NCBI GenBank assembly: GCA_032622095.1
Contig: CP136068.1
Location: forward strand, 59,668,025-59,732,024
Length of the DNA: 64,000 nt
Direction of reading: 5' to 3'
Source: Siphonodentalium dalli
Taxonomy: Eukaryota; Mollusca; Scaphopoda; Gadilida; Siphonodentaliidae
Translations under genes and position numbers: made by a program
Part shown: positions 1 through 64,000 of the stretch, piece after piece
Position numbering within the stretch: position 1 is the first letter of the stretch
Layout: the number at the start of each line of letters is the position of its first letter
Notes under the pieces: generated by a model
Database searches by the model: none
What the model was told of the DNA's origin: nothing
The model's input: the letters and a program-made list of their open reading frames with translations, nothing else

Positions 1-347
1 GGCTGATATTGAAGCATCGCAGAGTCTCTTGCAATAGCAGCGCCAATCAACAGAGGCATCGTAAATAACTGTCTGTGACCGGTGAATCGAAAAGTGAGCC
101 GGTGCTCGTAATAACGGCCGGTTTTTTTTTTTACAAGAACAAATCGCCGGTGAACTTAATCGATGTCCGATTTTCGCTTCGCAAACCTCACCCCCTAAAA
201 TTTTCGTTCGGATTTGTAGTTATCTTAAGAAACAATAACCCAAAGCTGCTTAGTAATGAATATTGATGAAATAATTCCGGAATTAATTTTCATTCCGGAA
301 GACTTCCGTCAAATTCCGGAAAACTTTCATCTCTGGTGTATAGTGTC

Positions 348-822
348 TCTTGTCACAATTCGTTCGAAATTACGGAAATGCATAATATTCAAACGTCTTA
401 GAAAAACATATAACAGTAAACACGAAAATCTAGACTGTGCTGATGGCGGCCATTTTGAATTGTCATTTTAGGTCAGAAATAATTATTTGTCGAGTTGCCA
501 ACATTGTTTTCTGGAATCAGGCTATAAATTACATTTAGACACAACTGTCTATACAATTTGGAGAATATGTTCCCAGCATATTTCACTTTCTGCCATTTAA
601 GACCGTAATCATTTATAAAATTCGCGTTTTTTGTAATTTTATGAGCATAAATGGGGTTAAATGTCAAAAATGTTCACTTTAAATTACCACATATGTTCTG
701 TGTATACTTCTTCTTGTTCCAATTAGTTCGAAAGTACAGAAATACTCAATATTCAAACGTCTTAGAGCAACATATAACAACAAACGTACAGTTAGACTTT
801 GTTTTGATGGCGGCCATTTTGA
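348..822. repeat. Diverged tandem duplication, 364-bp period
   Basis: Two diverged copies (about 348-458 and 712-822) share the order: AATTCGTTCGAAA-like start, 'TATTCAAACGTCTTAGA', 'ACATATAACA', and an end at 'GATGGCGGCCATTTTGA'. Two shared anchors are both offset by 364 bp. The frames crossing it have no recognisable domain. It is non-coding repeat DNA of unknown origin. Confidence 0.7.
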
Positions 823-869
823 GGCTAGGTCTTCATGTAAGACGCACGAAATCATATATATTTCTCCAT

Positions 870-904
870 ATATATTATCGACACGGATATGTATATATAT
901 ATAC

Positions 905-955
<51 letters not shown>

Positions 956-958
956 GGA
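870..958. repeat. AT-rich (TA)n microsatellite
   Basis: Almost pure TA/TATA dinucleotide tract with sparse G and C interruptions, leading directly into the CACCGACACCG minisatellite. Confidence 0.9.
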
Positions 959-1376
959 TACGTAGGACACACCGACACCGCAAGTATGGTTACTGTGTGC
1001 TGAAGTATCCCAGAACTCAGCTCTATATGTGTGTGCCATATACATATATATTCGTTTATACTATGCCCAGGGCACACCGACACCGCCACATGCCCGTATA
1101 TATACCGTGTGCTTTATGTATACATGTATGTATGTGTACTCAGTCCAGGACACACCGACACCGCCACATGCCTGTATAGACGATGTGCTTTATGTACATA
1201 TACATATATATTCGTTTATACTCTGCCCAGGGCACACCGACACCGACACATGCCCGTATATACGGTGTGCTTTGTGTATACATGTAAGTGTACTCAGTCC
1301 AGGACACACCGACACCGACAGTATATATACCCATTCGTATTCTGCCCAGGGCACACCGACACCTGCCTGTATAGTT
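959..1376. repeat. CACACCGACACCG minisatellite
   Basis: At least six copies of 'CACACCGACACCG' (near 968, 1073, 1151, 1233, 1306, 1350) alternate with two linker types: 'CTGCCCAGGG' preceded by TATATTCGTTTATA, and 'CTCAGTCCAGGA' preceded by TGTATACATG. The alternation gives a composite period near 160 bp. Open frames in three phases (PGHTDT repeats) follow from the repeat and are not evidence of a protein. Confidence 0.85.
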
Positions 1377-3012
1377 GAGTAGACTAAGTAAAAAATTCAA
1401 GGCAATTGTTCAAATTGTGACTAAAGCATGAAACTTTGCATATATGTACATATTCACACACTTATTGATATTAGATATGGAGCCAAGCTGAAATTTAACC
1501 CCTCTTTTAAGGGGTTTTCCAAATATAAAGAGCGTTTCGTGATTAAATAAGTTATTCAATATCGCAATTAATCCTACCAAGAAATATGCGAATTAAAATT
1601 AGTCATATAGGTAGGTATGACTCTGAGAGATAGGATGCCACATTTGTAGGGTAAAACTGGAACTCCCCGTCCAAGACGGCCGTCAAAATGGCAGCTGAAA
1701 GAGGAAATTTGACGTTTTTTCACTAATATCTTCTAGGTCAGGTTCGCTGCATGGAACTGGTTTGGAGATGGGACTTTATTTTGTATTGTTCGTGTTAACT
1801 GATCATTAGAGCAATGAAATATGCCATTCGTGTGATTCCAGTCCCTTCCGATCCCTCAATAATTCGATTATACAGAACTCGGTATGACATTTCACCGAAA
1901 ATCACCGTTAGGATTCTAGTCATATTTTAACAAGAAATTGACAGAACTGTGCAAATTAAGTGAGGCATAGAATTAATTACGAATATTTGAACTCAATCAA
2001 CAAAAATTGTCACTTTGTCGGAAAATGGCTGCCAAAATGGCGGCCAAAACCTGGAAAATGGTAAATATTGCCCCAGCATGCCATGTAATCGCTTACAAGT
2101 TGTGATTGACGAATACAATTGGCTATGCTGTCTACATTAAATTTTAGCATTTTTGATGCACATTTGTTAAGTGTTACTAATGTAACCAATGACATTGCCA
2201 GAATTATTGGATTTTTATATCACAAGCTTGACATCAAAATTGGCAAAAATTTACTTTTCGAGTCTGGACCATTAATTCAAGTAAATGGGGCCATCTTTGG
2301 TATCAAAGATGTTTATTGTTTTTGGTCTGTCTTAAATGAGTCACACTAATGTGTTTTAAGACAACATTACTCAAGATGGCTTCCAAAATGGCAACCACAT
2401 TTGGTAATTTTGTTTTACATATATCCCTGAGTAGTATTCTCTGTTCCCAAGTTTAGCAAATTGTAACTCACTTGGTTAGTAACCATATTACTTAATCCAC
2501 TGACTACTACGTGTTTCATTCTCGTTGTCCCTGTACCTTCTGGGGCATGATTAATTCATTTAAATGATGTACTGTAGTGTGGACTTTTGCCAAAAATGTC
2601 TTTTGGGACTCTGGCCATATATTTTAACGGAAAAAGGCAGAATGTCTAAACGGAACAGAGTGAAACCATATTAGCATAACAAAATCAACTTAATTATATG
2701 GTGTATATCAAAATGGTAGCCAGGGAGATATTGTATGGTCATGAATGGCGCGAAGGAGTAGCCTATACGGTGATGGGGTGGTGTGTCCATGGTGAGATGT
2801 ATATGTGTACAAGGGGTGACTGTATGGTCATGTGTGAGGTGATTAGCTATACAAGGATTATGTGTATGGTTATTGGAGTGGTGTATTCAGTATAGTACAG
2901 TAGGTAGTCATTGTATGTCTCTTTCTTCGGTCTATAGCATGACATTAACCAATGCCCGTGTGATTTGACTTCTGAAAGTTTGAGGCGTTGGCAGCATTTC
3001 ACTGATTGAGTG
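1377..3012. other. Intergenic; no gene seen
   Basis: No coding region could be supported. The stretch carries scattered 'CAAAATGGC(A/G)GC' motifs (about 1684, 2017-2045, 2378-2395), marking old copies of a dispersed repeat. It also holds a loosely repetitive TATGGT/TGTGTATGG block at about 2695-2890. Confidence 0.5.
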
Positions 3013-3040
3013 ATTGTACCACATTTTTTTGTGGTACAAT
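3013..3040. repeat. Perfect 11-bp-arm hairpin with T6 loop
   Basis: ATTGTACCACA, six T residues, then TGTGGTACAAT: a perfect inverted repeat. No flanking target duplication was recognised, so it may be the core of a small fold-back element or chance. Confidence 0.6.
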
Positions 3041-4315
3041 TCCGAATATCTAGGGTGACACTCCATAGTTTCGAATGATCAGTAGGGGTAATTTTATATA
3101 TATAAAGTGCTAGTGGTTTCTGGCACCATTCATGTGGTATGTATATTAAGACAAGGTGGGATATGAATTTGTGTAATTTTAGAAGGTGTTCTAGACTGAT
3201 GAACAAAATAAGTGCAAGTGACCTTGACCCCACCCATAGACAGCAGTAGCGTTTTCTGCGAAACAGTGGCTCTAGATACTGGGTCCATTTTTTAGCACCC
3301 AAAATTTGTCATCTGCATTAAAAATTGATTTTCTGGTATTTTTAACGGCGAAAGTTTGAATTTTTTTCACATTGATGTTGGATGCCAGAGGCCTTTAAAC
3401 CAACATAGGTGACCATGCTTGAAAAAATATGGTATTCGTGCCCATTGGGTATGAAAATGCAATATTTTGGTGATTTTTTGAATAAAAAACACATTTTCAA
3501 TCAAAAGATCAAGGGCCATAACTATTGATAGCCTATATATTATGGAAATTATGTATCAAATTATGAATGCCTATTATGTACTAATTTCAGGCATATATAT
3601 ATTCTCTATATGGTTTGGGATCATAATCCAGATAAATTTCAATGAATCTATGCACTGGGGGTAAGCTGCTCCATGGGAAGCGGTTCGCTTGTGATAAAAG
3701 CTCAAGTGCGCAGTTTACAATGCGACGGTGCGTCTGTGATTATTTTGTGAAAAAGGAAACTGAAGTATTCAATATGGTACGTATTATATCTATAAACAAC
3801 ATTATTCTATGGAACGTCGGTCACAAATGACCAACATGCTTCAACTGTGATTTACATATCGCATTTATTCGAACACATTTCCATACCACGCAAAAGCAGC
3901 TGATTTATCACTTCAAAACCTAATTGTGTAACGAGAAAATTCTTAATAACATGATATTTTGTGTATGAAAATGAAATAATCTGAATAATGTCCCGTATCA
4001 ATTGCTATAACAAACATCTCCGCCGTGCGATTGTTGTTGGCTTTGGTGTCTCCAACAATTAAATACTGAGAAAAATGCATTTTAACACCACCACGTGGAC
4101 GCTCCAGTTCGTATTTCCATAAGCGCCAGCGCGTAGACCGCCGGGATTGGTTGGCTCCAGTGCGCATTTAAAAAGAGATTTAGGGAATTGCAGAGGTTAA
4201 AACGATCGAAACAAGTTCGTATTTATTATTTCAATCACATTGGCATTATTGGAGCCTAAAACATGACAATTATCGTGTGGTGTTTCCGTGAATTATCAGT
4301 TATATACCAATAGTA
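3041..4315. other. Intergenic; no gene seen
   Basis: No supported coding region. A short 'CAAGGGCCATAACTATTGATAG' segment near 3508 resembles a motif I associate with dispersed repeats in marine invertebrates (recollection, not a search). Otherwise nothing stands out. Confidence 0.4.
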
Positions 4316-7300
4316 CACTGCAAATGACAGTGTTCAGATTTGAACGCTTTTAGCCCCGCATGTGTTCTGTTATTGAACATTCAGTGTTAATATTTGAACA
4401 TATATGTTCAGAAAACTCATTTATGAACGGTAGTGTTCAAACCTGCATGGACGTCGACCCGCTTGTGTTAGTATACTTAGTTACTTCATATATTATATCG
4501 CATATGCTTACGGGTTTAATGAATACTCGTTTGTGAAAATGATATCTTGTGACTTCTATATTGAACAATTGTAAAACTAAATGCGCATGCGCTGGTCTAT
4601 TTTTCTTCACGATGAGTTTTGTTATGATTTGTTTTGTTTTGAGCATTTTCCAGATCGGTAGACAAAATATCAGGGACGTGGTGGCAACACGGGGGGTGGG
4701 TAGTTGTAAATTGTAAATCCCGGTTATAAAATTACACCCCTCCCCAAATGGAAATTGTCCCATTCAGTCAAATCCGCGCCATACATCATTGAATGTATAT
4801 ATAGTGTTCATATACTGATCGGTACCGATATTTTTATGTTGCCGGTTCATCATTTGTGTAGAAAATCACTATATAATACGATCCCACGTTATTTTGTTTT
4901 ACACTAATTTCAGTATTGAACACTGCCGTTCATTCAGTGTTCGCTTCTCTTGTACATATGTGTTCAAGGTGAGACCACGGGCATCCATGGTCATTAATCA
5001 TTCGCGTATAACTAATGGCATGTGATCCCACTGGACTGTCTGTGGTTCTCTAACAAAATAGCATGTAGCGTCGTCTTTTGAAACATGATCTGGTTCCATG
5101 CATCTGGCATTAATTAATTTCGGTTTGAATATCTGCCGAACGGTGTAGTTTAATGTAGATGGATGGATAAATCCTTCACATTAATGGAATCAAGTCAATT
5201 GCGCTATTCTTTGGCGTTAGATTAAAAGTTCGAAACATAGTTGGCATTTATATGGTCTTTACTTACTGACAGGAGACAATGACAAGTTTATCACTACAGC
5301 CTGCACTCCGCATGGTAAGTACCGGTATATGTAATCCAATGTATAAAGTGTTCTAATTGTTTAATATTCCGTCCAGTTATTAGTGGGGAATATGTTTATA
5401 TCGGTTGATTTTTATAATAATGTCCAGAAATTACTGTGAGTGAGTGTCTCATTCATGCAGGTACTGTTTAAAACTTCTGTGAACTTTGTCATAAATAAAT
5501 TTCCTCGGAGCATTCTCATGGTTACTTTTCTCGCAAAAACAAAACAAAAACACTTGAGGTCATTAGAGAATATTTGGTGTCACATATATATTAAATTTGA
5601 TTATATTAGTAGATCTCCAATAAAAATATATAGATGTGCCGGTATATGTACATGGATCATTGCTAAATAGCCCAATCAATTATCTAAACTAGTAACGTGT
5701 GTTGTTCTACATGCAGTTTTAATTGGCGATTCTAATATATTAGATTATTCTTTCTTTCAGGAGCTGCATATATAGCATCGACCGAATATCTGCGGAAACT
5801 TTGGGCACAACATATACGGATGGTACAAACTACTCACGTTGGGTATAGCTGAACTACCAGAAATTATGTGACCGTAGAAATGTCTATTGCTATAAGCTAG
5901 CACCGTCAACAAATTCCAGTGACTGTTAAGCCATTACTGGTGTCAGCTGGTGCCAAAATCGAGAATGTTCAACAGGAACCGGCGCAGAAATGCATCGCAC
6001 ATTCAATGTTAAAAGATTTGTGGAAAACAGTGTGACTAATTCCGATAGTTCAAAGATTTGGACTTAAGATGATAAACCTCACGTCTAGCCTTACATAAAA
6101 ACATGGTAACTGTGATGCACTGTCTGCGATATAAGGTTGACAGTTTGTGTTTAATTCAGTGGTTGAAGGATATTCCAGATGTTCAGGATGTTATTTCGGC
6201 CAACTGGATTTCCTGCGAAATTAATACCGTTGCCAACACGGCATGGATGTTTTGGATACGGATTATTCAAGTAAGTGCATGTATAGACTGTTGTGCCATT
6301 GATTCATCAGTTTATCAGTCTTATTAAATGTTATTTACCTACATAATATTCACATCTTAATTAGGTTGAATGACCTTATTCCCCAACAATTACATCAGCA
6401 TTTAAAGGTACTCAACCCGATAAAACTCCTCTCAATTACTATTTCAATGGCTTCGGGGGTCAAAAATATTTGATTCGAGTCGAGGAAGTCACCCATCAAA
6501 GCTCAGATTTGTTAGATATCGATTTTAGAAATCTATTATTTTTCATTATCGGGAATTCTTTCTGGCCCAGAAGATAGTAAAAAATTCGTTATTATTACCC
6601 ACTTGATTATAGAGTTATCCATCCTTGTCTGTTTGAATAGAATTTTGGCGTAAAATCTCGAGCATGTTACCAAATTGACGGCAGTTATAAGTACTCATCT
6701 CGAGAACATAAGAATTTTCAAAAATCAATATCTAATGACTCTGAGCTTTGTTTGATGGGTTCCTCGACTCGAATCAAATATTTTTTACCCCCAAAGCCAA
6801 AGAAATAGTAATATAGGACCCTCTGATCGGATTGTTGTTGTTGGAATCTGTTGAGATGGGGACCCTCTTTACGGGTTGAGTACCTTTAATAAAATATACA
6901 TGTTTCTGTATGGGAAAATTGCATTATTAGCGATAGCTTTCAGCTTGTTCTCGGTAGTCATATATTAATGTCCACAAAAGTATTGGGTCAGTTAATTTGT
7001 ATTAAATGTACACAGGAGAAGAATGGCACTAAGAATGTTAAAGTGTTCAAAAGCTGTTGCAGTGTTCGGAACACATCAAGCGTTCACATATTTCGAACAC
7101 TCATGTTCAAAATCTGAACATGATGTGTTCAAAACTGAACGCTTATATGCATTCATAAATTGAACACATCCATTCAATTCATTGAACACATGCGTTCACA
7201 TCTGAACACCGGGGACCGTTCAGAGTAATTGAACACATCTGTTCTGAACTGAACACTGAACAGTGTTCATTATCTGTTGCATTTTTGGCGTTCAAATTTG

Positions 7301-7319
7301 AACACTTTTATTTACAGTG
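4316..7319. mobile_element. Putative CACTA/EnSpm-like (CMC) DNA transposon, non-autonomous
   Basis: The left end reads CACTGCAAATGACAGTGTTC. The right end, reverse-complemented, reads CACTGTAAATAAAAGTGTTC, continuing on both sides into (A/G)ATTTGAACG. These are imperfect terminal inverted repeats of about 32 bp. Both ends are flanked by TA (4314-4315 and 7320-7321), consistent with a 2-bp target duplication. The subterminal regions (4316-4440 and about 7040-7319) are packed with TGTTC/GAACA repeats in both orientations, an architecture known for CACTA/EnSpm elements. A further cluster lies at 4915-4970, so the unit could be composite. No transposase is recognisable. Splice-like signals occur inside (GTAAGT at 5315, a pyrimidine tract plus CAG ending at 5760, GTAAGT at 6270), but the frames between them are broken. 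A TTAA MITE is nested at 6406-6885. The superfamily assignment is inference from terminal motif, TSD and subterminal structure. Confidence 0.6.
6406..6885. mobile_element. TTAA-flanked fold-back MITE, copy 1
   Basis: A 480-bp element bounded by AGGTACTCAACCCG and its inverse CGGGTTGAGTACCT, flanked on both sides by TTAA (6402-6405, 6886-6889). The inverted homology extends about 150 bp inward and includes 'ATTTGATTCGAGTCGAGGA' and its complement, so the element can fold on itself. A TTAA target duplication fits piggyBac or Kolobok mobilisation. The AGG terminus does not match the CC(C/T) typical of piggyBac, so Kolobok-like is slightly favoured. Copy 2 is at 25165-25633. Confidence 0.85.
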
Positions 7320-8562
7320 TATATCCTATTATATACTCCAATCGATATGTATTTGAATGTACATGCAGCCCTGTGTGATTCACATGTATTTGTACGGATA
7401 TAATTAAAACTGTTCGTTTGTTGTCAGCCTAATTGATTTCGAATAGTGGGTTGATCATGTATGCATATTACCATGTGAGAGATTGACCATTATATGCATG
7501 TATTCGAATAATTAATCTTGCAAAATAATTGTCGACATGCGGCTTGTGTAAGTCATAACACAATATGGATGTGCCATTATATATAAATGGCACGAAAACG
7601 GCATTGCAAAAAATAATGCCAAATACATGCAATTATGGATGCGGTGCTGGTGTTAGAAAATGGCAGGGAAACCACGGGGATCATTAAATCCTCCATTGAT
7701 ATAAGCGACCCTTCCATACCCGCATACACCTGAAATGACAATAATGAAATAATAATTAATAAACGCAAGATAATCAGGTATAATTCTGGGTAGAGTGTCT
7801 TCATTACGGGTGGCCAATATTGGGCAACTCAATTTGCAATGCAGGGGTCCAGGAATTTTTTTTTTTAATTTATCATATTATTTTCTCAAAATACTATAAT
7901 AATTTAAAATCATATATATTCCCGGACCCTTGTGATTTGCACTCCACCCGGAGTTGAAAGACATTCATATTTACAACATATATTTCAGATACTTTCAAAT
8001 ATATGGGGGTATATCGTTGGAGTTCCAACCAGTTACAGACCTGTTTCATGTAATAGTCAGAATATTCAAGCTCAAGAATGTGCAAAAGGAAAGTCTTAAA
8101 GTGAGAAACAATGTGCTCCAAAGTGGGGGATACAGTTGGAAATTCGAAGTTTGACACCCACCCAAACCAAGATTCTCTAGTCACGTCCCTGACACTCCCA
8201 ATCCTGCATCAAGGTGTGATGAATACAGTGTTTGCTTTTACTGAAGCAACACATCGATACGAGTTCAACGTATTCCCAACTAAAATAAATGTCTAATAAT
8301 CATCATTACATTCGTACTAACGAAGCCATATCACCACTATATATGGTGTTATGGTTCTGTGAAGAATGCACTGCAAATGATATGAATATTATATTATAGT
8401 AATTATAATTATTATATATACTAATGTCTAATTATCGTAATTACATTCGTATCATTTGTATTACGAAATTCTTAATTGTCATAATTACATTAGTATTCGG
8501 ATATTTATAATATAAATGATATATAATATTAATCTATATATATAAAAACCCGTCGTCTGTGT
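7320..8562. other. AT-rich intergenic; no gene seen
   Basis: No supported gene. It includes small dyads such as CCATATCACCA...ATGGTGTTATGG near 8327-8354, and a cluster of 'TAATTACATT(A/C)GTA' motifs at 8300-8500. The overlapping frames at 7894-8296 on opposite strands have no recognisable features. Confidence 0.4.
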
Positions 8563-8590
8563 GTCTGTGTGTGTGTGTGTGTGTGTGGGT
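8563..8590. repeat. TG/GTCTGTG microsatellite
   Basis: A TGTGTG run follows 'CCCGTCGTCTGTGTGTC', the kind of leader often seen near Helitron 5' portions. No 5' terminus could be fixed. Confidence 0.6.
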
Positions 8591-8599
8591 TTGTAATAA

Positions 8600-9465
8600 C
8601 CTCCGATCGGGGACACACACGAGAATTTGTACTCACCAAATGGGGACACCTGACAAGTGGGGACGTCCACGTTTGTAATTGATGGCCTGGCGTACTCCAG
8701 GGGCCATTGTTTACCCATTGACATCGATATCGTGAAAAGTCCTCACTTCGGCAAGTTTTGAGATAATGTGTATAAATTCTATTTTTAGTAACATCATACA
8801 TGCACATAACTTGTGTGTTGGGGTCCAACATTCTCATTAAAAAAATTCACTTTATTGTGTGTTTTCCAATAAGGGACATAATGTTTTTTTTTTGTGTGCT
8901 TTCAAAATGTGGACATCAAAATAATCCAGACTGCGGACATAGTTTTCTAAAAATAGAATCACACTGCTTAACGAATGTGGATATTTTTATGTTTAAGGTC
9001 CTGTGCTTTGCATGTGTGTGTGCTTCCGGACTGATTACGACTGGGACATAATATTGGAAAAAAATAGAAACACACTGATGGCATTCTCGTCGGCCTAAAT
9101 TTTGACATTTTTATAGCAAATTCATGTCTTTGATAGATTGATAACTTCTGCAATACTGACAGTATTATATTATAGTATTATAGATTAAACTGAAGAGTTG
9201 AATGTATGAACAAATCCAAATGAATTGTGATGAAATGAATGTTTCAAGCTAGATTGGACACATGATACAGAATATTTGACCAAACAGTACACACTTTTGG
9301 TTGTGTATCCAATAGGGGACAAAGAGTTTCCAACTTCAGTTGACAAAAGGGGACCAAATCAATTTGCTAAATGAAATCTTCAAGCTGGATAAGAGATACA
9401 GAATATTTGAAAAAAGAGAAACACACTTTTGGCTGTGTGTCCAATAGGGGACACAGATATTTCAT
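8600..9465. repeat. Diverged GGGGACA-type repeats
   Basis: Repeated GGGGACA, 'CAAAATGTGGACAT', 'TTTTCTAAAAATAGAATCACACTG', 'TTTAAGGTCCTGTGCTTTG' and 'GACTGATTACGACTGGGACATAAT' blocks. On the opposite strand these line up, in order, with the ~119-bp subrepeat of the 12.4-29.1-kb array (CATATTTAAGGTCCTTGTAGTGTG..., GATTACGACTGGGGACATAATTT...). This is an older, inverted relative of the array subrepeat. Confidence 0.65.
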
Positions 9466-9469
9466 CATG

Positions 9470-9870
9470 CAATTTGCTGTGTACATTGACATGTAGATGG
9501 GAACGAGTGATTTTGGCCACACCCATTTAAAACCATGGCCGCCGTGGCCATCTTAGATTTTTCACTCAAATATTTTAGCACGGGTATACAGGCCACAATT
9601 TTCTTCCAATCCTTTTGAAATTTGTTGTATACATTGACGTGTAGATGGGAACGGGTGATTTTGGCCACGCCCATTCACAAAAACATGGCCGCCGACGGCC
9701 ATCTTGGATTTTGCCCTCAAATCATTTAGCAACATTTTTCATCCGATCGTCTTGAAATTTGCTGTGTACATTGACATTAACATGTAGATAGGAAGGTAGG
9801 TTATGACCACGCCCATTGTAAAAAATGGTCGCCGGCGGCCATCTTGGATTTTGCTCTTAAATCCTTTCAA
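9470..9870. repeat. Three ~143-bp repeats with GCCATCTTGGATTTTG
   Basis: Three diverged copies begin at 'TTTGCTGTGTACATTGAC' (about 9474, 9620, 9757). Each continues through GTAGATGGGAACG, GGCCACGCCCATT and a GC-rich CCGCCGNCGGCCATCTTGGA core. The core resembles the vertebrate YY1 site GCCGCCATNTTG; any binding here is inference. Confidence 0.75.
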
Positions 9871-9904
9871 AACTTTTTACAAAACATAGTTGCTCAGAGA
9901 ATGA

Positions 9905-10115
9905 TACACTTTGTTATTGAAGTTAATGTTGTCATCCGCGGGCATCTAGAACATTAATATTCTCATGTTTTGTCATGGAAGTAAATGTTGTCGTCTGCAG
10001 GCATCAGGGAGGTTAACACTGGCTTGCTGTTTCATGGATGTTAATGTTGTCAACTGTAGCCACCAAGGAGGTTAACGTTGGCCTGCATGTTTTGTCATGG
10101 AAGTTAATGTTGTCA
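9905..10115. repeat. ~60-75-bp tandem repeat, four copies
   Basis: 'GAAGTTAATGTTGTCATC'-like segments recur at about 9920, 9979, 10038 and 10099. They are separated by GGCATC...GGTTAACNNTGGC linkers, with TTTTGTCATGGAAGT before most copies. It is non-coding. Confidence 0.7.
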
Positions 10116-10153
10116 TCTATATATATATATATATATATATTTTGATACTTCCG

Positions 10154-10182
<29 letters not shown>
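10116..10182. repeat. Two (TA)n tracts
   Basis: Two TA runs separated by 'TTTGATACTTCCG'. Confidence 0.9.
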
Positions 10183-10184
<2 letters not shown>

Positions 10185-10658
10185 TATGTCAGCTCTTGCA
10201 ATTAGCCAATCAGCGTCGATATATAGTGACGGTATATGAACCCATATTAGGTCGGTGACCTGATATGAAATCAATATTAGGTGCATAGCCGCCATCTTGT
10301 TTTTTCAGAAACTCAGTCGCCTCGGGAATATTTTTGGTGTATTTTGGCGCCAAGAAAGGGGCTATTTGTCGGAAATCACTTTCTGTGAATTTAAAAACAT
10401 ATAGTATCATCTACGAAAACCTGCATGCGATATATTTGATCATAAATTAACTATCAAACTCAACAAGTTGTCCTACTTCAGTCTGGTAATTAGCCATTGA
10501 CTCAATGCGTTGACGTTCAACGCCCAACACGCGTCACTGTGACGTTAAATAAGTTAATCGCCATAGACGACTCATTTATCTTACCCAATTACAATAAATT
10601 ACAGCGACAATTAATTAAAGGGATATGCTGGATTTTGTCCACTGACATAATAAATACC

Positions 10659-10797
10659 TTACGGGACGCTTAATGTTCGAATATGGTGTCATGCGACGAT
10701 CAGCGAGATCAATATTAGGCTCGGCCTACGGCATCGCCTAATATTGATCTCACTTCGCGTCACATGACACCATATCCGACCACTAAACGTCCCGTAA
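10659..10797. repeat. 139-bp imperfect palindrome (fold-back MITE-like)
   Basis: The left arm TTACGGGACG...ATATGGTGTCATG...GAGATCAATATTAGGC is mirrored by GCCTAATATTGATCTC...CATGACACCATAT...CGTCCCGTAA around a ~14-nt loop near 10728. The arms are about 60 bp with few mismatches. No clear target duplication was found. Confidence 0.8.
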
Positions 10798-10824
10798 CTT
10801 ATAATATGCACACATGTTCTTTCT

Positions 10825-10837
10825 ATGTATATATATA

Positions 10838-10869
<32 letters not shown>

Positions 10870-11660
10870 TATTTCATAGAATCGAAAACGGCTGCGCGTA
10901 TTGAGCTCAAACTTCCTATCTAAGTGTAAAATCCCACGAACACCGTCGTTGTCGCGTTTTGGAAAAGCTCTGAGCACCCTTTCTCCACTCCCAATCATCA
11001 AAATCACCGCGAACGGCACTGCGGTGGTGAATCAAGTGATAATTTAATGGACGTTGTATGTGACGCGTCGCTATAAAAAAAGCGTTTGTTTTACACAATT
11101 GAACGCAACGTTATCGCTCGAAATATTAGGCAGAGAGATATACGGCAACACTATTTTGAGTGCTTTCCTATGCGGAGAGATTTATTGGAAGTCATAGTAC
11201 TTTTACAATTGGATTCAACGCAACGTTATCGCTCGAAATATTATGCAGAGAGATATACAGGAACAATATTTTGAGTGCTTTCCTATGCGGAGAGATTTAT
11301 TGGAAGTCATAGTACTTTTTTACGGGATTAATTGACTGTCCGCTCCTTGCGGGGACTATTGACCATCTCGTAAGGGTGGACAACCTCTGTCAGGGGCTGC
11401 TCAATGGCCACGGGCAGGTTAAAAAAATCATACCTCTTTTAGGGACGGGCATCACAATTTCTCTTGATTAAAAAGTCTGTCGTTCCTAGGAACGGGGAAG
11501 TTTAGGACGGGTACCATGAATTAACTCATTGAAAAACAAAGAATGCATTGTCTGTCGTTCCTAGCAAGGGGGGGATTTCATTGGGTCAATTTTTCCGCCA
11601 GAAAAAGGCACAAATAACTCACGAAAAACAAAAAATTCAATTAAAACAATTTAAAATTAA
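10825..11660. mobile_element. Helitron-like fragment A
   Basis: A TATATA/GTGTGT/poly-G leader (G run ~10853-10869) is followed by 'CATAGAATCGAAAACGG', 'GAGCTCAAACTTCCTA', 'TAAGTGTAAAATCCCAC', 'CGCGTTTTGGAAAAGCTC' and 'CCAATCATCAAAATCACCGC'. Then come a 115-bp tandem pair (11106 and 11221, 'CAACGTTATCGCTCGAAATA') and 'TCTGTCGTTCCTAG'. The same ordered modules recur at 52735-55900, upstream of a genuine Helitron 3' end. Neither end of this copy is identifiable. Confidence 0.55.
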
Positions 11661-11667
11661 AAAAAAA

Positions 11668-12083
11668 TTAAAAGTGTTGAATAATAATTCATTATTTCCA
11701 TTTGCCTTTTACTTTATTCGCCTTGGCATTACAAGGCCAAGAACCAAGGCTCAACATAAGCTGTCTGACATTTGCAGAATGAGGTCCCAAGACGGTGAAT
11801 TGAGTTATGCTACCCCGCACAGCGGGCTAGCCCCACTAAATTCACCCTCTGGCGACATCATTCTGTTCAAATATGGAGAGCTATCTTCAGAATGAAGTCC
11901 CCTGGGGTGAATTTGGTGATGCTAACCCGCTATGCGCTGTAGCATCACTAAATTCACCCACTGGGGACCTCATTCTGCAAATGTCAGACATCTTATTTTG
12001 AGCCTTGGTTCTTGGCCTTGTAATGCCAAGGTGAATAAAGTAAAAGGCAAAAGGAAATAATACATTATTATTTAACAATTTTA
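11668..12083. repeat. 416-bp nested palindrome
   Basis: The arms are ~200 bp: GAATAATAATTCATTATTTCC...TTTGCCTTTTACTTTATTCNCC...TTGGCATTACAAGGCCAAGA...TCTGACATTTGCAGAATGAG, then the same sequence inverted. Inside each arm is a smaller palindrome, GAGGTCCC(C/A)AG...GGTGAATT...AATTCACCC...GGGGACCTC, so the structure is two-level. The inner palindrome is the same motif used several times in every unit of the following array. Confidence 0.85.
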
Positions 12084-12447
12084 ACAAAGTAACAATGCAT
12101 AATTGAGGTAGTCCAGGTGCGAAATTTGTGAAAATATGTTTTGGCACATGATTTCGACTGATATATTCTATATGAGCTAAATGTTTGAAGACTAGATTAT
12201 AGTTAAACTTAGATAGAATATTAACTAATATTTAACCGTAAAGCTGTTAAATAGAAGCTTAGTTTTTCCAAACATTTAAATATAAAACTTTTGGAATGTC
12301 TGACTTAGACTTTTCGTGACTGAATATGAATGTATTTAAATTTAACATATTTACAAAATTGACGAGAGCATAAATAACGTCAAGAAATATACATCTGGAA
12401 AAAAGTAAAGCACCGCCTGATATTTTGGCCATTCCACGTGCGCCACC
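12084..12447. other. AT-rich spacer; no gene seen
   Basis: No repeat or coding feature recognised between the nested palindrome and the first array unit. Confidence 0.4.
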
Positions 12448-13424
12448 CTAAAAATGTTGGAGTATACACCAGAACATGTTATAGTTTTCGGAAAGACGGC
12501 ATCTATCCCGATCCAAAAAGACAATTATCCTGACTTTGTCGGTAATTAAATTGGTATATTGTAAGATATTAAATTATTGACAAAATTTGAGGTAAATTTA
12601 AGTAGGACGGATAATGGCCGACTAGAAACATTTGGGCGCATAAATTGTTGCTAGAAATGACAGTCAATTATCCGAGAACCTTTAATATGAAAAAATCAGG
12701 CTGACGAGAACGTCCCCAGTCCTTAAGCAGTGTGTTTCTATTTTTAGAAAATTATGCCGCCAGTCGTTATAAGTGCTGAAACACACACTACAGGGACCTT
12801 AAATATGAAAAATTCGGGCCGACTAGAACGTTCCCAGTCGTTAAGGGGTGTGTTTCTGTCTTTAGAAAATTATGTCCCTAGTCGTAATACGTGCTGAAAG
12901 ACACACCACAAGGACCTTAAATATGAAAAATTCAGGCTGACGAGAACGTCCCCAGTCGTTAAACAGTGTGTTTCTATTTTTTAGAAAATTATGTCCCCAG
13001 TCGTAATACGTGCTGAAACACACACTACAAGGAACTTAAATATTAAAATATTCAGGCTGACGAGAACGTCCCTAGTCCTTAAACAGTGTGTTTCTATTTT
13101 TAGAAAATGGTGTCCCCAGTCGTAATCAGTGCTGAAACACACACTGCAAAGTACCTTAAAGAGACACAAACAATATAAACATAAAGTCGACCTCTGAATA
13201 ACACCACGATACATCAAATGCGATCATCAAACTTATTTTGTGGCCTGCCGAGAACCTATGCCATATTTTTAGTCTCTAACCAAAACCAGTTTTTGTTTTA
13301 GATTCATCTTAAAACAGTTATATAAGGGATAGTTAATGGGATGAACAAATGTATATATGAGCTATCTATAGAATTTCAAACTACACCTTTTCTAATTGGT
13401 GGTTGTACCTAATCAGACCACAAA

Positions 13425-13760
13425 ATAAGGTGCCTGACATTTTCAGAATTATGTCCCCAGAGGGTGAATTTAGTTTGCTACCCCGCATATCTGGCTACTG
13501 GCTAGCCTCACTAAATTCACTCTATAGGTGCCTCATTCTGATTATAGTGTTCCAATTTATGAATAGAATTAGGTCCCCAGAGGATGAATTTCGTGATGCT
13601 TTTAGCTGGCTAGCCTCACTAAATTCAGCCTCTGGGGACCTCATTCTGATTATAGTGTTCAATGGCTGAATGAGGTCCCCAGAAGATGAGTTTCGTGAGA
13701 CTAGCCCACTATGTGAGATAGCATCAGTAAATTCAACATCTGGCGACCTCATTCATAGAT
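13425..13760. repeat. Triple palindrome block (example, unit 1)
   Basis: Three consecutive fold-back motifs, each pairing GA(A/G)GGTCCCCAGAGG.TGAATTT-like sequence with AAATTCA.CCTCTGGGGACCTCATT. They are separated by 'CTGATTATAGTGTTCAATG' spacers. The block recurs at the same place in all nine units and is homologous to the inner palindrome at 11776-11975. Confidence 0.8.
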
Positions 13761-13872
13761 CAGTGACACATTATCTTCATAAGTAAGTCATGTAATCAAC
13801 ATATGATTACATATAACCTACGCATTTACCATACTACACATATATTGGTAAACTATATAGCCTTAAAACTGA

Positions 13873-13941
13873 TTTAAATTCGCGCAGTATTTCAATTCGC
13901 GCACCAAGGGGTGCGCGAATCTAGTACTGCGCCAATTTAAA
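13873..13941. repeat. CG-rich 69-bp hairpin (example, unit 1)
   Basis: TTTAAATTCGCGCAGTA...ATTCGCGCACC, an AAGG loop, then GGTGCGCGAAT...TACTGCGCCAATTTAAA. The inner 11 bp pair perfectly. In units 2-6 the right arm reads ATGCACGAAT and CTGCGTC, that is CG-to-CA/TG changes; the units after 24350 keep the CG form. Confidence 0.8.
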
Positions 13942-14445
13942 TACGAGTAAGGTATACCAAATGAGCACATGACTTAATTATAATTGTCTCGCTTGAGCAT
14001 TTTAATTATGAAATTATACATCAAAAGCATTAAATAACAAATTAAATGTACCATTATAAAGATCACACACATCATTAGAATGAGATTTGTCTTGTCAATT
14101 TCACTCCGCATGCGATACAAACAAATTGACCTCGATAATCCACGTGTTGTTTGATCACAGACTGTCATGGAGGAGTGAGCCCAAAGCGATGTTTTCTTAT
14201 CGCTTCGGCGTTTTCTTCTGGCAATGTTCTACAAACTATGCATCTATGATATATAGAGTACTTTCACACGGGGAATACATATATATTCGATCAATATTTT
14301 GTCAGATTCTGTAATTAATGGCGGTAATTGTCATGTGGAGGGAGAAAAATAATTGTGGATGGGTGGAGCGCGATGAAATCTCACCTTCGGGTATGATATT
14401 TGAGCCAGACACTCGGCAAGCCACGCTGGTCTAAAAATGGTGGAA

Positions 14446-16159
14446 TATACACCAGAACATGTTATAGTTTCGGAAAGAGGGTATCTATCGCGATCCAAAA
14501 GACAATTATCCTGACTTTGCCGATAATTAAATTGGTATATTGTAAGATGTTAAATTATTGACAAAATTTGAGGTAAATTTAAGTAGGACGGATAATGGTG
14601 CTCCAAGCCGAACAGAAATATTTGGGCGCATAAATTGTTGCCAGAAATGACAGTCAATTATCCAAGAACCTTAAAAAAAAAAAAGCCGACCAGAACGTCC
14701 CCATTCGTTAACGTGTCTGTATCTATTTTTAGAAAATTATGTCCCCTTAAATATGAAAAAATTCAGGCTGACGAGAACGTCCCTAGTCCTTAAACAGTGT
14801 GTTTCTATTTTTAGAAAATGGTGTCCCCAGTCGTAATCAGTGCTGAAACACACAATGCAAAGTACCTTAAAGGGACACAAACAATATAAACATAAAGTCG
14901 ACCTCTAAATAACACCACGATACATCAAATGCGATCATCAAACTTATGTTGTGGCCTGCCGAGAACCTATGCCATATTTTTAGTCTCTAACCAAAACCAG
15001 TTTTTGTTTTAGATTCATCTTAAACAGTTATATAAGGGATAGTTAATGGGATGAACAAATGTATGAGCTATCCATAGAATTTCGAACTACACCTTTTCTA
15101 ATTGGTGGTTGTACCTAATCAGACCTCAAAATAAGGTGCCTGACATTTTCAGAATTATGTCTCCAGAGGGTGAATTTAGTTTGCTACCCCGCATATCTGG
15201 CTACTGGCTAGCCTCACTAAATTCACCCTATAGGTGCCTCATTCTGATTATAGTGTTCCAATGTATGAATAGAATGAGGTCGCCAGAGGATGAAGTTCGT
15301 GATGCTATTAGCTGGCTAGCCTCACTAAATTCAGCCTCTGGGGACCTCATTCTGATTATAGTGTCCAATGGCTGAATGAGGTCCCCAGAAGGTGAGTTTC
15401 GTGGGACTAGCCCACTATGTGAGATAGCATCAGTAAATTCAACCTCTGTCGACCTCATTCATAGATCAGTGACACATTATCTTCATAAGTAAGTCATGTA
15501 ATCAACATATGATTACATATAACCTACGCATTTACCATACTACACATATATTGGTAAACTATATAGCCTTAAAACGGATTTAAATTCGCGCAGTATTTAA
15601 ATTCGCGCACCAAGGGGATGCACGAATCTAGTACTGCGTCAATTTAAATACGAGTAAGGTATACCAAATGAGCACATGACTTAATTATAATTGTCTCGCT
15701 TGAGCATTTTAATTATGAAATTATACATCAAAAGCATTAAATAACAAATTAAATGTACCATTATAAAGATCACACACATCATTAGAATGAGATTCGTCTT
15801 GTCAATTTCACTCCGCATGCGATACAAACAAATTGACCTCGATAATGCGCGTGTTGTTTGGTCACAGACTGTCATGGAGGAGTGAGCCCAAAACGATGTT
15901 TCCTTATCGCTTCGGCGTTTTCTTCTGGCAATGTTCTACAAACTATGCATCTATGATATATAGAGTACTTTCACACGGGGAATACATATATATTCGATCA
16001 ATATGTTGTCAGATTCTGTAATTAATGGCGGTAATTGTCATGTGGAGGGAGAAAAATAATTGTGGATGGGTGGATGGTGTGGTGCGGTGAAATCTCACCT
16101 TCGGGTATGATATTTGAGCCAGACACTCGGCAAGCCACGCTGGCCTAAAAATGGTGGAA
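14446..16159. repeat. Array unit 2
   Basis: Shorter (1714 bp), with a collapsed subrepeat block around 14660-14880 where a poly-A run replaces part of one subrepeat. The palindrome block is close to type A (GATGAAGTTCGTGATGCTAT). Confidence 0.85.
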
Positions 16160-17916
16160 TATACACCAGACCATGTTATAGTTTCGGAAAGATGGTATCT
16201 ATCGCGATTCAAAAAGACAATTATCCTGACTTTGCCGATAATTAAATTGGTATATTGTAAGATATTAAATTATTGACAAAATTTGAGGTAAATTTAAGTA
16301 GGACGGATAATGGTGCTCCAAGCCGAACAGAAATATTTGGGCGCATAAATTGTTGCCAGAAATGACAGTCAATTATCCAAGAACCTTAAATATGAAAAAT
16401 TCGGGCCGACTATAACGTCCCCATTCGTTAACGTGTGTGTATCTATTTATAGAAAATTATGTCCCCAGTCGTAATAAGTGCTGAAAGACACACTACAATG
16501 ACCTTAAATATGAAAAATTCAGGCTGACGAGAACGTCCCCAATCGTTAAACAGTGTGTTTCTATTTTTAGAAAATGGTGTCCCCAGTCGTAATCAGTGCT
16601 GAAACACACACTGCAAAGTACCTTAAAGGGACACAAACGATATAAACATAAAGTCGACCTCTAAATAACACCACGATACATCAAATGCGATCATCAAACT
16701 TATTTTGTGGCCTGCCGAGAACCTATGCCATATTTTTAGTCTCTAACCAAAACCAGTTTTTGTTTTAGATTCATCTTAAAACAGTTAAATAAGGGGTAGT
16801 TAATGGGATGAACAAATGTATGAGCTATCTATATAATTTCAAACTACACCTTTTCTAATTGGTGGTTGTACCTAATCAGACCTCAAAATAAGGTGCCTGA
16901 CATTTTCAGAATTATGTCTCCAGAGGGTGAATTTAGTTTGCTACCCCGCATATCTGGCTACTGGCTAGCCTCACTAAATTCACCCTATAGGTGCCTCATT
17001 CTGATTATAGTGTTCCAATGTATGAATAGAATGAGGTCGCCAGAGGATGAAGTTCGTGATGCTATTAGCTGGCTAGCCTCACTAAATTCAGCCTCTGGGG
17101 ACCTCATTCTGATTATAGTGTCCAATGGCTGAATGAGGTCCCCAGAAGGTGAGTTTCGTGGGACTAGCCCACTATGTGAGATAGCATCAGTAAATTCAAC
17201 CTCTGGCGACCTCATTCATAGATCAGTGACACATTATCTTCATAAGTAAGTCATGTAATCAACATATGATTACATATAACCTACGCATTTACCATACTAC
17301 ACATATATTGGTAAACTATATAGCCTTAAAACGGATTTAAATTCGCGCAGTATTTCAATTCGCGCACCAAGGGGATGCACGAATCTAGTACTGCGTCAAT
17401 TTAAATACGAGTAAGGTATACCAAATGAGCACATGACTTAATTATAATTGTCTCGCTTGAGCATTTTAATTATGAAATTATACATCAAAAGCATTAAATA
17501 ACAAATTAAATGTACCATTATAAAGATCACACACATCATTAGAATGAGATTCGTCTTGTCAATTTCACTCCGCATGCGATACAAACAAATTGACCTCGAT
17601 AATGCGCGTGTTGTTTGGTCACAGACTGTCATGGAGGAGTGAGCCCAAAACGATGTTTCCTTATCGCTTCGGCGTTTTCTTCTGGCAATGTTCTACAAAC
17701 TATGCATCTATGATATATAGAGTACTTTCACACGGGGAATACATATATATTCGATCAATATGTTGTCAGATTCTGTAATTAATGGCGGTAATTGTCATGT
17801 GGAGGGAGAAAAATAATTGTGGATGGGTGGATGGTGTGGTGCGGTGAAATCTCACCTTCGGGTATGATATTTGAGCCAGACACTCGGCAAGCCACGCTGG
17901 CCTAAAAATGGTGGAA
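16160..17916. repeat. Array unit 3 (type A)
   Basis: 1757 bp with two subrepeats. Type A is marked by GTCTCCAGAGGGTGAA in the first palindrome and GATGAAGTTCGTGATGCTAT in the second. Confidence 0.9.
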
Positions 17917-19674
17917 TATACACCAGACCATGTTATAGTTTCGGAAAGATGGTATCTATCGCGATTCAAAAAGACAATTATCCTGACTTTGCCGATAATT
18001 AAATTGGTATATTGTAAGATATTAAATTATTGACAAAATTTGAGGTAAATTTAAGTAGGACGGATAATGGTGCTCCAAGCCGAACAGAAATATTTGGGCG
18101 CATAAATTGTTGCCAGAAATGACAGTCAATTATCCAAGAACCTTAAATATGAAAAATTCGGGCCGACTATAACGTCCCCATTCGTTAACGTGTGTGTATC
18201 TATTTATAGAAAATTATGTCCCCAGTCGTAATAAGTGCTGAAAGACACACTACAATGACCTTAAATATGAAAAATTCAGGCTGACGAGAACGTCCCCAAT
18301 CGTTAAACAGTGTGTTTCTATTTTTAGAAAATGGTGTCCCCAGTCGTAATCAGTGCTGAAACACACACTGCAAAGTACCTTAAAGGGACACAAACGATAT
18401 AAACATAAAGTCGACCTCTAAATAACACCACGATACATCAAATGCGATCATCAAACTTATTTTGTGGCCTGCCGAGAACCTATGCCATATTTTTAGTCTC
18501 TAACCAAAACCAGTTTTTGTTTTAGATTCATCTTAAAACAGTTAAATAAGGGGTAGTTAATGGGATGAACAAATGTATGAGCTATCTATATAATTTCAAA
18601 CTACACCTTTTCTAATTGGTGGTTGTACCTAATCAGACCTCAAAATAAGGTGCCTGACATTTTCAGAATTATGTCCCCAGAGGATGAATTTAGTTTGCTA
18701 CCCCGCATATCTGGCTACTGGCTAGCCTCACTAAATTCACCCTATAGGTGCCTCATTCTGATTATAGTGTTCCAATGTATGAATAGAATGAGGTCGCCAG
18801 AGGATGAATTTCGTGATGCTTTTAGCTGGCTAACCTCACTATATTCAGCCTCTGGGGGACCTCATTCTGATTATAGTGTTCAATGGCTGAATGAGGTCCC
18901 CAGAAGGTGAGTTTCGTGAGACTAGCCCACTATGTGAGATAGCATCAGTAAATTAAACCTCTGGCGACCTCATTCATAGATCAGTGACACATTAACTTCA
19001 TAAGTAAGTCATGTAATCAACATATGATTACATATAACCTACGCATTTACCATACTACACATATATTGGTAAACTATATAGCCTTAAAACGGATTTAAAT
19101 TCGCGCAGTATTTCAATTCGCGCACCAAGGGGATGCACGAATCTAGTACTGCGTCAATTTAAATACGAGTAAGGTATACCAAATGAGCACATGACTTAAT
19201 TATAATTGTCTCGCTTGAGCATTTTAATTATGAAATTATACATCAAAAGCATTAAATAACAAATTAAATGTACCATTATAAAGATCACACACATCATTAG
19301 AATGAGATTCGTCTTGTCAATTTCACTCCGCATGCGATACAAACAAATTGACCTCGATAATGCGCGTGTTGTTTGGTCACAGACTGTCATGGAGGAGTGA
19401 GCCCAAAACGATGTTTCCTTATCGCTTCGGCGTTTTCTTCTGGCAATGTTCTACAAACTATGCATCTATGATATATAGAGTACTTTCACACGGGGAATAC
19501 ATATATATTCGATCAATATGTTGTCAGATTCTGTAATTAATGGCGGTAATTGTCATGTGGAGGGAGAAAAATAATTGTGGATGGGTGGATGGTGTGGTGC
19601 GGTGAAATCTCACCTTCGGGTATGATATTTGAGCCAGACACTCGGCAAGCCACGCTGGCCTAAAAATGGTGGAA
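17917..19674. repeat. Array unit 4 (type B)
   Basis: 1758 bp. Type B is marked by GTCCCCAGAGGATGAA, GATGAATTTCGTGATGCTTT, CTAACCTCACTATATTCAG and a one-base-longer G run (CTGGGGGACC). The rest is practically identical to unit 3. Confidence 0.9.
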
Positions 19675-21431
19675 TATACACCAGACCATGTTATAGTTTC
19701 GGAAAGATGGTATCTATCGCGATTCAAAAAGACAATTATCCTGACTTTGCCGATAATTAAATTGGTATATTGTAAGATATTAAATTATTGACAAAATTTG
19801 AGGTAAATTTAAGTAGGACGGATAATGGTGCTCCAAGCCGAACAGAAATATTTGGGCGCATAAATTGTTGCCAGAAATGACAGTCAATTATCCAAGAACC
19901 TTAAATATGAAAAATTCGGGCCGACTATAACGTCCCCATTCGTTAACGTGTGTGTATCTATTTATAGAAAATTATGTCCCCAGTCGTAATAAGTGCTGAA
20001 AGACACACTACAATGACCTTAAATATGAAAAATTCAGGCTGACGAGAACGTCCCCAATCGTTAAACAGTGTGTTTCTATTTTTAGAAAATGGTGTCCCCA
20101 GTCGTAATCAGTGCTGAAACACACACTGCAAAGTACCTTAAAGGGACACAAACGATATAAACATAAAGTCGACCTCTAAATAACACCACGATACATCAAA
20201 TGCGATCATCAAACTTATTTTGTGGCCTGCCGAGAACCTATGCCATATTTTTAGTCTCTAACCAAAACCAGTTTTTGTTTTAGATTCATCTTAAAACAGT
20301 TAAATAAGGGGTAGTTAATGGGATGAACAAATGTATGAGCTATCTATATAATTTCAAACTACACCTTTTCTAATTGGTGGTTGTACCTAATCAGACCTCA
20401 AAATAAGGTGCCTGACATTTTCAGAATTATGTCTCCAGAGGGTGAATTTAGTTTGCTACCCCGCATATCTGGCTACTGGCTAGCCTCACTAAATTCACCC
20501 TATAGGTGCCTCATTCTGATTATAGTGTTCCAATGTATGAATAGAATGAGGTCGCCAGAGGATGAAGTTCGTGATGCTATTAGCTGGCTAGCCTCACTAA
20601 ATTCAGCCTCTGGGGACCTCATTCTGATTATAGTGTCCAATGGCTGAATGAGGTCCCCAGAAGGTGAGTTTCGTGGGACTAGCCCACTATGTGAGATAGC
20701 ATCAGTAAATTCAACCTCTGGCGACCTCATTCATAGATCAGTGACACATTATCTTCATAAGTAAGTCATGTAATCAACATATGATTACATATAACCTACG
20801 CATTTACCATACTACACATATATTGGTAAACTATATAGCCTTAAAACGGATTTAAATTCGCGCAGTATTTCAATTCGCGCACCAAGGGGATGCACGAATC
20901 TAGTACTGCGTCAATTTAAATACGAGTAAGGTATACCAAATGAGCACATGACTTAATTATAATTGTCTCGCTTGAGCATTTTAATTATGAAATTATACAT
21001 CAAAAGCATTAAATAACAAATTAAATGTACCATTATAAAGATCACACACATCATTAGAATGAGATTCGTCTTGTCAATTTCACTCCGCATGCGATACAAA
21101 CAAATTGACCTCGATAATGCGCGTGTTGTTTGGTCACAGACTGTCATGGAGGAGTGAGCCCAAAACGATGTTTCCTTATCGCTTCGGCGTTTTCTTCTGG
21201 CAATGTTCTACAAACTATGCATCTATGATATATAGAGTACTTTCACACGGGGAATACATATATATTCGATCAATATGTTGTCAGATTCTGTAATTAATGG
21301 CGGTAATTGTCATGTGGAGGGAGAAAAATAATTGTGGATGGGTGGATGGTGTGGTGCGGTGAAATCTCACCTTCGGGTATGATATTTGAGCCAGACACTC
21401 GGCAAGCCACGCTGGCCTAAAAATGGTGGAA
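19675..21431. repeat. Array unit 5 (type A)
   Basis: 1757 bp, matching unit 3 wherever compared, including all type A markers. Confidence 0.9.
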
Positions 21432-23189
21432 TATACACCAGACCATGTTATAGTTTCGGAAAGATGGTATCTATCGCGATTCAAAAAGACAATTATCCTG
21501 ACTTTGCCGATAATTAAATTGGTATATTGTAAGATATTAAATTATTGACAAAATTTGAGGTAAATTTAAGTAGGACGGATAATGGTGCTCCAAGCCGAAC
21601 AGAAATATTTGGGCGCATAAATTGTTGCCAGAAATGACAGTCAATTATCCAAGAACCTTAAATATGAAAAATTCGGGCCGACTATAACGTCCCCATTCGT
21701 TAACGTGTGTGTATCTATTTATAGAAAATTATGTCCCCAGTCGTAATAAGTGCTGAAAGACACACTACAATGACCTTAAATATGAAAAATTCAGGCTGAC
21801 GAGAACGTCCCCAATCGTTAAACAGTGTGTTTCTATTTTTAGAAAATGGTGTCCCCAGTCGTAATCAGTGCTGAAACACACACTGCAAAGTACCTTAAAG
21901 GGACACAAACGATATAAACATAAAGTCGACCTCTAAATAACACCACGATACATCAAATGCGATCATCAAACTTATTTTGTGGCCTGCCGAGAACCTATGC
22001 CATATTTTTAGTCTCTAACCAAAACCAGTTTTTGTTTTAGATTCATCTTAAAACAGTTAAATAAGGGGTAGTTAATGGGATGAACAAATGTATGAGCTAT
22101 CTATATAATTTCAAACTACACCTTTTCTAATTGGTGGTTGTACCTAATCAGACCTCAAAATAAGGTGCCTGACATTTTCAGAATTATGTCCCCAGAGGAT
22201 GAATTTAGTTTGCTACCCCGCATATCTGGCTACTGGCTAGCCTCACTAAATTCACCCTATAGGTGCCTCATTCTGATTATAGTGTTCCAATGTATGAATA
22301 GAATGAGGTCGCCAGAGGATGAATTTCGTGATGCTTTTAGCTGGCTAACCTCACTATATTCAGCCTCTGGGGGACCTCATTCTGATTATAGTGTTCAATG
22401 GCTGAATGAGGTCCCCAGAAGGTGAGTTTCGTGAGACTAGCCCACTATGTGAGATAGCATCAGTAAATTAAACCTCTGGCGACCTCATTCATAGATCAGT
22501 GACACATTAACTTCATAAGTAAGTCATGTAATCAACATATGATTACATATAACCTACGCATTTACCATACTACACATATATTGGTAAACTATATAGCCTT
22601 AAAACGGATTTAAATTCGCGCAGTATTTCAATTCGCGCACCAAGGGGATGCACGAATCTAGTACTGCGTCAATTTAAATACGAGTAAGGTATACCAAATG
22701 AGCACATGACTTAATTATAATTGTCTCGCTTGAGCATTTTAATTATGAAATTATACATCAAAAGCATTAAATAACAAATTAAATGTACCATTATAAAGAT
22801 CACACACATCATTAGAATGAGATTCGTCTTGTCAATTTCACTCCGCATGCGATACAAACAAATTGACCTCGATAATGCGCGTGTTGTTTGGTCACAGACT
22901 GTCATGGAGGAGTGAGCCCAAAACGATGTTTCCTTATCGCTTCGGCGTTTTCTTCTGGCAATGTTCTACAAACTATGCATCTATGATATATAGAGTACTT
23001 TCACACGGGGAATACATATATATTCGATCAATATGTTGTCAGATTCTGTAATTAATGGCGGTAATTGTCATGTGGAGGGAGAAAAATAATTGTGGATGGG
23101 TGGATGGTGTGGTGCGGTGAAATCTCACCTTCGGGTATGATATTTGAGCCAGACACTCGGCAAGCCACGCTGGCCTAAAAATGGTGGAA
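21432..23189. repeat. Array unit 6 (type B)
   Basis: 1758 bp, matching unit 4, including the extra G and the type B palindrome markers. Confidence 0.9.
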
Positions 23190-24934
23190 TATACACCAGA
23201 CCATGTTATAGTTTCGGAAAGATGGTATCTATCGCGATTCAAAAAGACAATTATCCTGACTTTGCCGATAATTAAATTGGTATATTGTAAGATATTAAAT
23301 TATTGACAAAATTTGAGGTAAATTTAAGTAGGACGGATAATGGTGCTCCAAGCCGAACAGAAATATTTGGGCGCATAAATTGTTGCCAGAAATGACAGTC
23401 AATTATCCAAGAACCTTAAATATGAAAAATTCGGGCCGACTATAACGTCCCCATTCGTTAACGTGTGTGTATCTATTTATAGAAAATTATGTCCCCAGTC
23501 GTAATAAGTGCTGAAAGACACACTACAATGACCTTAAATATGAAAAATTCAGGCTGACGAGAACGTCCCCAATCGTTAAACAGTGTGTTTCTATTTTTAG
23601 AAAATGGTGTCCCCAGTCGTAATCAGTGCTGAAACACACACTGCAAAGTACCTTAAAGGGACACAAACGATATAAACATAAAGTCGACCTCTAAATAACA
23701 CCACGATACATCAAATGCGATCATCAAACTTATTTTGTGGCCTGCCGAGAACCTATGCCATATTTTTAGTCTCTAACCAAAACCAGTTTTTGTTTTAGAT
23801 TCATCTTAAAACAGTTAAATAAGGGGTAGTTAATGGGATGAACAAATGTATGAGCTATCTATATAATTTCAAACTACACCTTTTCTAATTGGTGGTTGTA
23901 CCTAATCAGACCTCAAAATAAGGTGCCTGACATTTTCAGAATTATGTCCCCAGAGGATGAATTTAGTTTGCTACCCCGCATATCTGGCTACTGGCTAGCC
24001 TCACTAAATTCACCCTATAGGTGCCTCATTCTGATTATAGTGTTCCAATGTATGAATAGAATGAGGTCGCCAGAGGATGAATTTCGTGATGCTTTTAGCT
24101 GGCTAACCTCACTATATTCAGCCTCTGGGGGACCTCATTCTGATTATAGTGTTCAATGGCTGAATGAGGTCCCCAGAAGGTGAGTTTCGTGAGACTAGCC
24201 CACTATGTGAGATAGCATCAGTAAATTAAACCTCTGGCGACCTCATTCATAGATCAGTGACACATTAACTTCATAAGTAAGTCATGTAATCAACATATGA
24301 TTACATATAACCTACGCATTTACCATACTACACATATATTGGTAAATATAGCCTTAAAACGGATTTAAATTCGCGCAGTATTTCAATTCGCGCACCAAGG
24401 GGTGCGCGAATCTAGTACTGCGCCAATTTAAATACGATTAAGGTATACCAAATGAGCACATGACTTAATTATAATTGTCTCGCTTGAGCATTTTATTTAT
24501 GAAATTATACATCAAAAGCATTAAATATCAAATTAAATGTACCATGATAAAGATCACACACATCATTAGAATGAGATTCGTCTTGTCAATTTCACTCCGC
24601 ATGCGATACAAAAAAATTTACCTCGATAATCCACGTGTTGTTTGGTCACAGACTGTCATGGAGGAGTGAGCCCAAACCGATGTTTTATTATCGCTTCGGT
24701 GTTTTCTTCTGGCAATGTTCTACAAACTATGCATCTATGATATATAGAGTACTTTCCCACGGGGAATACATATATATTCGATCAATATTTTGTCAGATTC
24801 TGTAACTAATGGCGATAATTGTCATGTGGAGGGAGAAAAATAATTGTGGAAGCGTGGCGCGGTGAAATCTCACCTTCGGATTTGATATTTGAGCCAGACA
24901 CTCGGCAAGCCACACTGGCCTAAAAATGGTGGAA
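23190..24934. repeat. Array unit 7 (type B, then diverging)
   Basis: Identical in type to unit 6 through about 24340. It then becomes a more diverged version (GGTAAATATAGCC, an intact GGGGTGCGCGAAT hairpin arm, other substitutions). This marks the edge of the recently homogenised core. Confidence 0.85.
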
Positions 24935-27283
24935 TATACACCAGAACATGTTATAGTTTCGGAAAGAGGGTATCTATCGCGATCCAAAAAGACAATTATC
25001 CTGACTTTGCCGATAATTAAATTGGTATATTGTAAGATATTAAATTATTGACAAAATTTGAGGTAAATTTAAGTAGGACGGATAATGGTGCTCCAAGCCG
25101 AACAGAAATATTTGGGCGCATAAATTGTTGCCAGAAATGACAGTCAATTATCCAAGAACCTTAAAGGTACTCAACCCGATAAAACTCCTCTCAATTACTA
25201 TTTCAATGGCTTCGGGGGTCAAAAATATTTGATTCGAGTCGAGGAAGTCACCCATCAAAGCTCAGATTTGTTAGATATCGATTTTAGAAATCTATTATTT
25301 TTCATTATCGGGAATACTATCTGGCCCAGAACTCAATCAAAATTACGTTAAAATTACCACTTGATTTTAGAGTTATTCATCCTTGTCTGTTTGAATAGAT
25401 TTGGAGTACACATCCAGAGCAGATTACGGCAGTTATTGGTACTCATCTCGAGAACATAACAAATTTGAAAAATCAATATCTAATAACTCTGAGCTTTGTT
25501 TGATGGGTTCCTCGACTCGAATCAAATATTGTTTACCCCCAAAGCCCAAGAAATAGTAATATAGGACCCTCTGATTGGATTGTTGTTGTTGGAATCTGTT
25601 GAGATGGGGACCCTCTTTACGGGTTGAGTACCTTTAAATATGAAAAATTCGGGCCGACTAGAACGTCCCCATTCGTTAACGTGTGTGTATCTATTTATAG
25701 AAAATTATGTCCCCAGTCGTAATAAGTGCTGAAAGACACACTACAAGGACCTTAAATATGAAAAAATCAGGCTGACGAGAACGTCCCCGGTCGTTAAACA
25801 GTGTGTTTCTATTTTTAGAAAATTATGTCCCCAGTCGTAATACGTGCTGAAACACACACTACAAGGAACTTAAATATGAAAAAATTCAGGCTGACGAGAA
25901 CGTCCCTAGTCCTTAAACAGTGTGTTTCTATTTTTAGAAAATGGTGTCCCCAGTCGTAATCAGTGCTGAAACACACAATGCAAAGTACCTTAAAGGGACA
26001 CGAACAATATAAACATAAAGTCGACCTCTAAATAACACCACGATACATCAAATGCGATCATCAAACTTATTTTGTGGCCTGCCGAGAACCTATGCCATAT
26101 TTTTAGTCTCTAACCAAAACCAGTTTTTGTTTTAGATTCATCTTAAAACAGTTATATAAGGGATAGTTAATGGGATGAACAAATGTATGAGCTATCTATA
26201 TAATTTCAAACTACACCTTTTCTAATTGGTGGTTGTACCTAATCAGACCTCAAAATAAGGTGCCTGACATTTTCAGAATTATGTCCCCAGAGGGTGAATT
26301 TAGTTTGCTACCCCGCATATCTGGCTACTGGCTAGCCTCACTAAATTCACCCTATAGGTGCCTCATTCTGATTATAGTGTTCCAATGTATGAATAGAATG
26401 AGGTCCCCAGAGGATGAATTTCGTGATGCTTTTAGCTGGCTAGCCTCACTATATTCAGCCTCTGGGGACCTCATTCTGATTATAGTGTTCAATGGCTGAA
26501 TGAGGTCCACAGAAGGTGAGTTCCGTGAGACTAGCCCACTATGTGAGATAGCATCAGTAAATTCCACCTCTGGCGACCTCATTCATAGATCAGTGACACA
26601 TTATCTTCATAAGTAAGTCATGTAATCAACATATGATTACATATAACCTACGCATTTACCATACTACACATATATTGGTAAACTATATAGCCTTAAAACG
26701 GATTTAAATTCGCGCAATATTTCAATTCGCACACCAAGGGGGTGCGCGAATCTAGTACTGCGCCAATTTAAATACGATTAAGGTATACCAAATGAGCACA
26801 TGACTTAATTATAATTGTCTCGCTTGAGCATTTTATTTATGAAATTATGCATCAAAAGCATTAAATAACAAATTAAATGTACCATTATAAAGATCACACA
26901 CATCATTAGAATGAGATTCATCTTGTCAATTTCACTCCGCATGCGATACAAACAAATTGACCTCGATATTCCGCGTGTTGTTTGATCACAGACTGTCATG
27001 GAGGAGTGAGCCCAAAGCGGTGTTTTCTTATCGCTTCAGCGTTTTCTTCTGGCAATGTTCTACAAACTATGCATCTATGATATATAGAGTACTTTCACAC
27101 GGGGAATACATATATATTCGATCAATATTTTGTCAGATTCTGTAATTAATGGCGGTAATTGTCATGTGGAGGGAGAAAAATAATTGTGGATGGGTGGATG
27201 GTGTGGTGCGGTGAAATCTCACCTTCGGGTATGATATTTGAGCCAGACACTCGGCAAGCCACGCTGGTCTAAAAATGGTGGAA
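24935..27283. repeat. Array unit 8, interrupted by a MITE
   Basis: 2349 bp, equal to an 1876-bp unit with three subrepeats (about 25634-25990) plus 473 bp of MITE and duplicated TTAA. Its palindrome block is close to type B but keeps GAGGTCCCC. Confidence 0.9.
25165..25633. mobile_element. TTAA-flanked fold-back MITE, copy 2
   Basis: A 469-bp copy of the element at 6406-6885, with the same AGGTACTCAACCCG termini. Sister array units read GAACC-TTAA-ATATG without the element. Here GAACC-TTAA-element-TTAA-ATATG is seen, which establishes the 4-bp target duplication and exact ends directly. Confidence 0.95.
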
Positions 27284-29140
27284 TATACACCAGAAAATGT
27301 TATAGTTTCGGAAAGAGGGTATCTATCGCGATCCAAAAAGACAATTATCCTGACTTTGCCGATAATTAAATTGGTATATTGTAAGATATTAAATTATTGA
27401 CAAAATTTGAGGTAAATTTAAGTAGGACGGATAATGGTGCTCCAAGCCGAACAGAAATATTTGGGCGCATAAATTGTTGCCAGAAATGACAGTCAATTAT
27501 CCAAGAACCTTAAATATGAAAAATTCAGGCCGACTAGAACGTCCCCATTCGTTAACGTGTGTGTATCTATTTTTAGAAAATTATGTCCCCAGTCGTAATA
27601 AGTGCTGAAAGACACACTACAAGGACCTTAAATATGAAAAATGCAGGCTGACGAGAACGTCCCCGGTCGTTAAACAGTGTGTTTCTATTTTTAGAAAATT
27701 ATGTCCCCAGTCGTAATACGTGCTGAAACACACACTACAAGGAACTTAAATATGAAAAAATTCAGACTGACGAGAACGTCCCTAGTCCTTAAACAGTGTG
27801 TTTCTACTTTTAGAAAATGGTGTCCCCAGTCGTAATCAGTGCTGAAACACACAATGCAAAGTACATTAAAGGGACACAAACAATATAAACATAAAGTCGA
27901 CCTCTAAATAACACCACGATACATCAAATGCGATCATCAAACTTATTTTGTGGCCTGCCGAGAACCTATGCCATATTTTTAGTCTCTAACCAAAACCAGT
28001 TTTTGTTTTAGATTCATCTTAAAACAGTTATATAAGGGATAGTTAATGGGATGAACAAATGTATGAGCTATCTATATAATTTCAAACTACACCTTTACTA
28101 ATTGGTGGTTGTACCTAATCAGACCTCAAAATAAGGTGCCTGACATATTCAGAATTATGTCCCCAGAGGGTGAATTTAGTTTGCTACCCCGCATATCTGG
28201 CTACTGGCTAGCCTCACTAAATTCACCCTATAGGTGCCTCATTCTGATTATAGTGTTCCAATGTATGAATAGAATGAGGTCCCCAGAGGATGAATTTCGT
28301 GATGCGTTTAGCTGGCTAGCCTCACTAAATTCAGCCTCTGGGGACCTCATTCTGATTATAGTGTTCAATGGCTGAATGAGGTCCCCAGAAGGTGAGTTTC
28401 GTGAGACTAGCCCACTATCTGAGATGGCATCAGTAAATTCAACCTCTGGCGACCTCATTCATAGATCAGTGACACATTATCTTCATACGTAAGTCATGTA
28501 ATCAACATATGATTACATATAACCTACGCATTCACCATACTACACATTTATTGGTGAACATATATAGCCTTGAAAACGGATTAAAATGCGCGCAGTATTT
28601 CAATTCGCGCACCAAGGGTGTGCGCGAATTCTAGTACTGCGCCAATTTAAATACGAGTAAGGTGTACCACATGAGCGCATGACTTAATTATAATTGTCTC
28701 GCTTGAGCATTTTAAGTATAAAATTATGCATCAAAAGCATTAAATAACAAATTAAATGTTCCATTATAAATATTACACACATCATTCGAATGAGATTCGT
28801 CTTGTCAATTTCACTCCGCATGCGATACAAACAAATTGACCTCGATATTCCGCGTGTTGTTTGATCACAGACTGTCATGGAGGAGTGAGCCCAAAGCGGT
28901 GTTTTCTTATCGCTTCAGCGTTTTCTTCTGACAATGTTCCACAAACTATGTATCTATGATATATAGAGTACTTTCACACGGCGAATACATATATATTCGA
29001 TCAATATTTTGTCAGATTCTGTAATTAATGGCGGTAATTATCATGTAGAGGGAGAACAATAATTGTGGATGGGTGGATGGTGTGGTGCGGTGAAATCTCA
29101 CCTTCGGGTATGATATTTGAGCCAGACACTCGGCAAGCCA
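27284..29140. repeat. Array unit 9 (distal edge unit)
   Basis: Carries three subrepeats (27505-27870) and has diverged most in the hairpin and AT-rich parts (for example ATGCGCGCAGTATT near 28587). It ends at 'CTCGGCAAGCCA', where the sequence folds back. Confidence 0.85.
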
Positions 29141-29192
29141 TGTGTCTGGCTCAAATATCTTGCCCCTCGGGTGAGATTTCCCCGCCCACACC
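29079..29192. repeat. 51-bp-arm hairpin at the array end
   Basis: The left arm GGTGTGG...GAAATCTCACC...GATATTTGAGCCAGACAC (29079-29129) pairs with GTGTCTGGCTCAAATATC...GGTGAGATTTC...CCACACC (29142-29192) around a 12-nt loop. Internal units carry only the left arm, so this looks like the true end of the ancestral element or an inversion breakpoint. Confidence 0.85.
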
Positions 29193-30940
29193 ACTTATAT
29201 AGGATATTAATAGTCTTCCCACATATTTTTACACACAAAACCACATAATTTTAAATCAAAAATATTTAATGTCACGAATAGGTTCTGGGGCTTTAATGAG
29301 TTGTACCTCAAGTCAACGGGTTATATCATATACAATCCCCCAGCTAGCATCATAGCCTGCAACGTTCGGATAGGTGGGTCATTGCCACTATCGGTTTCTA
29401 TGTTGGGATAATTGGCATGGACACTACTACGTGTTAACTCATACTCATACTCTCATAGTGGCAGTGACGACAGAAACATTTAGCGGGAGCGAACGTGTGA
29501 AATCAAGGCATAAATTTACCAGATGAAACAGATTGAGGACAAATAATTCTACAGCCAATCCTGTAAATAAGGTGCCCAATATTTGCAGAATAAGGTATGC
29601 CCATAGGGTTAATTTATTGATTCTACCCCCCATAGCAGGCTAGCATAACCAAATTCACTCTCTGAGGACCTCAGTCTGAACATAATTCTCCATATTTGAT
29701 CAATGTATGTACAGAATGAGGTCGCCAGAGGGTGAATTTGGTGATGCTATATTGCTTTATTCATTTATTGTTATTCTCATTCTCCAACATAAGTTCGCCT
29801 TCAGTCAGTGTTCGAGGGTATATTATTTACTCCGTTCTGTGCTTACCCAGATTATTTATGTACTTACAGTACTCTAAAATATTTTTGCCATATACCATCA
29901 CACTCTAAACTAATTTATTAATTAATTAATATATATATAGTAATCAGGGGGGGGGCAATGATTTACGTAATTCGCGAAGCGGGTGGAGGTTGTAGAAACC
30001 CGAATGTGTGATTTAGAGTGATTTTTTATCAGTGTATTAAAATGCGAGGCCAGGGAAACGCGGTCTATCTGGTTTCTGAAACAGTACATGCATGCGCATG
30101 ATAGCTCGAGTTTCATTAACGGGAATTGCGTTTAACTAGACACCTTTTCAATTTTCATTGATATATTTCTGCATTTTGTTCATTTCTTGGCTTTCTTAAT
30201 ATACCTGTCTGTGTATATTATGCTGTTAATTAACCAAACACTATGTTTCGTGCAACTATCAAGATGTGCAAACAGAAATGCTGTTTAGATAATACAGTCA
30301 TTATCTGCAAGATTGTGCCCCCCCCCCCCCCCCCCCCGTTTAGGGGAGATTTCTCTCACATCGAGTTCACACAATCTATCTTTAGTAACAGTGAAGTTAT
30401 TTTTAGACTGATTTATTCGTGTTGTCCCTGATTATCTATAGGTTCAAGACACATAATTTATTTCAAAATTTCACAATAACCACCTGAATTCGATCACCAA
30501 GGACATAGACGTACGCGAGAAACAATACTCAATATTAAATATAGGTAAAATTATCGTTGATGAATCAAAATTGCATTTGCAAGAAGCATTCATGTCACAA
30601 CTTTACAACTGATAAAATTAAGTTGTAAACGTCTAGCATAAACGCTTCCTACAAATTAAAGCTGGATGTATCACAGATAAATAAACTAATTTAAGATAGG
30701 ACGTTTTGTATCACCAGTGGAACAACTTCCCATAGGGATTCCCTGGTACAAGGGATTCCATGCTACAAGAGTATATGCACAGATAAATGTGAATGCACCT
30801 TTTACAATTTGGCGAAATGGCAAACCCGCTGTGAATCGTATTATTTGAAGCGTTGTTTTCCAAATTTTAAGTCTTTTGAATAGTTTTAGCTTGCATGGGC
30901 TATTTCAGGCAACACTATTAATCTGAAATTTCTAGTAATA
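29193..30940. other. Intergenic with palindrome relics; no gene seen
   Basis: At 29570-29755 there are degraded copies of the array palindrome (AAATAAGGTGCCCAA...GCAGAATAAGG; CTGAGGACCTCA; GAATGAGGTCGCCAGAGGG). Homopolymers lie at 29947-29955 (G) and 30318-30337 (C). No supported coding region. Confidence 0.55.
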
Positions 30941-32290
30941 TATCCCTTCAATGTGGATGTTGTCCTCTCGTCCCGGACTCCACGTGCATCATGATCGATG
31001 ACATGCATTTACTGTATTTATCTCCATATCACGATCTATACTGAATTCGGACGGTCGTTCGATATGCGGCAGCAACTCATAAAGACTCAGTTCCCCTGTT
31101 TTCAACAGCATAGTCTCGGGATCTATAAGTTTTCCCGAATATATACAAACTTATTATACAGTTTGGTGTATATAGAACCATTTCCGATTATTTATTATAG
31201 CTGCATTCTTTATTCATGAATATGGTCTCATAAAGTATCGGGTTAACACAATCTATTTTTTAGAAACATGAATGTTATTTTTAGACAGACTCCTTTGTTG
31301 GTGGTGTCCCCCTTGGTCTCTTTGTGAGGTTAGAATTTTAGTATTTTGAAAACACATGGGAAAAAAATCAAATGTCAGCATTTGGAGACACACAGAGTGT
31401 GTGTTTTCCTGTCCCCAATCATCATATGTCTGATCCCGATGTGTGTCCCACATTACTCACACTTTAATACTTTAATGTCCGTATTCTGAAAACACAGGGG
31501 AAAAATTTAATGTCCGCATTTTGAAAACACAGATTGTGTATACTCGTGTCCCCTATCATCAAATATCTGACCCCGGTGTGTGTCCACCTTTCTCACACTC
31601 GGGAAAAAAATAATATATCCCTTCAATGTGGATGTTGTACTCTCGTCCCGGACTCCACGTGCATCATGATCGATGACATGCAGTTACTGTATTTATCTCC
31701 ATATCACGATCTATACTGAATTCGGACGGTCGTTCGATATGCGGCAACAACTCATAAAGACTCAGTTCCCCTGTTTTCAACAGCATAGTCTCGGGATCTA
31801 TAAGTTTTCCCGAATATATACAAACTTATTATACAGTTTGGTGTATATAGAACCATTTCCGATTATTTATTATAGCTGCATTCTTTATTCATGAATATGG
31901 TCTCATAACGTATCGGGTTAACACAATCTATATTTTAGAAACATGAATGTTATTTTTAGACTGACTCCTTTGTTGGTGGTGTCCCCCTTGGTCTCTTTGT
32001 GAGGTTAGAATTTTAGTATTTTGAAAACACATGGGAAACAAATCAAATGTCAGCATTTGGAGACACACAGGGTGTGTGTTTTCCTGTCCCCAATCATCAT
32101 GTGTATGATCCCGATGTGTGTCCCCCATTACTCACACTTTAATACTTTAATGTCCGTATTCTGAAAACACAGGGGGAAAATTTAATGTCCGCATTTTGAA
32201 AACACATATTGTGTATACTCGTGTCCCCTATCATCAAATATCTTACCCCGGTGTGTGTCCACCTTTCTCACACTCGGGAAAACACAGGTG
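30941..32290. repeat. 675-bp tandem duplication
   Basis: Copy 1 (30941-31615) and copy 2 (31616-~32290) are nearly identical, starting 'TATCCCTTCAATGTGGATG' and offset by 675 bp. Each contains 'TCTCGTCCCGGACTCCACG' and then GGGGACAC/GTGTCCCC-rich modules (TGAAAACACA, GTGTCCCCTATCATC), distant relatives of the array subrepeat. The two 73-aa frames are copies of one another and have no known motif. Confidence 0.9.
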
Positions 32291-33371
32291 TATCCACGGG
32301 GTCCCCTATTAGTACATAACAAACCCCGAATTCTATTTTCAGACATGTCTGGTATACAGATGCTTGCTGTCGCTCATAATGTTTATGTGGTATATGGGAC
32401 ATAACTCTAAAAAATTGGGAGCTCTGCTATTAAAATTAAGGGTGTCCCCGATTGTAGGTTTGCAGCTTGTGTCCCCGATTGAACACACATACAAGTAAGT
32501 GTGTATCTGTGTGTGTACAGTGGGTGATTCTACCGTAAATGAGCAAACCCATGTCCTGCACTATTAGTTCATCCTATGAAAAACAATGGCCATCATACAT
32601 AACGGTGATGAAAATGTTCTTGAAGCTCAAGATACAGGCATTAATTAGAGATATTCCGAGTTTAGTAGCGACGTGTGACAACATATATTTTATGTGTATA
32701 TAATAGGCAATGTACCCGAAACAGTATGTCCCAAATCAAAGGCATTCAACTTCCCTGATTTTTCCCATTCGCCACCGAACGATTTATCTTCAAACCAATT
32801 ACTATTCTTATGTGGAATTTTGCACTGAACGCCATGCAATTCGTATTTTATAATGAAATTATACATTTATTCAGTGGAAAGCATGCGCGGTCTTACAAAA
32901 GCATGTCCCGTTATATAGAATCATTACCCAAACACACGTTAAAGACGGCTGATATTTTCACCAGAAACATCGCTTGATCCCATCTATGGTTGCATCGTGG
33001 AGTGAATATCCTTTAATATCTAGAAAGAATGAACACAGGATATGTTTCCTTGAATATTTTTCAAAATCAGCCTTTGAAACTCGAAATCGCTACCGTAGGT
33101 TTATTCAGCGTCATTACACAAACGCAGACCATTTGAACGTTACGCGCAGTAGGTGATCGATTAAAATGTTTTTCGAAAGCACACAGTGGTTGTTCGTTCA
33201 TAAACTAGTTCATTACGCCACACCGTGGTGTTGCTTGGTACGCAGATTTTCATATTCTGTGGTCGATCGATAATCCACTGGGCGACTGTATTATTATGGT
33301 TACCGATAGAGTCACGATAGTACAACAAAGATTAGCACATGTGTTTACGTCACCGGTGTACTTGTGGGGGC
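32291..33371. other. Intergenic; no gene seen
   Basis: The first ~200 bp still contain GTCCCC/GTGTGT relics. The rest is unremarkable AT-rich DNA. Confidence 0.4.
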
Positions 33372-34135
33372 ATGTTTCTATTATGAAGGTTCGCTATCCC
33401 GAAGGTCCGCTATTCCGAAGTTTCTCTATTCCGAAGGTTTTTGTTATTGTTAGGTTAATTCTATATTCTAAAGTATTGAGACTAATTTGAGAGGGTTCAT
33501 TATCACAAAGATTCTTTTTACGGAGTGTGCGCTCACATCCGAACTGATCATGCGCACATACCGATACAGATACAGGAGGAAATAACTTAACTTAGAACAT
33601 TAAATGTGTTTTGTTTTGTTTTCGCGGGTTTTCTTGAGATTTAATGTCATTACGTGGGCCCATACTTTTGAATTCTTGGCATATAATATGAATGTTGTGG
33701 TATATTGTGGACCCTCCCGCATTGGGACATGACACAGGTACAGTTGACTTAAGTGATGTTCTGTGTGGGCTCCAATTTGGAGTTCAATATTTTAAGGGCC
33801 AAATTTAGGATTTTATGGGCCCATACCTTTGAACTCTGGGCATATAATATGAATATTGGGGGCATGTCTCTATTCCGAAGGTTCACTATCCAGATGTCCA
33901 CTATTCCGAAATTTCTCTGAATGTTCGCTATTCCGAAGGTTCACCAATTAGAAGGTTCGTTATTCCGAAGGTTCTGTATTCCGAAGGTTTTTGTTATTTT
34001 AATTCTATATTCTAAAGTATTGGGAGGGTTCATTGTCACGAAGATTCTTTTTATGAAGGAAATAACTTAAAACATTAAATGTGATTTTGTTTTGTTTTCG
34101 CGGGTTTTCTTGAGTTTAATGTCATTACGTATGAC
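33372..34135. repeat. TTCCGAAGG short repeats in a ~480-bp duplication
   Basis: Clusters of 'CTATTCCGAAGGTT' (33372-33440 and 33868-33990) are each followed by TTTTTGTTATT, 'TTCTATATTCTAAAGTATTG', 'GGGTTCAT', 'AAGATTCTTTTTA' and 'TTTCGCGGGTTTTCTTGAG'. The larger unit is therefore duplicated with divergence. The words GCCCATAC-TTTGAA-TC and GGCATATAATATGAAT are repeated between them (33655-33700, 33815-33857). Confidence 0.8.
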
Positions 34136-34611
34136 TTTATTTCTCATTAAATATTCACGCCAAGCAGCCCACACAATTGCTATGTTTCCATGCGATTTAA
34201 TGTCACTACGTGTGACCTAATATCTCAATAATCTGAGGCAAGAGTACGCCTGCTAAAGGCGAATTATAACAGTGGGGCTATAACGCTCAATGAATACTGG
34301 GAACTATAACAAACTGCGCAGCAGAATATCGCTGATTAAACGAGTATGAGATGAGCCTAACTGCAATTGTGACTTTGTTTAAAGGCCCACTTAATTTTCG
34401 AGTCATTCATTTTTGTTATAGTATATACGGTTTTAATAACAATTTATGCCATAAAATTTGAATAAATTACTATAATTCATCACCATTTGAAACGCAGAAT
34501 CCTTCTATCTCCTAGTTTGAAACACCTTTAAAATACCGCGACAAGTCGTGCGTCGTATATCTAGCAATTAGCAACTAACATGTCCTCTTCGGCTTTCCAT
34601 AGATTTCAACG
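34136..34611. other. Intergenic; no gene seen
   Basis: No feature recognised apart from a short third echo of 'TTTAATGTCACTACGTGTGAC' near 34197. Confidence 0.4.
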
Positions 34612-35161
34612 TAATTTGATACTTATGGGTATTTGTGTCCGGGAAGTGTTTTGGACGGGTCAAATCGTGAGCCCGACCTGACCTTGACATTTAAAACTGT
34701 CAATGCAAGGTCAATTTGGGTAAAACGGACAAATTTCGGCGAAATTTGATACATAGGTATACTTTTGTCCGGGGAGTGTTTGAACGGGTCAAATCGTGAC
34801 ATCGGTGTGACCTTGACCTTCAATGTGGTCAATCAAAGGTCAAAACGGATGGATTTCGACGAAATTTGATACCTATGAATACTTTTGTCGGGGGAGTGTT
34901 TTGGACGGGTCAAATCATGACTCCGACCTTACCTTGACCTTCAAAATTGTTAATTAAAGGTCAAGTGCGGTAAAACGGACGGATTTCGACGAAATTTGAT
35001 ACCTAGTGGTACTTTTCTCCGGGTGGGGGTGTTTTGGACGTGTCAAATCATGACCCTGACCTGACCTTGACTTTCGAAATAGTCAATTGAAGGTCAAATC
35101 GCGCCTTTCGCCGCAAATCAGATGGGAAATATCCCGGACGAAGTCGGGCCCATCAGCTTGT
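34612..35161 (+). mobile_element. TGACCTTGACC tandem repeats ending in a decayed Helitron 3' end
   Basis: Four ~120-130-bp units start at 'AATTTGATAC' (34612, 34744, 34863, 34993). Each has TTTTGTCCGGG.AGTGTTT, ACGGGTCAAATC and TGACCTTGAC..TTCAA...TCAAAGGTCAA. They end in the hairpin CCCGGAC-GAA-GTCGGG (35133-35148), then CCCATCAG and CTTG-T at 35157-35161. This matches a Helitron 3' terminus (hairpin, short spacer, CTRR) with one change in CTAG; the intact relative is at 56600-56629. Confidence 0.65.
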
Positions 35162-35311
35162 GTAATAAAGAAGACAGTTTGAAGAAAGTAATGTATAACA
35201 CGAGAAACGGGAAAACTTGAAATATAGAAGTATGCAAATTTCCCAGATACAATTTGAAAGCTAGTTTATAGAATAATTGTATTATAATTTATATTTATGG
35301 CTAATAATATG

Positions 35312-35352
35312 ATCTTGGTGGCGTTACCATTTCTGACTATGGTTTTCTTGTT
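35312..35352. repeat. 41-bp dispersed identical segment, copy 1
   Basis: 'ATCTTGGTGGCGTTACCATT' onward for 41 bp is identical to 45198-45238, while flanks differ (with weak TTTATAT similarity upstream). It may be the conserved end of a dispersed element. Confidence 0.7.
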
Positions 35353-35401
35353 ATCATATGTGATGGATATTCATAATATAAGAGCGCACTGAAACGAAAA
35401 T

Positions 35402-35440
35402 CGTCATTACCCAAACGCTCCTTCTGTTTGGGTAATGACG
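35402..35440. repeat. Perfect 15-bp hairpin
   Basis: CGTCATTACCCAAAC, a 9-nt loop, then GTTTGGGTAATGACG. Confidence 0.85.
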
Positions 35441-35500
35441 CCATTTTAATTTTGAAACATCCAGAGACACAGAAACTATCTAACACATAAAACATGTTAA

Positions 35501-36092
35501 AGGGGTACTGTACGCCATTTTCAATAAATTCCCGGTGATAACAACGATCTATTATCGATACTATATAGAAATATAAGTAATTTGAGTCGAAGATGTATTC
35601 TGTAAACGCTCAGGTTAATAGGCTATCTTAAAATTTAATAATTTAAAAGTTAATAATTTAATATAAATTGATTTTATGGCTCCAGCCATAAAATGGCGTC
35701 TCTTAAAATTCGAATTTCCGTGTACAAAACGTAATCAAATTATAATTGAGGGATACTGGATTAGGAAAACAATTGCACACACGATCGTTTGAAACATTAT
35801 GCTTATACGGGGAGAAAACCCAAGCCACTCATTGACTAGTGACGGTACACTAACTTAAATGAGTATATGGGACTACTAAGCATATAATATAATGTTTATT
35901 TGATTCATTTGGTTGAAAACTTTACAAAAATCACTCGACAACGACAATTTGTATTTTTGCATTCCGGTAAATTTTCCATCCGTAACAATACTTCGTACTC
36001 AACGGACTTTCAAAAAATGGAAAAGTTGTTACCTTATTCTCCGACTCGGGGATTATAGAAACCAACAACAACATCTTGGGTTCAGTACCCCT
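35501..36092. mobile_element. TTAA-flanked MITE with AGGGGTACTG ends
   Basis: Begins AGGGGTACTG and ends CAGTACCCCT, flanked by TTAA at 35497-35500 and 36093-36096. The termini resemble the AGGTACTC MITE (shared AGG..TACT and TTAA target), but the inverted homology is short and the interior is unrelated, so it is a separate family using a similar transposase. The 89-aa frame at its right end is not recognisable. Confidence 0.8.
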
Positions 36093-36254
36093 TTAAGGGA
36101 TGCTATGTGTGTATATAACAAGAACAAATATGACATAGTGATTAGTTTTAGTGCTTATGTATACAATTTATACCTGAAGTAGACAATTCGTAGTGATAGG
36201 CCTAAATGCAAAAATTTGAGACCAACTTACTGAAGGTGTCAATAGATCAATGCG

Positions 36255-36345
36255 TAAACCGTTAAGTTTAAACGTTACGTTACGCTAGGCTTTTGTTAGC
36301 GTCGAGGGTTCAATCCTGCTTTCGGGTTTTTTTAGTAGTATTTTT
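36255..36345 (+). other. tRNA-like / Pol III B-box remnant
   Basis: 'CGCTAGGCTTTTGTTAGCG' can form an anticodon-like arm. It is followed by GAGGGTTCAATCCTGC (B-box-like GGTTCAATCC) and a T7 run. No full cloverleaf with a paired acceptor could be drawn, so this is at most a degraded tRNA or tRNA-derived SINE head. Confidence 0.3.
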
Positions 36346-36609
36346 TACTTTTTTATATTCAACAATTTGAATTTAATAATAAAGAGCAGCAATATTTATG
36401 TTTTAGTTTTTATTTATTAATCTAATAATTAAAACATTAGTATCAGCGTCAGTCTCAACTGGACTAGAGTGAGTTGATTAAAAACTAATATGGTTCATGT
36501 ATCCGTATTTGTGTTATTTTTATTACGTATTGTAATCGAACATAATTTAAATCTCGCTAACAAAAATTAAACATCAACATCGCACATAAAAATAAATAAT
36601 AAAATTAAA

Positions 36610-36690
36610 AAAAATCCTAAAGTGAGAATCGAACTCAGTCCACCTGTGTACTGCTACACACCAAACCACGGCTGCAGTATATGTCCTGGA
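36610..36690 (-). other. tRNA-like / SINE-head remnant
   Basis: On the minus strand, TGGTTTGGTGTG (A-box-like), a GTGT..ACAC arm, and TGAGTTCGATTCTCA (a well-formed T arm and B box) are followed by 'CTTTAGGATTTTTTT'. The anticodon loop is not 7 nt, so an intact tRNA is unlikely. A degenerate tRNA-derived SINE is the better reading. Confidence 0.35.
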
Positions 36691-37255
36691 ACTGGTGCAG
36701 TACGATTAGCGCCATCTATACGTTATCTCTGTATTTTAATAATAAGAGCTTACTTAATTATCATTTTGAAAGAAGAATATCCAAGATATCACAGAACGAC
36801 AAGGTAAGTAGATAGTTTATTACTAAATATAGACAGAGAAGCAGCACAAAAACATTTTGGCTTATGAGAACAAAATATAATTTAGTGAATTTAATTTGTC
36901 GTAGGCCTACCGTACGTCGTCTGCTAGATCAGGTCGTCTAGACTGATGCTGTAGTACTGGTGCTCGTACTGAAGTAAACTTACACCCTATAAGGTGCAGA
37001 CGTCCCCGCAAGTCGTGGTCGAGATATCACGTCGGTGGTTATCACAGGCCGGCTGATGCAGATGGATTATCGATGCAAGCAGGTCGTTGTGATCTAGGTC
37101 GGCGTGGTGGTATTCTCTCTCTCTCTCTGTTCCTGCGCATGCGCGCTAAGTCAGGAATTCCCCAAAATCTACTACACTCCTCCCCACTTTCTCTTTCCGT
37201 TTCCTTCCACGGTGGAATCTTGGCATCCAAAATAAATGGGGGGTGTTCCCTGTAT
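36691..37255. other. Intergenic; no gene seen
   Basis: Somewhat CpG-richer DNA with a CTCTCT run at 37116-37128 followed by a GCGCATGCGCGC tract. Overlapping opposite-strand frames (62-68 aa) have no motif. Confidence 0.4.
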
Positions 37256-37345
37256 CAAGGTATTTTCTAGAAGGCCATCTTCGGGAGTATCACTTCGTTT
37301 CCTGGAGGATCCATCAAGGTATTCTCTAGAAGGCCATCCTCTATT
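37256..37345. repeat. 59-bp direct repeat
   Basis: 'CAAGGTATT(T/C)TCTAGAAGGCC' at 37256 and again at 37315. Confidence 0.8.
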
Positions 37346-37403
37346 GGTTCTCGTCTCCATTTTCTGCGTTTTTATCAAGTGCGGCTGCGCCCATTACTGT
37401 GTA

Positions 37404-38113
37404 TCCCTTCGATGAAGGGACCTGCTATCAGTGCCAGAGGCTCATTTCTTCTATAACGATAAGCAGGATGCTGGTAACCGCTTCCTTATAGGGATGCCCA
37501 CATAGTACTTTTCAGTCCATGAAGGTTTCCAGACCAAGTCATCAGACAGTGCTTGTCTGTTTCAAGTTTGTGTTTGGACCGAATTATACCTTATACCATC
37601 ACTGATGATATATGTTGACTGGACCCACTGGTTGGACCGTATTGCCTTCCTGGAAGACTATGGTTATGTGTAGTTGTTTACTGTCATTGTATTTATAACA
37701 TGGCGACAGGGTTCCAATGCTGGACCGCTCCCTTCTGTGAAGGACATTATGCCATCACTAATGGTATGTGTTATTAACTGGGCACGCTGGCTGTGCCAGT
37801 ACGCTACTACGACACATTCCCCGAAGGTCATGGCTGTGCATGCCATTAACTTTACGGTTGTATAATTGTAGCACTTCCCTTCTATGGAGGGAATTATACC
37901 ATCACTGATGGTATCGTGGAATGTGATATTGACTTCCACCAATTTTGGACCGATTCCTTCAATGAAGGAAATTAGAGTCACTGCTGACCAGAATGTGTTA
38001 TTAACTGGCACATTGACTGTGTTAAACATGGTAATGCCTTCCTTGAAAGCCATTTACTGTTGTACTGGTACCATAGTAGCACTTCCCTTCTATAAAGGAA
38101 ATTATAGTATCGC
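37404..38113. repeat. Dyad-bearing degenerate repeat downstream of the HhH ORFs
   Basis: Recurring blocks consist of a CCCTTC...GAAGGG-type dyad, ATTATACCATCACTGATGGTAT and TGTGTTATTAACTGG. Dyads: TCCCTTC-GAT-GAAGGGA 37404-37420; CCTTC-TGT-GAAGG 37731-37743; TTCCCT..GAGGGAA 37875-37893; TTCCTTC-AAT-GAAGGAA 37954-37970; TTCCCTTCTATAAAGGAA near 38084. The 129-aa minus-strand frame here mirrors the repeat (SDGI...EG) and is not taken as a protein. Confidence 0.7.
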
Positions 38114-38614
38114 TTATGGTAGCACTCCTCCAGGATCCCAGGGCCATTTGCTGGATTGTCCCCTACTAGTATGTGTTTTGCATCTTTCTGATGACAGCTT
38201 ATCGGGGTTCACATTTGCTTTCATGATCAATCCTTGGTCCTGCTCCTCCACTGGAAAAGATACAGAACTATCTATGGGGGTGCTAGTTCTCATGTATTCA
38301 CTGCAGTGTTCTTCTATCCCACTGGTGTTAGATGAAGCAACGATTGTTAATGAGGCCGGTGTGCAATGTCGGCTGAACAAGTTTTCAGAGGAGATGCTGA
38401 ATGTGGCAGGAGTACTGTCGTTCCTTTCAGTTTCGTCAGATTCAATTTCTTTGACTATTATTCCCGTGCTGTATTGAATTATGGAACTTTCACCAAGGTC
38501 ATTTATGGTCATTTCATCTTTGGAAGTTTCTGTATCACTGGGGTGTACTAGCTTAGCGAAGTGTTCCACTTGGTCCACTGGGAGAGGCAGAATTTCGTCC
38601 CATGTGTATAATTC
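38114..38614 (-). pseudogene. In-frame continuation after TGA of the repeat ORF, unknown function
   Basis: Downstream of the TGA at 38615-38617, the same reading frame stays open for 166 codons to a stop at 38114-38116. The product is acidic and Ser/Thr-rich (SDTETSKDEMTINDLGESS, SSENLFSRHCTPASLTIVAS), with no signal peptide, membrane segment or recognisable domain. Its composition matches the preceding ORF. It is probably the C-terminal part of the same ancestral protein, cut off by one nonsense codon at the position where sister repeats have CAA. It could also be reached by readthrough, or the stop could be a sequencing or allelic difference. It lacks an early ATG of its own. Confidence 0.4.
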
Positions 38615-39457
38615 TCATGAGTTTTCACCAGATGGAGAGATAGAGGTACTTTCTGAACTACCAGTAATCTGTCCTCGTTTCTCATTCGAGCTAGTTTCTG
38701 TGTGGCATGACTGGTTACTGTCAAAGAGATTCTGTTCAACGAAGGTATGACTCATGGTTCCATCTGTGATGGATCCACCGTGAGCCTCGGTTGTGCTCTG
38801 CTCTGAATCTAGGATGTTGCCTCTCACCAATTGGTTTATGATGTCACATGTGGGCATTGAAATGTCATTGCCAAGTAGCTGTCTATGTCTCCGTTCTAAA
38901 TATGCCAGAGTTTTTATTGGGGTTCTACACGGACTGATGGACTCCTTGAAGCATGTATCCCCTATATCGCACTCACTGGATGGCGAGCTGATATGTTGGA
39001 CGATAAGGTCACCACTGGAGCTCTGCTTCAATTGTGAGTTTTCACCGGATGGAGAGATACAGGTACTTTCGGAACTACCCGCAATCTGTCTTTGATTCTC
39101 ATTCGAGCTAGTTCCTGTGTGGCCTGACTGGTTACTGTCAAATAGATTCTGTTCAACGAAGGTAGGACTCAATGTTCCATCTGTGATGGGTCCACTGTGG
39201 CCCTCGGTTGTGCTCTCCTCTAAATCTACACATTTGACTCCCACCAATTGATTTAGGATGTCACATGTGGGCATCGAAATGTCATTGCCAAGTAGCTGTC
39301 TATGTCTCCGTTCTAAATATGTGAGAGTTTTTATTGGGGTTCTACATGGCCTGATGAACTCCTTGAAGCATGTATTTCCTAGATCGCCCTCATTGGATGG
39401 CAAACTATTATTTTGGAACATGAGGTCACCACTGGAACTCTGCCTCAATTCCTTGGA
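38615..39457 (-). CDS. ORF with two 139-aa internal repeats, unknown function
   Basis: An open frame of ~280 codons on the minus strand. The first ATG is at 39421; the frame is open from a TAA just upstream of 39457. It consists of two tandem copies of a 417-bp (139-aa) unit. Each has QSSSGDL, then CRTPIKTL.YLERRHRQLL and GNDISMPTCDI.NQLV, a negatively charged stretch, FVEQNLFDSNQS, and SPSGENS. A third unit seems to begin and is cut by TGA at 38615-38617. It starts in a different phase from the upstream HhH ORF and overlaps its end by a few codons, so either a frameshift joins them or one is broken. The unit-to-unit protein similarity is high, but both copies are recent duplicates at DNA level, so similarity alone does not prove selection. 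No family recognised. Confidence 0.5.
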   Translation of the reverse strand, partial: SKELRQSSSGDLMFQNNSLPSNEGDLGNTCFKEFIRPCRTPIKTLTYLERRHRQLLGNDISMPTCDILNQLVGVKCVDLEESTTEGHSGPITDGTLSPTFVEQNLFDSNQSGHTGTSSNENQRQIAGSSESTCISPSGENSQLKQSSSGDLIVQHISSPSSECDIGDTCFKESISPCRTPIKTLAYLERRHRQLLGNDISMPTCDIINQLVRGNILDSEQSTTEAHGGSITDGTMSHTFVEQNLFDSNQSCHTETSSNEKRGQITGSSESTSISPSGENS

Positions 39458-40431
39458 GTGATCAGCTTATTCGCAGACTTCCCCCTGATTGGTCTTCCTG
39501 GAAGACTTGATTTCAATGGAGTCGCTTTGTGACAAATTGGTCTTGGTGGTGAGTATTCCTGCCCCTCGCCTATGTTATGAGGCGACCTTTGTCTTAGAAA
39601 ATATGTGGAAGCACCATGCCTCTCCACGAGGTGTGTATCCTGGTCACCCCCTGAAAGTGACTGCTTTGGTTCTGTCATCCATCTCTGTTCTGACCTTCTT
39701 GGAAGGTCACTTCTGGGCCCTTGCCCAAAGCTGCATTGAAACCAATCTGGTTGCTGTGTTCTTCGAAATCTTCTTTGAAATTTCTGAAACTGAAAGTCGA
39801 GTTCATCGTTGCTTTGAATTTCCTTAGTCGTGAGTCGACTGTCAGTTTGACCCAGTCCTCCCGTTTTTCCAGGTTGCTCGCTTTCTGAGACAATGAGTCC
39901 AATGCCTCTTCTAGTCTGTCCAGATCGGACTACTCTGAGTAGGAAGTCCCTATCCACATCTGATGACTGACCAAGGGTCCTTTTAGTTGGTGGATCCTGT
40001 CTGAATCCCGGTTTCCCACCTGAGGTGCTATGTCGGCCATTTATGACCCGGGAGATTCTGTCGTCCAACTCGTCTGGAGTCCCGGGCTCTTCGAGCTCTT
40101 CTACTTTAAGAGGTGGCTCCGGAAGCATCGTGATGTTACGGGTATCTTTACACATAGCCCGAGGTGGCTCAGGAAGCATCGTGATGTTACGGGTATCTTC
40201 ACACATAGCTCGATCATCGCACTCCCTATCCTGTCTGCTTTCATATTCAATCGCTTCTAGCAGTCGTTCATTGAATTTGAGAAATGGAACCAATCGAATG
40301 TTCTCTGGTGTAATATTCCCCATTGCGTGTCTATACCAGACAAGTAATGAAGCAGTCTTCTTTCCTATCCCCGGGATGTCCAGTAATGTCTTGTACGAGC
40401 ATTGATTAATTTTTACTTTCGTCGGGTACAT
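39445..40431 (-). CDS. Putative helix-hairpin-helix DNA-binding protein
   Basis: A 328-aa frame from the ATG at 40431; the frame is open 17 codons further upstream, without another ATG. Residues ~8-34 (KINQCSYKTLLDIPGIGKK, then TASLLVWYR) form a helix-hairpin-helix: a helix, the PGIG hairpin at 20-23 with following lysines, and a second helix. HhH motifs of this type usually contact the DNA backbone without sequence preference (family knowledge). The region after it (NITPENIRLVPFLKFNERLLEAIEYES) resembles the second half often seen with ComEA/HhH-type units. Residues ~73-107 are two copies of a 17-aa repeat (AMC.DTRNITMLPEPP), a 51-bp DNA duplication at 40112-40213. The remainder is hydrophilic, rich in Arg, Gln and Ser and probably disordered. 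It ends at a TGA a few codons inside the start of the repeat ORF. It could be part of an unclassified mobile element or a fast-evolving host gene. No catalytic domain is seen. Confidence 0.55.
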   Translation of the reverse strand: MYPTKVKINQCSYKTLLDIPGIGKKTASLLVWYRHAMGNITPENIRLVPFLKFNERLLEAIEYESRQDRECDDRAMCEDTRNITMLPEPPRAMCKDTRNITMLPEPPLKVEELEEPGTPDELDDRISRVINGRHSTSGGKPGFRQDPPTKRTLGQSSDVDRDFLLRVVRSGQTRRGIGLIVSESEQPGKTGGLGQTDSRLTTKEIQSNDELDFQFQKFQRRFRRTQQPDWFQCSFGQGPRSDLPRRSEQRWMTEPKQSLSGGDQDTHLVERHGASTYFLRQRSPHNIGEGQEYSPPRPICHKATPLKSSLPGRPIRGKSANKLITPRN

Positions 40432-40515
40432 GGTTGTGTGTTGAAATATACCGAAAAGTATAACGTTGAATTGCTCCTTCACAAAAGATGCAATATGTGA
40501 AAATGTGTCAAATTT

Positions 40516-40699
40516 CCTTCACTGAATGAAATAATTCACAGCTAATGCCTTTGTTAAAGCAGTTTACGGGCCAAGACTGATCACTTCTTTGAAGTGGTCA
40601 GTATTCTCCTTCACTGAATGAAATAATTCACAGCTAATGCCTTTGTTAAAGCAGTTTACGGGCCAAGACTGATCACTTCTTTGAAGGGGTCAGTATTCT
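40516..40699. repeat. 92-bp tandem duplication upstream of the HhH ORF
   Basis: Copies 40516-40607 and 40608-40699 begin CCTTCACTGAATGAAATAAT. Each contains the dyad CACTTC-TTT-GAAGTG, or GAAGGG in copy 2. They lie about 85 bp upstream of the ORF ATG, where its promoter or 5' UTR would be. Confidence 0.85.
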
Positions 40700-41385
40700 C
40701 CTTCACTGAAGGAACGGGAACAATGTGTCTGGATTTCCTCGCTGAAGAAAATCTCGGTCGGGAGCTGGTGTCGCTTTAATAAAAGCGTTGAGTGGTAGGT
40801 GTCCCTTTAATTTCCGAACAATGACTAATTTCCTTCGCGAAAGGAAATGTGAAATGTGAGTTTAATGAAATATGAATATGATGTATGTGAAAGTGAAGTG
40901 TCACTTTAATGAAATGTAAATGACGTGTGTGAACGTGAAATATGGCTTTAATGAAATATGAATGAACCGACGTATGTGAACGTGAAATATGACTTCAATG
41001 AAATATGAATGAACTGACGTATGTGAACGTGAGATATGACTTTAAGGAAATGTGAATATGTATGTGAGGTGTCCCTTTATGAAATGTAAATGATGTATGT
41101 GAAAGTGAAAAATGACTTGTTATGAAATTATGTGTATGAACATGAAGTCTCACTTTAATGAATTGTGGATGAATTGACGTGTGTCAACTTGAAGTGTGAC
41201 TTTAATGAATTGACAATGACTGCAATTTCCTTCGCAGAAGGAAATCAGTTGTTAGAGCAGGTGAAATGTGGAATGTCACTTTAATGTTGAAGTGCAACTT
41301 TGAGATGACTGTGGAAATGTTGATTGTTATGAAAATGAAACTTCCCTTTAAAGATTACAATGGGTACTGATTTATATCTTCACCG
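40699..41385. repeat. Degenerate ~57-bp minisatellite with CTTC-NNN-GAAG dyads
   Basis: 'GACGTATGTGAACGTGAAAT', then ATGACTTTAATGAAATATGAATG, recurs with variation from ~40855 to 41200. It is punctuated by TCCTTC-ACT-GAAGGA (40699-40713), ATTTCCTT-CGCGA-AAGGAAAT (40828-40848), ATTTCCTTC-GCA-GAAGGAAAT (41225-41245, perfect) and CTTC-ACC-GAAG near 41380. Confidence 0.75.
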
Positions 41386-41507
41386 AAGACAGACAGAAAC
41401 AGATGTTGACTATTCGTTTTTGAGTGTGTTTTATTACGCTACCTAGTGTGGTGTTTCTAGCATTTGGTTTTTTTATATCGCATGGAGTACAGGGCGAATG
41501 TATTCTT

Positions 41508-42080
41508 GGAGATTGTTTGTACCTTACTCAATCGTACCGATATAATCACGTAGATGCCGAAATTGTAAAGTTAACGCCAGCGGTGTATAATACGTTTATG
41601 AAAATATGATAAATCCTATCGATAGAGTCAGGACAGGCTCAAATTGTAAACTTAAAGTCACCGGTGTAATAATATCTTGTTGAAAATATAAATAATCTGA
41701 TAGCCTGAAAATATTGTATAACCTATTGGGAGCCCATAATAAATGGGAATAACCTATTGGGAGCCCCTGCATGTAGTGAACTGAATTGTGGGTATTTTAT
41801 GGAGATTGTTTGTACCTTACTTAATCGTACCGATATAATCACGTAGATGCCGAAGTTGTAAAGTTAACGCCACTGGTGTATAATATGTTTATGATAAATC
41901 GTATCGATAGAGTGAGGACAGGCTCAAATTGTAAACTTAAAGTCGAAAATATAAATAATCTGATAGCCTGAAAATATTGTATAACCTGTTGGGAGCCCCT
42001 GGTGTAGTGAACTGAATTATGGGTAATTTTAATTGGAGTGCGCATGTCTGTTTTTTTTGTAGTAACCGCCATCTTTTATC
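41508..42080. repeat. 293-bp tandem duplication of a dispersed repeat
   Basis: 'GGAGATTGTTTGTACCTTAC' at 41508 and 41801 begins two copies. Each runs through 'CGTAGATGCCGAA', 'CGATAGAGT', 'AGGACAGGCTC', 'TAAATAATCTGATAGCCTG' and 'TTGGGAGCCCCTG'. The right end (about 41955-42080, through GGAGTGCGCATG and GTAACCGC) is homologous to 56631-56770. Confidence 0.85.
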
Positions 42081-42329
42081 TTTGGAATTATCGGCGTGTT
42101 TTATGAAAATGTCACCAAGATTTCTCCACTCGATTCTTTTAAAATGCACCCTAATCGGTCAAATTCTTTTGATAATTCTATCTAAATACATCTTAGCTAC
42201 TATTCGGATCTGCTTTCCCGGTCGAAAAAGGTTTAGTTTGACCAAAACGGCTATTGACAAAAGTTTGTTTATAAAATAGCGTACTCGATAAACCCGGCCG
42301 TAGTACGGCCGTAGATGGTTATCGAAAAC
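42081..42329. other. Spacer with a GGCCGTAGTACGGCC palindrome
   Basis: A 15-bp palindrome lies near 42296-42312 (CGGCCGTAGTACGGCCG). Nothing else recognised. Confidence 0.5.
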
Positions 42330-42690
42330 AAATTCAATTTCTTCCATCTAAAAGATAATTACGCGCTGGACTCTGTCATTTTAAGAATATATAAGTATTA
42401 CACACAGACACACGAATTCTCAACTCAAAATTTTGAAAAATGACAGTTTTGTCAACATAAATCGATTTTATTTGCAAATCCCATGTTAATTGTTATTAAA
42501 ATTTAACTTATTGTTAAATTTTATCATCGAAAAAAATTCATTTCTTCCACCTAAAACATAATTATGTGCTGTATCCTATCATTTTAGGAATATATACGTA
42601 TCCCACTCAAACACACCAAGTCTCAGCTTAAAATTTTGAAAAATAAGAGATTTATCAACATAAATCGATTTGTATGGCAGATCCCATAAA
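42330..42690. repeat. ~205-bp diverged tandem duplication
   Basis: 'TTTCTTCCA.CTAAAA.ATAA' (42338 and 42541), 'TCATTTTA.GAATATATA', 'AAAATTTTGAAAAAT' and 'CAACATAAATCGATTT' recur in order in both copies. Confidence 0.75.
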
Positions 42691-42777
42691 TTTTAGGGCC
42701 CTTCAAATGTTTTCTGAGCTGTTCCATATTGGCACCAGAGTCCATATTTGACTGGTTCTACATGATAATTGTGCAAC

Positions 42778-43625
42778 AGTACAGTCGCGTTACTTTATAC
42801 GTCAACATTGGTCATTATCACTCGACAAATTTATTTCGGTCTATCGTATCAACCCCTATTTCCCCCGCGTAGCCTGACTAAGTGTCAACATTGGTCTTTA
42901 TCGCTCCACTAATTTGTATCATTTCATCGGTATGAATTCCATATCCAATTATCCACATATAACCAACCCAATCTCTAATCCCAGTCCAATTTATTTATTT
43001 TTTTCATCGCTATAGTCACGTTACGAAATATTTTATTGAGTGATACTTGTACTTATATGTCTATGGTATTACTATAGTATACCGTATACGTATATCAATT
43101 GCTATTCCTTTCTATATAATTCTGGTGCCATCTATAGAGATAGAGATAATTTCCGACCCCCCCGGGGCCCCCCCCAATTTTATATCATTGCTGCTTTAGT
43201 ACAGTCGCGATGCATTACATGGCAACATCGCTCCACTAATTTATGTCAGTTCATCGGTACGAACCCCTTTTTCTCCGAGTCCATATAACCAAACCAACAT
43301 CTTATCCCGGCCTAAATTATTATTTTTACTTTCATCGGTATAGTTGTGTTACATACATATTTTTTATCATTTGATTCTAATTTGTATTGTACCACTATAG
43401 AAGTCCATAAATTACTATTCTGGCACTATATAGAGATGACTAAAATTCTGACACCCCCCCCCCCCCTATTTTATAACGTTGTTGCAACAGTAGAGTTGAG
43501 ATGCATAATATGTCAACATTGGTCGTTATCGCTCTACAGATTTATATCGGTTCAACCCTTAGTTCCCTGTAATGCCCACCCCTCCCTCAATTTATTTTTT
43601 CATTTGTATTATAGTCTCGTTACGT
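42778..43625. repeat. Three diverged ~300-400-bp repeats with poly-C
   Basis: 'ACAGTCGCG(T/A)', 'TCAACATTGGTC.TTATCGCTC' and 'AATTTAT.TC.GTTCATCGGTA' recur near 42780, 42885, 43200 and 43495. Poly-C/G runs at 43157-43174 and 43453-43467 precede two of the copies. Confidence 0.6.
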
Positions 43626-43868
43626 ACACATTTTTCTTTTATAACTTTTGCTTCAACGCGCCGAGTTCTAGCTGCTGCAGAGAATACAAAACTGACAACA
43701 TATTGAAATGTAAGCAGGCTTCAAACTAATATTATCCAATAAAAACTCTGGCTACATCAGAAATTTGTGTATAAGGTGTACTCGCATTTGTTGCGTTAAA
43801 AAAAAAAGGTCCCAAGTCAAGGTCCAAGTCCCCAACAAACTGATGTGAGGTTTAACTCCATCTACATA

Positions 43869-43997
43869 CAGTAATGTCCAAAGTAATTGATCACTTAACC
43901 ACAGCAGAATTATGGGTAATTTTTCAAGATTTTAAATCCTGAAAAATTACCCTTAATTCTGCTGTGGTTAATTGGTCAATTACTTTAGGCATTACTG
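43869..43997. mobile_element. Near-perfect palindromic MITE, copy 1 (TA target)
   Basis: 129 bp from CAGTAATGTCCAAAGTAATT to its complement ending GGCATTACTG. The arms meet at GATTTTAAATC. Flanked by TA on both sides, as expected for the IS630-Tc1-mariner superfamily (inference). It has no coding capacity. Confidence 0.85.
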
Positions 43998-44045
43998 TAG
44001 CCCATATAAGGATGTGAGGTCTAATGATAACTCCATCCACATACA

Positions 44046-44171
44046 GTAATGTCCAAAGTAATTGACCACTTAAGCACAGCAGATTGTGGGTAATTTTTCC
44101 GGATTTTAAATCCTGAAAAATTACCCATAATTCTGCTGTGGTTAAGTGGTCAATTACTTTGGGCATTACTG
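44046..44171. mobile_element. Near-perfect palindromic MITE, copy 2
   Basis: Same termini, flanked by TA. The spacer between copies ('GGATGTGAGGTCTAATGATA', ACTCCATC) is also repeated, so copies 1-3 arose by tandem duplication (177 and 172 bp) rather than three insertions. Confidence 0.85.
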
Positions 44172-44217
44172 TATCCCATATAAGGATGTGAGGTCTAATG
44201 ATAACTCCATCTACATA

Positions 44218-44264
44218 CAGTAATGTCCAAAGTAATTGACCACTTAACCACAGCAGAATTATGG
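44218..44264. mobile_element. Truncated third copy of the palindromic MITE
   Basis: Only the left arm remains (CAGTAATGTCC to CAGCAGAATTATGG). It then breaks into unrelated sequence. Confidence 0.8.
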
Positions 44265-44599
44265 CGTTCAATATGGTCTACCTAATTCTGCTCCAAAAAC
44301 ATGTATATTGAATATATGGATGTTTATTGGGGGGAAACCGATTATTTCAATGATATTTTCATTAACTGGCATCCAAAAACCGACCTACGGGAGCGCGCTT
44401 CGCACACGACTGTTTCTTAAGTATATGTGCATATTTAATAAGTCAACAATTCGAAGCACAACAAATAAGATTGGCGGGGTCCCTTGCGCTTGCGCGATCT
44501 GTCCATCAAAACATATTTAGACATCTCAAGACACGTAAGACCCAATAACTTAATATACAGAATAGATACATCTATTGCCTGAGTGACTAATATTTATAT
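44265..44599. other. Intergenic; no gene seen
   Basis: No repeat or supported coding region recognised. Confidence 0.4.
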
Positions 44600-44835
44600 T
44601 TGTTACAATGGGGTCAAATAGTTGCGAAGCCAGCACCACAATTCTTTCCCTCCATAGTAAATATTAAAACAACTTATAAAGAATTATTTATTTACCTTAT
44701 ATTTGGTATGGAGCGTCCTTGGTTTACTGGAGTTCAGATTGTTAACATCACGTCACCAAGTCAATTACTCGCGAAGCCACAGCCATAACTATGTCCCTCC
44801 ATAGTAATTCTCAAAACAACTTCTTAAGAACAATT
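44600..44835. repeat. Diverged ~145-bp direct repeat
   Basis: 'GCGAAGCCA', a short gap and 'TCCCTCCATAGTAA', then 'AAAACAACTT.T.AAGAA', appear at about 44625-44685 and 44770-44833. Confidence 0.65.
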
Positions 44836-45197
44836 GACCAGGTCAGTCGCGCAATTATTGGAAGAGCCACGGTCAATCATTTTTTTTTAAACCAAATTTT
44901 ACATTTAAATTATTCCTTTATTTAACCAAAAAAAAAAATTAAATGATAAAATTAACTTTTACTACTTGCTAAATTTTATCTTTTAATTATTTCATTTAAA
45001 TTTTAGACTAAAATTTAAAAATATACAGTCCCAGTATTTACAGTATACTAAGTCCAAGTCTTTATAATCTGTTGAGTGACCCCACAGTCATTTACTTGCT
45101 TTGTTAGTAATAATTTGAAGGATTACTTGTTTAAACGCAATTGTTATCAAAATATTTTATGTATTTTTTATAATTTCTATTTATATGTAATACTATA

Positions 45198-45238
45198 ATC
45201 TTGGTGGCGTTACCATTTCTGACTATGGTTTTCTTGTT
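45198..45238. repeat. 41-bp dispersed identical segment, copy 2
   Basis: Identical to 35312-35352. Downstream it continues differently (CGCTGAACTTCAAGTGAAG). Confidence 0.7.
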
Positions 45239-45479
45239 TACGCTGAACTTCAAGTGAAGTCCAAGGTAACACCTAATAGTCAGCGAGCTATTGTATACAC
45301 ACATGAATATTAATATATTCTAATATAGTTTAAGGCGGGGTCAAGTGCACGTGGTTGCGTGTTGCGGGGCTGTCATACTGTGTGATTGGCATGTTGAGAC
45401 GTGGCATAAGGACCAGTTGGACCACATTTAACATAGAATCATTAATTATATAGCTCGCAAACATATGACTCTGAGAAAT

Positions 45480-45840
45480 TGTGAATTTCCTGTCTCCCGG
45501 CCCGGCCGGTGAACTTAACGTTGTAATTATGATATTATGTCGATAATTTCTGGCATTAACACCTTCTTGGACCTGCACCGTGGCATACAATAGGCCTACA
45601 TGTACGTGTCATTAGGCATACAATAGCTCGGCGACATACGAAAAGTTGCACTTCTCTTGTCGCGACGAAAGTTGTTATGATATTATCTATTTTGGGTAAC
45701 CCCACTGATGAAGTACTTAAGGTCGATAATTTCTGGCATTAACCCCTTCTTTACAGTAAGCGTGGCATTAAACTTGGGACCTCTGTACCGGTATGTATAA
45801 TAGGTCGCTGACATAGGGGAGAGCGGGGCATCCTATAGGC
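45480..45840. repeat. Diverged 168-bp satellite monomers outside the array
   Basis: 'CGATAATTTCTGGCATTAAC', 'GTGGCAT', 'CTCGGCGACATACGAAAAG' and 'TTGCACTTCTC' occur in the satellite order at 45540-45680 and again to 45820 (GGTCGCTGACATA). These are degenerate copies of the satellite that dominates from 46890. Confidence 0.85.
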
Positions 45841-46889
45841 TATACATGGAAATGTGAGCATGGCCGGTCCCCTTCCTTTTTCAACTTTTATTATAAAGTA
45901 TACCAAAGACTTGAAATATCATATGGCATCTACTTCTATCATTATTTATGATCTATTTCGCCTTTACATGTAAAATCGAAAATAGTTTCGTTCCAACATG
46001 CCCCGGCCGGGTTGTTTGAAATTATTAGGGGCAAATTGGAACATCGACCGGGGTATGTCAGAACACTGATCGTATTATAGGGACACGTACATATGAAATC
46101 AATGTATAAAAGAGGTAAAACCACTAATATATTCCAAGAACTATATTAAATTGCTAGTATGAAACATAATAGCTGAGTCCGGTAAATAAAGTATGTTCGA
46201 GAAATCGTCATCACTGGAAAACGCAGCACCTGAAAACGTCGTTTCACATTCAGGAGGGACGTAGCAAGGTAAAATTTGGAAGGGGTGTTACTAACCGTGT
46301 TAGAGTTATCGATACAAATTAGGCCTATTCATCAACGAAAACGTATTGAAATCACATTTAGGACATGGTTTGCAAGCAACTGAGATGCATTGATCCATAA
46401 TTCCATCTGATTTTTTCCCATAATAGTTAATTATAGTACCTTGAGCAATGCATAATTTTGATGGAGTTTTCCGTAAGTCGCACTATATATGGGGACACAA
46501 TAATGGGTGTTCCAACATGCCCCGACCATGGTAAAAGGGTCTAATAGTACACGATCTTAAAAAGACACTAATTAATCGGTATTTTTTTTAGTTATGAGTG
46601 AAACGAAATGAAACTGGATCATGCAATTGGCATAATTTACACCCTTTAGGCCTATGTCTCGAAATTTTATCTTGAACATTGATGAAACCTGAAAATCTAA
46701 ATAATTACTTCATACCCCTCAAAAACGATTTTTGTTCATAACTCTTATACCATTCCGAGAATAGTCTGATATTTTTGGTGTTATTTGTGCATACAAGAGT
46801 GTTTTCTACAAATAAGTGGCAATTGTATAATTATGCTGTTTTATTTTTTAACAAGAGAAGTGGGGTGTTTCAATATACCTCACGTTCTA
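45841..46889. other. Spacer with CATGCCCCG motifs; no gene seen
   Basis: 'GTTCCAACATGCCCCG' at 45990 and 46509 and GGGGCA relics at 45828 suggest one old dispersed element, but its ends could not be fixed. No coding region. Confidence 0.4.
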
Positions 46890-49800
46890 ACGTGCACCGG
46901 TCTCCCATACGAACAGTTGCACTTCCTGAGTCCCGATGGACGTTGTTAAGATATGATCTCATTCAGACCACCCTACTGAAGAAGTACGGGCGATAATTTC
47001 TGGCATTAACCCTTTATTGTCCTGAGGCGTGGCATTAAACGTTGCACCTCTGGTAGGCCTATGCACAATAGATCGCTGACATACGAAAAGTTGCACTTCC
47101 TGAGTTCCGATGGACGTTGTTAAGATATGATCTCATCCAGACCACATACTGAAGAGGTACGGGCGATAATTTCTGGCATTAACCCTTTATTGTCCTGAGG
47201 CGTAGCATTAAACGTTGAACCTCTGCTATGTACAATAGGTCGCTGACATACGAAAAGTTGCACTTCCTGAGTCCGATGGACATTGTTATGATATGATCTC
47301 ACTCAGACCACCCTACTGAAGAAGTACGGGCGATAATTTCTGGCATTAACCCTTTATTGTCCTGAGGCGTGGCATTAAACGTTGAACCTCTGCTATGTAC
47401 AATAGGTCGCTGACATACGAAAAGTTGCACTTCCTGAGTCCGATGGACATTGTTATGATATGATCTCACTCAGACCACCCTACTGATGAAGTACGGGCGA
47501 TAATTTCTGGCATTAACCCTTTATTGTCCTGATGCGTGGCATTAAACGTTGGCCCTCTGGTATGTACAATAGGTCGCTGACAAACGAAAAGTTGCACTTC
47601 CTGAGTCCCGATGGACGTTGTTAAAATATGATCTCATTCAGACCACCCTACTGAAGAAGTACGAGCGATAATTTCTGGCATTAACCCTTTATTGTCCTGA
47701 GGCGTGGCATTAAACGTTGAACCTCTGCTATGTACAATAGGTCGCTGACATACGAAAAGTTGCACTTCCTGAGTCCCGATGGACATTGTTATGATATGTT
47801 CTCATTCAGACCACCCTATTGAAGAAGTAAGGGCGATAATTTCTGGCATTAACCCTTTATTGTCCTGATGTGTGGCATTAAACGATGAACCTCTGCTATG
47901 TACAATAGGTCGCTGACAAACGAAAAGTTGCACTTCCTGAGTCCCGATGGACGTTGTTAAAATATGATCTCATTCAGACCACCCTACTGAAGAAGTACGA
48001 GCGATAATTTCTGGCATTAACCCTTTATTGTCCTGAGGCGTGGCATTAAACGTTGGACCTCTGGTATGTACAATAGGTCGCTGACATATGAAAAGTTGCA
48101 CTTCCTGAGTCCCGATGGACATTGTTATGATATGATCTCATTCAGACCACCCTACTGAAGAAGTACGGGCGATAATTTCTGGCATTAACCCTTTATTGTC
48201 CTGAGGCGTGGCATTAAACGTTGAACCTCTGCTATGTACAATAGGTCGCTGACATACGAAAAGTTGCACTTCCTGAGTCCCGATGGACATTGTTATGATA
48301 TGATCTCATTCAGACCACCCTACTGAAGAAGTACGGGCGATAATTTCTGACATTAACCCTTTATTGTCCTGAGGCGTGGCATTAAACGTTGGACCTCTGG
48401 TATGTACAATAGGTCGCTGACATACGAAAAGTTGCACTTCCTGAGTCCCGATGGACGTTGTTATGATATGATCTCATTCAGACCACCCTACTGAAGAAGT
48501 ACGGGCGATAATTTCTGACATTAACCCTTTATTGTCCTGAGGCGTGGCATTAAACGTTGAACCTCTGCTATGTACAATAGGTCGCTGACATACGAAAAGT
48601 TGCACTTCCTGAGTCCCGATGGACATTGTTATGATATGATCTCATTCAGACCACCCTACTGAAGAAGTACGGGCGATAATTTCTGGCATTAACCCTTTAT
48701 TGTCCTGAGGCGTGGCATTAAACGTTGAACCTCTGCTATGTACAATAGGTCGCTGACATACGAAAAGTTGCACTTGCTGAGTCCCGATGGACATTGTTAT
48801 GATTTGATCTCATTCAGACCAACCTACTGAAGAAGTATGGTCGATAATTTCTGGAATTAACCCTTTATTGTCCTGAGGCGTGGCATTAAACGTTGGACCT
48901 CTGGTATGTACAATAGGTCGCTGACATACGAAAACTTGCACTTCCTGAGTCCCGATGGACGTTGTTAAGCTATGATCTCATTCAGACCACCCTACTGAAG
49001 AAGTACGGGCGATAATTTCTGGCATTAACCCTTTATTGTCCTGAGGCGTGGCATTAAACGTTGAACCTCTGCTATGTACAATAGGTCGCTGACATACGAA
49101 AAGTTGCACTTCCTGAGTCCGATGGACATTGTTATGATATGATCTCATTCAGACCACCCTACTGAAGAAGTACGGGCGATAATTTCTGGCATTAACCCTT
49201 TATTGTCCTGATGCGTGTCATTAAACGTTGGCCCTCTGGTATGTACAATAGGTCGCTGACATACGAAAAGTTTCACTTCCTGAGTCCCGATGGACGTTGT
49301 TAAGATATGATCTCATTCAAACCACCCTACTGAAGAAGTACGGGCGATAATTTCTGGCATTAACCCTTTATTGTCCTGAGGCGTGGCATTAAACGTTGAA
49401 CCTCTGCTATGTACAATAGGTCGCTGACATACGAAAAGTTGCACTTCCTGAGTCCGATGGACATTGTTATGATATGATCTCACTCAGACCACCCTACTGA
49501 AGAAGTACGGGCGATAATTTCTGGCATTAACCCTTTATTGTCCTGATGCGTGGCATTAAACGTTGGCCCTCTGGTATGTACAATAGGTCGCTGACATACG
49601 AAAAGTTTCACTTCCTGAGTCCCGATGGACGTTGTTAAGATATGATCTCATTCAAACCACCCTACTGAAGAAGTACGGGCGATAATTTCTGGCATTAACC
49701 CTTTATTGTCCTGAGGCGTGGCATTAAACGTTGAACCTCTGCTATGTACAATAGGTCGCTGACATACGAAAAGTTGCACTTCCTGAGTCCCGATGGACAT

Positions 49801-51016
49801 TGTTATGATATGATCTCATTCAGACCACCCTATTGAAGAAGTAAGGGCGATAATTTCTGGCATTAACCCTTTATTGTCCTGATGTGTGGCATTAAACGAC
49901 GAACCTCTGCTATGTACAATAGGTCGCTGACAAACGAAAAGTTGCACTTCCTGAGTCCCGATGGACGTTGTTATAATATGATCTCATTCAGACCACCCTA
50001 CTGAAGAAGTACGAGCGATAATTTCTGGCATTAACCCTTTATTGTCCTGAGGCGTGGCATTAAACGTTGGACCTCTGGTATGTACAATAGGTCGCTGACA
50101 TACGAAAAGTTGCACTTCCTGAGTCCCGATGGACATTGTTATGATATGATCTCATTCAGACCACCCTACTGAAGAAGTACGGGCGATAATTTCTGGCATT
50201 AACCCTTTATTGTCCTGAGGCGTGGCATTAAACGTTGAACCTCTGCTATGTACAATATGTCGCTGACATACGAAAAGTTGCACTTCCTGAGTCCCGATGG
50301 ACATTGTTATGATTTGATCTCATTCAGACCAACCTACTGAAGAAGTATGGTCGATAATTTCTGGAATTAACCCTTTATTGTCCTGAGGCGTGGCATTAAA
50401 CGTTGGACCTCTGGTATGTACAATAGGTCGCTGACATACGAAAAGTTGCACTTCCTGAGTCCCGATGGACGTTGTTAAGCTATGATCTCATTCAGACCAC
50501 CCTACTGAAGAAGTACGAGCGATAATTTCTGACATTGACCATTTATTGTCCGGAGGCGTGGCATTAAACGTTGGACCTCTGGTATGTACAATAGGTCGCT
50601 GACATACAAAAAGTTGCACTTCCTGAGTTCCGATGGACGTTGTTAAGATATGATGTCATCCAGACCACTTACTGAAGAGGCACGGGCGATAATTTCTGGC
50701 ATTAACCCTTTATTGTCCTGAGGCGTGGCATTAAACGTTGAACCTCTGCTATGTACAATAGGTCGCTGACATACGAAAAGTTGCACTTCCTGAGTCCCGA
50801 TGGACATTGTTATGATATGATCTCATTCAGACCACCCTACTGAAGAAGTACGGGCGATAATTTCTGGCATTAACCATTTATTGTCCGGAGGCGTGGCATT
50901 AAACGTTGAACCTCTGCTATGTACAATAGGTCGCTGAGATACAAAAAGTTGCACTTCCTGAGTCCAGATGGACATTGTTATGATTTGATCTCATTCAGAC
51001 CACCCTACTGAAGAAT
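46890..51016 (+). repeat. ~168-bp satellite array 1 (about 24 monomers)
   Basis: The monomer of 167-168 bp is marked by GGTCGCTGACATACGAAAAG, TTGCACTTCCTGAGTCCCG, GACCACCCTACTGAAG, GATAATTTCTGGCATTAACC and GGCGTGGCATTAAACGTTG. The anchor CGCTGAC recurs at 47241, 47408, 47575, 47743, 47911, 48079 and so on. Rare variants reveal longer periods: GATTTGATCTC with AAGTATGGTC at 48801 and 50311 (1510 bp, nine monomers), and GAAGTAAGGGC with GATGTGTGGC at 47821 and 49835 (2014 bp, twelve monomers). Monomers at both edges are more diverged. The length is near a nucleosome repeat, as in many centromeric or heterochromatic satellites; no such role is shown. Confidence 0.95.
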
Positions 51017-51400
51017 TGGTTTCCGTCACCCGTTATTACCCAAACTATAGAAGTTCGAACTGCGTAGTTCGTGATTATTGTAAAGTGCGATGTTGTCAAA
51101 TGTCAGTAACGACCCGGAGAGCGCTTTGGGAAGTGCGCACGGGCTGTCAAGGTGTGGTCAGGGGTGTCATAATTGATTAAAATATGTTTCTGTGACCCGT
51201 GATGACCAAGACTATAGGAGTTTGAACTGCTTGGCTCATGATTATTGTAGAGTGGGTACATGCCGATGACGGTGCCAAATATCAGTGCTCAGGGTGGAGT
51301 GGAAAGTACGCATGGCCTCTTAAAGTGGGGTTATGTATGTCGTATTGGTTTAAACGAGGTTTCCGTGATCCCTGATTGCCTCATTTTATTGCAATTGCCC
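51017..51400. repeat. Diverged ~165-bp direct repeat beside satellite 1
   Basis: 'GGTTTCCGT.A', 'CCAA.ACTATAG.AGTT.GAACTGC' and 'GATTATTGTA.AGTG' occur at 51018, again from 51185, and a partial copy lies near 51358. Confidence 0.65.
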
Positions 51401-51476
51401 CATTCTAGGTATTAAAGGAACGGTTGCTGCATGGTCACGGTGTCCTCTTGTCATTGTCAGTTTACGAAGTGTCGGA

Positions 51477-51505
51477 TTATTATTATTATTATTATTATTA
51501 TTATT
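51477..51505. repeat. (ATT)n microsatellite
   Basis: Pure TAT/ATT trinucleotide run. Confidence 0.95.
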
Positions 51506-52700
51506 GGGGTAAACAGCACCAAGTGCACGACTCTCCGCATAAAGTTGCATCTTTCTTTTGATTTGATAATAAACGCTCTTTATTTGCTAATGGTTAGTGC
51601 CTCTTTAAGTTATTTGATGTCAACATAACCTATGGCGTGACATTCCCCGCGTAATTTTACTTTTGTGTACCACTTTTCTCTCGTATTTTCGGGGCTAATA
51701 ATAAACGCAAGTTATGTATCATACAAATGACTACCCCCCCCCCCCCCTTAAGTCATATGAGGTCAAATGTGCCTACCCCATGACATTACCCTGCAAATCC
51801 TTGGTTGTGTCCTGGGATGGTCCGGAGTGCCGCTGCAGCGCGTGTCGGTAGTGGCATATACATGTATATGTATTGTGATATGCTTCTGACATACAGATAT
51901 ACTAGCAGGGGGTTTGGGGAGTCTCTGGATACTGGACACCCACCCATGCCGTCAAATCGGTCGAAAGCGACATTTAAAAAAATAAGGAATATGGAATAAG
52001 TTCCAAATGTCATGTTCGTGGATTGTAGTAGGTGGCAAAGAAGCCAGTGAAAGCATTCCAGAGCCCATAGACACCCCAAACCAGCCCATTTTAAACATTT
52101 AACTTTTAACTATTAATGATCAAATAAGGTAAACAACACAATTACAAATAGTCTGATAATATTGTTACTACAGGAAAATTTTGTTTTAAAGCATCCCTTT
52201 CCGAACCCAGAATATCTAGGGTGAGGGTCGCCTTACGACTGTGGTGTCGTAGTACGTGATCGAACGGTGTCATCCAGGGCGAAGGGAATAACATCACCTT
52301 ACTGTCCACGGTACACCACGATAAGTTGGTGCTAGCCTCACCATCACCACATAGCCACTGAACCGACACAGTAGCCAAAGACACCCCCTCACCTATTCAA
52401 AAATTCCTTTTTCTCTTATCTTACTGGAAGTGGCAAATTTAAATTATCCATACTGATTTCTCTGGTGTTTCTTCTCTTATGTTTCTTGTTTTCTGTTTTC
52501 TGTTTTTTTAAATTAAATTAGAAATTTTAGTACTTGATAAATAACATTTTTAGCTGTTGTCAGTTAGGTAGTTTAACTATGATTCAATTTATTTTCATTT
52601 GCATAAAATTGATATGTTACCCTGTGCTATGTGTGTGTTTATTACGCCACATGTGGTGTAAGTTGTTTCGGAGATTTTGATATTCTGTGGTCGACTGGGC
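51506..52700. other. No supported gene; two unexplained minus-strand frames
   Basis: Poly-C at 51734-51748. Frames at 51786-52079 (97 aa) and 52142-52384 (80 aa) on the minus strand have more protein-like composition than most here (for example LCGDGEASTNLSWCTVDSK). I recognise no family in them, see no splice context, and do not call them genes. Confidence 0.35.
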
Positions 52701-52734
52701 GAATGCATTGTGTGAGATTTGTTTTGTTTTGACG

Positions 52735-53260
52735 TGATCGCGTTTTGGAGAAGCTCAGAGCACCGTTTCTCCCTTCCCAATCATCAAAATCACCGCAATC
52801 GGCACTTCGGGGTTAATAGCGTTGATATATAAAGAGCGTTCGTTTTCCGCAGTGTCTATATAAAGAGCGTCGTTTTCGCTATCTACTTATCTGTATGACG
52901 GAGATTTCACGACGGGAAGCGTTTGTTTTCAATTCAATGCAATGTTATCGCTCGAAATATTATGCAGAGAGATTTCACGACATTAGGACGGGTACGGCAG
53001 ACTCGAAATATTATGCAGAGAGATTTCCCGACGGGAAGCGTTTGTTTTCAATTCAATGCAATGTTATCGTACAGAGATTTCACGACGGGAAGTGTTTGTT
53101 TTCAATTCAATGCAATGTTATCACTCGAAATATTATGCAGAGAGATTTCACGACAAAGGACGGGTACGGGCAGGTTAAAAAAAAGAAAAAACAAAGAATG
53201 CGTTGTCTGTCGTTCCTAGGAAGGGGGGATTTCATCGGGTAAATTTTTCCGCCCGAAACA
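52735..53260. mobile_element. Helitron-like fragment B
   Basis: Contains 'CGCGTTTTGGAGAAGCTCAG', 'CCCAATCATCAAAATCACCG', TATAAAGAGCGT twice, a tandem of CGAAATATTATGCAGAGAGA with GACGGGAAGCGTTTGTTTTC (three to four copies, 52910-53150), 'AGGACGGGTACGG' and 'TCTGTCGTTCCTAGGAAGG'. The module order is the same as at 10825-11660 and 54900-55350. Confidence 0.6.
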
Positions 53261-53751
53261 AAACATTTAATTAAAACAATTTAAAATTAAAAAAATTAAA
53301 AAAAAAAAAAAAATTAAATTATAAAAAAGAAAAGAAAAAATAAATATTAAAAAATTCAGAAAAAAAATATATTTAATTTAAAACAAATTAAATTAATATT
53401 AAAAAAATAATTAAAAAAAAATAATTAAAAAAATGTCATGTTTCTGACCAACCACGCCAGTGGCGCGCATTGTGTGAAACATTCTTATGTCTGTCGTTCC
53501 TAGGAACGGGGGGAATTTTTCATCGGGTCAGTCTTAACCTTCAAACGGGTACCCACAAATTATATATTGTGACCCCGACATGACCTTGACCTTGAAAATG
53601 ATCAATTCAAGGTCAAATCGGGTAAAATATTGAAAAACCCAATATTAACTCATTGAAAAACACAAACAAAACATAAAACATTGTCATGTTTCTGACCAAG
53701 CACGCCAGTGGCGGACTAACCTGCTAGTCTACTATATAATTTGAGAACTCC

Positions 53752-53755
<4 letters not shown>
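53261..53755. repeat. A/T-rich (AATTAAAA)n stretch and TGACCTTGACC module
   Basis: Long AAAATTAAA low-complexity runs. Then 'TGTCATGTTTCTGACCAA.CACGCCAGTGGCG' appears twice (53435, 53682), around a GACCTTGACCTTGAAAATG / TCAAGGTCAAATCGGG module shared with 34612-35100. Confidence 0.7.
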
Positions 53756-53798
<43 letters not shown>

Positions 53799-54300
53799 GC
53801 TATATATATATATATATGTGTGTGTGTATATATGTATGTGGGTACTTCATGGAATCGAAAACACGTTGACGGATTGAGCTCAAACTTCCTATGTAAGTGT
53901 AAAATCACACCGACACCGCCGTGGTCGCGTTTTGGAGAAGCTCAGAGCACCCGTTCTCCAATCTCAGTCACAAAACGGCACTGCGGTGGTTAAGACATCA
54001 ACGATCTTTATATTGACCTTATACGGAGGTGTTAACAATCAACGCTCTTTATTGCAATGGACGTGGCCAAACGGCTGACCCCATGCGTCCGAAATACGGA
54101 TGCGGATTCCAATGGACGTGGCTAAACGACTGACCCCATGCGTCCGAAATACGGATGCGGACGAAATGCAATTATCTCGACTAAAAAGGCAGAATTGATC
54201 TAAGAGCTCGAAATATTATGCAGAGGGACGTACGCTCTGAAGTTTAGGACGGGGAGGACGGGTACCATGAATTAACTCATTTAAAAACAAAGAATGCGTT
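53756..54300. mobile_element. Helitron-like fragment C
   Basis: A TA/GTGTGT leader (53755-53840) is followed by 'CATGGAATCGAAAACACG', 'GAGCTCAAACTTCCTATG', 'GCGTTTTGGAGAAGCTC', and a repeat of 'CCAATGGACGTGGC.AAACG' with 'CCCCATGCGTCCGAAATACG' (54055, 54110). Confidence 0.6.
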
Positions 54301-54700
54301 ATCTCGGAAACGGGTGGAGCTATCGACTTGAAATTTGCAATGTGAATGTATCTTGTCCCGGATACAAATTTTATCGGGTCGCCGAGCCCGTGCGACGCCA
54401 GCTTCGCGCATGCGCAGACCAGATCTCGGAAAAGGGTGGAGCTATCGACTTGAAATTTGGTATGTGAATGAATCTTGCCCCGGATACGAATTTTATCGGG
54501 TCGCCGAACCCGTTTCGACGCCAGCTTCGCGCATGCGCAGACGAGATCTCGGAAACGGGTGGAGCTATCGACTTGAAATTTGCTATGTGAATGTATCTTG
54601 CCCCGGATACGAATTTTATCGGGTCGCCGAGCCCGTGCGACGCAAGCAGACCAGATTTCGGAAACGGGTGGAGCTATCGACTTGAAATTTGGTTAAATTA
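54301..54700. repeat. ~122-bp tandem repeat (CGGGTGGAGCTATCGACTTG)
   Basis: GGGTGGAGC at 54312, 54434, 54557 and 54666. Each unit has TATCGACTTGAAATTTG, CCCGGATAC.AATTTTATCGG, GGTCGCCGA.CCCGT and CTTCGCGCATGCGCAGAC. The repeat is shared with 56041-56590, the Helitron 3' part. Confidence 0.85.
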
Positions 54701-55980
54701 AAAAAATGTCATGTTTCTGAAACAAAGCCATGAGACGAATGCCGCCAGTGGCGGGCTAACCTGCTAGTCTACTATATAATTTGAGACTTCCGTATATGTG
54801 TATATATGTATATGTGTACTTTATAGAATCGAAAACGACTGCACCCATCGAGCTCAAATTTCGTATATAAGTGTAAAATCCCACGGACACCGCCGTGGTC
54901 GCGTTTTGGAGAAGCTCAGAGCGCCGTTTCTCCCTTCCCAATCATCAAAATCACCGCAATCGCCACTTCGGGGTTAATAGCGTTGATATATAAAGAGCGT
55001 TCGTTTTCCGCAGTGTCTATATAAAGAGGGTCGTTTTCGCTATCTACTTATCTGTATGACGGGAGTCTGACAATTCAATGCAATGTTATCGCTCGAAATA
55101 TTTCACGACATTAGGACGGGTACGGCAGACTCGAATTATTATGCAGAGAGACACAACGGGAAGCGTTTGTTTTCAATGCAATGTTATCGTAGAGAGACGT
55201 TTGTTTTCAATGCAATGCAATGTTATCGCTCGAAATATTATGCAGAAAGATTTCATGACATTAGGACGGGTACGGGCAGGTTAAAAAAAAAAGAAAAAAA
55301 AGAATGCGTTGTCTGTCGTTCCTAGGAAGGGGGGATTTCATCGGGTAAATTTTTCAGCCAGAAACAAAAAATTTAATTAAAACAATTTAAAATTAAAAAA
55401 ATTAAAAAATAATTTTTAAAATGTCATGTTTCTGACCAACCTCGGATAAAATTTAAAAACAAAAAATTAAATTAAAAAATTAAAAAGGCTCATTGAAAAA
55501 CAACAAAAATAACTCATTGAAAAACAAAAAATTAAATTAAATATTTTATTTTAAAAATTAATTAAAAAAATTAATTAAAACTTAAAAATTGTCATGTTTC
55601 TGACTATTGCCGCCAGTGGCGGGCTAACATGCTAGTCTCATATATATTTTGAAGACCTCTGTCTGTCTGTATGTCCTTTATAGAATCGAAAACGGGTTGA
55701 CCGATCGAGACCAAACTTCCTATCCAAAGGTAAAATCCCACGGGAATCGTCGACGTCGCATTTTGGAGAAGCACAGAGCACCCATTCTCCACTCTCAGTC
55801 ACAAAAAACGGCACTGCGGTGGTTAATCAAGTGATAATTTAATGAGCGTTTGTTTTTGACGCATCGCTATAAAGAGCGTTTGTTTACCATTCAACGTTAT
55901 TAGCATCTGCAGAAAGATATACGGGCCATAGTACTCTTACAACATTTATGCAATATAATTGCCTCAAAGTGTATGTATGA
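54701..55980. mobile_element. Helitron-like fragments D and E
   Basis: Two more copies of the module series, starting at 'TATAGAATCGAAAACG' (54822 and 55680). The 55640-55700 copy has a 'GACCTCTGTCTGTCTGTATG' leader. The boundary phrase 'TGCCGCCAGTGGCGGGCTAAC' with 'TGCTAGTCT' precedes both at ~54740 and ~55608. Confidence 0.6.
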
Positions 55981-56033
55981 CACTTAGGTCAGGGCTTATG
56001 GTGGGTAGTTAGTGTGCGGCGCCCACTTCGCGC

Positions 56034-56599
56034 ATGCGCAGACGAGATATCGGAAACGGGTGGAGCTATCGACTTGAAATTTGCTATGTGAATGTATCTT
56101 GCCCCGGATACGAATTTTATCGGGTCGGTTCTCGACCGATCGGGACGAAACTTGGTACGTGTACATGTAGTTTGACCAGGCGGTCGACGTTGTTGTATTG
56201 GCGAGCCCGTGCGGCGCCCGCTTCGCGCATGCGCAGACGAGATCTCGAAAACGGGTGGAGCTATCGACTTGAAATTTGCTATGTGAATGTATCTTACCCC
56301 GGATACGAATTTTATCGGGTCGGTTCTCGACCGATCGGGACGAAACTTGGTACGTGTACATGTAGTTTGACCAGGCGGTCGACGTTGTTGTATTGGCGAG
56401 CCCGTGCGGCGCCCGCTTCGCGCATGCGCAGACGAGATCTCGGAAACGGGTGGAGCTATCGACTTGAAATTTGCTATGTGAATGTATCTTACCCCGGATT
56501 TTATCGGGTCGCCGAGCCCGTGCGACGCCAGCTTCGCGCATGCGCAGACCAGATCTCGGAAACGGGTGGAGCTATCGACTTGAAATTTGGTTTTTGAAT
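56034..56599 (+). repeat. 195-bp tandem units of the Helitron 3' region
   Basis: GACGAGAT at 56041, 56236 and 56431 (195 bp), then GACCAGAT at 56546 (115 bp). The short unit lacks the ~80-bp module with 'GGTTCTCGACCGATCGGGAC' and 'GACCAGGCGGTCGACG'. The long opposite-strand frames of 181 and 187 aa result from a period divisible by three and are not believed to be proteins. Confidence 0.85.
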
Positions 56600-56629
56600 A
56601 GCCCGGACAACGTCGGGCTCATCGGCTAG
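56600..56629 (+). mobile_element. Helitron 3' terminus (hairpin + CTAG)
   Basis: The hairpin AGCCCGG-ACAA-CGTCGGGCT (56600-56619) is followed by CATCGG and CTAG (56626-56629), then T. This matches the known Helitron 3' end (short hairpin, spacer, CTRR, insertion next to T). Directly after it, homology to the dispersed repeat at 41955-42080 begins, so the boundary is supported by an independent copy of the target. Confidence 0.8.
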
Positions 56630-56630
56630 T

Positions 56631-56770
56631 AATATAAATAATCTGATAGCCTGAAAATAATGTATAACCCATTGGGAGCCCCTAGTGTAGTGAAGTGAAT
56701 TATGGGTAATTTTAACAGGAGTGCGCATGCCTGTTCTGTTGGAGTAACCGCTATCTTTTATTTTCTGGTC
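56631..56770. repeat. Dispersed repeat copy, Helitron target
   Basis: 'AATATAAATAATCTGATAGC' through 'TTGGGAGCCCCTAGTGTAGTG' and 'GGAGTGCGCATGCCTGTT' matches 41945-42070 with few changes. Confidence 0.85.
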
Positions 56771-56820
56771 ATCAAGTCAAAATTGTATCGTATACACAAT
56801 GTGTTTGTACCGATGGATGT

Positions 56821-56898
56821 ATCGTGACTCGACTCGTTTTCGTGGTCATATAGGCCCTATATATAACCTATGATCACGAAAACGAGCAGAGTCGCGAT
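56821..56898. repeat. 30-bp-arm hairpin
   Basis: ATCGTGACTCGACTCGTTTT...GTCATA and TATGATCACGAAAACGAGCA...GCGAT pair with three or four mismatches around an 18-nt loop. Confidence 0.85.
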
Positions 56899-57329
56899 AT
56901 CTGATAGAATTCCAGGAATCGTACATTCACTTTCTATAAAATAGATTCACTGAATCTGCCGCGGAATTCCCAAAATTGTAGGCTACTTTCATTTTCAATA
57001 GGATTTTCCGAATTTCCACTTTCACTTTTCACTGTTACAACGCAAAGCGACCTTAGTTGACCCAGATATATGGCACACTGGCTGAGTCCATGACAAATAA
57101 TGTATGTAGCATTGCTTCCTTCATTGAATTAAAGCTCACCTCGTTAAAACGCATGTCAATCGTATTTGTTTACAAATTGCATTGGGTGCGACGATTTTCA
57201 GTAGGGCCCTATTTGCGGAGGTCACTTTGCGGAAGTCCCCGAATTCGCGGAGGTCCCCTAAAATGGGCGATATATGTAGATTTTAATGAGGGAACGGGTG
57301 CGTATAGGGACATGACAATCTGCGGGATG

Positions 57330-57850
57330 GGATGGGTATGGGACAAAACGACAATCTGCGGGATAGAATTTCAAATTGCGTGGGACGGCCGATATCTCGA
57401 GGAATACAGGGCGTAGGGGGCTTATTTTGGTGTCTAACGAAAGGGCCACATTCGCCCTATCCACACATATTAACCCCGCCACTGACCGGACACCAGAAGT
57501 TGCATTATTTTGATCGATAACTGACCTAACATGGGGTGGAATTTGGGATAGAATGACAATCTGCGGGACAGGATTTTCAAATTGCGTGGGACGGCCGATA
57601 TCTCGAGGAATACAGCGCGCAGAGGGCTCCTTTTGGTGTCTAACGAAAGGTCCACACTCGCCCTATCCACAAACATTAACCCCGCCACTGACCGAACACG
57701 GAAGTTACATTATTCGATCGACAACTGACCTAACATAAAATGCTACAAACACGAAAAACTGCGTTCGACATTAATGTTTAGAATTTAGATTTCTCGATGA
57801 ATACGCTAGCAAACAACAAGTTTTAGGTATCAAATAACACCACCGCGTAT
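57330..57850 (+). repeat. Left arm of a ~2.4-kb inverted repeat
   Basis: Two tandem ~210-bp copies of 'GACAATCTGCGGGA', 'TCAAATTGCGTGGGACGGCC', 'GATATCTCGAGGAATACAG', 'GGTGTCTAACGAAAGG' and 'TTAACCCCGCCACTGACCG'. Then 'CACGAAAAACTGCGTTCGAC' and 'GCAAACAACAAGTTTTAGGT'. The same sequence is inverted at 59245-59760. Confidence 0.9.
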
Positions 57851-57879
57851 GACCGTCGAATGATATATTCATATGAGAA

Positions 57880-58620
57880 CAACTGCGGTCATTCGCTGGG
57901 GGGGGGGGAGGTTCTCATATTAACTGCTGTCATTCGCGGGGGGGGGGGGGTTCTCATATTATCTGCCAGTAATACGCGAGGGAGGTTCTCATATTATACG
58001 CGGGGGAGGTTTGCATATGAACATATTATCCGCCGGTCATATGCGATGGAGGTTCTCATATTATCCTCATTTGATTTGAGATAATATGAGAACCTCCCTC
58101 GCATATGACCGGTGGATAATATGAACCTCCACCGTGTATGACCGGCGGATAATATGATAACCTCCCTCGCATATGACCGGCTGATAATATGTTCATATGA
58201 GAACCTGCCCCACGTATGACCGGATGATAATATGAGAACCTCGCTCGCGTATGACTGGCGGATAATATGAACCTCCCCCGTGTATGACCGGTGGATAATA
58301 TGTTCATATGAGAACCTCCCCCGTGTATGACCGGCGGATAATAAAAATTATGTTCATATGAGAACCTCCCCCACGTATGACCGGAAGATAATATGAGAAC
58401 CTCCACCACATATATGACCGGAGGATAATATGAGAACCTCCCTCGCGTATGACCGGCGGATAATATGAACCTCCACCGCGTATGACTGGCGTATAATATG
58501 TTCATATGAGAACCTCCCCCGCGTATGACCGGCAGATAATATGTTCATATGAGAACCTCCCCCCCCCCCCCCCCACGTATGACCAGCAGATAATATGAGA
58601 ACTTCCACCGCGTATACATA
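57880..58620. repeat. Orientation-switching minisatellite (GAGAACCTCC..GTATGACCGG)
   Basis: The unit of ~37-60 bp is GATAATATG(TTCATAT)GAGAACCTCCCCCGCGTATGACCGG in about 15 copies to the right of ~58075. To the left, units are in reverse complement (CGCGGGGGAGGTTCTCATATT). At the junction, GGAGGTTCTCATATTATC and its complement flank 14 nt (58049-58098). G and C runs of 9-14 occur at 57900, 57940 and 58560. Confidence 0.9.
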
Positions 58621-59244
58621 TGACTGGCGGACACATAAGTTTTTAAGTCTATAAGCACTATTTGATTTGAATATTCTTTCAAGCAGTCTGACCATTGACA
58701 TATTCATGCATTCAAACCACTTAATTTATTTTGTAACTTGGCTTGTAATCGCCGGACACCGGCTTCCGGCCTGGGCTTTTAATCACAACTAAAATAAAAA
58801 ATAAGTGTGAATTATAACAAATGAAAAGCGCAAATACCTTTTAAAGATTACATTTGATGTCTTCTGATACATGGTGTATATTCGTATTTTGTGGATGAAG
58901 TGCTGCTAAGAACGGCTTAGTTGGAACGATAGAACGGCTTCAGTCGGCCATTCTATTTTTTACGAGAAAAGTAGCGCTCTTTCTTGGAGCGAATTTCTGC
59001 AACAATTTCACCGCATAGTGGACCCATTTGGAACAAATACATTCACTGTGTCTAATCCTACATTTTGATATACTATATGCCCCATTATATTGAATATACC
59101 AGCTGAAATCGATCCTGTAATTGTAAACATCGAGTCTATTTTTAGCTGTTTTATCGGCGCGTGTTTGCGTGTTCGCCATTACAATATTCGCACTAAAACG
59201 GTCATATATATTGTAGCTAAAAAAGAGTGCGCAGTATTCCACTG
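58621..59244. other. Unique part of the inverted-repeat loop; no gene seen
   Basis: No repeat recognised. A 100-aa minus-strand frame (58940-59242) lacks motifs. AACGGCTTAG and AACGGCTTCAG recur near 58912-58940. Confidence 0.4.
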
Positions 59245-59760
59245 CGTTATTTGATACCTAAAACTTGTTGTTTGCTAGCGTATTCATCGAGAAATCTAAA
59301 TTCTAAACATTAATGTCGAACGCAGTTTTTCGTGTTTGTGGCATTTTATGTTAGGTCAGTTGTCGACCGAATAATGTAACTTCCGGTGTCCGGTCAGTGG
59401 CGGGGTTAATGTGGACCTTTCGTTAGACACCAAAAGGAGCCCTCTATACGCGCTGTATTCCTTGAGATATCGGCCGTCCCACGCAATTTGAAAATCCTGT
59501 CCCGCAGATTGTCATTCTATCCCAAATTCCACCGCATGTTAGGTCAGTTGTCGATCAAATAATGCAACTTCTGGTGTCCGGTCAGTGGCGGGGTTAATAT
59601 GTGTGGATAGGGCGAATATGGGCCTTTCGTTAGACACCAAAATAAGCTCCCTACGACATGTATTCCTCGAGATATCGGCCGTCCCACGCAATTTGAAATT
59701 CTGTCCCGCAGATTGTCGTTTTGTCCCATATCCCATCCCATCCCGCAGATTCACACTTGA
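59245..59760 (-). repeat. Right arm of the ~2.4-kb inverted repeat
   Basis: Reverse complement of 57330-57850, including 'ACCTAAAACTTGTTGTTTGC', two copies of the CCGCCACTGACCG/CGGCCGTCCCACGC module, and 'GATTGTCGTTTTGTCCCATA' at the end. Confidence 0.9.
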
Positions 59761-59869
59761 CATGTATTTTCATATAACTGATCCACAAAAATACGGGATT
59801 TGCAATTGTACCACCAAAGCTCACGCTATCATCTGGAAATCCAAAAAACAAGAGAAAAATTGAATTTTA

Positions 59870-60085
59870 TAAGTAAAAAAAGGGCCATAACTCTGGTGAA
59901 AATGGGTGGACGAAACCCGCCATATGCGTGTAGCTGTTCCCCCATGCTGCTCTATCACCATACCAAACATCAGCTAAATCGGCCCAGCGGTTGCTGAACA
60001 ATAATGCAAAATGTTTGTACGGACGGACGGACGTACGGACGGAGACGTCGACTATATACCCGCCGACTTAAAGTGGGCATAATAA
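59870..60085 (+). repeat. Dispersed repeat with GGAC tail
   Basis: 'AGGGCCATAACTCTGG', 'TGGGTGGACGAAACCCGCC', 'ATCAGCTAAATCGGCCCAGC', 'GACGGACGGACGTACGGACG', 'CGTCGACTATATACCC' and 'AAAGTGGGCATAATAA'. I associate this layout with a common non-coding dispersed repeat of molluscs and other marine invertebrates (recollection, not a search). Confidence 0.6.
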
Positions 60086-61020
60086 CATGTCTGGCTCAAT
60101 AACATCACGAAAGTACAAGCAAGGAATGATATACCATCGCAGTTTATCAGACCTCGAGAATTTGACTTGTCATTACTTACATAAAACAGTCATTTGCGCT
60201 GCATGGAACAAAAAGAGAGTTCCGCATGTTAGTGTATTCTAATATGGTAGAAATAAAGAGCGCTAGTTAAATTTATGTGGGATAAATTGTAAACAGCTGA
60301 AGAACGTTATATCAATATTTCGTCTAATTGTCACCCTGTCTAATTCCATATAATGTAGACACAATTTGGAAGCCCGAATTTTGGGCCATGTCCGTTTAAG
60401 TTACCGGTATGTCACGAAATTGCACGAAAGTTCTGCCAGTGGTACTTCCCATAACACTAACATTTGAGTTAAAGTCATGGCAGGTAATGGGACAATTTAA
60501 TAGTGATTTCAACATCATGTCTCTACAGGATGCATGAGCTAAAAGACATCGCTGTATGTTGCAGACCAGGCAGGACCAGGTGTTATAATTTCACAGACTT
60601 CAGTTTGTGACATGTGCATGTAGAGCAAAATAATTAATTTTGTGCCACGCTGTAGTGTGGGTATTTTATTGTATGTTATCAAATTGTTGTGACAGTTTTA
60701 ATAGGGTTGCTCTGTGGGGGGTCATACGTCTCAGAGTGCTAGTAAAATTGGTTTGTCGACATTCGTAGGACTGTCTATGTGGAAAAGCTTATCTGATTTA
60801 CCGGAGGGTCGCATGACGCTTATCTCTAAACTCAATATGGGGCCGACACTCATAGTAATGGACATATATATAGGCCAGTGAAACCGATCTACCACTGTAA
60901 CCAGTTGCAGATGTGTTTAAATGTAGATGTTATAACTCATGGCATTTGGTTATCCATTACCGTTGTTCGGGAACGTGGTAAGATGATACCATTGGAATGG
61001 GGTGTCAAACTTCAAACTGG
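60086..61020. other. Intergenic; no gene seen
   Basis: Apparently unique AT-rich sequence between the dispersed repeat and satellite array 2. Confidence 0.4.
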
Positions 61021-61029
61021 CATTAAAAA

Positions 61030-64000
61030 CGGTACTTCGTCTTTTGGTTGAATGATATAATATCATAGGAAAGTTCAGCGGGACACGGGAAGTACAACTT
61101 TACATGCAGGCGGCCAATTGTACACATCAGAGGTCCCTTGTGCAATGCCACGGTTAAGATAAAGAAGGGGTCAATGCCAGAAATTACCGACCGTACATCA
61201 TTTGGGTGACTCATGAAATATTAACACAACAGCGTTCATCGGGAAACGGAAAGCACCAGTACTGTCAAGATAAATAAGGGGTTAATGCCAGAATTTACCG
61301 ACCGATCAATGTGATCCAAACTAATTAATATAACATTGTTCATCGGGACACGGTAACTGCAACTTTTCGTATGTCAGCGACCTATTGTACACACCAGAGT
61401 TCCCATGTTTAATGCCACGCTTCGGGACAAGAAGGGGTTAATGCCAGAAATTTTCGACCGTACTTCATCTGTATGGTGGCCCAAACGAGATAATATCATA
61501 ACAACGTCCGTCGGGACTCGGGAAGTGCAACTTTTCGTATGTCAGCGACCTATTGTAGGCACCAGAGTTCCCTGTTTAATGCCACGCTTCGGGACAAGAA
61601 GGGGTTAATTCCAGAAATTATCGACCATACTTCTTCAGTAGTGTGGTCTGAATGAGATCATATCATAACAACGTCCATCGGGACTCGGGAAGTGCAACTT
61701 TTCGTATGTCAGCGACCTATTGTACACACCAGAGTTCCCATGTTTAATGCCACGCTTCAGGACAAGAAGGGGTTAATGCCATAAATTTTCGACCGTACTT
61801 CATCAGTATGGTGGCCCAAACGAGATAATATCATAACAACGTCCGTCGGGACTCGGGAAGTGCAACTTTTCGTATGTCAGCGACCTATTGTACACATCAG
61901 AAGTTCCTTGTTTAGTTCCACGTTCAGACAAAGAAGGGGTTAATGCCAGAAATTATCGACCGTACTTCATCAGTAGGGTGACCCAAACGAGATAATATCA
62001 TAACAACGTCCATCGGGACTCGGGAAGTGCAACATTTCGTATGTCAGCGACCTAATGTACACACCAGAGGTCCCATGTTTAATGCCACGCTTCGGGACAA
62101 GAAGGGTTAATTCCAGAAATTATCGACCAAACTTCTTCAGTAGGGTGGTGTGAATGAGATCATATCATAACAACGTCCATCGGGACTCGGGAAGTGCAAC
62201 TTTTCGTATGTCAGCGACCTATTGTACACACCAGAGTTCCCATGTTTAATGCCACGCTTCAGGACAAGAAGGGGTTAATGCCATAAATTTTCGACCGTAC
62301 TTCATCAGTATGGTGGCCCAAACGAGATAATATCATAACAACGTCCGTCGGGACTCGGGAAGTGCAACTTTTCGTATGTCAGCGACCTATTGTACACATC
62401 AGAAGTTCCTTGTTTAGTTCCACGTTCTGACAAAGAAGGGGTTAATGCCAGAAATTATCGACCGTACTTCATCAGTAGGGTGACCCAAACGAGATAATAT
62501 CATAACAACGTCCATCGGGACTCGGGAAGTGCAACATTTCGTATGTCAGCGACCTATTGTACACACCAGAGGTCCCATGTTTAATGCCACGCTTCGGGAC
62601 AAGAAGGGTTAATTCCAGAAATTATCGACCAAACTTCTTCAGTAGGGTGGTGTGAATGAGATCATATCATAACAACGTCCATCGGGACTCGGGAAGTGCA
62701 ACTTTTCGTATGTCAGCGACCTATTGTACACACCAGAGTTCCCATGTTTAATGCCACGCTTCAGGACAAGAAGGGGTTAATGCCATAAATTTTCGACCGT
62801 ACTTCATCAGTATGGTGGCCCAAACGAGATAATATCATAACAACGTCCGTCGGGACTCGGGAAGTGCAACTTTTCGTATGTCAGCGACCTATTGTACACA
62901 TCAGAAGTTCCTTGTTTAGTTCCACGTTCAGACAAAGAAGGGGTTAATGCCAGAAATTATCGACCGTACTTCATCAGTAGGGTGACCCAAACGAGATAAT
63001 ATCATAACAACGTCCATCGGGACTCGGGAAGTGCAACATTTCGTACGTCAGCGACCTATTGTACACACCAGAGGTCCCATGTTTAATGCCACGCTTCGGG
63101 ACAAGAAGGGTTAATTCCAGAAATTATCGAACATACTTCTTCAGTAGGGTGGTGTGAATGAGATCATATCATAACAACGTCCATCGGGACTCGGGAAGTG
63201 CAACTTTTCGTATGTCAGCGACCTATTGTACACACCAGAGGTACCATGTTAATGCCACGCTTCAGGACAAGAAGGGTTAATGCCAGAAATTTTCGACCGT
63301 ACTTCATCAGTATGGTGGCCCAAACGAGATAATATCATAACAACGTCCATCGGGACTCGGGAAGTGCAACTTTTCGTATGTCAGCGACCTGTTGTACACA
63401 TCAGAAGTTCCTTGTTTACTTCCACGTTCAGACAAAGAAGGGGTTAATGCTAGAAATTATCGACCGTACTTTATCAGTATGGTGGCCCAAACGAGATAAT
63501 ATCATAACAACGTCCGTCGGGACTCGGGAAGTGCAACTTTTCGTATGTCAGCGACCTATTGTACACACCAGAGTTCCCATGTTTAATGCCACGCTTCGGG
63601 ACAAGAAGGGGTTAATTCCAGAAATTATCGACCATACTTCTTCAGTAGTGTGGTCTGAATGAGATCATATCATAACAACGTCCATCGGGACTCGGGAAGT
63701 GCAACTTTTCGTATGTCATCGACCTATTGTACACACCAGAGGTACCATGTTAATGCCACGCTTCAGGACAAGAAGGGGTTAATGCCAGAAATTTTCGAGC
63801 GTACTTCATCAGTATGGTGGCCCAAACGAGATAATATCATAACAACGTCCATCGCAACTCGGGAAGTGCAACTTCTCGTATGTCAGCGACCTATTGTACA
63901 CATCAGAAGTTCCTTGTTTAGTTCCACGTTCAGACAAAGAAGGGGTTAATGCCATAAATTATCGACCGTACTTCATCAGTAGGGTGACCCAAACAAGATA
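61030..64000 (-). repeat. ~168-bp satellite array 2, inverted, runs off the window
   Basis: Same monomer as 46890-51016 but on the opposite strand: 'AAGTGCAACTTTTCGTATGT', 'CAGCGACCTATTGTACACA', 'GGTTAATGCCAGAAATTATC' and 'CATCGGGACTCGGGA'. GTCAGCGA at 61373, 61541 and 61708 gives 168 and 167 bp. A marked variant (CCATAAATTTTCGACC) recurs at 61781, 62283 and 62785, a three-monomer period of 502 bp. The first monomers (61030-61370) are more diverged. The array continues past the right end. Confidence 0.95.

Follow-up and report, generated by a model that had tools for sequence, protein, structure and literature searches.

Among the described systems that come closest to the locus reported here, the TR-GAG elements of plants are non-autonomous LTR elements that have gag without pol. 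How the RNAs of non-autonomous LTR elements are chosen by the proteins of other elements seems, to our knowledge, to be little understood in animals. The helix-hairpin-helix (HhH) motif, which is encoded at this locus, as a rule binds DNA without sequence choice. For short inverted sites with a three-base centre, the available part of one study describes STAT92E as working on both 3n and 4n sites, with clusters of sites marking its enhancers (PMC2877871), and the accessible portion of another gives the Roquin stem no sequence preference (PMC6294493). Among the titles listed on helix-hairpin-helix gag LTR elements and on palindromic repeats in LTR elements, mostly in journals free of subscription, none concerned an element such as the one described here. 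Cer1 CERV of C. elegans was considered and dropped; the helix-hairpin-helix named in the available part of the source is in another protein (PMC10309623).

The locus lies in a window of 64 kb (the whole stretch of DNA that was analysed), in which a first-pass annotation had pointed to an HhH open reading frame amid CTTC-N3-GAAG dyads and had allowed for an unclassified element. The dyads do belong to an element, which can now be identified as an LTR retrotransposon family, and the stretch around the dyads is almost certainly one of its dispersed copies. Comparison of these copies showed that 36970-41440, on the minus strand, is a 5'-truncated, frame-broken, non-autonomous LTR retrotransposon, kin to Ty3-type elements with an HhH-starting Gag. 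The HhH frame has at least 134 matches in the genome, at least five of which, the window included, cover the whole frame at 97-100% identity, and the 10-kb stretches around four copies contain one common element. The copy L048 has two direct LTRs of 206 bp that are 100% identical, flanked on both sides by a 4-bp target-site duplication, ATAC (looked for in this copy only), and a clear polypurine tract before the 3' LTR; TGGCGCC, one base past its 5' LTR, is a PBS-like candidate site, to which no tRNA was matched. An LTR lies upstream of the gene in 16 of 30 short loci (L016-L045). The 3' UTR of the element has 46 matches in the genome, 28 of them starting at position 5 or earlier and reaching its end, and 12 of 13 aligned 3' UTR copies reach the polypurine tract, the remaining one (L068) stopping earlier. 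A helentron or satellite reading did not suit the copies, given their LTRs. Rfam at gathering scores gave no match in the window, and no tRNA was found there.

Followed along its minus strand, the window copy starts at a boundary at 41440, past the equivalent of which L046 and L048 continue: L048 has about 400 bp more of 5' UTR and a 5' LTR, all absent from the window copy, and L046 keeps part of that extra 5' UTR. The remaining 5' UTR (40432-41440) holds 92-bp and 47-bp tandem repeats, near-dyads and exact dyads at 40582, 40676, 40699, 41225 and 41377. Two breaks split the reading frame in three: near 39445-39466 the frame changes, and at 38615 it meets a stop. Its first piece (39445-40431), which gives 328 aa from an ATG common to other copies, has the HhH at the start of the Gag-like protein and contains dyads at 39492 and 39691; the second (38615-39466), defined by repeat and ORF analysis, carries two 139-aa repeats (417 bp); and the third, C-terminal piece (38114-38614) follows on without a break from the preceding frame in both L046 and L048, each of which has a single open frame of about 800 aa. 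In the 3' UTR (37200-38113), pattern scans place exact dyads at 37404, 37646, 37731 and 37954, near-dyads with cores starting at 37816, 37879, 38038 and 38087, and CATC-N3-GATG cores at 37597 and 37900. A polypurine tract (37177-37199), recognised from the L048 sequence and the aligned copies, adjoins the 207-bp 3' LTR (36970-37176), which is bounded by TG...CA, is 87% identical to that of L048 and is the only LTR of the copy.

The HhH ORF makes up the first part of a Gag-like protein. Its motif matches Pfam HHH with an E of 7e-5, just under the curated cut-off, and a PDB sequence search with this ORF gave no match at E up to 1. The ORF of L049 combines HHH with a PNMA capsid match above the cut-off (E 2e-7), which is lacking in the window-type frame of L046; this contrast, between the frames L046:3665-6073 and L049:4315-5631, perhaps reflects two sublineages of the window family. 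The more distant L050 and L051, with 33-35% identity in the HhH part, have HHH, PNMA below the cut-off, protease, RT, RNase H and integrase, and since they carry HhH together with a capsid-like match and pol, HhH is a feature of Gag there. A CCHC knuckle is also present in L050, beside which lies a C2H2 zinc-finger array; together with the genome's size, this array led us to treat the host as an animal. Neither the L050 nor the L051 stretch showed the family LTR. No pol domains were detected in element frames of at least 150 aa in L046, L048 and L049, none of which has the protease, RT, RNase H, integrase order of the Ty3 type (Metaviridae), and the window element is accordingly called a non-autonomous relative of this type and, as far as pol goes, not one of its members. 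Immediately outside the L046 copy there is a fragment of RT. The leader of L046 contains a MULE transposase-like frame (L046:7194-7760, minus strand, Pfam E 7.7e-7), the last ~41 residues of which are also encoded in the leaders of L048 and many short loci, so that the element seems to have acquired part of the gene of a DNA transposon.

Each of the seven dyads listed in the first-pass annotation was found in its place, and its count of at least ten inverted repeats with a constant three-base centre over about 4 kb is borne out: a pattern count gave 11 exact CTTC-N3-GAAG in the window, all of them inside 37404-41389 and seven with arms of at least 6 bp, as against a mean of 0.083 and a maximum of 2 in 2000 Markov shuffles of this dyad region. 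The spacing is specific to N3 in the region, where CTTC-Nx-GAAG is absent at N0-N2 and N4-N6. Over the whole window it is absent for x = 0-2, 6 and 8-12, occurs once each at N4 and N5, both outside the dyad region, and occurs 11 times at N7, with 4-bp arms, in a satellite at 61-64 kb, likewise outside it. The sole N4 site is borne by a 31-bp piece (45234-45264) that is 97% identical to the L048 leader. With up to one core mismatch allowed, 24 of 31 window sites fall in the dyad region. When four-base cores with a 3-nt centre were ranked, CTTC (11) was followed by CATC and AAGT (4 each), and this second core, CATC-N3-GATG, has four occurrences in the element and none in the remaining window. 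Elsewhere in the window there are a 168-bp satellite of 24.5 copies (46906-51015), a 167/335-bp array (61330-64000) whose unit looks like the reverse complement of that satellite, and 118-bp repeat pairs every ~1757 bp (16379-23657), which suggest a 1.76-kb tandem array and to which arrays at 12678, 25634 and 27502 are related.

Counted over 2.23 Gb in nine contigs, CTTC-N3-GAAG occurs 54,380 times in the genome, about once per 41 kb, and the reversed pattern 20,334 times. In the comparison with a four-base centre that had been proposed beforehand, N3 does stand far above N4 (15,767, with 17,118 for the reversed N4 control), but most of the excess is due to sites whose loop is TGK or its complement: these number 27,874 of the 54,380, versus 692 for the reversed pattern, and account for ~80% of the N3 excess over the reversed control. 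A non-random background sample, the first 15 sites on contig 1, included 12 copies of one dispersed repeat, which by their likeness form one repeat family, two further sites that are alike and one that stands alone; none of the 15 showed similarity to the element or a base pair beyond the core. Extrapolating from these few sites, we infer that all genomic TGK-loop sites are that dispersed repeat. The dyads of the locus are unlike this background, being dense and having longer arms. On contig 1, at 734723-940741, CTTCTGTGAAG and CTTCTGGGAAG repeat with a regular spacing of several kb, a pattern suggestive of a large tandem array.

At least three CTTC-N3-GAAG are present in all 34 family loci that were fetched (L016-L049, some of which overlap). 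Taken together, 30 of these loci have 107 sites at N3, 19 at N4, one at N6 and none at N0-2 or N5 within 1500 bases upstream of the match, an N3 dyad being present in 29 of the 30; without orienting the loci, the counts are 67 for N3 and 8 for N4. Copies of the family thus show that CWTC-N3-GAWG dyads are one of its features, mostly of its UTRs. That homologous ORFs might be embedded in such dyads holds for these 34 loci but not for more distant relatives: CTTC-N3-GAAG is absent from all 11 loci with distant HhH matches, namely two stretches of 9-10 kb (L050, L051) and nine 5' regions of ~2 kb (L052-L060), in which TTCN3GAA occurs 0-4 times per 2 kb. The idea that L051 shares the dyads was ruled out by this zero count, and its 5' region has no 6-bp stem with a 3-8-nt loop. 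Five-base stems, of the type TCCCT..AGGGA and similar with loops of 3-5 nt, number 6, 9 and 8 in the 5' regions of L051, L052 and L053, versus 1.1-2.1 in shuffles (1.0 in a separate count for L051); for L052 and L053 the numbers take in one or two stems that begin with a purine and have longer loops. These three loci represent one lineage, being 97-99% alike. CCC-N3..9-GGG occurs 8 times in the L051 5' region versus 0.6 in shuffles, an excess that is weakened by those of its gag (9 vs 3.3) and pol (15 vs 5.0) parts. L057 and L059 have 8 stems versus 2.7 and 10 versus 1.9 in shuffles, with other cores than the window's, and in the remaining six distant loci stem counts are near chance.

We lean slightly towards reading the whole as a decayed LTR element with hairpin-studded UTRs, and it is possible, if somewhat short of probable, that the dyads act as RNA hairpins of its transcript. 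Of 24 sites, 17 are paired at the second position beyond the core, where 6.3 are expected by permutation and none of 5000 permutations was as high, with TA in 7, CG in 4, AT in 3 and GC in 3 (types counted by eye); the first outer base pairs in 18 of 24 (11.6 expected) and the third in 14 of 24 (10.2 expected). Several dyads are tandem duplicates, so that the sites are not independent and these counts are inflated. Pairing by all four Watson-Crick types speaks for hairpins rather than for a fixed DNA site, and in CATC-N3-GATG the core itself has changed with its pairing intact. Ten hand-picked hairpins range from -5.6 to -11.4 kcal/mol, with z < -2 in nine. Local folding z in L048 is -2.4 on the sense strand (-1.2 antisense) for the 5' UTR, -1.9 (-0.9) for the coding part and -3.3 (-2.9) for the 3' UTR, the antisense of which folds nearly as well as the sense; in the window, the 3' UTR has -3.5 sense and -2.4 antisense, and the 5' UTR -3.3 sense (20 shuffles). 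By manual count, 13 sites with one core mismatch comprise, on the sense strand, seven G.U, one A.C and five others; in a wider triloop-stem scan of three copies G.U:A.C was 5:4, 5:6 and 3:6, without such a bias. Ordinary sequence also exceeds shuffles: two such stretches of the window contain 21 and 14 stems with 3-8-nt loops (10.4 and 7.4 in shuffles), though few with 3-nt loops, 2 versus 1.9 and 3 versus 0.9.

If they act as RNA, the dyads would form an array of small hairpins with a 3-nt loop and a stem of ~5-9 bp, the top of which would be CUUC/GAAG and the lower part paired yet variable. Such an array could mark the transcript for proteins that the element borrows, for example a Gag that would select the element's RNA. 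A broader proposal, which we regard as doubtful, is that HhH-Gag retrotransposon lineages carry their own UTR hairpin codes separating their RNAs, and that the family without pol retains a code by which the borrowed machinery selects it; the codes would be CWTC-N3-GAWG in the window family and five-base TCCCT-N3..5-AGGGA-like stems in the L051 lineage. If an RNA role were true, this dense and near-uniform hairpin array would give both UTRs a concrete cis signal.

The dyads could instead be functionless, a few old palindromes having been multiplied by tandem duplication and slippage in a fast-evolving non-autonomous element, in which case a striking motif cluster would be explained by an ordinary mobile element. 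We consider this rather unlikely, although many sites are indeed borne by the 92-bp, 47-bp and 417-bp tandem repeats and by related 3' UTR units, and divergence among 13 aligned 3' UTRs is 0.092 in the arms, 0.097 in other columns and 0.113 in the loops, so that the arms evolve like the rest, with no sign of constraint between copies. Comparison of flanks cuts both ways. Strong likeness (score >=16) is found in 7 of 1104 pairs of sites, which are local duplicates, while core and spacing persist in other sites; at a score >=10, a weak excess (2.6% vs 1.2% in the control) extends beyond the clear duplicates. Apart from this weak excess, the flanks do not bear out the self-moving hairpin suggested in the first-pass annotation, and the concentration of near-sites in the dyad region also argues against functionless debris. 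An unlikely alternative is that the dyads are DNA sites (TTCN3GAA) for a host factor of the STAT type, clustered for pathway-driven transcription of the element. TTCN3GAA is indeed enriched, with 21 sites in 4198 bp of the region versus 20 in the other 59.8 kb of the window, and a core that stays constant around a variable loop would be expected of a DNA dimer site as well. However, TTCN4GAA, the 4n site, is not enriched (one in the region, 11 outside), CATC-N3-GATG dyads lack TTC/GAA, the sites are spread over both UTRs and the coding part, and no half-site needs outer bases that pair in four types.

It is very improbable that the dyads are triloop stem-loops of the Roquin decay type, used by the host against the element's RNA: the geometry matches the relaxed definition in the available part of the source (PMC6294493), in which a stem of 6-8 bp carries a 3-nt loop, but sense-strand YRN loops are found in 6 of 24 sites, as by chance, and YRY in 3 of 24, and a protein with no stem preference in that account would leave the fixed core unexplained. 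Binding of the dyads as DNA by the HhH protein itself, which the first-pass annotation had raised in view of the motif in the ORF, seems equally remote; HhH motifs are generally indifferent to sequence, all 11 distant HhH loci are without the dyads, and the motif is part of Gag in both relatives whose domains were tested.

Set beside the known systems, the locus, which we prefer to read as a decayed LTR element with RNA hairpins in its UTRs, resembles each in part. With the Roquin constitutive decay elements (PMC6294493, PMC5603727) the dyads share a triloop hairpin of similar stem length, and they differ, as far as the available portions of these sources go, in having no YRN loop preference, a fixed core and a location in both UTRs. 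The likeness to STAT site clusters lies in the core and the 3-nt spacing; compared with what the available part of the source describes (PMC2877871), the window dyads have paired but variable outer arms and a second core without TTC/GAA. The Ty3-type LTR retrotransposons L050 and L051 are alike in their N-terminal HhH and PNMA-like capsid match, but the window family shows no pol and has the CWTC-N3-GAWG array, and the window sublineage is without a capsid match. This last feature also sets the sublineage apart from the TR-GAG elements, which, by their definition, resemble the family in having LTRs and gag without pol, and from which it is further distinguished by its animal-like host, its HhH Gag and the palindrome arrays of its UTRs.
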